Below, in pieces: positions 1 to 41,195 of a stretch of 41,195 nt of DNA. The stretch's first letter is position 1, and each line of letters begins with the position of its first letter. Location of the stretch: the IMG/VR virus record IMGVR_UViG_3300042451_001373, positions 1-41,195 of that record; one strand, given 5' to 3'. The DNA comes from a virus. The notes beneath the pieces were generated by a model. The model did not search any database and had not been told where the DNA came from. It saw only the letters and a program-made list of their open reading frames with translations. Made by a program: the position numbers and the translations under genes.

Positions 1-79
1 CGATTGGCACGCCGCCACCGGAGCCTGCTTTGATACCGTTCCTCTCACCCTCGCCCACAAACTCCTCAACCCCACCTAA
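1..79 (+). CDS. tfuA: C-terminal end of the TfuA-like protein (gene continues from the right edge)
   Basis: An open frame from base 2 reads 25 codons (DWHAATGACF to LLNPT) and stops at 77-79. Base 1 completes the split codon left at 41194-41195 (AT+C, Ile), so the TfuA frame at 40618 continues without interruption and would give a 218-residue protein, a reasonable size for the family. The next gene starts only six bases after this stop, as expected inside an operon. The join is inferred from frame and context; this tail alone has no recognisable motif. Confidence 0.7.
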   Translation, partial: DWHAATGACFDTVPLTLAHKLLNPT

Positions 80-85
80 TCCCCC

Positions 86-574
86 ATGCAATACGCCCCC
101 GCCGTCACCGACCGCTCTGCCGAGATTTACGCCCAAGGAGCCAACAACGCCGCCAACCTCCGCGCCCAAGGAGTCGCAAACATGCAGAACTCCCTCACCT
201 CCTCGTTCAACACCGTCATGGGCATGGTCAATAAGCGCGTCGAACAGAACAATCAAGACAACGCCAAGATGGAGCAATCCATGGCAAGCGGCCAAGCCAT
301 GATGAGCCTCTCCGACAACTACGGAGAGCAAGGCGAAAAATTCAAAACCTCCCTAGCTAAAGCTCTCGAAGAAACCAAAGGCAACGCCAACAAAATGTCC
401 GGCGCAGTCATGGCCCACGCCGCTGAGTTTGAAAACATGCAGAAACAGCAGACGGTCAAGAAGCAATACGAAGCTCTTGGAGCCGCCTACACTCAGAAAG
501 CTGCCGTTCGAGGAACTTCCAATCCCGCCCTCTCGGTGGAGGTCGCTGATGGGGTTGACATCTGGCAGGATTGA
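86..574 (+). CDS. Probable internal virion protein, helical, unknown function
   Basis: This encodes a 162-residue hydrophilic protein rich in Ala, Gln, Asn, Met and Lys, with no membrane segment or signal peptide. The middle (about residues 30-130) looks like long amphipathic helices. I recognise no family by sequence. It starts six bases after the TfuA stop (across the presumed circular join) and is followed by two larger genes of the ejection-protein type. By position it resembles the small helical internal virion proteins of podoviruses. That role is inference from gene order only. Confidence 0.6.
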   Translation: MQYAPAVTDRSAEIYAQGANNAANLRAQGVANMQNSLTSSFNTVMGMVNKRVEQNNQDNAKMEQSMASGQAMMSLSDNYGEQGEKFKTSLAKALEETKGNANKMSGAVMAHAAEFENMQKQQTVKKQYEALGAAYTQKAAVRGTSNPALSVEVADGVDIWQD

Positions 575-590
575 CACCCGTCAGTAAAAT
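571..590 (+). promoter_or_regulatory. TTGACACCC motif upstream of the 597 gene
   Basis: TTGACA at 571-576, overlapping the stop codon of the upstream gene, is followed by CCCGTCAG and TAAAAT, 26 bases before the next ATG. The same TTGACACCC opening occurs 30 and 32 bases before the ATGs at 21784 and 28482. It may be a promoter or another conserved leader element. The gap to TAAAAT here is only 8 bp, shorter than in the other copies. Confidence 0.3.
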
Positions 591-596
591 ATCCCC

Positions 597-1586
597 ATGG
601 CCTCCCCCTCACAAAGCGATTACTCCGGCCCTCTTCCGTCGGCGGACTTGGACCCGAACGGCATTCTTCCAACCGGCAACGCGCTCATGACTGTCGTTCC
701 CAACGAGCCTGCCACAGCACAGCAACCTGTCGGCAGCGCGATGGATGCCATGGACGGGCAGGAAGAGGAGCCATTGGATAACCTGGCTGCACAGCTTGCC
801 GCAGGGAAACGCATTCGCATTACCAGCAAAGAGCAGTGGTCTAAAATGTCTCCCCACCAAAAGGAAGTCGTTCGTGCTGCCATGTCTTCCGGCGGTCAAA
901 TTACCTCCAACAATGCTGTGCGCATCTACCAGGACAGCGTGAAACGCTCCCGCGCCAACCAGGTGCAGACCGTATCGTTACCCGATGGCCGCACGGTGTA
1001 TTTTGCAAATGGCCAGCGAATTGAAGCAGATAAACAACCGGAGCCGGTCAAACGCGAGATCAGGGAAACGGCTGACGGCTTGCGAGCTATTGATCCCCTC
1101 ACCGGAGAATCATTCCAAGTTTACGATAAATACTCAGGCTCCGCTGTAACTGGTAAGCCCAAAATCTCGGAAGACAACCGAGTGCAGTTTAACCAGGCGC
1201 ACATCGAGCTTCAGCGCATTCAAAGCGAATTGAATCAAGTCAACGCTATTCCGACTAATAAGAAAGTGACCCAAAACGACAATGGAATGTGGGTTCCTTC
1301 AGATAGTTTTTTTGGAGGAGAAAACCCAGAGAAGGTTAAAGCGCGATTGCTCAAGGATGCGGATTATCAAAGCGAGAAAATCCGCAAGATCGACCCAACC
1401 AACTCGGTGAGCGCAGCGGCCGCCTCGCAACCCGCCCCTACGCCACAGGCTACGCCATCCCCAACACCGAACCCAACACCTCGTCCAAACCCCATGCCTA
1501 CTCCTGACAACTTTATCGTCGGCAGAACCTACACAGACGCCAAGGGCAACAAGGCAGTCTATCAAGGCAATGGAGTTTTTAAATGA
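597..1586 (+). CDS. Probable virion protein with Pro/Thr linker and short C-terminal repeat-type domain
   Basis: The 329-residue protein is hydrophilic. Residues about 275-300 form a Pro-Thr-rich linker (alternating PTP, PNP). It ends in a short module with the pattern GRTYTDAKGNKAVYQGNG, a kind of C-terminal motif that recurs in phage and secreted proteins. A middle part (about 190-230) is probably coiled coil. No Shine-Dalgarno sequence is visible before the ATG. Its stop overlaps the start of the giant gene by four bases (ATGA), so the two are translationally coupled. A role as an internal virion or ejection component is inferred from this coupling. Confidence 0.65.
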   Translation: MASPSQSDYSGPLPSADLDPNGILPTGNALMTVVPNEPATAQQPVGSAMDAMDGQEEEPLDNLAAQLAAGKRIRITSKEQWSKMSPHQKEVVRAAMSSGGQITSNNAVRIYQDSVKRSRANQVQTVSLPDGRTVYFANGQRIEADKQPEPVKREIRETADGLRAIDPLTGESFQVYDKYSGSAVTGKPKISEDNRVQFNQAHIELQRIQSELNQVNAIPTNKKVTQNDNGMWVPSDSFFGGENPEKVKARLLKDADYQSEKIRKIDPTNSVSAAAASQPAPTPQATPSPTPNPTPRPNPMPTPDNFIVGRTYTDAKGNKAVYQGNGVFK

Positions 1587-4500
1587 GTTTCGATCCCTCC
1601 ACAGCCGTCCTTCTCGAAGAGGATGCCCCGGCATTTGACCCCACCACTGCCGTCCCTCTTGAGGAGTTTGATGTTTCCTCTGCTGTGTTGGTCGAGGAAG
1701 ACCCCGCACTCCCAGCCGCCGTGCCATCCCCTGTGCCGCAACCGGACGAGGCGATTGATTTCCTGCGCGATGCCGAACGCAACGGTCAAGCCGCCGACGA
1801 CCAAGGTATAAAGGAAGGTATCTTTCCCCAAGGCAGCACGCCGTGGAAGACCCTCGACGGCCGTCTCTACATCGACCCCGCCCGCTACAACATGGCCGTG
1901 GAGCAAATGTGGAACCTCGGCGTGATCGACTCCACGAACTACACCGAACTCCTTAAAGGCACGGTGGACCAATGGGACGAAGCCAGCCAGAGCTACATCC
2001 CCAGCGTCGAGAAAGCCACCGCCGCACGCCGCGACCTCGAGCGCCGTGCCGGTGCATTCCCCGAAGCAAAGGCCGCCGCCTCCGGCCTCCTCAAGGGAGC
2101 CATGCAGACGGGAGCCGCCCTTGTCGCAGGCCCGGCCACCGCCGCTCTTACTTTCCCCACCGGCCCCGGCGCTATTGGCGTCGGCATCCTCGCAGGCACA
2201 GGCACAGCCATAGGTGTGGGAGCGGCCTACGACAAAGCCCTCAAAGCCTCAGCCAAGGAGAGCGAACTACTCGATAGCTTCTACGCCGCCAACCAACTCG
2301 CCCCTGGCTACAACTCCGCCGGCCAACTCGTCTCGATCCTCGCCCCGACTCCGGTCTCGGTCTCGCGCCTGGCTAACGCCGCCAACCTAATCCGCACCGA
2401 GAAGGGCGGAGCCGAAGCCGCCAAGTTTATCAGTGGAGCCCTCGGCACTGGAGCCTCCATAGGCGTGGGAACGGATGTCGCAATCCAAGCCGCCAACATC
2501 GGCCTGGATAAACTCATCCACCCCGAGATCAACCCCCTCATCGCCGCCGAGCAATACCGCCAGACAGGCCAGCAACCGCCGCAACGCCCCGAGTTTGACC
2601 CCGCCAGCACAGCCATATCCGGCACCCTCGGCGCACTCACCGCAGGCATCGGCGTGAAGGCTCGCAATAAAACCTACGCCCCCGAGGAGCTTGTCACCCT
2701 GGAAAACCAAGTCCGCACCGGCCGTGCCAGCCGACAAGAAGCGGAGGACTACAATGTCATGCGCCAAGCGGTGCAAACCCTCCGCGCCGACGAACGCCTC
2801 ATCGACGCCCAAGCCATCCGCCGCGCCACCGTGGACGCCGCAGGCTTCCGCTTCCTCGACACCACCGAGATCATCAACCCCCGCTTCCAGCAAGCCGCCC
2901 TTGCAGACGCCGGATTTACCCCCCGCCCAAGCCAACCCGCCATTCCTTATGCCACCGAGAATCCCGTAGCCGCCATCCCACTCCAAGGCCAACCCGCCAC
3001 CTACACCGGCCAAGCGTTCCTCAACCGTGGCGGCGCAGCGCCAGCCTTCCAAGGCGGCAGCAACGCCCTGCCTGGCCCCGAAGGAATCCAAGCCTTGCCA
3101 GGACCGGCCGCAGTTAACCCACAAGTTAACCCGCCCGATACCTTCGACCCTTCGACTGCGACCGAAATTCCCCCAACGGCCTCTGCTCCCGTAGCAAGCA
3201 CACTCACAGCGCCTGCATCAACAGGCTCACCCGAAGTGATCGCCGGGGAGGGGGCCTCTGTTTCCAAGCCCAAGCGCCGGTTCCCTCGCATATCCTACGA
3301 TCCCGGCACCTTTCCCATCCTCTCCGCCCTCCAAGAATCTCCCGTGCGCACCAGCGCCAGCGGCAAAGCAGGCGGGGAGAATGACAACTGGAATGAAATA
3401 CGCCGCACCGGCAGGCACTTTGCCGAGACGCACCGCTCCACCGGCACGCCCTACGATGTGCGCGCCCAGGAACTCTACGACCAAGGACTGATCGCCGACC
3501 CATATCCCGACACCCTATTCAACGCCTACATGGCCGAGGTGAACAGCTACCGGCAACTCAAGGATGGCGACCCGCAACAAGCCGAATACGACAAGCTGCA
3601 AAAGCAATACGACAATTTCTCGAAAGCCGCCCTCGACCCATCCGACTCCAAGAAAGCGAAGCTGCAACCTATCTCTGCAAACTCGCTACAAATCGGCGAC
3701 AAGGTAAAGATCGGCGACGAGTGGCTCAATGTGAAAGCCATCGACCCCGAGACATTCACCATCTCCCTGCAAGACGGCACAAAATTTGGCCTCCAGAAAG
3801 TGGAAGACGGCACGCAAATGTGGGTGCAGGAAGCCGAGCTCGCCGCCCCGCCCACCGGCGACATAGACAACTTCTTCGGCGAACCCATCGACACGCCTGC
3901 CCCTGCCAAGCAGGACGATCCTTTCTCCGGCAATATCTTTAGCCCGTCCGAAATGCCATTCAGCCTCGACCGCCCGGTGCTGGATGACAGCCTAACAATT
4001 CAACGCGAAGCCGACGAAGCCAAGCGCCAACAAGCGGCCTACGAGGAAGCGCAAAAGGGACAAACCAAAATGGCATTTGCCGACGCCGGGCCGCCCGCTA
4101 AATCCTCCCGCAGCGGCAGCAAGACCATGGCCGACGCAGGCCCGCCCACCCCCGTCATCCCAGCCGGATCCACAATCCCCAAGCCCGCCCTCGAAACCTA
4201 CAACGACGCCCAGGTCTTCGCCGACTACCCCGATGCCGTCGGCGTAGTGCGGGCCATGAATGGCACCTGGACGATGCCGCTCATCCTTGGCGGCCTGGAC
4301 AAGGTGCCGGTGGTGGAGATGCCCGAGGCCGTGGAGTTTGTCAAAGCCCTCTCCGGCGGCAGCCCCACGGTGCAAATTCCTCGCAAGCGGAATGCGCTGG
4401 GGAGCTTCAGCCCGAACGGCCAAGGCGTCATCACCTTGCACCCCGACCTCATCAAAGCCGGTGGCGAAGCCTCGGCCATGATGACCTTCATGCACGAGAT

Positions 4501-7500
4501 CGGGCATAACATCCAATTCATGGATGATTTTAAGATGGAGAAGGGGAATCTCCTGGGAATCATTTCTGGAAACCCAACGCTCAAGCACAGCATCCCGCTC
4601 GATCCTAACCCCGCGCCGGTGGAAGGCTGGGCCTACAGCCAGCAACCCATCACCAGCAAGCAACGCGAGAACATCCGCAAGAAAGCCGAGGCCGACCTCC
4701 GCGCCTCCCTCGAAGGCGAGGTGCGCAAGGTGATCGTCAACGAGCCCATCTACGCACAAAGCGGAGTCACCCCCGAGATCGTCAAAGGACTCTTCGGCCT
4801 CGACGCCCGCGAGCAGTGGCCGGAACTCTACGATTGGTTTGCTCGGCAGGACGGAGCCACCAAAGCCAACATCGTCAAGCAGGCTATGAAGGGAATCCTC
4901 GACGCCCGCCTGGCAAAGTTCCAAGTGCAAGGCGCTCAAATCGGCACCAACACCCGCGAGGAAACGCAGACCGTCGGCGGCCGCGAGCCCACCCAAGACG
5001 AACTCCGCGAAGCCTTCCACGCCGCCATGCGCAGCGAGATGAACGCCCGAAATGTGGCCGACCTCAAATACATCCGCCAAGAACTCATCGACCTGACCAA
5101 ATGGTGGAAGCCCTTCGACATTACCCGCGCCACCCCCGAGCACCTCGCCTACCGATTCAGCCCCGAGGAACTCTTCGCCGACGCCATGAGCGTGCTGCTC
5201 AACAGCCCGGCTGACCTCAAAGCCCGCGCCCCGATTTTCTACGACACCTTCTGGAACAACCTCGACTCCCGCCCCCAAGTCAAAACCAAGCTGGCAGAAA
5301 TCTACGACCGCATCAGCAAAGGCCGCGACGCCGTGCTGGATAAGCGCCTCGCCCGAGACATGGAAGCATTCAAAGCCGGTGCCGAGATTTTCATTAGCAA
5401 AAACGCCGCTGCTCAAGCCCGCCGCGCCAGCCTCACCGGATGGTGGGAGAATCTCAAAGACCAGTATTGGAATATCTACCAGCCGATCATTGATTCTGCC
5501 GCAAAGGCTCGCGCTGCCGGGAAGATTACGCCAGCCCAGGAGGACAGCATCCGCTGGCTCACCGAGGAGCATCCGCTCGCCGAAAGTAAACTCCAAGTCA
5601 AACTGGCCGACATAGGCCGTCTCTACCAAAGCCTCGATGCAGCCGGTGTAGCCCGCGAAAACTTCGGCATCTTTCTCAAATACCACCGCATCGCCAATGA
5701 GCGCCTCGAAGTAACCCGAGAGATCGACGGGCAAATGGAAGTCGTCGGCGAGACCGGCCGCGCAGTCATGTTCAACCCCGGCGGCGAGACAGACCGGACG
5801 GCAAGGGAGGCGCTTGCCAGGCTGCAAGCAACGCTCGGCCCCGAGGGCTACGCCGCGCTGGAAACCGCAGTGAGCGGCTTTCGTGATGTCATTTATTCCA
5901 TCATGGAAGACGCAAATCAGTCCGGCCTATTCTCAGCAGAGCTGTGGAAGACGATCAGCACAAACAAGGACAACTACGCCGCGTTCACTCCGCTGGAATA
6001 TGTCCAAGAGTATCTTCCTTCAACGATCCGCAAGCAGGTAGGCACCTTCAAGGAAATCGCCGACCCTCTCCAGCAAACGGTGCTCAAGGTCATAAGTATC
6101 CACCGCGCCGCACAGAACAACAGGTTCACCCGAGAAGCCGTGCGGGTAATCAGGCAAACCTCGCCCGAGCTCGTCACCACTGCGCCCATGAAATACAACG
6201 GCAAAACCATGGAGCCGCAGCCTCCCAAAGATTCGGCATTGTCTATGGTGGAGTGGAAAGTAAATGGCCAGCGGGTGGGCGCTCATATCCCCAAACGCTA
6301 CGCCGCCATGTGGGAAGACAAATCCCCCGCCGAGCGCGATGCGATCCTGCGCCTGCTTTCGACGGGGTTTCAACGCCTCGTCTATGGGGCCATCATTCGC
6401 TACAACCCAGCCTTTCAGCTTTTCATGTCTCCCGCCCGCGACTTGCAACGCTCGCTCACCAACATGCCAGGCGGCATCAAAGGCCGAGCAAGGTTCCTCA
6501 TGCGCCTCCTCGACCCCGAGGCTTGGGGAGCGTCCATTGATTGGGCACAAGGAGATGTAGGAAAGACTCAACTCATGCGCGAGATGGTAGAGAGCGCCGC
6601 CACGGGTGGTCCGCACTCGGCCTTCGGTGGACGCATGGGAAGCAATGATGACAGCATCGATGCCATCCTGCGGAAGTTTCACCTTCAAGATTCCAAGAGT
6701 CGTAATCTTTTAACCAGGGCAATCATGGGTCCGCTGAAAGCCATCGAGTTTGCAGGGCAGATTCTCCAAATGCTTCCCAAGGCGTCGGCCTACAAGGTGC
6801 TGGTCAAAGACATGGGAATGCCCGCGCCGCAAGCGGCCAACACGATCCGCAACCACATCGGCATCCCCAACTACTACAAGAAAGGCCGCCACGCTCAATC
6901 AGCAGGGGCCATTGTGCCGTTCCTCAACATTTTTCTCCGCTCCTACGAATCGCTCCAACGCAATTTCCGTGGTGCCGAGCGCAACATGAACGCCAAGGAA
7001 TGGTGGCTCGCCTGGCTTTTCACCGGCGGCGGCCTCATAGCCGTGCTGCAAACCCTCGCCAAGGAAGGCGTCCTCGGCGAAGAACTGCAAAAACTCTACT
7101 CCCGCGTGCCGAACTGGGACATGACCAACTTTGCCGTCATTCCCCTGGGGAATGTCTCCACCGGCGACACCGGCGGCAAGACAGCCTACCTCCGGTTGCC
7201 GCAAGATGAAGGGCTGCGCGTCATCAATGGCGTGGTCGGCAAAGTCCTAAGCGCTTCGATTCGCTCCGCCAAAGGCGACCCCACCGCGCCACAACTCGGC
7301 GATGTCTTCGCAGGCATCAGCTCGCAAGTGCCAGGGCAAAACACGCTCATCGAGGTCGGCCAAAACTGGACAACTTTCTTGGCTGGCAGAAACCCACGCG
7401 ATGATTTCCGCAACCGCAACATCCTCTCCGAAGATCAATGGCTCGCCGGGGGATGGGAAGCCACCAAGCCCATGCTCGGCTGGACCCTCGGCGCCACCGG

Positions 7501-7903
7501 CATCACAAACTTCTTCAACTACGACACCGAGGCCGACACCCTCACCGAAATGACAATCAGCGCCACGCCGGTGTTGAATAAATTTCTCAAGATCAGCGAC
7601 AGGGGAGTTTACCAAAACGATCTCAAGCTGAACCAGGCCGACGAACGCGACATGGCCAAAGTGCGCCTCTCGCTGCCGGATTTCGTCAACGGGCTCCGCA
7701 CCGAATACAACTACCTCAAAACCCGCAGCGAACAACGCAGCGAGCGGGAAAATGACCGCTACCTGCAACTCGGCGCATGGAACCGAGCCTACCGAAACGC
7801 CATGGACGAAGTGGAAACCTCCATGGAACTCGGCAACCGCTCAAGCGCCCAAAGCGCCATCCGCTCCCTCGTCCAAGAAAGCAAATACTACAAGCAACGC
7901 TAA
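1583..7903 (+). CDS. Giant (2,106 aa) large polyvalent / ejection protein with HEIGH zinc-peptidase motif
   Basis: At the N-terminus are three imperfect repeats of an FDPSTAV..EE motif, seen at the start of many phage large polyvalent proteins; related copies recur near residue 525. Residues about 168-217 form a long Gly/Ala-rich hydrophobic stretch that could enter a membrane. A zincin motif, HEIGH, is at 971-975, and a later EELFADAM segment (about 1195) could supply a glutamate third ligand. A second hydrophobic stretch lies near 1805-1830. The rest is mostly helical, including an R/E/N/D-rich region near the C-terminus. Length and position fit the giant internal proteins that podoviruses eject with their DNA; a peptidase could act on peptidoglycan peptides or on host or virion proteins. 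Its stop overlaps, tail to tail, the stop of the integrase gene. Confidence 0.75.
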   Translation: MSFDPSTAVLLEEDAPAFDPTTAVPLEEFDVSSAVLVEEDPALPAAVPSPVPQPDEAIDFLRDAERNGQAADDQGIKEGIFPQGSTPWKTLDGRLYIDPARYNMAVEQMWNLGVIDSTNYTELLKGTVDQWDEASQSYIPSVEKATAARRDLERRAGAFPEAKAAASGLLKGAMQTGAALVAGPATAALTFPTGPGAIGVGILAGTGTAIGVGAAYDKALKASAKESELLDSFYAANQLAPGYNSAGQLVSILAPTPVSVSRLANAANLIRTEKGGAEAAKFISGALGTGASIGVGTDVAIQAANIGLDKLIHPEINPLIAAEQYRQTGQQPPQRPEFDPASTAISGTLGALTAGIGVKARNKTYAPEELVTLENQVRTGRASRQEAEDYNVMRQAVQTLRADERLIDAQAIRRATVDAAGFRFLDTTEIINPRFQQAALADAGFTPRPSQPAIPYATENPVAAIPLQGQPATYTGQAFLNRGGAAPAFQGGSNALPGPEGIQALPGPAAVNPQVNPPDTFDPSTATEIPPTASAPVASTLTAPASTGSPEVIAGEGASVSKPKRRFPRISYDPGTFPILSALQESPVRTSASGKAGGENDNWNEIRRTGRHFAETHRSTGTPYDVRAQELYDQGLIADPYPDTLFNAYMAEVNSYRQLKDGDPQQAEYDKLQKQYDNFSKAALDPSDSKKAKLQPISANSLQIGDKVKIGDEWLNVKAIDPETFTISLQDGTKFGLQKVEDGTQMWVQEAELAAPPTGDIDNFFGEPIDTPAPAKQDDPFSGNIFSPSEMPFSLDRPVLDDSLTIQREADEAKRQQAAYEEAQKGQTKMAFADAGPPAKSSRSGSKTMADAGPPTPVIPAGSTIPKPALETYNDAQVFADYPDAVGVVRAMNGTWTMPLILGGLDKVPVVEMPEAVEFVKALSGGSPTVQIPRKRNALGSFSPNGQGVITLHPDLIKAGGEASAMMTFMHEIGHNIQFMDDFKMEKGNLLGIISGNPTLKHSIPLDPNPAPVEGWAYSQQPITSKQRENIRKKAEADLRASLEGEVRKVIVNEPIYAQSGVTPEIVKGLFGLDAREQWPELYDWFARQDGATKANIVKQAMKGILDARLAKFQVQGAQIGTNTREETQTVGGREPTQDELREAFHAAMRSEMNARNVADLKYIRQELIDLTKWWKPFDITRATPEHLAYRFSPEELFADAMSVLLNSPADLKARAPIFYDTFWNNLDSRPQVKTKLAEIYDRISKGRDAVLDKRLARDMEAFKAGAEIFISKNAAAQARRASLTGWWENLKDQYWNIYQPIIDSAAKARAAGKITPAQEDSIRWLTEEHPLAESKLQVKLADIGRLYQSLDAAGVARENFGIFLKYHRIANERLEVTREIDGQMEVVGETGRAVMFNPGGETDRTAREALARLQATLGPEGYAALETAVSGFRDVIYSIMEDANQSGLFSAELWKTISTNKDNYAAFTPLEYVQEYLPSTIRKQVGTFKEIADPLQQTVLKVISIHRAAQNNRFTREAVRVIRQTSPELVTTAPMKYNGKTMEPQPPKDSALSMVEWKVNGQRVGAHIPKRYAAMWEDKSPAERDAILRLLSTGFQRLVYGAIIRYNPAFQLFMSPARDLQRSLTNMPGGIKGRARFLMRLLDPEAWGASIDWAQGDVGKTQLMREMVESAATGGPHSAFGGRMGSNDDSIDAILRKFHLQDSKSRNLLTRAIMGPLKAIEFAGQILQMLPKASAYKVLVKDMGMPAPQAANTIRNHIGIPNYYKKGRHAQSAGAIVPFLNIFLRSYESLQRNFRGAERNMNAKEWWLAWLFTGGGLIAVLQTLAKEGVLGEELQKLYSRVPNWDMTNFAVIPLGNVSTGDTGGKTAYLRLPQDEGLRVINGVVGKVLSASIRSAKGDPTAPQLGDVFAGISSQVPGQNTLIEVGQNWTTFLAGRNPRDDFRNRNILSEDQWLAGGWEATKPMLGWTLGATGITNFFNYDTEADTLTEMTISATPVLNKFLKISDRGVYQNDLKLNQADERDMAKVRLSLPDFVNGLRTEYNYLKTRSEQRSERENDRYLQLGAWNRAYRNAMDEVETSMELGNRSSAQSAIRSLVQESKYYKQR

Positions 7904-8994
7904 AGCGGCTTCGGGCGGTTAATGAGATTGTGGTAGTGATTAAATGTGGTCTGGATGTCCCTGTGCCGCAGTAACCGGCTCGCCACCTCGATGCCATCCC
8001 TCGCCGCAATTTGAGCGCCGTATTCTTTACGCAGGTTGTATGCGCCCTTCTCCCCGTCGGGAATGTAGAGCCTTACAAATTCATTGATGCCGTAATGCGT
8101 CAGGTCAAAAGCCTCCGTCTTGCTTGTCCTGGGAATCACATACTCGCTCTCGCCTGCAAGCGCCTTTTGGATCAACCGCAGCAACCGCGCCCGCATCGGC
8201 ACGCGGCCGCTCCGGCCTTTGGGAGCCCAGTCGTCGCGCTTAATCAATACCAGGTCCGCCGTGCCATCCTCCTGCCAATCCACCCAGCTCCATTTGAGAT
8301 ATTGCACCTCGTCATTGCGCAAGCCCGCCTTACGCATCAGCCAATAGATAGCCCAGACCCGAGCATTTTGACGCCGCAGCGGGATCCTCGCCGCCCGATC
8401 CATGCGCCGGAGCGCCTCGCGGTCGATAGGCTGATAACCCTCCGTCGTCGCCGAGCCCCCCGACACCGCCCAAAAATCCGTCAGATTTGGCAGCTTCAAT
8501 TTTTCAAACAGGTAAAATCTTTTGCGAGCCACCACGCTCTTAATGGTCTGAACATCGGTATGGATGCCGCTCTCCGAGCGACCCGCCTTTTTCTGGGCCT
8601 CAATCCATCCCCGCATCGCCGAGGCCGTCAGCACCAGGTGCGTGCTCTGCTCCTCCCAATCCTGCCGACTGGTCACCTCCTTAACAAAAGCCGCAAACCG
8701 GCTCAGGCTCTTCGTCACCGACGCCGCCGGTCCATGCACTTTGTAAATCTCGGCCACCTCGCCGCACTTCGCAAAGCCCGGCCGCTTCACCACCGCAGCA
8801 ATCTTGTGCTCATCCGCCGTCGCCAGCGCCAAGGCAATCGCCTTAGCCCTCACCAACGCCGCCGCCTTCCCAGCCGCCGAGTGCACATGCACGCCCGTGC
8901 TCTTGCTCACCCGCTCGCCATCTACCTGGACGCGGAAATACCAAGTATTTTTCGCCGCAATCCAATCAACCGAAATCTCGCCATGTTTTCTCAT
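7900..8994 (-). CDS. int: Tyrosine recombinase (phage integrase)
   Basis: The 364-residue protein has an N-terminal DNA-binding part, a core-binding helical domain (about 75-180) and a C-terminal catalytic domain. Visible catalytic residues are Arg226 (in AGLRNDEV), Lys259 (in APKGRSGR), Arg322 (in YNLRKEYG), His344 (in LLRHRDIQTT) and the nucleophile Tyr354 (in FNHYHN). The usual box II His is Tyr in this copy (YNLR instead of HxLR), a substitution other phage integrases tolerate. It integrates and excises the phage at the attP immediately upstream of its start (9148-9190). It is convergent with the giant virion gene, and their stop codons overlap. Confidence 0.95.
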   Translation of the reverse strand: MRKHGEISVDWIAAKNTWYFRVQVDGERVSKSTGVHVHSAAGKAAALVRAKAIALALATADEHKIAAVVKRPGFAKCGEVAEIYKVHGPAASVTKSLSRFAAFVKEVTSRQDWEEQSTHLVLTASAMRGWIEAQKKAGRSESGIHTDVQTIKSVVARKRFYLFEKLKLPNLTDFWAVSGGSATTEGYQPIDREALRRMDRAARIPLRRQNARVWAIYWLMRKAGLRNDEVQYLKWSWVDWQEDGTADLVLIKRDDWAPKGRSGRVPMRARLLRLIQKALAGESEYVIPRTSKTEAFDLTHYGINEFVRLYIPDGEKGAYNLRKEYGAQIAARDGIEVASRLLRHRDIQTTFNHYHNLINRPKPL

Positions 8995-8999
8995 AATAG

Positions 9000-9022
9000 G
9001 GACACCACTTTGGACACCACTT
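9000..9022 (+). repeat. Tandem arm-type integrase-site candidates, left of attP
   Basis: Two tandem copies, 12 bp apart, of the 11-bp unit GGACACCACTT lie just upstream of the integrase start. Matching units occur at 9120-9130 and, as another tandem pair, at 9230-9252, on either side of the tRNA-derived core. Direct repeats flanking an attachment core are the usual form of the arm sites bound by the N-terminal domain of tyrosine integrases. The function is inferred. Confidence 0.6.
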
Positions 9023-9119
9023 CGACCCTAAAAACAAAGCAAATTGCGCAAGCATTGCAAGCCCCCGAAAAACCAACAAACAGCAATCTTCTGAGTGCTA
9101 CAGAGGGAAAACGGCGCAA

Positions 9120-9130
9120 GGACGCCACTT
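9120..9130 (+). repeat. Single arm-type unit next to the attP core
   Basis: GGACGCCACTT matches the GGNCRCCACTT unit of the tandem pairs at 9000 and 9230. It lies 18 bp from the edge of the tRNA-like core, in the same orientation as the other copies. Confidence 0.5.
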
Positions 9131-9147
9131 TAAGAGAAGAGGGGGAG

Positions 9148-9190
9148 TGCAGCCATGAGGAGTCGAACCTCAAACCTTCTGATCCGTAGT
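9148..9190 (-). other. attP: attP core: 3' half of a tRNA-Arg(ACG) gene
   Basis: Read on the minus strand, the bases fit tRNA positions 31 to 73 exactly: anticodon loop CTACGGA (anticodon ACG), the 3' anticodon stem TCAGA, a five-base variable loop, a T-arm with perfect stem TGAGG/CCTCA around TTCGACT, seven acceptor-stem bases TGGCTGC and discriminator A. The 5' half of a tRNA is absent: the base at position 30 already fails to pair. This is the usual form of a phage attachment site that rebuilds the 3' end of the host tRNA gene on integration. No CCA follows, so the host gene probably does not encode CCA. Confidence 0.85.
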
Positions 9191-9229
9191 TTGTGGATGG
9201 GGCGTTCATTATTATTGACTTATGTTTAA

Positions 9230-9252
9230 GGTCGCCACTTTGGAGGCCACTT
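9230..9252 (+). repeat. Tandem arm-type integrase-site candidates, right of attP
   Basis: GGTCGCCACTT and, 12 bases on, GGAGGCCACTT repeat the arrangement at 9000-9022 on the other side of the core. The 12-bp period and orientation are the same. The end lies one base from the stop region of the leftward gene at 9254. Confidence 0.55.
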
Positions 9253-9253
9253 G

Positions 9254-9493
9254 CTACTTGCGGATTTGTCGCCATTCTTCGGGGTCGGGGCGTTCGGGGC
9301 GGCCGGTGGCTTGGTTGAGTTGTTGGCGGATCCAGGCGCTGAGTTTTTCGGGTTTGGCGGCTCGGACCCAGGCGGATTTTTCTTCGGGGTAGCAGAAGAA
9401 GAGGATTTTACTGGTCATGTTTTCGGCTCCTTCGGGGTCGCGGGCGTTGTTGCGGTTGCCGGTGTTGCCGTGGGCGTTGAGGTCGGGTGTCAT
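9254..9493 (-). CDS. Small hypothetical protein, last gene of the leftward accessory operon
   Basis: The 79-residue protein has a basic, helical second half (KPEKLSAWIRQQLNQATGR) that resembles the helical part of small DNA-binding or ribbon-helix-helix proteins, but I cannot assign a family. The start is chosen because its ATG overlaps the stop of the 9490-9663 gene (ATGA); an internal ATG at residue 26 (MTSKILFF) is an alternative. It lies between the accessory operon and attP, so it could be an integration accessory factor. That is a guess from position. Confidence 0.55.
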   Translation of the reverse strand: MTPDLNAHGNTGNRNNARDPEGAENMTSKILFFCYPEEKSAWVRAAKPEKLSAWIRQQLNQATGRPERPDPEEWRQIRK

Positions 9494-9663
9494 TGATTTA
9501 TTGGGATGGGATGTTTTAACAGGATTTTCTCGGCGCTGGCTACAGCTTGGGCTAAAAAGTTGAGGTTGGCGGCGAGGCTGGAGGGGTTTTCTATGTCGCG
9601 CAAGACGAGCTTGGCCGTGTCGGTGAGCAATGCCAGGGCGTTGTAAAGTTTGACGGTTTCCAT
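9490..9663 (-). CDS. Small helical hypothetical protein (57 aa)
   Basis: This frame begins METVKLYNALALL and ends KHPIPINQ. It is almost entirely predicted amphipathic helix, with no cysteine or membrane segment. The stop overlaps the next start by the ATGA pattern common in this genome, which supports it as a real gene despite its size. A GC-rich inverted repeat (9673-9689) lies just before the start. No family is recognised. Confidence 0.6.
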   Translation of the reverse strand: METVKLYNALALLTDTAKLVLRDIENPSSLAANLNFLAQAVASAEKILLKHPIPINQ

Positions 9664-9672
9664 TGATGAGGT

Positions 9673-9689
9673 GCCGGAAATCGTCCGGC
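9673..9689. other. Small inverted repeat in the leader of the 9663 gene
   Basis: GCCGGA and TCCGGC are separated by five bases, ten bases from the start codon of the leftward gene. There is no following T-run, so it is more likely a leader hairpin than a terminator. Function unknown. Confidence 0.35.
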
Positions 9690-9726
9690 GCGGGTTGAGT
9701 TTTTATGGGGTGGGGTGAGTTTGGGC

Positions 9727-9921
9727 CTAAATTTCGCGCCCTTCAGACATGCCGGAATTAGCCTCGGGGGTAATTACCGGCTGGCCATTCACCAGGGCGG
9801 GCAGGATTTCGGCGTCGTCGGCGGCCAGCTCGGCTGCCGTGGTGATGCCGGGCTGAATGTCGAGACGGGCAAGCGCCGCCTCCATCGAGGAGGCGGCGCG
9901 GGTGAGTTGCTCGGGGGTCAT
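9727..9921 (-). CDS. Hypothetical acidic small protein (64 aa)
   Basis: The protein is helical at the N-terminus (MTPEQLTRAASSMEAALARL) and acidic in the middle. No known domain is recognised. Its start overlaps the stop of the upstream gene (9918-10112) by four bases (ATGA), which supports the call and places it in the leftward accessory operon. Confidence 0.55.
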   Translation of the reverse strand: MTPEQLTRAASSMEAALARLDIQPGITTAAELAADDAEILPALVNGQPVITPEANSGMSEGREI

Positions 9922-10112
9922 GGAAACCTTAACGATTCAACCGCCTCTTCGTCGTTCTTAAACAGAGGATGCGTCTCCCATTTGGGTTTCCAGTTGTTCT
10001 CGTAGCGTGGCGAGGATTTGGTGAACCATTCTCCGGCGCGGCTGCGGCGGCTGTCGGAATAACCGAGCTTCCTAATGTGGCGGCGGATTGCTTGTTGGGT
10101 TTCAAGTTTCAT
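9918..10112 (-). CDS. Hypothetical basic small protein (64 aa)
   Basis: I chose the ATG at 10112 (MKLETQQAIRRHIRKLGY) because it overlaps the upstream stop (ATGA); the frame is open further upstream to 10193. The protein is basic and aromatic-rich (EWFTKSS, NNWKPKW), with a possible short helix-turn-helix-like start. No family is recognised. It belongs to the coupled leftward accessory genes. Confidence 0.55.
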   Translation of the reverse strand: MKLETQQAIRRHIRKLGYSDSRRSRAGEWFTKSSPRYENNWKPKWETHPLFKNDEEAVESLRFP

Positions 10113-10384
10113 TTTGTTGGAACGATAAATTTTGCAACCAGTTTTCCGAGTGTCAGGGTTTGAAAAGCGGGGTCTTCGTCCTCGCCGTCCCATTTGTAAA
10201 TCTCATATTCGTGGCGGGTGTTGCTTAATCTTCCGCCGTTATCGTCCCAGTCCCAGCGCCGGAGCACTGCGAGCTCTCCCCATATTGCCTGGCCTGCGTT
10301 GTGAGGGTTGCCCTGGTCTTCCGGTGGCGTTATGTAGGTGAGGCTTTCGATTTCGTCTTGTTCTTGTGGTGATAGTGTTTTCAT
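10109..10384 (-). CDS. Hypothetical acidic protein (91 aa)
   Basis: It is acidic and tryptophan-rich (WDWDDNGG, YKWDGEDED), with no signal peptide or membrane segment. Coupled to the next gene by an ATGA overlap. The composition suggests a small cytoplasmic phage accessory protein; acidic proteins of this kind are sometimes DNA mimics, but nothing here proves that. Confidence 0.55.
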   Translation of the reverse strand: MKTLSPQEQDEIESLTYITPPEDQGNPHNAGQAIWGELAVLRRWDWDDNGGRLSNTRHEYEIYKWDGEDEDPAFQTLTLGKLVAKFIVPTK

Positions 10385-10395
10385 TGTTGGTTTGG

Positions 10396-10641
10396 TTATT
10401 CAAATGCTTGGTCTTGGCAATAATTGTAGAAATCTCCGGCTTCGCGCATGAGGCGGGATAGAAGGGCGGCGGGCTCGCGTCCGGCTTTGAGCTCGGCGGC
10501 GATGATCTCGGATTCGGGGTCCCAAAAGTGAGGGGTGCCATTTCCCTGGACAAATTCTACGATAAAGCGGGGCCAGTGGTTATGTATGACGAACTCACGG
10601 TCTGCGCCGTCGTCGGCGATAAGGAATTTTGGTAGGTTCAT
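10396..10641 (-). CDS. Hypothetical accessory protein (81 aa)
   Basis: The N-terminal half looks like beta strands (REFVIHNHWPRFIVEFV), and the C-terminal half is helical (LLSRLMREAGDFYNY). No recognised family. Its start overlaps the stop of the 10638-11141 gene (ATGA). Confidence 0.55.
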   Translation of the reverse strand: MNLPKFLIADDGADREFVIHNHWPRFIVEFVQGNGTPHFWDPESEIIAAELKAGREPAALLSRLMREAGDFYNYCQDQAFE

Positions 10642-11141
10642 GGTTTTTTTAGGAGTTTTTGAATTTCGGCTTGGAGTGTGCTGCCTTTGGTAATGGCCGT
10701 AGTGACGCGAAAAGCGGTGTTTGAGTCAACTACGCATCCGCAAGCGGTCAGGTATTTTGTGAGGTTGCCGCTTGTTGAGCGCCAGCGCGGTATCTCGCGT
10801 CGGCGGAGGTTTGATGTAACAAACTTAGCAACCAAGGGAGCGAGGACTTGCTCGCGGCCTTTGGCAGTGAGGTCGGCGGCGAGGCCAACTAATTCGGTGA
10901 GGTCGCAAATATCGGCCTCTTCGACAAATTCTCTGACATTGTAGTAATCTGTAATTGTTGCGAATTTGCCGACATGGTGCCACTCGCGGGAGCGGACCCA
11001 TTTTTTAAGCGTGGCAGCGGATTTGAATCCCCAAGCCTTAGCGGCGCGGGTGGCTGGCATGCGGCCGTCGATCTCGGCGATCTGGGCGCGAAGTGAGCGG
11101 CTGGCTGTTCGGCCGCCGGTGAGTGTGGAATAGAGTGCCAT
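10638..11141 (-). CDS. Hypothetical basic protein with helix-turn-helix-like segment (167 aa)
   Basis: Residues about 25-55 (MPATRAAKAWGFKSAATLKKWV) read like a helix-turn-helix followed by a tryptophan-containing helix, and the rest is basic and helical. It may be a DNA-binding protein of the accessory operon. No catalytic motif is seen and no family can be named with confidence. It is six bases from the next upstream gene and overlaps the next downstream start. Confidence 0.6.
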   Translation of the reverse strand: MALYSTLTGGRTASRSLRAQIAEIDGRMPATRAAKAWGFKSAATLKKWVRSREWHHVGKFATITDYYNVREFVEEADICDLTELVGLAADLTAKGREQVLAPLVAKFVTSNLRRREIPRWRSTSGNLTKYLTACGCVVDSNTAFRVTTAITKGSTLQAEIQKLLKKP

Positions 11142-11146
11142 GGCGT

Positions 11147-11482
11147 TTATATGGTAAGCTCTCCGGTGGCTGCGGTGATTGCCTCGGCGATCTGCTCGCG
11201 GAGCTGGTCGCCCTCGGTGCCTGCGGCGTCTCGGGCGTCGTAGGTGTCGCCCATGGCTTCGAGGGCGGCGCGGAGTGCTTCGAGCATTTGCGGGGCGGCG
11301 GCAATCAAGCGAGCGTTAGCTTCATCCTCGTCGATGTTCCAGGTGGAAACATTATGGCAGATAGCGTAGAGGGTGGTCCCGCCTGTTTCGAGTCTCATGC
11401 GGCCATTTTTGGCAAAAATGCTGCCTTCACCATTTCCTGATCCAATGTGCCACGGGCCGGGTGTGTGTTGTGTTGTTGTCAT
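11147..11482 (-). CDS. Conserved phage protein of the HTPGPW / ANARLIAAAP type
   Basis: The 111-residue protein opens with HTPGPWHIG and has DEANARLIAAAPQMLEAL near residue 52. This is a familiar family of small phage proteins found in many unrelated tailed phages, whose function I do not know to be established. The C-terminal half is helical and acidic. The pattern is clear enough to name the family type but not a job. Confidence 0.8.
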   Translation of the reverse strand: MTTTQHTPGPWHIGSGNGEGSIFAKNGRMRLETGGTTLYAICHNVSTWNIDEDEANARLIAAAPQMLEALRAALEAMGDTYDARDAAGTEGDQLREQIAEAITAATGELTI

Positions 11483-11493
11483 GGTCGGGCTCC

Positions 11494-11661
11494 TTAAACG
11501 GTGCGGTTGAGGATTGCGGTTGAGAGGCCAAACAACAGAAACCCAGTCAGGCCGAGCATGAACGATTCGGGGCCATGAATAAGGGTGAACGACGAGCCAA
11601 GCGCGAGGCTGGCGGTGGATGCTGTGGCGAGTGTCACAGCGAGGATGGTTTTTAGTTTCAT
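11494..11661 (-). CDS. Small membrane protein (55 aa), two hydrophobic segments
   Basis: Starting at MKLKTILAVTLATAST, it has a signal-like or transmembrane N-terminal segment and a second hydrophobic segment (FMLGLTGFLLFGLSTAIL). The frame is open to an earlier ATG at 11688, but the inner start has a GGGAACG stretch a few bases upstream and a normal signal-type N-terminus. It could be a holin-like, superinfection-exclusion or other membrane accessory protein. It is the first gene after a candidate leftward promoter at 11746-11774. Confidence 0.6.
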   Translation of the reverse strand: MKLKTILAVTLATASTASLALGSSFTLIHGPESFMLGLTGFLLFGLSTAILNRTV

Positions 11662-11745
11662 TTTTCGTTCCCGGATGTGCCGGGCCATTTTTTATTTTCC
11701 AGTTTCGCTGGACCGAGGCGGGCCGTGGTTGGCTCGCTTGGAAAT

Positions 11746-11774
11746 GAATCTATAAAGATTCAAAAGGGGTGCAA
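11746..11774 (-). promoter_or_regulatory. Candidate leftward promoter with operator-like palindrome
   Basis: In a 168-bp AT-rich gap, the minus strand reads TTGCAC (11774-11769), 14 bases, then TATAGA (11754-11749). The second element lies in an inverted repeat, GAATCT-ATAA-AGATTC (11746-11761). It precedes the small membrane-protein gene at 11661. The elements resemble sigma-70 boxes, but the 14-bp gap is short; whether this is a promoter, an operator or both is not decided by sequence. Confidence 0.4.
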
Positions 11775-11816
11775 GAATTATTTTTATTTTTTTGAAAATA
11801 TTTTTTCAGAAAATGC

Positions 11817-11842
11817 TTGACACTCGCGGAGGCTGATAAAAT
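11817..11842 (+). promoter_or_regulatory. Orphan TTGACA-N14-TAAAAT element
   Basis: TTGACA (11817-11822) and TAAAAT (11837-11842) are 14 bp apart, the same spacing as at 21754 and 28450. No rightward gene follows. If active it would read antisense into the lipoprotein gene at 11859-12257. Confidence 0.25.
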
Positions 11843-11858
11843 GAGGCTCTGCGGGTGG

Positions 11859-12257
11859 CTATGGGAATTTTGCCAGCGGTTTTTTCTTTTCGTATCCCCA
11901 GAAAAGTTCTTGGACGGGGGAAATGATTGCGATGCGTTGCGGGGGCATTTCATCGGGTAGGAATAGCTCGGCGGCGCGGTCCCCGTTGGGCCAGCGGGCG
12001 CGGAAAATGTGGGCGTTAGCGCCGGTGTAGGGCCAGCGTGGGCGGCCAAGGCTGGTGAGCTCAGGGCGGATTTTTAGCGTGACGGGTGCGGCTCCCAGGA
12101 CATTGCCATTCCAGTCGACAATGCCGCCTGCCGGGCTGGTTTCGATGAGGATTTCAACGGGCTGCGCCACGGGCTCGGCGCGGCGGGTGATGGGCTCAGG
12201 TTTCGGGCTGGCGCACGCAGCCAGGAGGAGAGCGAGAGCGGCAAGGAGTGGTTTCAT
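11859..12257 (-). CDS. Predicted lipoprotein (132 aa)
   Basis: A signal peptide with a lipobox (LLLAAC, Cys15) marks this as an exported, lipid-anchored protein. After a Pro-rich linker (about 16-35) comes a beta-rich domain with EILIETSPAGGIVDWNG and LGAAPVTLKI, which resembles a PEGA-type surface domain; that match is tentative. A lipoprotein among genes expressed from a temperate phage's leftward operon suggests lysogenic conversion or superinfection exclusion. Its start codon is directly preceded by twelve copies of a 7-bp repeat, so its expression may vary. Confidence 0.7.
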   Translation of the reverse strand: MKPLLAALALLLAACASPKPEPITRRAEPVAQPVEILIETSPAGGIVDWNGNVLGAAPVTLKIRPELTSLGRPRWPYTGANAHIFRARWPNGDRAAELFLPDEMPPQRIAIISPVQELFWGYEKKKPLAKFP

Positions 12258-12341
12258 GGCTGGTGGCTGGTGGCTGGTGGCTGGTGGCTGGTGGCTGGTG
12301 GCTGGTGGCTGGTGGCTGGTGGCTGGTGGCTGGTGGCTGGT
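12258..12341 (-). repeat. Twelve tandem copies of a 7-bp repeat upstream of the lipoprotein
   Basis: GGCTGGT (minus strand ACCAGCC) is repeated 12 times without error over 84 bases, ending at the lipoprotein start codon. It fills nearly the whole spacer to the stop of the upstream regulator (12359). The repeat contains no Shine-Dalgarno sequence and all frames through it are open. Perfect short tandem repeats change copy number by replication slippage, so this could alter spacing or translational coupling upstream of the lipoprotein. Confidence 0.9.
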
Positions 12342-12358
12342 GAGGTCGTGGATTTCTG

Positions 12359-12676
12359 CTATCCAGCCCGGCGGGAGTTCGGGCGATTCGCTGTTAAGGA
12401 TCCAATACCTGAGTTGGTTGATGGTGTTATGACATTCTGGGCAGTATCCTGGGGCGTGGCTTTTCCCGATATCTTGGTGACTTCTGTTTTTTTGGTGATG
12501 CCGTAAATTGTGGCTTCGTTTGCCATTTCAGTAAGGGCTTCGCGGGCCCACTGGCTGCGCGTCAATCCGCCTGCGGCGGCCAGCCGGTCAATCTCTGCGC
12601 TGGTTTCCAAATCAACGGTAGTGCTCGCCACAATTCGGTTTTTGCCTGGGCCGTTTGGTTTTTTCTTTTTTGGCAT
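12359..12676 (-). CDS. Ribbon-helix-helix regulator, leftward (105 aa)
   Basis: After a Lys/Pro-rich start (MPKKKKPNGPGK), residues about 13-50 have the ribbon-helix-helix pattern: a strand (RIVASTTVDL), helix 1 (ETSAEIDRLAAAGG) and helix 2 (TRSQWAREALTEMAN). Such proteins bind DNA as dimers and often repress their own promoter. The C-terminal half is polar and probably disordered or a partner-binding tail. I chose the ATG at 12676; an earlier one at 12700 is possible. It faces a second, shorter ribbon-helix-helix gene across a palindromic control region, a likely lysogeny switch. Confidence 0.75.
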   Translation of the reverse strand: MPKKKKPNGPGKNRIVASTTVDLETSAEIDRLAAAGGLTRSQWAREALTEMANEATIYGITKKTEVTKISGKATPQDTAQNVITPSTNSGIGSLTANRPNSRRAG

Positions 12677-12726
12677 GTCGCAATCTAAACCAGCTCGCAA
12701 ACAAAATAAATTTTTTTGTTTTGTTT

Positions 12727-12745
12727 CTATACAGAATCTGTATAG
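12727..12745. promoter_or_regulatory. Palindromic operator in the divergent control region
   Basis: CTATACAGAATCTGTATAG is a perfect inverted repeat with 9-bp arms around one central base. It lies in the 104-bp AT-rich gap between two divergent ribbon-helix-helix genes. TTGTTT (12721-12726) and TATAGA (12741-12746) on the plus strand, 14 bp apart, could form an overlapping rightward promoter, and the leftward promoter must also lie close by. It is probably bound by one or both regulators. Confidence 0.65.
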
Positions 12746-12780
12746 AACTTTTCAGAGGTGAGTAGAACACCCCACTTGAT

Positions 12781-12933
12781 ATGACAAAAATCGTTCAAAC
12801 CAAAATCCCCGCAGAGGTTGATGAAATCATCACCGAGCTGGCCAAAAGCCAGATGGTGAGCCGGGCCGCCATCGTGCGGCAGTTGCTGGTGAAAGCTGTC
12901 GCAAAAGCCAAAGCTCAGGAGGGCCAGATATGA
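12781..12933 (+). CDS. Ribbon-helix-helix regulator, rightward (50 aa)
   Basis: This minimal ribbon-helix-helix protein has a strand VQTKIPAEV, helix 1 DEIITELAKSQ and helix 2 SRAAIVRQLLVKAVAKA. Size and pattern fit Arc/CopG-type dimeric repressors. It is the first gene of the rightward early operon, 36 bases after the 19-bp palindrome, and overlaps the next gene by ATGA. Together with the leftward regulator at 12676 it probably sets the choice between the leftward and rightward programmes. Confidence 0.75.
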   Translation: MTKIVQTKIPAEVDEIITELAKSQMVSRAAIVRQLLVKAVAKAKAQEGQI

Positions 12934-13076
12934 GCCGCCTTTTTTTGTGCCGGGCGATGGATCCGCTGCGCGGTCCGTTTGGCGACTATGTGAGAGCGAC
13001 ATCCGCAAAGGCTGCGCGGGCGCGTTTTTTTGAAATTTTCGGACTTAGGCCGTTTTCCGTGGAGGTGGACAAATGA
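12930..13076 (+). CDS. Tiny hypothetical protein (48 aa)
   Basis: It begins MSRLFLCRAMDPLRGPFGD and is basic, with an Ala/Arg helix in the middle (TSAKAARARFFEIFGL). It is joined to both neighbours by ATGA overlaps, which is the main support for it being a gene. No family is recognised. Confidence 0.5.
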   Translation: MSRLFLCRAMDPLRGPFGDYVRATSAKAARARFFEIFGLRPFSVEVDK

Positions 13077-13180
13077 ACACTCCCGACGCGATTCATTACA
13101 TTACATGGACCTGGGAGGCGTTTTGCGCTCTTGGACCGGCTGCGGCGCTGGCGTTGCTCGCCTGGAGGATGGGCGAATGA
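13073..13180 (+). CDS. Tiny membrane-type peptide (35 aa)
   Basis: The sequence MNTPDAIHYITWTWEAF is followed by one hydrophobic Ala/Leu helix (GPAAALALLAW) and a short charged end. It could span the membrane once. ATGA overlaps on both sides place it in the coupled early operon. Function unknown. Confidence 0.45.
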   Translation: MNTPDAIHYITWTWEAFCALGPAAALALLAWRMGE

Positions 13181-13401
13181 TCGAGCAACACTATTCACCG
13201 GCACAGCTCTGCAAACTTTTGAGCCTGTCGAGGTCGGCGGTTCAGTCGAGGCTCTATGATGGCACCTTTCCCCATGTTCGCCTGGGGGATCGCATTTTGA
13301 TCCCTGAGTCGAGCATCAAGCGGGTGCTCGAGGAAGGCCGGATCGGTGGGTCGGTGTATCTCCGCCCTGGTCGCAAACCTTGGGCCGCGTCGCTCACTTA
13401 G
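13177..13401 (+). CDS. Excisionase-like helix-turn-helix protein (74 aa)
   Basis: The pattern YSPAQLCKLLSLSRSAVQSRLYDGTFPHVRLGDRILIP is that of the MerR/excisionase-type winged helix-turn-helix domain (residues about 5-50), with the usual final Arg-rich strand. Such proteins bend DNA at att sites (Xis) or act as regulators. The start is at 13177, where ATG overlaps the previous stop; the longer upstream frame is ignored. It is the natural candidate for directing integrase to excision, although it lies about 4 kb from attP. Confidence 0.7.
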   Translation: MIEQHYSPAQLCKLLSLSRSAVQSRLYDGTFPHVRLGDRILIPESSIKRVLEEGRIGGSVYLRPGRKPWAASLT

Positions 13402-13421
13402 CGCCGCCTTTTTTGTTTTTT

Positions 13422-14258
13422 ATGGAATCCCCTTTGCAATCCATGAAGGCCGCCGAGTCTGCCGCGCCTTTTCTTTTTAATTTTGAGGAATTGAGTGCCG
13501 AGAAACTCGAAGGGGTTGGAGAGTTTACCGGCGAGCGCCTTCTTGCCCGCCGGCCGGATGCTTATCAGGCGATTATTCGGATGAGCGCCGAGGGGCTGAG
13601 TATTTCCGCCCAGGCTCGTGCGCTTGGGGTGAGTCGAAACACGGTTTGCGCCGTGAGAGATCGGGAAGGGTTTTCTATAGAGCAGGATAAAAAGGATTTG
13701 TTGCGGGATGTTCGGCGGGCTGCCCGGCTTTCGGTGGAGAGGGCTATCGAGTTGGTGCCTTGTATCCAGAACGCCAAGGACGCGGCCATTGTTGCGGCGG
13801 TGATGGTGGATAAGATGCAGTTGTTGTCGGGTGAGGCCACAGCCCGAGTCGAGCGAGTCGAGGTTAACCAGGACAAACTCTCTGAGATGCTGGCCTCGCT
13901 GCCGGTGCTCGAGGCTGAGGTGCTGCCGATTACCGGTCCACACGGGAGCGAGTCGGGACAAAAGGCGCCGGGCGGATCGGGCGGATTGGACGGATCTGGG
14001 AGCGCTGCCGATGCGGTCTCTGATACCGAATCAGAAGGCCTCAACTACGCAGACGGCCAGCAGGACACCACTTTGGATGCCACCTGCGCCGTCGAGCCGG
14101 TCGAGGCCGACGCCCGGCCGGTCGATCAAGAGGGGGGGAGGGGGTCTGGATTTTCGGAGGCCCCCCCTATGACACCCACTGATTTGGGTGAGCAGAAAAT
14201 TTTATGCAAAGGGGTCTCTGCGTCGCAGGAGGCCGCTGAGGAGCTTTCAACTAACTAA
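13422..14258 (+). CDS. Helix-turn-helix DNA-binding protein (278 aa), possible small terminase or replication factor
   Basis: Residues about 50-80 (AEGLSISAQARALGVSRNTV) form a clear helix-turn-helix of the type found in transposase-like and small-terminase proteins. A helical region follows, then a Gly/Ser/Glu-rich tail (about 175-278) that looks disordered. The ATG at 13422 follows an AT-rich leader (CTTTTTTGTTTTTT) without Shine-Dalgarno. No other candidate for a small terminase subunit is seen near the large terminase, so this is one possibility, with weak support. Bases 14063-14085 in its tail repeat the attP arm-type sequence. Confidence 0.6.
   Translation: MESPLQSMKAAESAAPFLFNFEELSAEKLEGVGEFTGERLLARRPDAYQAIIRMSAEGLSISAQARALGVSRNTVCAVRDREGFSIEQDKKDLLRDVRRAARLSVERAIELVPCIQNAKDAAIVAAVMVDKMQLLSGEATARVERVEVNQDKLSEMLASLPVLEAEVLPITGPHGSESGQKAPGGSGGLDGSGSAADAVSDTESEGLNYADGQQDTTLDATCAVEPVEADARPVDQEGGRGSGFSEAPPMTPTDLGEQKILCKGVSASQEAAEELSTN
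14063..14085 (+). repeat. Off-site copy of the attP arm repeat
   Basis: GGACACCACTT at 14063-14073 followed by GGATGCCACCT with the same 12-bp period closely repeats the tandem pair at 9000-9022: the first 15 bases are identical. It lies inside a coding region about 5 kb from attP. Confidence 0.5.
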
Positions 14259-14261
14259 CCT

Positions 14262-14549
14262 ATGGCTGACTCAAAAAATAAAAAAAACGCGGCGGTGGCC
14301 GCTGCTGTGACTCCGGAGGCGGTGACGCCTGATCCGGTGAAGGTGAAGGTGTATCGCCCGACTCCGAACCGCTACTTGGTGCAGGTGCAAATTCCTACGG
14401 GCGAGGCGGGCACGATGCGCGTGGCGCTCATGCGCGTGAAGGACAGCCGCTTCTACCGCCCTGGCGAGATGATTCCGGCGCTGCCTGGAGATCGGGACAT
14501 TTGGGCTCCTCTCAAACAACGGTTCTCCCCTGCTATTGGCACTTTATGA
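14262..14549 (+). CDS. Hypothetical early protein (95 aa)
   Basis: A Lys/Ala/Val-rich, probably flexible start (about 1-30) precedes a small beta-type domain (VKVYRPTPNRYLVQVQIP). No known family is recognised. It starts four bases after the previous stop and overlaps the next gene by ATGA. By position it belongs to the early or replication operon. Confidence 0.6.
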   Translation: MADSKNKKNAAVAAAVTPEAVTPDPVKVKVYRPTPNRYLVQVQIPTGEAGTMRVALMRVKDSRFYRPGEMIPALPGDRDIWAPLKQRFSPAIGTL

Positions 14550-14641
14550 AAAAAACAACAACCCTGTTTCAGTCTGCGGCTGTGAGCGTTGCGCTCTATC
14601 GCCGTTTTCTTGAGCAAAAAAAAACAACCCCGAAAAAATGA
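14546..14641 (+). CDS. Tiny basic protein (31 aa)
   Basis: It reads MKKTTTLFQSAAVSVALYRRF and ends in a Lys-rich tail. ATGA overlaps with both neighbours support it, but it is short and A-run-rich, so it may instead be a leader that carries ribosomes to the next start. Function unknown. Confidence 0.35.
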   Translation: MKKTTTLFQSAAVSVALYRRFLEQKKTTPKK

Positions 14642-14868
14642 AATTAACCACAGAGAACACAGAGGACACGGAGATGGAGTGGCGGGATGCTTCAGTGACG
14701 CTTCCCGACGATGGCTATACGGTCATCATCCACACGCTGGGTGGTGAGGTTTGGACGGGATTTATTGATGGCGATGTCTGGCGCAATGTTCTTGGGAATC
14801 GCATTCACGAGGAGGAGGCGGTTTTGCATTGGATGCCGTTGCCGAATCCACCGGAGGAGGCGAAATGA
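14638..14868 (+). CDS. DUF551-like small protein (76 aa)
   Basis: After the first codons, EWRDASVTLPDDGYTVIIHT, a W-containing strand and the closing VLHWMPLPNPPEE match the pattern of DUF551 phage proteins (a WxxxxxxxPxDG opening and HWMPLPxPP ending). The first 12 codons (TTENTEDTE) come from an intergenic ACCACAGAG-type repeat, so the true start may be the ATG at 14674. Function of the family is not established. ATGA-type overlap with the exonuclease gene follows. Confidence 0.75.
   Translation: MKLTTENTEDTEMEWRDASVTLPDDGYTVIIHTLGGEVWTGFIDGDVWRNVLGNRIHEEEAVLHWMPLPNPPEEAK
14644..14673 (+). repeat. ACCACAGAG-type dispersed repeat, copy 1
   Basis: The bases TTAACCACAGAGAACACAG and the following AGGACACGGAG match copies at 22528-22558 (inverted) and 33110-33139. 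Similar sequences are scattered through Verrucomicrobiota and other environmental genomes, as far as I recall. Here the repeat forms the apparent N-terminus of the DUF551-like gene. Confidence 0.7.
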
Positions 14869-15443
14869 AATCACGGCTTATTGTCATCGATGTGGAGACG
14901 GGGGGCTTTGACCCCTCGAAGAATGCGCTTCTTAGCGTGGCGGCGGTGGATTCCATGGATAACGAGGCTTTTACTGCGATTATCCGGCCGAATCCTGAGT
15001 GGCTTTGCGAGCCTGATGCGCTGGCGAAGAATGGCTTTACTCTTGATTTTCTGGAAAAAAACGGGAGGCCGGAGCTGGATGTGATGCAGGACCTCGCCTT
15101 GTGGCTGGGCACGCGCCGGTTTTCGGTGATGGCTGGCTGCAATGTCGCCTTCGACCGTGACTTTCTGCAGGCGGCCTTTGCTCGCAATTTCCTGACTTGG
15201 CCGATGGGCAAGATGGTGGACCTGCAAGCGACGGCGTGGCTGGCCTACGAGGTGGGGGCTCTCACCCTGCCGGTGGGCAAGGATGGGCAGCCTCGGCTGA
15301 ATCTGGACCATATCGCGGCGGCGCTGGGCTTCTCCCGCTCGGGGAAAATCCACAATGCGCTGGAGGATGCGCTGATGACGCTGGCGTGCTTTCACCGCCT
15401 GCGTCGGCGCGTGGAGATGGCCCCTGAGCCTATCACCGCATGA
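14865..15443 (+). CDS. DnaQ-like 3'-5' exonuclease (DEDDh type), 192 aa
   Basis: The four acidic residues and histidine of DEDDh exonucleases are visible: Asp9 and Glu11 (VIDVETGG), Asp97 (NVAFDRDF), His163 and Asp168 (HNALEDAL). It removes nucleotides from 3' ends, as in proofreading or recombination. No polymerase gene accompanies it, so it may act with the host polymerase or in recombination. The start at 14865 overlaps the preceding stop (ATGA). The next gene overlaps it the same way. Confidence 0.85.
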   Translation: MKSRLIVIDVETGGFDPSKNALLSVAAVDSMDNEAFTAIIRPNPEWLCEPDALAKNGFTLDFLEKNGRPELDVMQDLALWLGTRRFSVMAGCNVAFDRDFLQAAFARNFLTWPMGKMVDLQATAWLAYEVGALTLPVGKDGQPRLNLDHIAAALGFSRSGKIHNALEDALMTLACFHRLRRRVEMAPEPITA

Positions 15444-15652
15444 AAGGCGTGGACTACGACCAGCACCAGACGCAGAACGCCCAATCAAACTCCGTGCAAG
15501 CCCTGGAGCCGGGCGATGCACGGGTGGGTTGGATCTCTGTGCGCGACAGCCGGGCGATCTCGGCGGCCTGCGACCGCTGGCTGGAAAAAAGAGGCGTCCG
15601 GACGCGCAGCGTCTGGTGGGACTCTCAGCTTCAAAATCGAAAGAAAAAATAG
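15440..15652 (+). CDS. Hypothetical small protein (70 aa)
   Basis: It has a polar, glutamine-rich start and an aromatic middle (ARVGWISVRDSRAISAACDRWLEKRG). Basic C-terminus. No family is recognised. Coupled by ATGA to the exonuclease gene. Confidence 0.5.
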   Translation: MKGVDYDQHQTQNAQSNSVQALEPGDARVGWISVRDSRAISAACDRWLEKRGVRTRSVWWDSQLQNRKKK

Positions 15653-15655
15653 AAA

Positions 15656-16537
15656 ATGCACTTTTACAAATTTAATATCAAGGACTATGCGGTAAATACG
15701 ACTCATCTCACTAATGATGAGGATTTAGCGTATCGCAGGCTTCTTGATCTCTACTACACAGACGAGCAACCTATACCAAACAATAACCAATTGGTTTCGC
15801 GTAGGATTCGCATTGCCGCAGAAGTTGTCGATGTTGTGCTCAACGAGTTCTTCGTGCTCACCGAAAATGGCTGGATTTGCGGCCGAGTTGAGGAAGAAAT
15901 CGAGAGTTACAGGAATCTTTGCCGTAAGCGTAAAGAGGTGGGGGCCAGTGGTGGACGCCCTCCAAAAGCACAGGCTAAACCAAAAGGAAAGCAAGAAAAA
16001 ACCAATAGGTTAGCAATTGCGCCGATACCACTAACCACTAACCAGTATATATCCCCTATAGTCCCCAATGGGGACATGGAGTTGGAAATCGAAGAAACTC
16101 CACAGCGTGAAACGACGCATCCTGTCCTGACCCGATTCCGAAATCTCTTCAACCTTCGAGACTCGACTCCTCTTGACTCCTCCTCCTCCCGTGCTTGGGA
16201 GAAAAATAAAAAGGCGGCGGCGGCCGTGAGCGAAGACGAATGGCGCTTCCTGGAGTGGGCCTATCGGCAAAAAGAAGGCGCGGCGGCGCAGTTTCGCCGC
16301 AAGGACTTAGCTACGCTTTTGAATAACATCCTCACCGAGGTGAGCCGTGCAAGGGATTGGGCAGGGCGCAGTGGGGCGAGCGTGAGCGCGACGGCTCCTG
16401 TCTCCACCGAACCCGATGGATGGCGTGATCTTATCGAGACGGAATTTCCCGAAGTGAACCTCACCACCTGGGCGCTTCTCCCCGACAGCATGAAATCTTG
16501 GGTTCGTGAAAAACAACGCGAACTCGCAGCAGCATAA
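15656..16537 (+). CDS. DUF1376-type replication protein (293 aa)
   Basis: Residues about 1-85 have the DUF1376 (YdaU-like) pattern: FYKFNIKDYAVNTTHL, EDLAYRRLLDLYYTDEQPIP and later VLNEFFVLTENGW. A Lys/Pro-rich linker follows, then a helical C-terminal domain (about 190-293). Such proteins sit next to helicase genes in phages and are thought to act in replication initiation or helicase loading. That fits the DnaB-type helicase two genes on. GC content is lower in the first half than around it. No Shine-Dalgarno sequence is seen. Confidence 0.8.
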   Translation: MHFYKFNIKDYAVNTTHLTNDEDLAYRRLLDLYYTDEQPIPNNNQLVSRRIRIAAEVVDVVLNEFFVLTENGWICGRVEEEIESYRNLCRKRKEVGASGGRPPKAQAKPKGKQEKTNRLAIAPIPLTTNQYISPIVPNGDMELEIEETPQRETTHPVLTRFRNLFNLRDSTPLDSSSSRAWEKNKKAAAAVSEDEWRFLEWAYRQKEGAAAQFRRKDLATLLNNILTEVSRARDWAGRSGASVSATAPVSTEPDGWRDLIETEFPEVNLTTWALLPDSMKSWVREKQRELAAA

Positions 16538-16548
16538 TAAAAACCAAC

Positions 16549-16872
16549 ATGATAATCGAAACATTAGAAATTAAATCCACCGCCACGGAAGCCTCCTGTG
16601 TGGTGACGCGACACAATGAGGAGTCTGTAAATGACTTTCTCCGCTGGCAGGTCGGCACTTACGAGAGCCGCCCTATGGAAGACCCTATTTACACGCCGAT
16701 GACGCATCCGGATGGCTCGCCGGTGGTGAGCGAGGACGGGGCCGAGCAATTCCGCTTACTCGGCTATGAGCAAAATCCGCGAGTGTGTTGCAAGGTCTTC
16801 CACCTTCTCGGCTTTGGATCCTCGCTCCGTAAGGCCACAGCCATGGCCGCTTCCCGTTTGCCAAAAAAATGA
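16549..16872 (+). CDS. Hypothetical early protein (107 aa)
   Basis: A beta-rich start with CVVTRHNEESVNDFLRW, a middle YTPMTHPDGSPVVSEDG and a C-terminal helix with a Gly-Phe-Gly turn (LLGFGSSLRKATAMAA). No family is recognised. Its last bases overlap the helicase start (ATGA), so it is made together with the helicase. The leader (AAAAACCAACATG) has no Shine-Dalgarno. Confidence 0.6.
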   Translation: MIIETLEIKSTATEASCVVTRHNEESVNDFLRWQVGTYESRPMEDPIYTPMTHPDGSPVVSEDGAEQFRLLGYEQNPRVCCKVFHLLGFGSSLRKATAMAASRLPKK

Positions 16873-18236
16873 AAAACATCCTTCCCGAAAATCAAATCGC
16901 CGAAAAAGCCGTGGTCGGCGCGGCGATCACCGATGGGCGCACGGCGGATAGCGTGCTGGAGGCGCTGTCGCCCGAGCAGTTTGTGTTGCCAGCGCACCAG
17001 ACGATCATGGGTATCGTCGCCACCATGCGGCAGGCTGCCCGGCCGGTGGACCTTATCCTGGTCACGACCGAGTTGGAGAAGGTAGGCCAGCTTGAGGAGG
17101 TGGGCGGATATGCCTATGTCACTGATCTAGTGCAGGAACTATCCATCACGATGAATTGGCGGCACTACGCTGCCGAGGTGCTGGATGTGTGGAAACGCCG
17201 TGCCATGCGCCAAGCGGCCCTCGCCATGGCCGAGGCGGCAAATGACTTTGCACTCACCACAGAGGATGCCCAAGAGCGCTGCGAGCAGGCGCTGTATGCC
17301 CTCCGCGACCACTCGACAAGGGAAAACCCTGTCTCGCACTGCAAAAACGCCGTGCTGGCCGCCGTAGAGCATATCGAGAAGGTGTATCACACCCGAGGCG
17401 AGACCGTGGGGCTGGAGACCGGCATCCATGATCTGGACCGCTCGACTGGCGGATTCCTCGGCGGGCAGATGATCGTCATCGCCGCTCGCCCTGCCTGCGG
17501 CAAATCGGCTCTTGGCATGCAGATAGCCCTCCACGCGGCCATGCAGAATGCCGTGCCCACGCTGGTCTTTTCGGTGGAAATGCCCAGCTCCGAGCTGATG
17601 ATTCGAGCGATCTGCTCCGAGGCAGGCTTGGACCTCCAGCGCACACGCGACGGGTTTTTTGACGGCCGAGCCATGGGGAATGTCTCGGGCGCAGCCACCC
17701 GGCTGGTGCAGAGCAAGCTCTACCTCGACGACACGCCGGGCCTCACCGTGGCGCAATTTCGCAGCCGGGCTCGGCGGGCCAAGTCGCAGCACGGCCTCGG
17801 CCTCATCGTGGTCGATTACCTGCAATTCATGCACGGATCCTCCAAGCGGGCAGGCGAGAGCCGGGCGCTGGAAGTCAGCGAGATTTCCAAGGCGCTCAAG
17901 ACCACGGCCAAGGAGCTGAACATCCCCATCATCGCCCTGGCGCAGCTGAACCGCGACGCCGACGAGGGCTCGAAGCCCAAGCTCTCAAACCTCCGCGAAT
18001 CCGGCAGCATCGAGCAAGACGCCGACACCGTGCTCCTCATCCACCGCCTGGACAAAAACAAGAAAAAATCCGACGCCGACGATGAGCCGATGGATCACAA
18101 CACCTTGCTCATCCTTGCAAAACAAAGAAACGGCCCGACGCCGGAGATAAAAATGAACTTCATCGGCCAGCACACGCTTTTCAAAAATGTGACCGAGAAG
18201 GCTTACAGCAACAACCAGAATGAGAGACAGAAATAG
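16869..18236 (+). CDS. dnaB: Replicative DNA helicase, DnaB type (455 aa)
   Basis: The N-terminal helical domain (about 1-130) has the pattern AEKAVVGAAI and LEEVGGYAYVTDL found in DnaB. The RecA-like motor follows: Walker A ARPACGKSALG (Lys212), SVEMPSSELMIRA, Walker B GLIVVDYLQFM, then IIALAQLNRDAD and LRESGSIEQDADTVL. It unwinds DNA at the fork as a hexamer. It lies downstream of a DUF1376 protein and an exonuclease, with no phage polymerase in view, so it probably recruits the host's replisome. Confidence 0.95.
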   Translation: MKNILPENQIAEKAVVGAAITDGRTADSVLEALSPEQFVLPAHQTIMGIVATMRQAARPVDLILVTTELEKVGQLEEVGGYAYVTDLVQELSITMNWRHYAAEVLDVWKRRAMRQAALAMAEAANDFALTTEDAQERCEQALYALRDHSTRENPVSHCKNAVLAAVEHIEKVYHTRGETVGLETGIHDLDRSTGGFLGGQMIVIAARPACGKSALGMQIALHAAMQNAVPTLVFSVEMPSSELMIRAICSEAGLDLQRTRDGFFDGRAMGNVSGAATRLVQSKLYLDDTPGLTVAQFRSRARRAKSQHGLGLIVVDYLQFMHGSSKRAGESRALEVSEISKALKTTAKELNIPIIALAQLNRDADEGSKPKLSNLRESGSIEQDADTVLLIHRLDKNKKKSDADDEPMDHNTLLILAKQRNGPTPEIKMNFIGQHTLFKNVTEKAYSNNQNERQK

Positions 18237-18248
18237 AAAAATAACACC

Positions 18249-18485
18249 ATGATCATTAAACTAAAATCCACCCGCAATTTCACGGAATATCATTTCCAAC
18301 TCAGCTCAGGTTCAGAATCCCCAAACTATCCGGACACTTTGGGCAAAGTTTTGATTGTCTTCGAGAACGGCAAATTTTCTCGGTGCGATTTCCCGTTTCG
18401 AGGCACCTATAACCGCGAACAATGGTCGATGCTGGCGGAGATCGAGAACGAGATTCACCGCATCGAGCTAAGTCTTTTGCGATGA
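18249..18485 (+). CDS. Hypothetical small protein (78 aa)
   Basis: A beta-rich start (MIIKLKSTRNFTEYHFQL) and FENGKFSRCDFPFRG lead into a helical end (WSMLAEIENEIHRIELSL). It is possibly a small DNA-associated or structural protein, but no family is recognised. The leader AAAAATAACACC lacks Shine-Dalgarno. Confidence 0.55.
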   Translation: MIIKLKSTRNFTEYHFQLSSGSESPNYPDTLGKVLIVFENGKFSRCDFPFRGTYNREQWSMLAEIENEIHRIELSLLR

Positions 18486-18589
18486 GCGAATCGGTAAGCC
18501 GTGAGTGCCAGTCGGTGAGAGTCACGCGAGGAGGCCGCAGTCTGAACGGAATTTGCGCGGATGGCTCAAAACTAACGACCTCCCTCTGA
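18482..18589 (+). CDS. Tiny hypothetical protein (35 aa)
   Basis: It begins MSESVSRECQSVRVTRGG. The only support is the ATGA overlap with the preceding stop and an uninterrupted frame of 35 codons. The following 84 bases up to 18673 hold no gene I can support. Confidence 0.35.
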   Translation: MSESVSRECQSVRVTRGGRSLNGICADGSKLTTSL

Positions 18590-18673
18590 ATGGTCTCCAC
18601 AAACCACGGACTCAGGGCCGGGGCGCGACGGATACGCGCTTTCACCCTTTAACCCCATACAACACCCATAAAT

Positions 18674-18919
18674 ATGTCAATAGTATCTGATTCAGCGATA
18701 GCATGCCCTGCCTGTCACCGCGAGTGGCAGGATCACCCTGGCGTGGCGCATTGTTGCAAGCTCTCGGTCGAGCTGGCCGCCAACCTCCGCGCCGTCCTCA
18801 CCTATGTGAAACCACCGGAATACACCCGAGACATCGGCGAGCAGGAAGTTTTCTTCGACCTCATGGAAAATGCCAGGCGCTTGATCGTGAAGGCGCGGAC
18901 TTTTGAAAGCGAATTATGA
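18674..18919 (+). CDS. Small protein with a zinc-ribbon-like Cys motif (81 aa)
   Basis: ACPACHREW near residue 9 and HCCKL near residue 26 give a CxxC plus HCC arrangement that may bind one metal ion. The remainder is helical. It could be a small nucleic-acid-binding or regulatory protein. It overlaps the next gene by ATGA. Confidence 0.6.
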   Translation: MSIVSDSAIACPACHREWQDHPGVAHCCKLSVELAANLRAVLTYVKPPEYTRDIGEQEVFFDLMENARRLIVKARTFESEL

Positions 18920-19101
18920 GTGACGAACAAAAACACGGGGTCATGCTCGGCCAGATAGCCTGCCTGGTTGAGGAGTTCTGCACCGCAGAAGAAACCACAT
19001 TACAAGGCGTGGCGCATCTTTTGGCCAGGTATTTCGACATGCGAGCAAAGCAGGCATGGGATTTTGTCGATCAACTCAAAGAGGAGGCCAACGATGAGTA
19101 A
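18916..19101 (+). CDS. Hypothetical helical protein (61 aa)
   Basis: It is all-helical and acidic (EQKHGVMLGQIACLVEEF and RYFDMRAKQAWDFVDQL). Coupled upstream by ATGA, and its end overlaps the next start by eight bases. No family is recognised. Confidence 0.55.
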   Translation: MSDEQKHGVMLGQIACLVEEFCTAEETTLQGVAHLLARYFDMRAKQAWDFVDQLKEEANDE

Positions 19102-19693
19102 CACGCCTGAGACGGATGCTTTTATGACAAGAATTAGAGGGATCGACGGAGATAAACACTGGGTTCCCGCCGATACAGCTAAACGCTTGGAGCGCGAGCG
19201 AGCCTCGGCGATAAAGAAAATCCAACGGCAAGCAGAGCGCATCCGCCAACTGGAAGGGGCCACAAACTACGCCGGAGGCACGCCTCTTTCGATTGCTTTA
19301 AAAGAGCGAGACGAGGCACGGCAGCAATACGACGACCTCGCCACCGAGCATGTGCTGGCAGTCAACAAACTCGCCGAAGAGCGCGACCAGGCGCTGATGG
19401 ATCGTGCCAATGGGGATATGGCCACGATGACTATCAACCACTACGAGCGAATTCTCCGCGAGCGAGACGAGGCAAGGGCTGATGCGGCCAGAATTGCGGA
19501 CAAATTGTCCGGATTGGAACTCCGTTCGACTGAAGAGCTGGCGAGGCTGGAGCAAGAACGCAACGAGGCTCGGGCTGTTGCTGACGAGTTGGCCAGCGTC
19601 GCTGCGCATTGCCTTGGATGGCATGACCACGAATGTCCTGACGCTGCCATAAAAATTGCCGCTGCGTTGAAGCGTTGGAAGAAATCCAAATGA
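19094..19693 (+). CDS. Coiled-coil protein (199 aa)
   Basis: Nearly the whole chain (about 30-170) is charged heptad-like helix rich in Glu, Arg and Ala (ERERASAIKKIQRQAERI, LKERDEARQQYDDL, ILRERDEARADAARI). The opening TPETDAF is a pattern shared by several phage proteins. The last part (LASVAAHCLGWHDHECPD) has His/Cys residues that could bind metal. Start chosen at 19094. Phages often carry such proteins before the terminase; a function is not known. Confidence 0.65.
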   Translation: MSNTPETDAFMTRIRGIDGDKHWVPADTAKRLERERASAIKKIQRQAERIRQLEGATNYAGGTPLSIALKERDEARQQYDDLATEHVLAVNKLAEERDQALMDRANGDMATMTINHYERILRERDEARADAARIADKLSGLELRSTEELARLEQERNEARAVADELASVAAHCLGWHDHECPDAAIKIAAALKRWKKSK

Positions 19694-19872
19694 ACTCCCT
19701 GCGCGACTACATCGCTTTCCGCCGGATCGACGCCACCCATGCGCTGAACCTCCTGCAAGATGCCGGAGTTATCTCCGACCTGTGCGTTACGGTCGATGAT
19801 GTTGGCGATGCTGGGAAGGCCGTCGCCTGGTTGAGCCTGCATGAAAACGAACTGAAAAGGGCTGCAAAATGA
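19690..19872 (+). CDS. Hypothetical small protein (60 aa)
   Basis: Helical start (MNSLRDYIAFRRIDATHAL), then VISDLCVTVDDVGDAGKAVAWLS. Acidic in the middle. Joined by ATGA overlaps to both neighbours. No family is recognised. Confidence 0.5.
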   Translation: MNSLRDYIAFRRIDATHALNLLQDAGVISDLCVTVDDVGDAGKAVAWLSLHENELKRAAK

Positions 19873-20051
19873 AAGAAGTAGATTGTCTGGTGCATACCTC
19901 CGCTGATGATTTGCGGGTTCAAACCAAGTATTTTCGCATGACGGGCGTTTATCCTGAGAGCGCTGTTTTGCGTGAAGCTCACGAAACTTGCGTGCGGCTT
20001 GGCTACAAAACGAAAGCGAAAATTTTGCAGCCTCTTCTCAAGCGCCCATGA
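19869..20051 (+). CDS. Hypothetical small protein (60 aa) before the terminase
   Basis: The chain MKEVDCLVHTSADDLRV and ESAVLREAHETCVRLGY is mixed alpha/beta with a basic end. It directly precedes, and overlaps by ATGA, the large terminase gene, the place where small terminases are often found. It lacks a helix-turn-helix, and 60 residues is very short for that role, so I leave it unassigned. Confidence 0.5.
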   Translation: MKEVDCLVHTSADDLRVQTKYFRMTGVYPESAVLREAHETCVRLGYKTKAKILQPLLKRP

Positions 20052-21757
20052 TTCCCCAAACGCAAAACCCAGTTATCCCGCTCATCGAGGTCGAAGGCCG
20101 GTTGGCCGATGGACGGTTTGTTGTTCGGTATCAAGGCCAGAAAGTCGCCGCCACGGAGGCGCAGTTGCTGGCCATTCACCGCGAGCGGGAAGAGCAAATC
20201 GCCCGCATGGTCGAAGACCCTTGGCGCTATGGCTGGCTGAATCCCGCCTGGGAGCGGGCGGATGCGGCTTATGCGGAGCTGCGGGAGAGATTCCCGAAGG
20301 GCGTCACGGAGCTGCTTATCCTCGGAGGCAACCGCTCCGGCAAGTCGCGTTACTTTGCACGGAAGGCGATGCAGCATTTGGTGAACACGCCGGGCGCAAA
20401 GGTCTGGTGCCTGCAATCCACCGAAGCGGCATCCATCCAAAACCAGCAGCCCTATTTGTGGGAATACCTGCCGAAAGAGTGGAAACCCTCCGCCAGCGGC
20501 AAGCTCAAGAAGGGCGCGGTGGCGAATATCACCTACTCGCAAAAGGGCGGCTTCACCGAGAACTCATTCGTGCTGCCGAATGGCTCGCAGTGCTGGTTCA
20601 AGTTCTACTCGATGGATGTCACCTCGATTGAAGGTGCCGAGTTGAATTTTTGTTGGGCAGACGAACTGGTAACCCCCGACTGGCTGGAAGCACTTCGTTT
20701 TAGGCTACTTACGCGAGACGGTGAACTCGGCATCGGCTTCACGCCGGTGGAAGGCTACACGACCACCGTCAAAGAATACCTCGACGGAGCAAAGACGCTG
20801 GAAGAATGCGACGCCCCGCTGCTGCCGCGCTACCGCGATGGCAACCTCATCGGCCTGGAGCAAGTCCCGCGCATCCAGCAATGCACCCGCGAGAAAGCCC
20901 GCGTCGTTTATTTCCACACTGCCGACAACCCCTACGGCAACCCCGAGGCCATGGAGACGGAGCTGCGCGGCAGCAACCGCGAGCGCATCCTCATGCGTGC
21001 CTACGGCGTGCCGACCAAGGCGAGGATGTCGATGTTTCCCAAATTCCGCGAGAATGTGCATGTCGTCCCGCATGACAAAATTCCCAAGGAGGGAACCGTT
21101 TTCCATTTTGTCGATCCAGGCGAAGGCAAGGCGTGGGCCATGTTGTGGATTCGATTCACTCCAGACAACCGTTGCTGGATTTACCGCGAATGGCCAAACC
21201 AACTGGAATACATCGAAGGCGTCGGCTACCCCGGCCCGTGGGCTGAGGCCGATGGCAAGCTCGAAGACGGCCGCCCTGGTCCCGCACAAAAAGCCTGCTG
21301 CTGGTTTGGATTCAAAGAATACAAAGCCGTCATCGAGGCTGCTGAGAAAGCCGATGAAATCGCCAAGGTCGAAGAACGCTGGATGGATTCTCGCTACGGC
21401 AATACGCCCACCATGACGGAGGAAGGCGTTCGCACGCTCATCGAACAATGCGACGACCGTATGGGCTTAGACTTCAAGGCCACCTCCGGCAAAGCCATCA
21501 CCGAAGGCGTCGGCATCATTAACGATTGGCTCGCCTTTGACGAGGAGCGGCCGCTTGGGTCTGACAACTCCCCGAAACTCTACATCAGCGAGCGGTGCAA
21601 AAACCTCATCTACTCGCTTAAAACTTGGACCGGCAAAGACGGCAAACACGGCGCAACCAAAGACTGGATCGATGTTCTCCGCTACATCGTTCTCGCCAGG
21701 GATGTCGAATATGTGGACCCAGAATCCCTCCGCACCCGAGGAGGCGGCTGCTATTGA
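20048..21757 (+). CDS. terL: Terminase large subunit (569 aa)
   Basis: The ATPase domain has Walker A GGNRSGKS (Lys99), followed by a Walker B-like segment (LNFCWADELV) with the acidic residues needed for packaging. The nuclease domain begins near FVDPGEGKAWAML and includes DSRYGN and the late DWIDVLRYIVLA segment, matching the RNase H-like nuclease of large terminases. It cuts concatemeric DNA and drives it into the head through the portal. The start at 20048 overlaps the previous stop. No small terminase is recognised beside it. Confidence 0.95.
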   Translation: MIPQTQNPVIPLIEVEGRLADGRFVVRYQGQKVAATEAQLLAIHREREEQIARMVEDPWRYGWLNPAWERADAAYAELRERFPKGVTELLILGGNRSGKSRYFARKAMQHLVNTPGAKVWCLQSTEAASIQNQQPYLWEYLPKEWKPSASGKLKKGAVANITYSQKGGFTENSFVLPNGSQCWFKFYSMDVTSIEGAELNFCWADELVTPDWLEALRFRLLTRDGELGIGFTPVEGYTTTVKEYLDGAKTLEECDAPLLPRYRDGNLIGLEQVPRIQQCTREKARVVYFHTADNPYGNPEAMETELRGSNRERILMRAYGVPTKARMSMFPKFRENVHVVPHDKIPKEGTVFHFVDPGEGKAWAMLWIRFTPDNRCWIYREWPNQLEYIEGVGYPGPWAEADGKLEDGRPGPAQKACCWFGFKEYKAVIEAAEKADEIAKVEERWMDSRYGNTPTMTEEGVRTLIEQCDDRMGLDFKATSGKAITEGVGIINDWLAFDEERPLGSDNSPKLYISERCKNLIYSLKTWTGKDGKHGATKDWIDVLRYIVLARDVEYVDPESLRTRGGGCY

Positions 21758-21779
21758 CACCCTCACCCTATAATAAAAT
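21754..21779 (+). promoter_or_regulatory. TTGACACCC motif, copy 2 (TTGACA-N14-TAAAAT)
   Basis: TTGACA overlaps the terminase stop codon; CCCTCACCC follows, then TATAAT (21769-21774) and TAAAAT (21774-21779). The next ATG is at 21784, so a transcript from this point would have almost no leader. The 14-bp gap matches the copies at 28450 and 11817. It is a promoter candidate, with unusual spacing. Confidence 0.4.
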
Positions 21780-21783
21780 TCGC

Positions 21784-21936
21784 ATGAAACTTCTCCGCCG
21801 CCGCGATGTCATGGCCCGCCTGGGCGTTACCGCAAAGCAAATCACCAAACTCATCGACTCGGGCATTCTCCGCCCGATCTGCAAACGCGGATGTCGCGCC
21901 TGGTATCGCGCCGCTGATCTCGAAAAACTCGCATGA
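21784..21936 (+). CDS. MerR/excisionase-like helix-turn-helix protein (50 aa)
   Basis: RRRDVMARLGVTAKQITKLIDSGILRPICKRG, with RAWYRAADLEKL at the end, has the MerR/excisionase-type fold. It is short, one domain only. Placement between the large terminase and capsid genes, behind its own TTGACACCC motif, suggests a late regulator or a packaging-site binder. Which of these is not clear. Confidence 0.65.
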   Translation: MKLLRRRDVMARLGVTAKQITKLIDSGILRPICKRGCRAWYRAADLEKLA

Positions 21937-22199
21937 GCACCAAGCGCACCGACAACCACGGCAGCCTTTCCCGCAACAAGAAAAAGGAAAAGCCAACGCA
22001 GCCTTCGCATAAAGGCTCCTGCACCATCGAGGGCGTTGCCTACTGGATCAGTGGCTATGTCAACGAGAACCGCGACAACGGTGAAAAGTATTTCAAGCTC
22101 TACTTCGAGCCAAAGAAAACCGAAGCAGCAAGCGAAGCCGCGCCCGCCGCAGAGCCAGTAGCCGTGCCGCTCTCCGAGTCTCCTGACATTCCCTTTTGA
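21933..22199 (+). CDS. Conserved phage hypothetical protein (88 aa)
   Basis: The middle strand pattern GVAYWISGYVNENRDNGEKY, flanked by a Lys-rich start and a Pro/Ala-rich tail, resembles small phage proteins with a KEYWISGW-type motif that I recall from several phage genomes. Their function is not known to me; OB-fold single-strand binding is one thought. It overlaps both neighbours. Confidence 0.6.
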   Translation: MSTKRTDNHGSLSRNKKKEKPTQPSHKGSCTIEGVAYWISGYVNENRDNGEKYFKLYFEPKKTEAASEAAPAAEPVAVPLSESPDIPF

Positions 22200-22435
22200 T
22201 GAGTGCCGAAGACCTACAAGCCGCATGGTGCGTGCCGCCCGAGGAACTTTGGTTTCGCAGCGTCATTGCAAAAATAAACGACGCCATCGAAGACGCCGCC
22301 GAGATTACCTGCATGCCGCAAACCGCACAGAACCCCGGCCTCCTCGCCCACAGCGCAGGCGGCTTGGAAGCCCTTCGCACCTTGCGCGAAGAGATCGAGC
22401 GCACACGCGCCGAGGCATTCGATTCCAAGAAATAA
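22199..22435 (+). CDS. Hypothetical helical protein (78 aa)
   Basis: MSAEDLQAAWCVPPEELWF is followed by long helices ending with ALRTLREEIERTRAEAF. The start at 22199 overlaps the previous stop; a TTG codon directly before it could also serve. No family is recognised. Confidence 0.55.
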   Translation: MSAEDLQAAWCVPPEELWFRSVIAKINDAIEDAAEITCMPQTAQNPGLLAHSAGGLEALRTLREEIERTRAEAFDSKK

Positions 22436-22764
22436 ATCGTCGGACCTTTTGTTCTCTGCCAGAGGCAGGAAACCTACAGAGGCTTGACCACTGAGCCAGC
22501 AATGCAAATCAGTGGTAACTTCCCCCTCCTCCGTGCTCTCCGTGTCCTCCGTGGTTAATCTTTTCTGCAATCTTTTTAGCCCCCGTTAGCACCCATTTAG
22601 TCCCGTTAGCACCCGTTGCGCCCGCAGCCTCTTCCGCTCTGCATTTTTGGAAGGCATATCACTTCTCAGCGCGAGTGCTGAACTACTCGCCGCCTGCGCG
22701 TGGAACCCGTGCGTGCTGGCAACCACCTTAGTTCTGACACCGCGACTTGGACGCAACACAAACC
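22436..22764. other. Intergenic region of 329 bp before the scaffold gene
   Basis: No plausible rightward gene lies here. It contains two short hairpins: CTGCC-AGA-GGCAG around 22456-22468 and ACCACTGA (22487-22494) with TCAGTGGT (22509-22516). It also holds an inverted ACCACAGAG-type repeat (22528-22558) and two near-identical CCCGTTAGCACCC stretches around 22575-22615. On the minus strand a short frame starts MPSKNAERKRLRAQRV, possibly a decayed gene. No promoter stands out. Confidence 0.6.
22528..22558 (-). repeat. ACCACAGAG-type dispersed repeat, copy 2 (inverted)
   Basis: On the minus strand it reads TTAACCACGGAGGACACGG and then AGAGCACGGAGG, close to the copies at 14644 and 33110. It lies in a gene-free stretch. 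Confidence 0.7.
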
Positions 22765-23817
22765 ATGGAACAGACAGAAACAGCATTCAGCATCGGCGAA
22801 GTCATCGACGCGCTGGGAGTCAAGCTCCCGACCATTGATGAGACTCCGGCGGCCCCCGAGGCCGACCAGGAAGCAGTCGCGGATGAGACCCCTACTGACA
22901 ACACCCCAGAAGATCAGCCCGAAGACGCCGATCCCGCCGAGTCCACCGAGGACTCGTCCGATCCGTCCGATTCGACTGAACAACCCGAAGACGCCACCGA
23001 GGAAGACGCCGACGAGGCCGCCGAGGAAGACCCTGAGTCTGCCGAAGCCCCCGCCGTGAAGAAGCTCGCCAAGCGAGTGGACAAGCTCACCGCCCGCGCC
23101 AAAAGCGCCGAGGAGCAAGCCAACAGCCTGCAAGCCGAACTCGCCGCCGCCAAGGATGCCCTCACCCGTGCCCAGCCTATCGTGGTGCAAGATGCCGCCG
23201 ACCCATTGGCGGATGTCACCACGCCCGAAGCCCTCGAAAGCCGCCTCGCCGCAGCCAATACCGTGCTCGACAATGTGCCCGATCTCATTGCCAAAGCCGA
23301 CTACGAAGGCGGCGAAGTGGAAGTGCCTATGGGAGACGGCAGCACCCGCAAATTCACGAAGTCCGAACTTCAAGAACGCCTGCGAGTCGCCCGCCAGATT
23401 CTCAAAGCCGAGCCCGCCCGCCGGAACTACCTCGCCCAGCGCGAGAGTTTCCAGCACGAAGCCCGGCAGGTTTATCCCGAGTTGTTCCAAGAAGAATCCC
23501 AGGCCAGGCAAATGATGATGGCTACGCTCCAGGCGTATCCCGGCATCGCCAAGCTACCGAATCTGGAGCTGATCATCGGTGACGCTATTCGTGGACAAGC
23601 CCTCCGCTTCCAGCAAGCCGAGGCCATCCAAAAGAAAGCCGCCACAGCCAAGGCCAAGCCTGCCGCACCGGCAGCCGCCAAGCCAGCCGTAGCCCCGAAA
23701 GTTGTCAGTCCCTCAGCCGCACCCAAGACCAAATCCCAAGCCGACCCGCTCGAAGCGTTGAAAAAGTCTGGAAACCGTGACGCCGCCGAAAACTTCGTCG
23801 CCTCACTTTTCAACTAA
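22765..23817 (+). CDS. Probable capsid scaffolding protein (350 aa)
   Basis: It is strongly acidic at the N-terminus (about 25-100, rich in Glu, Asp, Pro and Thr), then has a coiled-coil region (about 105-140: AVKKLAKRVDKLTARAKSAEE) and an Ala/Lys/Pro-rich linker before a basic helical end (ALKKSGNRDAAENFVAS). This order is typical of phage scaffolds, which guide capsid assembly and are removed later. It lies between the packaging genes and the capsid gene, as expected. ATG at 22765; an upstream TTG is possible. Confidence 0.75.
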   Translation: MEQTETAFSIGEVIDALGVKLPTIDETPAAPEADQEAVADETPTDNTPEDQPEDADPAESTEDSSDPSDSTEQPEDATEEDADEAAEEDPESAEAPAVKKLAKRVDKLTARAKSAEEQANSLQAELAAAKDALTRAQPIVVQDAADPLADVTTPEALESRLAAANTVLDNVPDLIAKADYEGGEVEVPMGDGSTRKFTKSELQERLRVARQILKAEPARRNYLAQRESFQHEARQVYPELFQEESQARQMMMATLQAYPGIAKLPNLELIIGDAIRGQALRFQQAEAIQKKAATAKAKPAAPAAAKPAVAPKVVSPSAAPKTKSQADPLEALKKSGNRDAAENFVASLFN

Positions 23818-23853
23818 CCAACCCCAAAAACTTAAACCCCCAAAACTACTACT

Positions 23854-24870
23854 ATGCCCGCAACCCCCATCACCACAGTCAAAGGCCAGCGCGAAGATCT
23901 TTCCGACGCGATGGTCCTCATCGAACCCGGCGACACCCCTCTGTTCTCAATGTGCAAGAAGGCAAAGGAGCCTCAAAATGTTCTTTTTCAGTGGCCCGCC
24001 GACCGCTACAACGACCCGCAAACCGCAGGCGTCCTTGCCGACAAAGATGTCGATGAGTTCGCCGACCAACACGCTAACCGCGTCCTCCTCTCGGGCCGCA
24101 TCCAAAAGGTTCGCCGTGCGTTCCAAGTGGACGACCTCGTTGAAAATGTCGCCGACCTCGCAGGCGTTGGCCGCAAGCAGGCTTTCAACAAGTCCGCTGC
24201 CAAAGCCCTCGTTGAGCTGAAAATCGACATCGAGGCCATCATGGGTAGCGACAACGACAGCCAAGTGCAGGCCGGGGCAAACCCATACCGCACCCGTGGC
24301 GTTGGCTCATGGATCAACCCTACCACGCATACATACACTGATGTGGCCACAGCAGTGGATGCCGCCTTCCGCACCCCGGCCGCTTCGATCAACACGACTG
24401 CCACCACTTCTCTCACCGAGAACAATGTCATCGATGTGCTTCAAAGCATCTATGGCGTGCGCCGCGCTCGTCGCAACTACGACCTCGTTTGCGGCGTCGC
24501 CCTCAAGCGTGCGTTCACAAATTTCATCCGCACGCAGACTGGCTCGACAAATGTCATGTCCAGCGTCCGTGCCTTCAACAGCAATGTTGAGGACAAAAAA
24601 ATCGTGAACACGATTGATATTTATGAAGGTGACTTCGGAATTTTGAGCCTTCATGTGTCCACCTACCTCGCTCATGGCGCGGCAGCAGCCGTCTCGGCCG
24701 CCCGTGGCTATGTGCTCGACATGGACCTCGTTTCCATCGGCTTCAACCGCAAACCTCGGATGGAAGAGCTCGAAGACCGTGGCGGCGGACGCCGTGGCTT
24801 CTGCGACGCCATCTTCGGCGTTGCTGTGAGCAACCCGCAGGTTCTCGGAAAATTCGCGGCTACCGCGTAA
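23854..24870 (+). CDS. Major capsid protein, SU10/DUF5309 type (338 aa)
   Basis: The opening EDLSDAMVLIEPGDTPLFSM, then LLSGRIQKVRRAFQVDDLVENV and the Lys/Glu-rich middle helix (KSAAKALVELKIDIEAIMG) match the SU10-like (DUF5309) capsid family with the HK97 fold. It ends RRGFCDAIFGVAVSNPQV. It forms the head shell. It follows the scaffold gene and is followed by a strong hairpin. The leader CTTAAACCCCCAAAACTACTACT has no Shine-Dalgarno. Confidence 0.85.
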   Translation: MPATPITTVKGQREDLSDAMVLIEPGDTPLFSMCKKAKEPQNVLFQWPADRYNDPQTAGVLADKDVDEFADQHANRVLLSGRIQKVRRAFQVDDLVENVADLAGVGRKQAFNKSAAKALVELKIDIEAIMGSDNDSQVQAGANPYRTRGVGSWINPTTHTYTDVATAVDAAFRTPAASINTTATTSLTENNVIDVLQSIYGVRRARRNYDLVCGVALKRAFTNFIRTQTGSTNVMSSVRAFNSNVEDKKIVNTIDIYEGDFGILSLHVSTYLAHGAAAAVSAARGYVLDMDLVSIGFNRKPRMEELEDRGGGRRGFCDAIFGVAVSNPQVLGKFAATA

Positions 24871-24887
24871 CACCCGCCCCCCAGCCC

Positions 24888-24938
24888 TTGCCGGTGGCCC
24901 CTCGTCTCAGGACAGGCCACCGGCAACCGGGGCTCCCC
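24888..24938 (+). terminator. Strong hairpin pair after the capsid gene
   Basis: TTGCCGGTGGCC (24888-24899) and GGCCACCGGCAA (24915-24926) form a perfect 12-bp stem with a 15-base loop. A second small stem GGGG-CT-CCCC ends at 24938, followed by TTTATAAT rather than a long T-run. It may act as a partial terminator or RNA stabiliser that sets capsid mRNA apart. TATAAT at 24941-24946 just before the next start may be coincidental. Confidence 0.6.
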
Positions 24939-24947
24939 TTTATAATA

Positions 24948-25295
24948 ATGGAAATACTCAAAGAAGCGTTAAGCGACATCCCCGGCGAAGTGGCCGAGGG
25001 CGTAAAGAACGAGCTCCTCGCCCAGTGGAACTCCAAGGCCGTCCAAGCCGACGCCCGCCAGCACCTCATCGCCGCCGACCACGCCAAGCAAGACCTCCGC
25101 GCCATCGAGGGCGTAGGCGCTTTGACTCTCTCCATCGACCCTCAGATTTACCACTTCTGGAACTGGCAGCTCCCCGGTTGCTGGAACGACCCAGACTTCA
25201 TCCCATGGTTCAAGCGAAACTACCCCCAGTGCGTCGTGCGCTGCGGCGGCACAGGCAAGACCATGCTCCTCATGCCGGGCCTCAAAGCAGCATGA
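24948..25295 (+). CDS. Hypothetical virion-region protein (115 aa)
   Basis: A helical N-terminus (LKEALSDIPGEVAEGVKNELL) is followed by an aromatic C-terminal half (YHFWNWQLPGCWNDPDFIPWF) that ends with VVRCGGTGKTMLL. The GGTGKT stretch resembles a P-loop but lies at the very end with no motor domain, so it is not taken as an ATPase. It sits between capsid and portal genes. ATG at 24948; the next gene overlaps by ATGA. Confidence 0.6.
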   Translation: MEILKEALSDIPGEVAEGVKNELLAQWNSKAVQADARQHLIAADHAKQDLRAIEGVGALTLSIDPQIYHFWNWQLPGCWNDPDFIPWFKRNYPQCVVRCGGTGKTMLLMPGLKAA

Positions 25296-25408
25296 CAAAT
25301 CTTTTTGCCAGTTCACGCATTGCGGCGGGGTGTGTTTCCCTGGTCATTTCATACGCGCTGGCCGTAACCGCATTAAAAGCGGCCTCTGGCAACTCTCTCC
25401 TCGCATGA
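25292..25408 (+). CDS. Tiny membrane protein (38 aa)
   Basis: One hydrophobic helix (AAGCVSLVISYALAVTAL) follows a short polar start. ATGA overlaps on both sides join it to the 24948 gene and the portal gene. It could be a single-span phage membrane peptide. Confidence 0.5.
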   Translation: MTNLFASSRIAAGCVSLVISYALAVTALKAASGNSLLA

Positions 25409-27498
25409 AGTCCTACGACGACGAGCCAGACCGCGACACGAAGTATTGGGTCGGCCAGCTCACCGAAGCCGCCACCGATGGCAGTTGGTTCTCCGCCGTG
25501 CGGTCTCGCAACTACGATACCCGTATGTCGCTCTGGGACGGGCAGTCCTCCGATGGCAAGAAGTGGGCTGAAAATCTGGGCAAAAACCCATTTCCATGGA
25601 ATGGGTCGAGCGACAGCCGCATCCGCCTCGCCGATCTTGTCTGCAACCGCGAGACCCAGCTTTGCCTCACCTCGACCTTTGCCGCCCGCCTGCAAATGAT
25701 GCCGGTGGAGTCCACCGACGCCATGTCCCGCACCGCCGCCGAGTCTGTTCTCAAGTGGATGCTCTTCACGCACTGCGCCTCCGACCTCCGGCGCGAACTC
25801 GAACTTGCCCTCAACATCCGCGCCACCTACGGCCTCGCCATCATGGGCGTGTTTTGGAAAACGACAACGCGCATCGAGGAGAAATCCGTCAGCCTCGAAG
25901 ACATCATCCTCATGGCCCAAGAGCAGGGCGACCCAAACTCCCCGCTCGCCATGCTCATCGGCGCAATCCTCGACCCGCTCCAAGAGGAAGTCGCCATTGA
26001 GCTCGCCGAGCAATTCGCCCCCGGCACCGGCACCGCCGCCAATATCCGCAAGCTCCGCGAAGGCGGCACCGTCGAATACACCGAGCCCTACATTTTCGAG
26101 AGCAAGCCCGAGTGGACGGCGTTGGAGCCTTTCAACGACATCATTTTCCCCACTGCCACCTACGACTTGCAACGCGCCCCATGGATCGCCCGCCGCGAGA
26201 TGGTGACTTGCGAGGAGTTGGAGGAACGCACGCTCACCGAAGGCTACCCACAGGAGTTTTACGAGAAGGCCGAGAACTACAAAGGCGCAAGCCTCTGGCC
26301 CGTCTATTCGCAGCAGAACCACAACCGCCGCGACAGCATCCTCTGGCAAGACCACCGCGACCTGGTGGAAATCTGGCATGTCTATTCCAAAGAGACGGAT
26401 GAGAAGACCGGCGCGACCAAGGTCATGTGCCGCGTCATGCACCCGAATGTGGACATCTTTGCCAAGGAGGAGATTTCCCCCTACTCGCACGGCGAATATC
26501 CCTTCATCGAGCTGGCCCGCGAGCGCGTGAGTCGGTGCATCCTCGAAACCCGTGGCATCCCCGAAATCGTTTCGACGATGCAGGCCGAAATCAAAACCCA
26601 GCGGGACTACCGCACTGATCGCGCCGGTATCGCCATACTTCCCCCAATGCGCATACCGAGCAATAGGGGGAAACTGGACATCGTGCTCGGCCCTGCCGTC
26701 CAAATCCCCGAGCGCCGCCCAAATGAATTTGGCTGGATGCAGCCGCCGCCGTTCGACCAGGGAACCATTGAGATCGAACGCGCCGTGCGCCGCGATGTGA
26801 ATGAATACTTCGGCATGGCAGGCGATGGAGTCGATCCCAACTATGTCGCCCTCGTCACCCAGCACACGGTTGATCGCTGGCTCCGCGACTTCAAGGCCAT
26901 CGTCACGCAGACCTATCAACTCATGCAGCAATACATGCTGCCGGTGCAAATCCTCCGCGTCTCAGGCGGGCAGGCTCTCCCCTTCCAAGCCGACCGCGAA
27001 AGCATCCAAGGCAAGTTCGACCTCATCATTGATTGGGACGCCAAAAACCTCGACGCCGAAGCGCTCGGCGTGAAGCTGAATTATATCAGCCAAGCCATCG
27101 TCCCAATGGATGTCGCCGGTGTCATCGACCGCGCCGGGCTCGTCAAATTCATCATGGCTGCGGTTGACCCAAACCTCGCCGATATTTTGGTGCGCGACCC
27201 CGGCCCCGCCGCCGCCATCGAGGCCAACGAAGAGCAACTGGCCTACACCAAGATTGCCGCAGGCACAGAGCCCGAGCTACCCGCTGAGGGTCAAAACCAC
27301 CAGCTCCGCGCCCAAGTCCTGCAAGGCATCATTCAGGCAAACCCTGCCGTGCAGCAGCGCTACCAGCAGGATGAGATTTTCCGCAAGATGATCGACGCCC
27401 GCATGAAGGGGTTCAACTTCCAACTCCAGCAACAGCAAAACGCCCAGATCGGCCGCCAAGGCACACTGCCAGCGTTGCAACAAGGAGGCCCGCAGTGA
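25405..27498 (+). CDS. Portal protein (697 aa)
   Basis: Length, position and composition fit a podovirus portal. Segments such as TKYWVGQLTEAATDGSW, YDTRMSLWDGQSSDG, a central KPEWTALEPFNDIIFP and QAEIKTQRDYRTDRA are of the P22-like portal kind, followed by a long helical C-terminal part rich in Gln. It forms the twelve-part ring at one corner of the head through which DNA enters and leaves. It overlaps both neighbours by ATGA. I chose the ATG at 25405. Confidence 0.85.
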   Translation: MKSYDDEPDRDTKYWVGQLTEAATDGSWFSAVRSRNYDTRMSLWDGQSSDGKKWAENLGKNPFPWNGSSDSRIRLADLVCNRETQLCLTSTFAARLQMMPVESTDAMSRTAAESVLKWMLFTHCASDLRRELELALNIRATYGLAIMGVFWKTTTRIEEKSVSLEDIILMAQEQGDPNSPLAMLIGAILDPLQEEVAIELAEQFAPGTGTAANIRKLREGGTVEYTEPYIFESKPEWTALEPFNDIIFPTATYDLQRAPWIARREMVTCEELEERTLTEGYPQEFYEKAENYKGASLWPVYSQQNHNRRDSILWQDHRDLVEIWHVYSKETDEKTGATKVMCRVMHPNVDIFAKEEISPYSHGEYPFIELARERVSRCILETRGIPEIVSTMQAEIKTQRDYRTDRAGIAILPPMRIPSNRGKLDIVLGPAVQIPERRPNEFGWMQPPPFDQGTIEIERAVRRDVNEYFGMAGDGVDPNYVALVTQHTVDRWLRDFKAIVTQTYQLMQQYMLPVQILRVSGGQALPFQADRESIQGKFDLIIDWDAKNLDAEALGVKLNYISQAIVPMDVAGVIDRAGLVKFIMAAVDPNLADILVRDPGPAAAIEANEEQLAYTKIAAGTEPELPAEGQNHQLRAQVLQGIIQANPAVQQRYQQDEIFRKMIDARMKGFNFQLQQQQNAQIGRQGTLPALQQGGPQ

Positions 27499-28442
27499 AA
27501 TCCATCCCCTACAAAAAAGTCCGCGATGGCGTGATTTCCCGCATGGGCATTGACCCTGCGCAGCCGCTCATGGCTTCTCAAGCTACGGCGCTGGCGGAGT
27601 ATCTCACCACCGCTGCGGCGACGGCTTGGACATTTTTTGATTGGCCCGAGGTTTATTTGACCGAGGCCCGCACGCCGGTGGGCGAGGGCTACGCACCGGG
27701 GCTCTACACTTTCGAGAGCGATTATGTCGGCACGACCTCTTACATCGGCCGTGCCTTGCAGGGATCGCAATTTGCGGACCCTGTGTGGCGCATCAAGCGC
27801 GTCACCACGACCGCAGCGGGCGATATGCTGAATATCGACACCGCCGTGGATGTCGCGTGGAACGACCGCACGACCGCGACCTACATTGAGACGAGCACGA
27901 ATGCGCCTGCGGAGGAGTTCATCCCCTACATCCCGCTGCTGGCTCCAGGCCAGAAGGCCATCGGCAATGTGCTGAAGGTTTACGACATCAAGCCCGACGA
28001 AGGCCGCGTCACGCTGTCGCTGGATTTCGTCGTCACCGAAGACCGCATCCTCATTACCGATACGGACTACATCTCCGGCCAAGTCTGGGTCGAGTTCTCA
28101 CTGCCTCAGCCGAAGTTCACGGCAACCGCGTTCAACTCCTCCACCGCTTACGCAGCGGGCGATCTCGTTTACTACAACACCACCGGCGATTGCTACGAGG
28201 CCATCGCCGACACGACCGGCAATCTCCCGACGAATGAGGAGTTCTGGCTACGCCACCGCATCCCGGCATTCCTCGCGGACTACCTTAAGTTTTACGCCCT
28301 CGCGGAAACGCTTTCCGAGGACGGCCAGATGGACAAGGCCAACTACCAGTTCGCCCGCGCCGAAGGCATCCTCCAGCAGCGAATGGACGACGCCTGGCTC
28401 CGCCGAGGCGAGGTCCGCCGCTACTCCGCTTCGTTCCAATAA
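27495..28442 (+). CDS. Head-tail adaptor (315 aa) with an inserted aromatic module
   Basis: It lies directly after the portal, where the adaptor gene is usually found. The main fold is at residues about 1-210; near 215-250 is an AYAAGDLVYYNTTGDCYEAI module followed by EEFWLRHRIPAFLADYLK, the type of small carbohydrate-binding-like module seen in phage virion proteins. The C-terminus is helical (AETLSEDGQMDKANYQFARA). The order portal, adaptor supports a head-completion role. It overlaps the portal stop. Confidence 0.7.
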   Translation: MKSIPYKKVRDGVISRMGIDPAQPLMASQATALAEYLTTAAATAWTFFDWPEVYLTEARTPVGEGYAPGLYTFESDYVGTTSYIGRALQGSQFADPVWRIKRVTTTAAGDMLNIDTAVDVAWNDRTTATYIETSTNAPAEEFIPYIPLLAPGQKAIGNVLKVYDIKPDEGRVTLSLDFVVTEDRILITDTDYISGQVWVEFSLPQPKFTATAFNSSTAYAAGDLVYYNTTGDCYEAIADTTGNLPTNEEFWLRHRIPAFLADYLKFYALAETLSEDGQMDKANYQFARAEGILQQRMDDAWLRRGEVRRYSASFQ

Positions 28443-28449
28443 TCACCCC

Positions 28450-28475
28450 TTGACACCCTTCACCATAATTAAATT
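28450..28475 (+). promoter_or_regulatory. TTGACACCC motif, copy 3 (TTGACA-N14-TAAATT)
   Basis: TTGACA at 28450-28455 is followed by CCCTTCACC and TAAATT (28470-28475), with the start at 28482. The motif follows an intergenic gap after the adaptor gene. Spacing and opening match the copy at 21754. Confidence 0.4.
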
Positions 28476-28481
28476 AACGAC

Positions 28482-28778
28482 ATGAGTAACCCCACAATTC
28501 AGATCGCCGCTCGCAACACCGCTGGCATTGTCCAGCCCGTCCAAGCCACACCAGATGGGGCTCTGCGGGTGAGCACAGGTTTTCCGACTCCCGCTTACAC
28601 CAAGTATGAAAATGTTCGTTTCGCCGCCCCCGCGACGAACAACACAAGCTATGTCGAGTTCACTTTCAACGGCACATCGGTAGCCCGAATCGTGAATACC
28701 TATTTCGGAGCAAATCCCCCCACGGCCGACAACGCGGAGATCCGCAGCGTCGAGATTAAATTCCCGCCCTACACTTAA
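28482..28778 (+). CDS. Hypothetical virion protein (98 aa)
   Basis: A compact, probably beta-sandwich protein (TIQIAARNTAGIV, YVEFTFNGTSVARIV, IRSVEIKF). Not a recognised family. It is the first of a group of late tail or decoration genes; TTGACACCC motif copy 3 precedes it. The next start overlaps its stop (TAATG). Confidence 0.55.
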   Translation: MSNPTIQIAARNTAGIVQPVQATPDGALRVSTGFPTPAYTKYENVRFAAPATNNTSYVEFTFNGTSVARIVNTYFGANPPTADNAEIRSVEIKFPPYT

Positions 28779-29044
28779 TGTCGCAGGTCTTCTTCAATCC
28801 CTTTTCCGGAGCAGCGCAGAATATCGCTCTGCCGCAGCTCGACTCCTCGGGTCAAATCTCCGGCGCGATGATTCCAGACGACTTTGACGATGTGCAAGCC
28901 TTCCCGACCCTCGAAGACTTTCCAAACCCCGGCACCGTAGCCCGCATCTACTTTCCGCAAGATTCCAACATCCCCCATCGTTGGGACCCCGACACCCTTT
29001 CCTACCTCCCCATCGCCTCCGACGCGGACGGCGGTGAGTTTTAG
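28778..29044 (+). CDS. Hypothetical virion protein (88 aa)
   Basis: A short acidic protein rich in Phe, Pro and Asp (PDDFDDVQAFPTLEDFPNPG) ending with PHRWDPDTLSYLPI. No family is recognised. Aromatic-rich composition suggests a small virion or tail attachment component. Its start overlaps the previous stop. Confidence 0.55.
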   Translation: MSQVFFNPFSGAAQNIALPQLDSSGQISGAMIPDDFDDVQAFPTLEDFPNPGTVARIYFPQDSNIPHRWDPDTLSYLPIASDADGGEF

Positions 29045-29082
29045 GACAACCCCGCAGAACAACCAAACACCCCCAAAACACC

Positions 29083-29961
29083 ATGCCAAATACCCTTCGC
29101 ATCAAACGCCGCTTAACCGGTGCCTCAGGCGCTCCCTCCAGTCTTGCTGTAGGTGAGTTGGCCTATTCAAAAGTAGACAACAAACTTTGGATCGGTCTTG
29201 ACGACCAAATCAAAGTCCTCGCCGGTGAGGGCCATTTTGCCACAAACGCAAACCTCGCCTCGGAAGTCAGCACGCTGAACTTGAGCATCAGCGGTGAAGC
29301 CGACCGCGCCACCGCAGCGGAAGCCGCGCTCGGCGTTCGCATTGACAATGTTCTCAGCAATGTCACTCCCGGCTCGCTCGATTCGTTGACGGAAGTGGTC
29401 GCCGCCTTCGAGGCCGCCGACAGCAACCTCAACGGTGCGATCACCTCCCTCGCCAACAGCGCCTCCAGCGCCCTGACCGCCGAGGTCAACCGCGCCACCG
29501 CAGCCGAGCAAGCGCTTGATGGCCGTGTCACCACAGCCGAGAGCGACATCAACGCCCTTGAGTCCCGCGCCACCAGCATCGAAGGTGCTGCCTCGACCCT
29601 CGCAGGCCGTGTCACCACAGCCGAAGGCGACATTGATGCAGTCGAAGCCCGCGTGACCACTCTCGAAAACGCCAGCGCCGACTCACGCCTCGACGAGGTG
29701 GAGAGCGACATTGCCGCGTTGGAGAGCCGCGCCACTAGCATCGAGTCCGCCGCGACGACCCTCGCCGGTCGCGTGACGACTGCCGAGTCCGACATCGACG
29801 CCATCGAGTCCGCAGCGACCACGCTGGCTGGCCGTGTGACGACCAACGAAGGCGACATCGACGCCCTCGAAACTCGCGCAGGCAACATCGAATCCGCAGC
29901 CACCTCGCTCACCTCCCGCGTTTCCGCGCTCGAGACTGAGATCGACGGCGGCAGCTTCTAA
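29083..29961 (+). CDS. Tail fibre with tandem coiled-coil repeats (292 aa)
   Basis: The N-terminal part (about 1-45: LRIKRRLTGASGAPSSLAVGELAYSK then KLWIGLDDQI) is the type of head-proximal module found in many phage fibres. From about residue 60 the chain is a coiled coil made of repeating units (RVTTAESDIDAIES, SIESAATTLAG). The repeats are also visible in the DNA. It ends in polar residues without an obvious receptor-binding domain, so it may be a shaft that binds another fibre. Confidence 0.7.
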   Translation: MPNTLRIKRRLTGASGAPSSLAVGELAYSKVDNKLWIGLDDQIKVLAGEGHFATNANLASEVSTLNLSISGEADRATAAEAALGVRIDNVLSNVTPGSLDSLTEVVAAFEAADSNLNGAITSLANSASSALTAEVNRATAAEQALDGRVTTAESDINALESRATSIEGAASTLAGRVTTAEGDIDAVEARVTTLENASADSRLDEVESDIAALESRATSIESAATTLAGRVTTAESDIDAIESAATTLAGRVTTNEGDIDALETRAGNIESAATSLTSRVSALETEIDGGSF

Positions 29962-29978
29962 TAGCTCCCTCCCCCCAC

Positions 29979-30010
29979 AGCGGCGGTGCGGTTCCAACCC
30001 GCCCGCCGCT
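29979..30010 (+). terminator. GC-rich hairpin after the fibre gene
   Basis: AGCGGCGG (29979-29986) pairs with CCGCCGCT (30003-30010) and an inner GCGG/CCGC stem extends it. No T-run follows directly. Possible terminator or mRNA-stabilising hairpin at the end of the fibre gene. Confidence 0.45.
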
Positions 30011-30062
30011 CCACGGGGCCACTGCTTAAAACTTAATCCTTAAAACTTAAAACTTCTCCCCA

Positions 30063-30431
30063 ATGGCCACGGTCATCCAGCTGCTCCGCTCCACGGTTCC
30101 CGGCCGAGTCCCCACCGCCGCGCAAGTGGCGCAAGGCTCCCTTGCCATCAACTTGGCCGACCGCCGACTTTACAGCAAAGACCACACCAACGAAGTCTTT
30201 CGCCTCGCCCGCCCCCGCGACCCCAGCGACTACCAGCTCCTCCACGCCGCAGACGGCAACCACCTCTACCTCGGCCGCCTCGCCTGGACCGATTACCCAG
30301 CCTCCGGCCCCGCCGAGGACGCCGCAGAGTGGACCATCTACCGCATCACCACCGACTCAGCCGGAAATGTCACCGCCGAGCAATCGGCAGTCGGCGCGTG
30401 GTCTTCCAAAGAAACCCTCCAATTTTCTTAA
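30063..30431 (+). CDS. Fibre-like protein with shared N-terminal module (122 aa)
   Basis: The opening VIQLLRSTVPGRVPTAAQVAQGSLAINLADRRLYSKD is the same type of module as in the 29083 fibre (LAVGELAYSKVDNKLWIG), a likely paralogue. The rest is a compact beta-type domain. It is probably a small accessory fibre or adaptor. The leader is a CTTAAAACTTAA-type A/T-rich repeat without Shine-Dalgarno. Confidence 0.6.
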   Translation: MATVIQLLRSTVPGRVPTAAQVAQGSLAINLADRRLYSKDHTNEVFRLARPRDPSDYQLLHAADGNHLYLGRLAWTDYPASGPAEDAAEWTIYRITTDSAGNVTAEQSAVGAWSSKETLQFS

Positions 30432-30443
30432 AAATCCAAATCT

Positions 30444-30725
30444 ATGCAAGCCACCAACCCAATCGTTATCGGCGAAAAGTCTTTCGACCATTATTCGCTC
30501 AACCTAATCGTGTCCGGCTCTTATTACGCCGAAGGAAAACCAGACGCATCTGTCGTCTGTGATCTAATCCCAACCCGCATCGAAGGCGACATGGTGGAAA
30601 CTGCCCCCCAGCACGCCCTCAACATCCGCCTCGGCAAGCTCGATCAAGCCGACGAGCCGACTATTGCAGCAGTGACCGCAATTCACGCCGCACTCCAAAC
30701 ATTCATCACCTCGAAAGGAATCTAA
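30444..30725 (+). CDS. Hypothetical tail-region protein (93 aa)
   Basis: Beta-rich start (IVIGEKSFDHYSLNLIV) and helical C-terminus (AAVTAIHAALQTFITS). No family is recognised. It lies between two fibre-type genes. No Shine-Dalgarno (AAATCCAAATCT precedes the ATG). Confidence 0.55.
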   Translation: MQATNPIVIGEKSFDHYSLNLIVSGSYYAEGKPDASVVCDLIPTRIEGDMVETAPQHALNIRLGKLDQADEPTIAAVTAIHAALQTFITSKGI

Positions 30726-30727
30726 TT

Positions 30728-32605
30728 ATGGCAACAAGACGCGCTATCGCCAACGGCAACTGGTCCGCCACCGGCACATGGAACGGCGGTGTTGTTCCCA
30801 CGGCTGGCGACACGGTTTATGCCAACGGCTTCAATGTCACTATCGACCAAAATGTAGACATCGGCGGAAATAATAACCCCACGGTAAACGCAGGATCATT
30901 CGTATCCGGTCAATGGTATGAGATAACATTTGTAGGCACGACGAACTTCGGCTCCATCGGCGCAGGGTCCAACACGGTTGGAACAATTTTTTTGGCCACA
31001 GGTGCAGGAACAGGAACCGGCACCGCCCGCGCTCTCGCCACGATCACAACAGCATTAAATGCGGCGGCAGGCGCAGCGGCTGGAGGTCAATTCAGCATTT
31101 CAGCAACATACAACATGACCTGTGATATTCGCGCAGGCACGACGATTTGCTTGAATGTCACAGGATCTGCTGCTCTTTCATTAAATGGGTTGCGTATATC
31201 GGGAGGCTCATCCGCGAATGCTCACGGAATAAATAATGCAGGCACCTCGCCGATTGCAATAACTGGCTGCTCAATCTTAGGACCAGCCACAAGCAATTCA
31301 TCGCTGTATAATGCGTCCTCTGCAACGATAACAATCAGCACAGGAACGACTATTTCTGGTGGAGCTAATAACGGGAACGGCATAACCAATGCCGCTACTG
31401 GTATCATATCACTAACAGGCAGCATTATTTCCGGATCGCTTCAACCGACTCCAGGTTTTGCAATAAGCAACCTTTTAGGGGGTGGTGTAATAATCAACAG
31501 TAGCATTATTACAGGAGGCGACCGAGTTGCATCTGTATCAAATGCAACAAGTGGCTATGTTACATTAAATGGATGCACGCTCAATGGCGCAGGTAATACC
31601 GGAGTTGGTGGAGTTGCTGTAATTAATAGTGGCTTAGGAGCTATTACAGCTACTTCTTGTAATTTTACTTCCAACGCATTTTCCCACGCAATTTCGGGCG
31701 CAAATATAAATGCAAATGTTAGTCTGAGTGGAAATTTTTACGACCACTGGCAAGGAATCCCAGCAGTTGCTGTTACTAAATGGCGACTCGGCACATCACC
31801 CACACTTGGCCAACACCGCTTTGCTCTCTCAGGCACAACCGACTCTTATTTCACCATGTATGGTGCAGACAACGGCTCATTCGGCAACCCCATCGCCGCC
31901 GATGTCCGAAGCGGCGTGAGCTACGGAGGAGGAAACATCACCGGCACATGCGCAGTGCCAGCCGCTTCGTCTGTGGCAAGCGGAGTTCCCGTTGATTCGG
32001 GATTTGGAACAGCAGTTCTGACTGCCGCCGATGTCCAATCCGCCCTCACCGCGCAAGGGCTCACCACCGCCCGCGCTGGCGCTCTGGACAACCTCGATGC
32101 AACTGTTTCAAGCAGGCTCGCGCCCAACGGCACGCTTGCCACGGTCACAACTCTCACCAACGCGCCCGATGTGCCCACCGAGGGTGAAATCGCCAGCGCC
32201 GTCTGGTCTGCTGCCTCCCGCGAAATCACCGGCGGCACCGTGGACACCCTCACCAACGCACCAGCATCTGTCACGCCGAGCGACATCTGGAGCCACGCCA
32301 CCCGCACCATCACCGGCGGCACCGTGGACACTCTGACGAACGCGCCGACCGTCCCAAGTGCCGCTGCAATCCGTGCTGAAATCGACAGCAACAGCACGCA
32401 GCTTGCCGCGATCAAAGCCAAGACCGACAACCTCCCTGCCTCGCCAGCAGCAACCGGAGACATCCCTACAGCCGCACAGAACGCCACGGCCGTCTGGTCC
32501 AAACCGGCAAATGAATTGACGGTGGCAGACTCCATCGGTGAACGCGCCAAGCAACAAAGCACGGTAGCAATTACCGGTGCGCAACTGGCCGCCGCCCTCA
32601 GCTAA
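30728..32605 (+). CDS. Tail spike or fibre with beta-helix-like body (625 aa)
   Basis: The N-terminus (about 1-45, GNWSATGTWNGGVVPTAGDTV) resembles the head-proximal part of phage spikes with G8-type folds. Residues about 57-98 contain an inserted module (GQWYEITFVGTTNFGSIGAG) common in phage tail proteins. The body is Gly/Asn/Thr/Ser-rich and of the parallel beta-helix type. The end has two or three copies of a TITGGTVDTLTNAP motif. The DNA from about 31100 to 31750 is clearly richer in A and T than its surroundings. A receptor-recognition role is likely. Confidence 0.75.
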   Translation: MATRRAIANGNWSATGTWNGGVVPTAGDTVYANGFNVTIDQNVDIGGNNNPTVNAGSFVSGQWYEITFVGTTNFGSIGAGSNTVGTIFLATGAGTGTGTARALATITTALNAAAGAAAGGQFSISATYNMTCDIRAGTTICLNVTGSAALSLNGLRISGGSSANAHGINNAGTSPIAITGCSILGPATSNSSLYNASSATITISTGTTISGGANNGNGITNAATGIISLTGSIISGSLQPTPGFAISNLLGGGVIINSSIITGGDRVASVSNATSGYVTLNGCTLNGAGNTGVGGVAVINSGLGAITATSCNFTSNAFSHAISGANINANVSLSGNFYDHWQGIPAVAVTKWRLGTSPTLGQHRFALSGTTDSYFTMYGADNGSFGNPIAADVRSGVSYGGGNITGTCAVPAASSVASGVPVDSGFGTAVLTAADVQSALTAQGLTTARAGALDNLDATVSSRLAPNGTLATVTTLTNAPDVPTEGEIASAVWSAASREITGGTVDTLTNAPASVTPSDIWSHATRTITGGTVDTLTNAPTVPSAAAIRAEIDSNSTQLAAIKAKTDNLPASPAATGDIPTAAQNATAVWSKPANELTVADSIGERAKQQSTVAITGAQLAAALS

Positions 32606-32607
32606 AA

Positions 32608-32790
32608 ATGGACACGCAACAAGCCACAGCCTCCTTCACCGGCCTCCTCGCTACGGCGAGCGGCATCACGCTCTCCATGCTGCCGGAGCTGGAGGCGTGG
32701 CTTCGTATCGCGTCCTTGCTCATCGGCTGTGCCGTCGGCCTCGCTTCCCTCTACGCAATCCTCCGCAACAAAAAGCACCCCCATGAATAA
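32608..32790 (+). CDS. Holin-like small membrane protein (60 aa)
   Basis: A helix LATASGITLSMLPELEAWL and a second hydrophobic segment LRIASLLIGCAVGLASLYAIL lead to a basic tail (RNKKHPHE). Small size, membrane segments and position before the lysis genes fit a holin, the protein that opens the inner membrane at lysis. Overlaps the next gene by eight bases. Confidence 0.6.
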   Translation: MDTQQATASFTGLLATASGITLSMLPELEAWLRIASLLIGCAVGLASLYAILRNKKHPHE

Positions 32791-32950
32791 ATTCCTCTCG
32801 CACCTAAAACAACCGTCCACTTTTCGCGGCCTCGCCGTCCTCGGTGGCCTCGCTGGTTTGAGCCTTTCGCCCCAGCATTGGGAAAGTATTGGCAGCGCCG
32901 TGGCGGCGATCATCGCTTTGATCGAAGTATTCCGCGACGAGAAGAAATGA
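32783..32950 (+). CDS. Second holin-like membrane protein (55 aa)
   Basis: After a basic start (MNKFLSHLKQPSTFRG) are two hydrophobic stretches (LAVLGGLAGLSLS and IGSAVAAIIALIEVF), then a charged tail (RDEKK). It may be a holin or antiholin partner of the upstream protein. Start chosen at 32783 from the overlap and the ATGA to the next gene. Confidence 0.6.
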   Translation: MNKFLSHLKQPSTFRGLAVLGGLAGLSLSPQHWESIGSAVAAIIALIEVFRDEKK

Positions 32951-33111
32951 CCTCGCCCGCCCAGATCGCCGCCACCGGCCTGCTGCTCGGCTACATCTTT
33001 CTCTGCATCTCATTTTTGACCGGCTGCAGCACCCTCGGCATCTCCCTCGAAACCGACTACGGCAGGTTTTCTTACACCCTCCCCGAAATCCCCGCGCTCA
33101 AGGACAAATGA
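32947..33111 (+). CDS. Spanin-like outer-membrane lipoprotein (54 aa)
   Basis: A hydrophobic stretch (LLLGYIFLCISFLTGC) ends in a lipobox with Cys27 (LTGC). The mature part is short (about 27 residues) and ends with Pro/Glu-rich tail. Size and place (after holin candidates and before the lytic enzyme) suit an o-spanin, which disrupts the outer membrane. No matching inner-membrane spanin is recognised. The host would then be Gram-negative. Confidence 0.6.
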   Translation: MTSPAQIAATGLLLGYIFLCISFLTGCSTLGISLETDYGRFSYTLPEIPALKDK

Positions 33112-33139
33112 CCACAGAGGACACAGAGAGCACAGAGGC
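33110..33139 (+). repeat. ACCACAGAG-type dispersed repeat, copy 3
   Basis: ACCACAGAGGACACAGAG followed by AGCACAGAGG closely matches the copies at 14644 and 22528. It is followed by a CTTAAAACTTAATTCTTAAAA stretch like that at 30025-30055. It fills the gap after the lipoprotein gene. Confidence 0.7.
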
Positions 33140-33170
33140 GGAACTTAAAACTTAATTCTTAAAACTCCTG

Positions 33171-33716
33171 ATGCTCCCCCCGAGCCGCCCTCAACAAGCC
33201 AAGTCGAAAACGCAAGCCCTGCTCACCAAGGCCCGCGTCGGCGATGAGGTCGCGCTGGTGGGTATTCGCGGGTATTACCGAGACACCATGGGAGTCCCAG
33301 GCGAGAACGACCGTGGCATCTACGACGACGCCATTTTCCTCGTCTCGCCAAACGCCTACGCAACCTTCAACGCCAACACCGATCCGAGCGTGAAACGCCA
33401 AGGCATCGCTGTCCTCAAGCCCGGCGTGCACCGCTACCGCAAAGGCAAACACGGCCTCTCCAAGCCCGGCGGCGGCTATCCTGCCCTGCGCCCCGCGAAC
33501 CCCGCCGAGGAACTCCCTGTGACCCGCGACGGCACAGGCGACAGCATGGGCATCGCCATCAACATCCACAAAGGCGGCTATCGCACCACCAGCAGCGAAG
33601 GCTGCCAGACCATTTACCCCAGCCAGTGGGAGGCTTTCATTTCCCTGGTCTATTCCGAAATGGACCGCGCCGGGCAGAAGTCAATCCCTTACCTACTCAC
33701 CGAGGAAGAAGCATGA
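33171..33716 (+). CDS. L,D-transpeptidase-like lysis candidate (181 aa)
   Basis: NIHKGGYRTTSSEGCQTI (about 131-148) has the His133 and SEGC (Cys145) arrangement of the L,D-transpeptidase/YkuD-like active site, HxxGG then SxGC. Phages use such domains in some endolysin-like proteins. Its place between holin/spanin-like genes and the metallophosphoesterase supports a cell-wall role. Whether it cuts or crosslinks peptidoglycan cannot be told from sequence. It overlaps the next gene by ATGA. Confidence 0.65.
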   Translation: MLPPSRPQQAKSKTQALLTKARVGDEVALVGIRGYYRDTMGVPGENDRGIYDDAIFLVSPNAYATFNANTDPSVKRQGIAVLKPGVHRYRKGKHGLSKPGGGYPALRPANPAEELPVTRDGTGDSMGIAINIHKGGYRTTSSEGCQTIYPSQWEAFISLVYSEMDRAGQKSIPYLLTEEEA

Positions 33717-34720
33717 AAACATCCTGGTCATCCATAGCCCGCGAGCAAGCAGACAAAGCCCACAAGACCGAAGTCGATGCGCTCAAAGCCAAGCTCGCGC
33801 AATACCAAGCCAGCGTCGAGTCGCTGGAAAAACAACTCGGCATCGCGCTATCGCTTGGCAAGACACGCATTCGCCCGCATCCGCTCTCGGTCTCGATGAA
33901 CGACAAGGCCGAAGCTGTCGCCATCGCGCTTGCCAGCGATTGGCATGTTGAGGAAACCGTCGAGTCCGCCTCCGTCAACGGCCTCAACGAATACCGCCTG
34001 CCCATCGCCAAGACCCGCATCGAGAAATTCTTTTCCACCATCGCCCGCCTCACCGAGATCGAGCGCCACGGAGCCAAGATCGACGACCTCCTCCTCTGGC
34101 TCGGCGGCGATTTGATGACCGGCATGATTCACGAAGAGCTCGCCGAATCGAATAGCAAGACGCCGACGCAGGTCATCCTCTGGCTCCAAGACCGGCTCGC
34201 CGATGGCCTCGCCACGCTCAAGCCCCACTTCAAGCGCATCTTGATTCCGACATCTTACGGCAACCACGGACGCACCACGCAAAAGCCCCGCCACGCCACC
34301 GGAGCCGCGCACAGCTACGAGTGGCTTCTCTACAAAATCCTCGAAGGCCGCTTCATCGATGACCAGCAGATCGAATTTCAAATCGCGGACAGCTATTTCA
34401 ATTTCATGGAAGTGTATGGCCGCCGACTGCGCTTTCACCATGGCGACGCATTGAAATACAATGGAGGTGTGGGCGACATCAGCATTGGCGTAAACAAAGC
34501 CATCGCCGCGTGGAACAGATCCCCAAACCGCGCCGACCTTGATCTATTCGGCCACTGGCATCGTTACCAGCAGAACTCAAACTGGTTATGCAATGGAAGT
34601 CTCATAGGGTTCAACGCCTATGCCCTCTCCATCAAGGCGAGTTTCGAGCCCCCACTTCAGACATACTTTTTACTGGATAAGAAACGCGGCCGCACCATGA
34701 CCTCCCCCATCTACCTATGA
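33713..34720 (+). CDS. Calcineurin-like metallophosphoesterase (335 aa)
   Basis: Motifs of the two-metal metallophosphoesterase fold appear in order: SDWHVE (Asp76, His78), WLGGDLMTG (Asp133), SYGNHGR (Asn184, His185), FHHGD (about 242-245) and FGHWHRY (about 280-283). It would hydrolyse phosphate esters such as nucleotides or nucleic-acid ends. The N-terminal 45 residues are helical. It lies between the lysis region and the virion genes, in the same orientation, coupled by ATGA. Its substrate is not known. Confidence 0.85.
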   Translation: MKTSWSSIAREQADKAHKTEVDALKAKLAQYQASVESLEKQLGIALSLGKTRIRPHPLSVSMNDKAEAVAIALASDWHVEETVESASVNGLNEYRLPIAKTRIEKFFSTIARLTEIERHGAKIDDLLLWLGGDLMTGMIHEELAESNSKTPTQVILWLQDRLADGLATLKPHFKRILIPTSYGNHGRTTQKPRHATGAAHSYEWLLYKILEGRFIDDQQIEFQIADSYFNFMEVYGRRLRFHHGDALKYNGGVGDISIGVNKAIAAWNRSPNRADLDLFGHWHRYQQNSNWLCNGSLIGFNAYALSIKASFEPPLQTYFLLDKKRGRTMTSPIYL

Positions 34721-35160
34721 GCAACTGGAAATCCCTCGCTAAAAAGTCCAACTCCCTCCCGCCCGGCTGGAGCACCGCCGACGAAATCGCCGCCGACCTC
34801 GATTGCGAACCAAGCGAGGTGCCAAAAATCCTCGCCGCCGCCATCCGCGACGGCCAAGTCGAGAAACAGAACTTCCCCCACTGGCAACCCGGCAGCCGTC
34901 AACTCCTCTACCAAACCGGCTACCGGCAGAAAACCGGCAAAGTTGTGTCGGAAAAAAGCCCACATATTTCTGACAAAACCCCAGATTCCATCCCCGGCAT
35001 CCCCGACGATCTGCTGCCCAAGGTGCGAAACAAAATCCTTGCGAACCCGCACAAAACCGCCAGCGCCATCAAAGACCTGTTCAGCACAAACAACCGCATG
35101 CGCCTAAGCGTAGCCGCCATCCGCAGCCTACTTGACAAGGCTCCGCACAATAGAAAGTAG
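34717..35160 (+). CDS. Hypothetical protein with winged-helix-like start (147 aa)
   Basis: A start STADEIAADLDCEPSEVPKIL and AAIRDGQVEKQNF resemble a winged helix-turn-helix domain, followed by a strand (RQLLYQTGYRQ). The C-terminal part has an RNKILANPHKTASAI helix. It could bind DNA and regulate late genes. The family is not recognised. It is coupled to the phosphoesterase gene by ATGA. Confidence 0.55.
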   Translation: MSNWKSLAKKSNSLPPGWSTADEIAADLDCEPSEVPKILAAAIRDGQVEKQNFPHWQPGSRQLLYQTGYRQKTGKVVSEKSPHISDKTPDSIPGIPDDLLPKVRNKILANPHKTASAIKDLFSTNNRMRLSVAAIRSLLDKAPHNRK

Positions 35161-37236
35161 ATGCCAGATGACCAAACAATCGTAGAAGGTGACGCCGGAT
35201 TCCTCGGCATGGCCTCCCGCCTCAACCCGCTGCAACTCCAGCCGGGTATGGTCCAGTATTGCGAAAACATGCGCCTTGATCGTGGCGTCGCCCAAACCCG
35301 CAAAGGGGCCAAGCGGCTCGGCGAATCCATCGGCTACATTGGCGAGGCTTTGACCGTTCCCTTCCAGCTCGGCACGGACAAAACAATCTCCTCACTGACT
35401 CGCGGCGGCATCGGCAACCTAACGGCCACGGCCAGTCTCGCCGCGCATGGCTACGCCACGGGCGACCGCATCAACATTCGCGGAGCTTCGCCTGCGCAAT
35501 ACAACGGCGACTTCTACATCACGGCCACCGGCGCAAATACCTTCACCTACACGATGGCGGCCGACCCCGGCGCAAACGCCACCGGAACGCTTGTGGCCAA
35601 CAAGGGGCCTATCGTTCAAACGACCTACACCGGCGGCATCATCGGCGCTGGCATTTACTCCTCGCCGCGATTGGATAATTCCAACGAATACATCGTCCTT
35701 GCCGGGCCGAACTCTGTTTACCTCTGGCGCGACGGCGCGAATCTCCAGACGATTCAGTTGCCCAACACTGACACGCTGGTCGCTGGCGATGACATAGAGG
35801 TCATACAAGCCTTCGATAAACTCTACCTGCTGCGCACCCGCGAGGAGTCGCTGATCCGCCTCCAGACGCTCACGCAGGCCAGCGGCACGGCCACAGCCAC
35901 CACGCTGGGCACTCACCCCTACCAGACCGGCGAGGTGGTGCGCATCAGCGGGGCAGGGGAGGCTGGTTACTTGGCCGACTTTGAGGTGACGCGCATTTCT
36001 TCTACGCAGTTTTCGTTTTCTGTTCCCCCCGCCACGGCATCTTCTGCCAGCGGCACGATTATTTCCCAGCGTGTCCAACCTGCCTTGGTGTGGGATGGCA
36101 TCCTGGCAAATGGTTTCGCCCGCGTCGCGCAGGGTTCGCATCCGCTGGGCGTGACCTACTCGCGCCTGCCCAGCACCAGCACGGCGACCTACTACAACAA
36201 CCAACTGGTCATCGCCCGCAACCGCGATGAGGTGCTGATTTCGGATGTCTTCGACGCCGAGACCTACGATCCAGTGAGCAAGGCATTTCGCGCCAACTCA
36301 GGCTCGAACGACTACATCGTGGCCCTGCACCCCTATGCCGAGGGGCAAGTGTTGGTCTTCTGCCGCAAATCCATCTGGCTCGCCACGGCGGCCATCGGCA
36401 CGGATGGCGTCTCGATTGACCCTGCCAATTCCAGCCTGCAACTCCTCACCGACGAGATCGGTTGCTCGGCCAAGCGATCCATCGCCACCGCAGGCGTGTA
36501 TGTCTTTTTCCTCTCGGACAACGGAGTTTACCGGCTGGACAATCAATTTGACCTCAAGCTGCGCGGCAGCACGCAGACACTCTCGGACCCCATTGCCGAC
36601 CTCATCGCCGAGATCAACGCACCGGCAGCGCACCTCAGCAACGGCATTTATTTTGCCAACCGCTACTACCTTGCCGTGCCGCTCGGCAACAGCACCGAGC
36701 CAAACGCACTCTTCGCCTTCAACATGCTGAACCAGAACTGGGAGACCAAGGACATCTACGTATTCCCGCTGAACCGCCTGCTTGTCTCGGACTACGGCAC
36801 ACAGCGCCGCCTCTTCGCGGCTACCACCACCGGCAAGCTCTTCCTCCTCGATGAGCAAGAGACCGGCGCGGACGATACCCAAAGCGGCCTCGGCAGCACC
36901 CCTGTCCTGGGCAGTCTCCTGACGCGCCGCTACGGCTGGGGCACCCTCAACGCCAAACGCCTGACCCGCACCAAGGCCAGCGTCGTCCTGCCCGCTGGAA
37001 GCGCCTGCACGCTCGATGCGGTGACGACGGATTTCGACGCTGATTTCCAGATCGCCTCCTTGGTGAACACCACCGCCGACCAAGAGGACTACACACTGAA
37101 GGCTCCGCTGCGCTGCAAGGCAACCGCCCTCGACCTCCGCTTCCGCACCACCTCCGGCCGCCCCATCCTCCGCACCCTCACCGCCGAGGCGACAATCAAC
37201 GGGCCGGTGAGTGCCGAAACCCGCACGCTGAACTAA
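35161..37236 (+). CDS. Tail nozzle / stabilisation-like protein (691 aa)
   Basis: It opens with GDAGFLGMASRLNPLQLQPG and CENMRLDRGVAQTRKG, the pattern of phage tail nozzle or stabilisation proteins, and the rest is of beta-propeller type. Two inserted modules, near 80-143 (LTATASLAAHGYATGDRINI, YTMAADPG) and near 240-300 (HPYQTGEVVRISG), are similar to each other and to small beta domains of other phage proteins. It probably forms the narrow end of the tail. The gene starts at the base after the preceding stop. Confidence 0.7.
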   Translation: MPDDQTIVEGDAGFLGMASRLNPLQLQPGMVQYCENMRLDRGVAQTRKGAKRLGESIGYIGEALTVPFQLGTDKTISSLTRGGIGNLTATASLAAHGYATGDRINIRGASPAQYNGDFYITATGANTFTYTMAADPGANATGTLVANKGPIVQTTYTGGIIGAGIYSSPRLDNSNEYIVLAGPNSVYLWRDGANLQTIQLPNTDTLVAGDDIEVIQAFDKLYLLRTREESLIRLQTLTQASGTATATTLGTHPYQTGEVVRISGAGEAGYLADFEVTRISSTQFSFSVPPATASSASGTIISQRVQPALVWDGILANGFARVAQGSHPLGVTYSRLPSTSTATYYNNQLVIARNRDEVLISDVFDAETYDPVSKAFRANSGSNDYIVALHPYAEGQVLVFCRKSIWLATAAIGTDGVSIDPANSSLQLLTDEIGCSAKRSIATAGVYVFFLSDNGVYRLDNQFDLKLRGSTQTLSDPIADLIAEINAPAAHLSNGIYFANRYYLAVPLGNSTEPNALFAFNMLNQNWETKDIYVFPLNRLLVSDYGTQRRLFAATTTGKLFLLDEQETGADDTQSGLGSTPVLGSLLTRRYGWGTLNAKRLTRTKASVVLPAGSACTLDAVTTDFDADFQIASLVNTTADQEDYTLKAPLRCKATALDLRFRTTSGRPILRTLTAEATINGPVSAETRTLN

Positions 37237-37252
37237 CTTAAAACTCCAAACC

Positions 37253-37921
37253 ATGGCAACCGTTACCCCAGGCTACACATTTACAAACGATGAAGTCGTT
37301 ACCCCAGCAAAGCTCAACTCGGCGGCAACGCCAGTGGTAGCCCTCGCAAATAACGAGGTGACAACTTCAACAATCGCCGATGGCGCTGTCACTCAAGCCA
37401 AGCTCAACTCCAGCGTCACACTTGTGCCGACCGGAGCGATCATGCCGTTTGCCATGAACACCGCGCCAAATGGATGGCTCGCAGCCAATGGATCGGCAGT
37501 GTCTCGCACGGCCTTTGCCGCTCTCTTTGCAGCCATCGGGACAACTTACGGTGCTGGCGATGGTAGCACCACATTTACCCTTCCTGACTTGCGTGGCTAT
37601 TTCGTGCGAGGATCAGGCACGAATAGCGATGGCGTTGCCGCTGGCACTTTTGGAGCCAAGCAAGCGGACGGACTGATCAGCCATACGCATTCTGGAACGA
37701 CAGGACACGACTATCCAGATCACGCTCACACATTTACTTCGGCGGGCGGCGGAAATGTCTACAACATGTATAGCGGGGGCATGGGATCTTTTGGGCCTTT
37801 TACAACTAATGGCGCAACCAACCGCCACCAGCACGATTTCACTACCTCCAGCCAATCCCCCGCAGGCACCACCGAAACCCGCCCGCGCAACATCGCCATG
37901 TTGTATTGCATCAAAGCCTAA
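37253..37921 (+). CDS. Tail-collar-domain fibre (222 aa)
   Basis: The Phage Tail Collar domain (about 60-130) is clear: IMPFAMNTAPNGWLAANG, FAALFAAIGTTYGAGDG, FTLPDLRGYFVRG. It is followed by a His-rich segment (SHTHSGTTGHDYPDHAHTF) of the kind that binds iron or zinc in fibre tips. It ends ETRPRNIAMLYCIKA, the usual end of this family. The N-terminal 50 residues are a shaft. It probably forms a short tail fibre. Confidence 0.9.
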   Translation: MATVTPGYTFTNDEVVTPAKLNSAATPVVALANNEVTTSTIADGAVTQAKLNSSVTLVPTGAIMPFAMNTAPNGWLAANGSAVSRTAFAALFAAIGTTYGAGDGSTTFTLPDLRGYFVRGSGTNSDGVAAGTFGAKQADGLISHTHSGTTGHDYPDHAHTFTSAGGGNVYNMYSGGMGSFGPFTTNGATNRHQHDFTTSSQSPAGTTETRPRNIAMLYCIKA

Positions 37922-38286
37922 TGCTCCCCTGGGAACGCGCCCGCAACTGGCATGACGACAACACCACCGAACCATTCGAATCCCTCCTCGCCTGGCACAT
38001 GGCCCACGGCCTCGTTTTCAACACCCCGCAAGTCTTCCTCCTCGCCCACGAAATCCACTACTCCCCGGATACCAACACCATGACCTACGACCTCCCCCCC
38101 AACGCCTGGTTTGTCGAGCTGGCCGCCTCGGTCGGCCACGCGAACCCAGTCCGCGAATTTCTCCGCGTCGCCACACACCCCCAAGAGTGGGCCATCTGGC
38201 ACCGCCGCAATTCTTTCCAACCCCACGCCTACCCATGGTCCAAACTCGCCCGCCGTGTTGGTTTCATTGAAGGGAGGGTGTCCTAA
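37921..38286 (+). CDS. Hypothetical small virion-region protein (121 aa)
   Basis: Aromatic-rich (WERARNWHDDNTTEPFESLL, HYSPDTNTMTYDLPPNAWF) with a basic C-terminus. No family is recognised. It starts on the stop codon of the fibre gene and ends on the start of the next virion gene (TAATG overlaps on both sides), so it is made in step with them. Confidence 0.6.
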   Translation: MLPWERARNWHDDNTTEPFESLLAWHMAHGLVFNTPQVFLLAHEIHYSPDTNTMTYDLPPNAWFVELAASVGHANPVREFLRVATHPQEWAIWHRRNSFQPHAYPWSKLARRVGFIEGRVS

Positions 38287-39461
38287 TGGGAGGTTCCTCA
38301 GCATCTAAACCCAAGGAACAAAAAGCGCCGCCACAAGCGCAGCCTATCGACTACGGCGCTTTGATGGCGCAATCGCGTGGAGCCGCTAAAGAAGACTACC
38401 GCGACCAGCTCAACGCGCAGATCGAAGCCTATCCGAAACTTGAAGCCCTTCAGCTTGGCACGATTAGCAAACTCTCCGATAGCCTCTCTGGCAACAACAA
38501 CGCCTACACTCGCCGCGCTACCGACCAGCTCATCGCCGCCGAAGACCAAGCCAACCAACTTGGCCGCATCGGCGACTACACCGAGCAACTCGGCTACCAA
38601 GCCGCCCGCGACCTCGAAGGCACCGACATCGAGCGCGAGCTTCAACGCCAAGCCACCAGCGAACTCGCTCTAGGCCGCGCCCTCAGCCCCGAGCAGGAGC
38701 GCCAAGCCACCCAGCAAGCCCGCGCCGGAATGGCCGCTCGTGGCCTTGGAGTTGGCACCGGAGCCCTCGCCGCAGAAGTCCTCAACCGCGACGCCTACGC
38801 CTCCCAACGCGAGGCAGACCGCCGCAACTTCGCAGGCTCCACTAATCAAATGCTCGTCGGCAACCGGCAAAACCGCATTGGCCAAGTCGGCAACATCCTC
38901 GGCCAGTCTGCCAACACCAGGATGAACCAAGCCAACCTCCGCAGCAGCCTCGCCGGAGCCAACATCACCATCGACCCCTACGCCCGCGCCATGAACCCCG
39001 CCCTCGGCATGGGAGCCAGCACCCTCGGCAACTCCGGCCAAATGATCGGCAACACCTACTCAAACGCCACGCAGATGGCCGGGAATGTCGCCGGGGTCAA
39101 CGCCTCCATGCTGGATTCCCGCTGGAACACGGTGCAAAACAACAACGCTTCTCTGCAAAGCTCTTACATGTCGGCCAAGGCCAGCGACAACGCCGCGAAT
39201 ATGGGCCTCCATGGAGCAGCCATGGGAGCCAGCGCCGTCATCGGAGCCGCCGCTGCCGCCTGCTGGGTAGCCCGCGCCGCCTTCGGCACGGCCACTACTC
39301 GTTGGGTGGAATACCGCCGCGCCATGCTACGCCATGCCAGCGACCGCACGATACGCCTCTACTGCCAGCACGGCCAATCCATCGCCGCCGCCATCACCAC
39401 TCCACTCCGCCGCCTCATCGCCCGCCTCACGCTCCGCACCCTTCAATGGTCTTGGAACTAA
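38286..39461 (+). CDS. Probable internal virion (ejection) protein with CWVAR C-terminal motif (391 aa)
   Basis: The N-terminal 45 residues are polar. Most of the chain is helix rich in Ala, Gln, Asn and Gly (about 60-320). Near residue 325 there is a short Ala-rich hydrophobic run, then CWVARAAFGTATTRWVEYRRAM and a basic tail; this Cys-Trp-Val-Ala-Arg module is a C-terminal type I recall from other phage internal proteins. Position and composition suggest an ejectosome component. Its last 16 bases overlap the YcaO gene, so the two are translated together. Confidence 0.65.
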   Translation: MGGSSASKPKEQKAPPQAQPIDYGALMAQSRGAAKEDYRDQLNAQIEAYPKLEALQLGTISKLSDSLSGNNNAYTRRATDQLIAAEDQANQLGRIGDYTEQLGYQAARDLEGTDIERELQRQATSELALGRALSPEQERQATQQARAGMAARGLGVGTGALAAEVLNRDAYASQREADRRNFAGSTNQMLVGNRQNRIGQVGNILGQSANTRMNQANLRSSLAGANITIDPYARAMNPALGMGASTLGNSGQMIGNTYSNATQMAGNVAGVNASMLDSRWNTVQNNNASLQSSYMSAKASDNAANMGLHGAAMGASAVIGAAAAACWVARAAFGTATTRWVEYRRAMLRHASDRTIRLYCQHGQSIAAAITTPLRRLIARLTLRTLQWSWN

Positions 39462-40621
39462 CAGAAAAAATCCGACTCGAAGGAGCCCACCGCGCCTGCA
39501 CTCCAGAGCAAACGCTGGAGCGCATGCGGCCGCATTTTCACGCCGCAGGCATTACCCGCCTCGCCGAGATCACCGGGCTCGACCGCATCGGCATCTGTGT
39601 CGCCCAGTGCATCCGGCCCGATGCCATAGTGCTGGCCGTGGATTCCGGCAAAGGAGCCACCCCCGCCGCAGCAAAATGCTCGGCCATGATGGAAGGCTTT
39701 GAGCGCCATGTCGGCGAAACCAGCCGCCCTCGGCACATACTTGCCACCGCAGCGCAGCTCGGCGACAAAGCCGAGACACGCCTGCCGCTTTCCAAAGGAG
39801 CTGTCTTCCATCCCCCCGCTCTTATGCCTTGGACCGAGGTGCGCGGCCTACAAAGTGGAGCCGCCCGTATGGTGCCCACCGACACCGTTCGCCTCCTCGC
39901 CCGTCCAGACCCCGCCCCGCTTACCAGCCTGCCATTTGCCTACACAAGCAACGGCCTCTCCTCTGGCAACACCTACGCCGAAGCCGTCGCCGGTGGCCTC
40001 TACGAATGCATCGAACGCGACGCCACAGCCATCGCCCAGCACAGGCTACAAGATTTTCCCCGTGTCGATCTCGACACCATCACCGACCCCACCGTAGCCC
40101 GGCTCGTCCGCACACTGCGAGACGCCGACATCACCCCTGTGCTCCTCGATGTCACCAGCGACATCGGCCTGCCCACCTACATAGCATATCTCATCGATTG
40201 CGAGAGCGGCTGCGGAGTCAATAAAGGCTACGCCGCCCACCTCGATCCAGCCGTGGCCCAAGCCCGCGCTCTCACCGAGACCATTCAAGCCCGCGCCGTA
40301 TGGATCGCCGGGAGCCGCGACGACTTCCTCCACGCCCGCTACGAGAAGGTCAAAGCCACCGACTCATCTGCTATCCTTGCCCGCCTCTACAAACACGCCA
40401 CCACCAGCGCAAACGCCCATCCCGACCGCTCCGGCGACACCTTTGAGGCAGACATAGACACCCTCCTCGATTTCCTCGATGCCGCAGGTATCCCCGAGCC
40501 ACTCGTCTATGAGTTCACCCACGACTACCCATGCAGCGTCGTGCGAGTCATAACCCCTACGCTGGAAGGCTACACCTTCGACTACTCGCAACCAGGCCAC
40601 CGCGCCAAAAGGGCTAAATGA
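39446..40621 (+). CDS. ycaO: YcaO-domain protein (TfuA-associated), 391 aa
   Basis: The ATP-binding motifs of the YcaO family are present in order: SGKGATPAAAKCSAMMEGFER (67-87, with Glu83 and Glu86), TSNGLSSGNTYAEAVAGGLY (168-186) then ECIERDA (187-193), RALTETIQARAVWIAGSRDD (274-293), and a VVRVITPTLEGY end (365-376). YcaO enzymes use ATP to activate a backbone amide. With a TfuA partner they introduce thioamides (as in McrA thioglycine and thioamide peptides). The frame is open upstream to 39302, but the ATG at 39446 gives the family's normal N-terminus. The stop overlaps the TfuA start (ATGA). No precursor peptide lies beside it. Confidence 0.9.
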   Translation: MVLELTEKIRLEGAHRACTPEQTLERMRPHFHAAGITRLAEITGLDRIGICVAQCIRPDAIVLAVDSGKGATPAAAKCSAMMEGFERHVGETSRPRHILATAAQLGDKAETRLPLSKGAVFHPPALMPWTEVRGLQSGAARMVPTDTVRLLARPDPAPLTSLPFAYTSNGLSSGNTYAEAVAGGLYECIERDATAIAQHRLQDFPRVDLDTITDPTVARLVRTLRDADITPVLLDVTSDIGLPTYIAYLIDCESGCGVNKGYAAHLDPAVAQARALTETIQARAVWIAGSRDDFLHARYEKVKATDSSAILARLYKHATTSANAHPDRSGDTFEADIDTLLDFLDAAGIPEPLVYEFTHDYPCSVVRVITPTLEGYTFDYSQPGHRAKRAK

Positions 40622-41195
40622 AAATCTTCCTCGGCCCCACACGCCCCGCAAATATCCCCGCTGATGCCAACCTCCGCCCCCCGGCACAGCAAGGCGACAT
40701 CGCCGCCGCCGCTCTCGAAGGTCCAGATACCATCCTTTTAATCGACGGCCTCTTTCACCAAAGCCTCGCCCCCTGGCACAAGGAAATCCTCTTCGCCATC
40801 GAGCAGGGATGCCGCGTCATAGGCGCAGGCAGCCTCGGCGCACTCCGGGCCGTCGAGTGCGCCCGCTACGGAGCCGAGCCTGTTGGCATCATCGCCGGGT
40901 GGTATGCCGAAGAATCCTGCACCGACGATGCCGATGTAGCCCTCGCTCACGGCCACGCCGAAGACGGCTACCGCGCCCTCTCCATTCCAATCGTCAACCT
41001 CCGCGCCACCGCCGAGTGCCTCGTCGCTGACGGCCTCCTGCCAGCAGCCGACCTTGCAGGCATTCTCTCCACAGCCCGCAGCATCTACTATGTCGAGCGC
41101 ACCTGGCCTCGCCTGCGCCAAGCCCTCGGCCCCGTAGCAGACCTCCTCCGCGAGAACTACCGCGACCAGAAAGCCCTCGACGCCGAGGAATCCAT
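40618..41195 (+). CDS. tfuA: TfuA-like protein, N-terminal part (gene continues at base 1)
   Basis: The TfuA core is clear: IFLGPTRP at the start, LLIDGLFHQSLAPWHKEILF (40-59), GCRVIGAGSLGALRAVEC (64-81), then GWYAEESCTDDADVALAHGH and IPIVNLRATAECL. TfuA proteins work with YcaO to insert sulfur into a backbone amide, possibly by delivering it. The first 192 residues are in this window; reading across the edge into base 1 adds 26 more and a stop at 77-79, giving 218. The start overlaps the YcaO stop (ATGA). Confidence 0.9.
   Translation, partial: MKIFLGPTRPANIPADANLRPPAQQGDIAAAALEGPDTILLIDGLFHQSLAPWHKEILFAIEQGCRVIGAGSLGALRAVECARYGAEPVGIIAGWYAEESCTDDADVALAHGHAEDGYRALSIPIVNLRATAECLVADGLLPAADLAGILSTARSIYYVERTWPRLRQALGPVADLLRENYRDQKALDAEES

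Follow-up and report, generated by a model that had tools for sequence, protein, structure and literature searches.

The window, i.e. the whole stretch of DNA analysed here, spans 41,195 bp and corresponds to a virus record that IMG/VR classes as linear. It represents a phage genome that is circularly permuted, close to complete and broken inside tfuA: contig L001 is 100% identical to both window ends and bridges a gap of 360 bp (L001 6103-6462), and the circular permutation and the near-completeness of the window, with 360 bp missing, are deduced from this double match. L001 6463-6541 is identical to window 1-79 and represents the 3' end of tfuA; the full gene comprises 338 codons (338 aa; L001:5525-6541), of which the right end of the window holds 192. 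A circular join of the window ends was discarded as proof of a complete tfuA; the open frame across the join is misleading, and L001 reveals the 360-bp gap. The locus comprises the following features.

38286..39461, plus strand: virion protein (ejection-type, gp14-position), 391 aa, directly 5' of ycaO; proposed substrate
39213..39260, plus strand: Ala/Val-rich uncharged tail GAAMGASAVIGAAAAA, residues 310-325 of the virion protein; proposed thioamidation site, from the A+V separation and concordant pairs
39261..39458, plus strand: C-terminal CFI-box-like domain CWVARAAFG..., residues 326-391; four-helix C-terminal unit (AlphaFold2)
39446..40621, plus strand: YcaO, putative ATP-dependent backbone-amide-activating enzyme, 391 aa (PF02624)
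40618..41195, plus strand: 5' part of tfuA, 192 codons (PF07812; full gene from L001)
1..79, plus strand: 3' end of tfuA, last codons DWHAATGACFDTVPLTLAHKLLNPT and stop, past the 360-bp assembly gap (L001 identity)
86..574, plus strand: next virion-block gene after tfuA, 162 aa (directly 3' of tfuA in L001)
597..1586: virion-block gene after the 162-aa gene (order the same in L001 and relatives)
1583..7903, plus strand: protein of 2106 aa; from its position, probably a large internal or ejection protein belonging to the block

The last 16 bp of the virion gene at 38286-39461 are shared with ycaO, and ycaO and tfuA are joined by an ATGA overlap with the tfuA start at 40618. The order behind tfuA (86-574, 597-1586, 1583-7903) is the same in L001 and in relatives, and the location of the pair inside a virion block, as proposed from the sequence alone in an earlier reading, is borne out on both flanks. 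Family profile searches gave no family match of note for the 162-aa protein (86-574) and no match for the 2106-aa protein (1583-7903).

YcaO (39446-40621) covers the entire PF02624 profile (1-325 of 325; 221.5 bits, E 2e-65, cut-off 25.7), and its best solved relative is MJ1094 of a methanogen (6pe3; E 2e-23). Residues S67-G70 (SGKG), E83, E86, E91, E187, E190, R191 and Q281 are invariant in 10 viral homologues, in agreement with the complete ATP site that the sequence-only reading had described; the ATP/Mg site is conserved. The TfuA core, also described as intact, is matched over its full length (PF07812, 1-119 of 119; 117.6 bits, cut-off 30). Structure prediction, as recommended earlier, served for TfuA, whose predicted fold matches TfuA 6xp8 (Foldseek; E 1.4e-12, TMt 0.77), but not for the body of the upstream protein, which was poorly predicted (single chains). 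The phage TfuA has a helical C-terminal half (residues ~184-338) that is covered neither by the Pfam TfuA domain nor by the solved 217-aa archaeal TfuA.

YcaO and TfuA are encoded together by adjacent, overlapping genes, as in thioamide-forming systems. The McrA-glycine equivalog cut-offs are not reached (TIGR03266, 197 of 365 bits; NF033432, 128 of 235 bits), the uL16-type YcaO model NF040716 gives 49.6 bits for the window YcaO against a cut-off of 700, and the similarity to the azoline-type TOMM_cyclo_SagD is weak (104.5 of 219 bits); with scores under the McrA-, uL16- and azoline-specific cut-offs, the phage pair therefore represents a branch of its own.

Scans of IMG/VR yielded 61 loci for YcaO, 11 for a distant YcaO clade and 79 for TfuA; 181 viral locus entries carry a near-full YcaO, some contigs having been fetched more than once, and 29 viral YcaO lineages are distinguished at 80% identity. 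A search of viral genomes for adjacent YcaO and TfuA, as had been advised, thus found them in many uncultured lineages, and no tblastn match to YcaO, TfuA or the CFI domain was obtained in 50,697 cultured-phage records; the carriers of YcaO-TfuA are a widespread, uncultured group of bacterial viruses. Contamination of the assembly with host DNA, raised earlier as an alternative, is contradicted by the 61 IMG/VR loci with a related YcaO and by the phage genes on the same record (DnaB helicase, terminase, major head protein, tail collar protein and integrase). Among cellular YcaOs, the nearest one found, from Azospirillum, shares 42-44% identity, and the viral YcaOs fall into well-supported clades; independent capture of the enzyme by viral clades A and B was considered and found unsupported, a common origin not being rejected (AU p 0.53 and 0.21). 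None of 80 cellular YcaO loci has an adjoining CFI box. On an uncultured alphaproteobacterial contig (L134:7578-11849), a possible RiPP precursor of 93 aa precedes two tandem YcaO genes and TfuA.

The same virion gene is located directly 5' of ycaO in 26 of the 29 lineages, usually overlapping it. In L049 and L051, ycaO-tfuA is unlinked, being surrounded by early genes and read from the other strand; the relocated early-region genes in the record of L049 (L331:15959-18081) still form an overlapping pair.

The window record contains no ThiS gene. In relatives with a YcaO that is ~86-89% identical, an 88-aa ThiS-family protein (PF02597, 34.3 bits, cut-off 22.5; ThiS/MoaD matches in the PDB) is encoded between ycaO and tfuA, and it ends in ...TAFAGG or ...NAFAGG, i.e. 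with a C-terminal Gly-Gly; a ThiS/MoaD-like gene in this place was found in 34 locus entries (e.g. L019:11170-11436). This gene of the relatives, located outside the window, is the strongest chemical clue, since a ThiS-like carrier in the operon suggests sulfur, and hence thioamide, chemistry. In an archaeal system the sulfur passed on by TfuA comes from thiocarboxylated ThiS; the sulfur carrier for the window phage is presumably made by the host. Work cited in PMC8153245 shows that sulfide reaches an archaeal YcaO through its TfuA. L028, L042 and L052 encode an extra 72-aa orphan protein ahead of the ThiS-like gene, and in another clade small Cys-pair (zinc-ribbon-like) proteins of 85-101 aa are encoded between ycaO and tfuA (L423:4667-4924, L422:4523-4828).

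A YcaO that forms azolines, or some other product of this enzyme family (for instance at the conserved Cys), would fit the weak TOMM_cyclo_SagD similarity and the Cys that directly follows the tail in CFI-bearing lineages. This reading is nevertheless very improbable in view of the TfuA partner, the ThiS-like carrier in relatives, and the CFI-less lineages without a Cys at the tail end; further, no ThiF/E1-type azoline partner was found in 10 records, with no PF00899 match in the window record, and this missing partner is evidence against the azoline route. The assignment as a thioamide-type pair, proposed in the sequence-only reading, thereby gains support from both the carrier and the missing partner.

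The body of the upstream protein is variable across lineages (338 to 977 aa), and the protein ends in a 'CWVAR' CFI-box-like domain in 22 of the 29 YcaO-positive lineages. For the window protein, AlphaFold2 predicts a helical, low-confidence body and a folded C-terminal four-helix unit (pLDDT ~75-85), and models residues 306-323, which connect a long helix to that unit, as coil of low confidence; this coil may be compatible with enzyme access, as weak evidence. A fold search of the PDB gave only coiled-coil-like matches without significance. A T7 gp14-type location, ahead of large internal proteins, fits the gene order, and PHROG 4287 'DNA ejection protein' gave a weak match, for the E-type relative L234 only; from gene order and this one match in a relative, we infer that the upstream protein belongs to the virion and occupies the position of the T7 gp14-type ejection protein.

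The C-terminal domain is named CFI-box-like, its scores being under the cut-off of CFI_box_CTERM (NF041770; 40 bits): the relative L045 scores 20.3 bits and the window protein gives no match, and for the CWVAR/CFI-box-like domains scanned no Pfam, PHROG or NCBIfam model scored above cut-off. Domains of this kind are very common in uncultured phage virion proteins, on unrelated bodies (L200-L319). Of the ordinary CWVAREVYG loci, 85 have 1.5 kb or more of sequence on the downstream side, and YcaO is present in none of them.

The possibility that the CFI-box-like domain itself, with its CWVAR motif, is the substrate draws on its position and divergence. The CFI gene lies directly 5' of ycaO in those 22 lineages, and the module boundary falls at the box: in DNA comparisons of the window type with L016, L003, L007 and L015, identity is 0-33% ahead of the CFI border, jumps to 93-99% there and remains high across ycaO-tfuA. 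Between L109 (YcaO-positive) and L273 (YcaO-negative), identity is 85% for the upstream gene, 82% for the body and 32% for the CFI box; for L109 versus L273, L214 and L280 the body is 79-82% identical and the box only 32%, whereas the boxes of YcaO-negative pairs are 83-95% identical. L109 has the ycaO-tfuA pair precisely at the junction of two virion genes which are direct neighbours in L273. The CFI box as a necessary substrate is, however, weakened by CFI-less YcaO-positive viruses (L398-L400, L407, L408, L423), in which the gene stops at the start of the box and the enzymes are kept; four lineages (L398, L407, L408, L423) have thus lost the box, and the box of L049 is of the ordinary E-type. 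A rule for box residue 6 (E in YcaO-negative, A in YcaO-positive phages) first seemed strict and was broken by a TfuA-led sample, in which YcaO-positive boxes with E occur (CWLARECFG, CWVARECLG); YcaO-negative phages with A also exist, and no box residue tracks YcaO strictly. On this evidence the box is an unlikely substrate.

Thioamidation of another virion protein of the block, i.e. the 162-aa or the large protein, whose genes come directly after tfuA, is very unlikely. These proteins are 46% and 25% identical between L109 and L273, compared to 44-47% and 23-26% between YcaO-negative phages; unlike the C-terminus of the upstream protein, they are no more divergent than in pairs of YcaO-negative phages.

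The feature common to the YcaO-positive lineages with an identifiable upstream protein is an uncharged, Ala/Val-rich stretch in the ~12-20 residues before the Cys (or the stop), e.g. GAAMGASAVIGAAAAA ahead of CWVAR in the window, VVGATAAGAA ahead of CWVAR in L114, and TIAAAAAVVAAL ahead of the stop in L398; the CFI-less YcaO-positive lineages finish in the same kind of tail. Over 12 residues, the mean A+V fraction is 0.66 in 26 YcaO-positive lineages and 0.22 in 56 YcaO-negative representatives, with an AUC of 0.999 that is partly post hoc, since the tail came to light on inspection, once two earlier ideas had failed (the CFI box as substrate and the E-to-A rule for residue 6); semi-independent checks of the tail are confined to L266, L389, L392, L393 and L419. 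The controls show no such separation (AUC 0.45 for the upstream body, 0.64 for the CFI domain). Without dereplication, an A+V fraction of at least 0.50 is found in 191 of 191 YcaO-positive loci, and the median in 125 YcaO-negative loci is 0.25; six of these 125 also reach at least 0.5 in the 12-mer, and in the YcaO-negative records with the highest Ala tails no unlinked YcaO was found, these metagenomic records being often partial and the YcaO-negative ones often fragments.

L049, with its unlinked ycaO-tfuA and ordinary E-type CFI box, was left out when the tail signature was found and serves as a held-out case. Its CFI gene (L266) encodes the tail VGAAGAAAAAAI, which has the highest A+V fraction among 131 E-type and control tails. 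L208, a close relative of L049 (body ~86% identical), has the tail IGGALGAIGGIF in an otherwise nearly identical stretch, and no YcaO is present in its 38.9-kb record.

On a tree of the bodies, with tail and box excluded, YcaO and the tail each change seven times; enzyme and tail agree in 7 of 7 independent pairs on the best tree, four of which are on starred (well-supported) branches. The sign test gives p 0.125 for the starred-branch pairs, which, being only four, cannot reach 0.05; the seven best-tree pairs would give 0.016. The YcaO-positive viruses are confined to a few clades, and the preference of these phages for an Ala-rich segment could have a different cause. The coupling of tail and enzyme is a computed result, as are the genes, their families, the conserved operon and the ThiS gene. 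The suggestion from the sequence-only reading that a virion or ejected protein may be the substrate is strengthened, in that the tail segment switches with the presence of the enzymes and the same gene lies 5' of ycaO in most lineages.

The same reading had also proposed a host protein modified during infection, an option for which no positive support was obtained. A host protein (e.g. ribosomal or for defence) as the target, with the pair merely sitting in a late operon, has in its favour that host targets of YcaO exist, uL16 being thioamidated by YcaO in E. coli (PMC13063428), and that the L049/L051 cassette is among early genes. This explanation is an improbable one: in nearly all lineages the pair belongs to a late virion operon whose genes overlap, and the virion-protein segment is coupled to the presence of YcaO, even in L049.

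We consider it fairly probable that the upstream virion gene, ycaO and tfuA constitute a protein-modification module, which would thioamidate the Ala/Val-rich tail ahead of the CFI-box-like domain. YcaO would bind ATP and activate backbone amides, TfuA would deliver sulfide from a ThiS-type carrier in its thiocarboxylated form (a phage product in some relatives), and backbone oxygen would thereby be replaced by sulfur. The best-supported target would be the uncharged Ala/Val stretch just before the CFI-box-like domain (GAAMGASAVIGAAAAA-CWVAR), with GASAVIGAAAAA as the candidate modified stretch of the window tail; several residues of the tail are probably modified, as in thioamitides, and modification may occur during or after translation from the same operon. 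The thioamidation itself, the exact residues and the role in DNA ejection are what we infer from the comparisons above; the most likely benefit would be a more lipophilic, protease-resistant, membrane-entering segment of the ejected protein.

Adjacent YcaO and TfuA genes are also found in thioamitide RiPP clusters (thioviridamide; thiostreptamide S4, with TsaH as YcaO and TsaI as TfuA), where, as in the phage tail, an Ala-rich substrate segment is present with a Cys further on (PMC8153245). The pair iteratively thioamidates the hydrophobic, Val-Met-Ala-rich run of the thiostreptamide S4 core, and thioamides protect against proteolysis and hydrolysis (PMC8153245); the phage tail resembles such Ala-run cores. 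The phage segment differs in that it lies within a virion protein of 391 aa (up to ~980 aa), with no separate leader-core precursor, and no dehydratase, macrocyclase or export genes were seen in the phage. The absence of a precursor-peptide gene, remarked upon earlier, holds insofar as the window ycaO operon contains no small precursor-like gene and is flanked by virion genes; it does not hold for the adjacent virion protein, which itself has a core-like, Ala-rich tail.

In methanogens, YcaO-TfuA thioamidates McrA at Gly465 (TIGR03266/NF033432), i.e. a whole protein rather than a peptide (PMC5589413), as proposed here for the phage; the two families are the same and include the closest solved structures (6pe3, 6xp8), whereas the phage pair is viral, scores well under both equivalog cut-offs and has another substrate context. 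The E. coli YcaO-uL16 system is likewise a protein-backbone modification (PMC13063428), in contrast to which the phage YcaO is paired with a TfuA and its proposed target is Ala-rich and apparently unstructured. For uL16, reconstitution in vitro from ATP and sulfide has been achieved. CFI-box-CTERM proteins and podovirus ejection proteins share with the phage protein the C-W/F-V/I-A C-terminal domain and the position in the tail-ejection block; the phage domain differs by scoring under the NCBIfam cut-off, and its ordinary CWVAREVYG relatives are without YcaO-TfuA in the 85 loci covered.

For the group as a whole, the evidence tips somewhat towards phages that use YcaO-TfuA, some with their own ThiS, to (poly-)thioamidate a membrane-type segment rich in Ala within one of the virion proteins that they eject. 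No relevant report of YcaO-TfuA in phages or of thioamides in virions was found in the openly licensed literature, and protein thioamides are very rare, with only McrA and the ribosomal protein uL16 being named (PMC13063428, 2026). If true, a virus-particle protein would be the third class of thioamide protein, after McrA and uL16, and a thioamitide-like backbone modification would be built into the virus particle in many uncultured lineages; viruses would thus apply backbone chemistry of the RiPP type to structural proteins of their own. The predicted thioamide site in a virion protein is open to direct testing, and the viral loci provide a range of simple, naturally occurring YcaO-ThiS-TfuA enzymes with which thioamides could be introduced into proteins; the modification would also offer a handle on the survival and membrane entry of ejected phage proteins.
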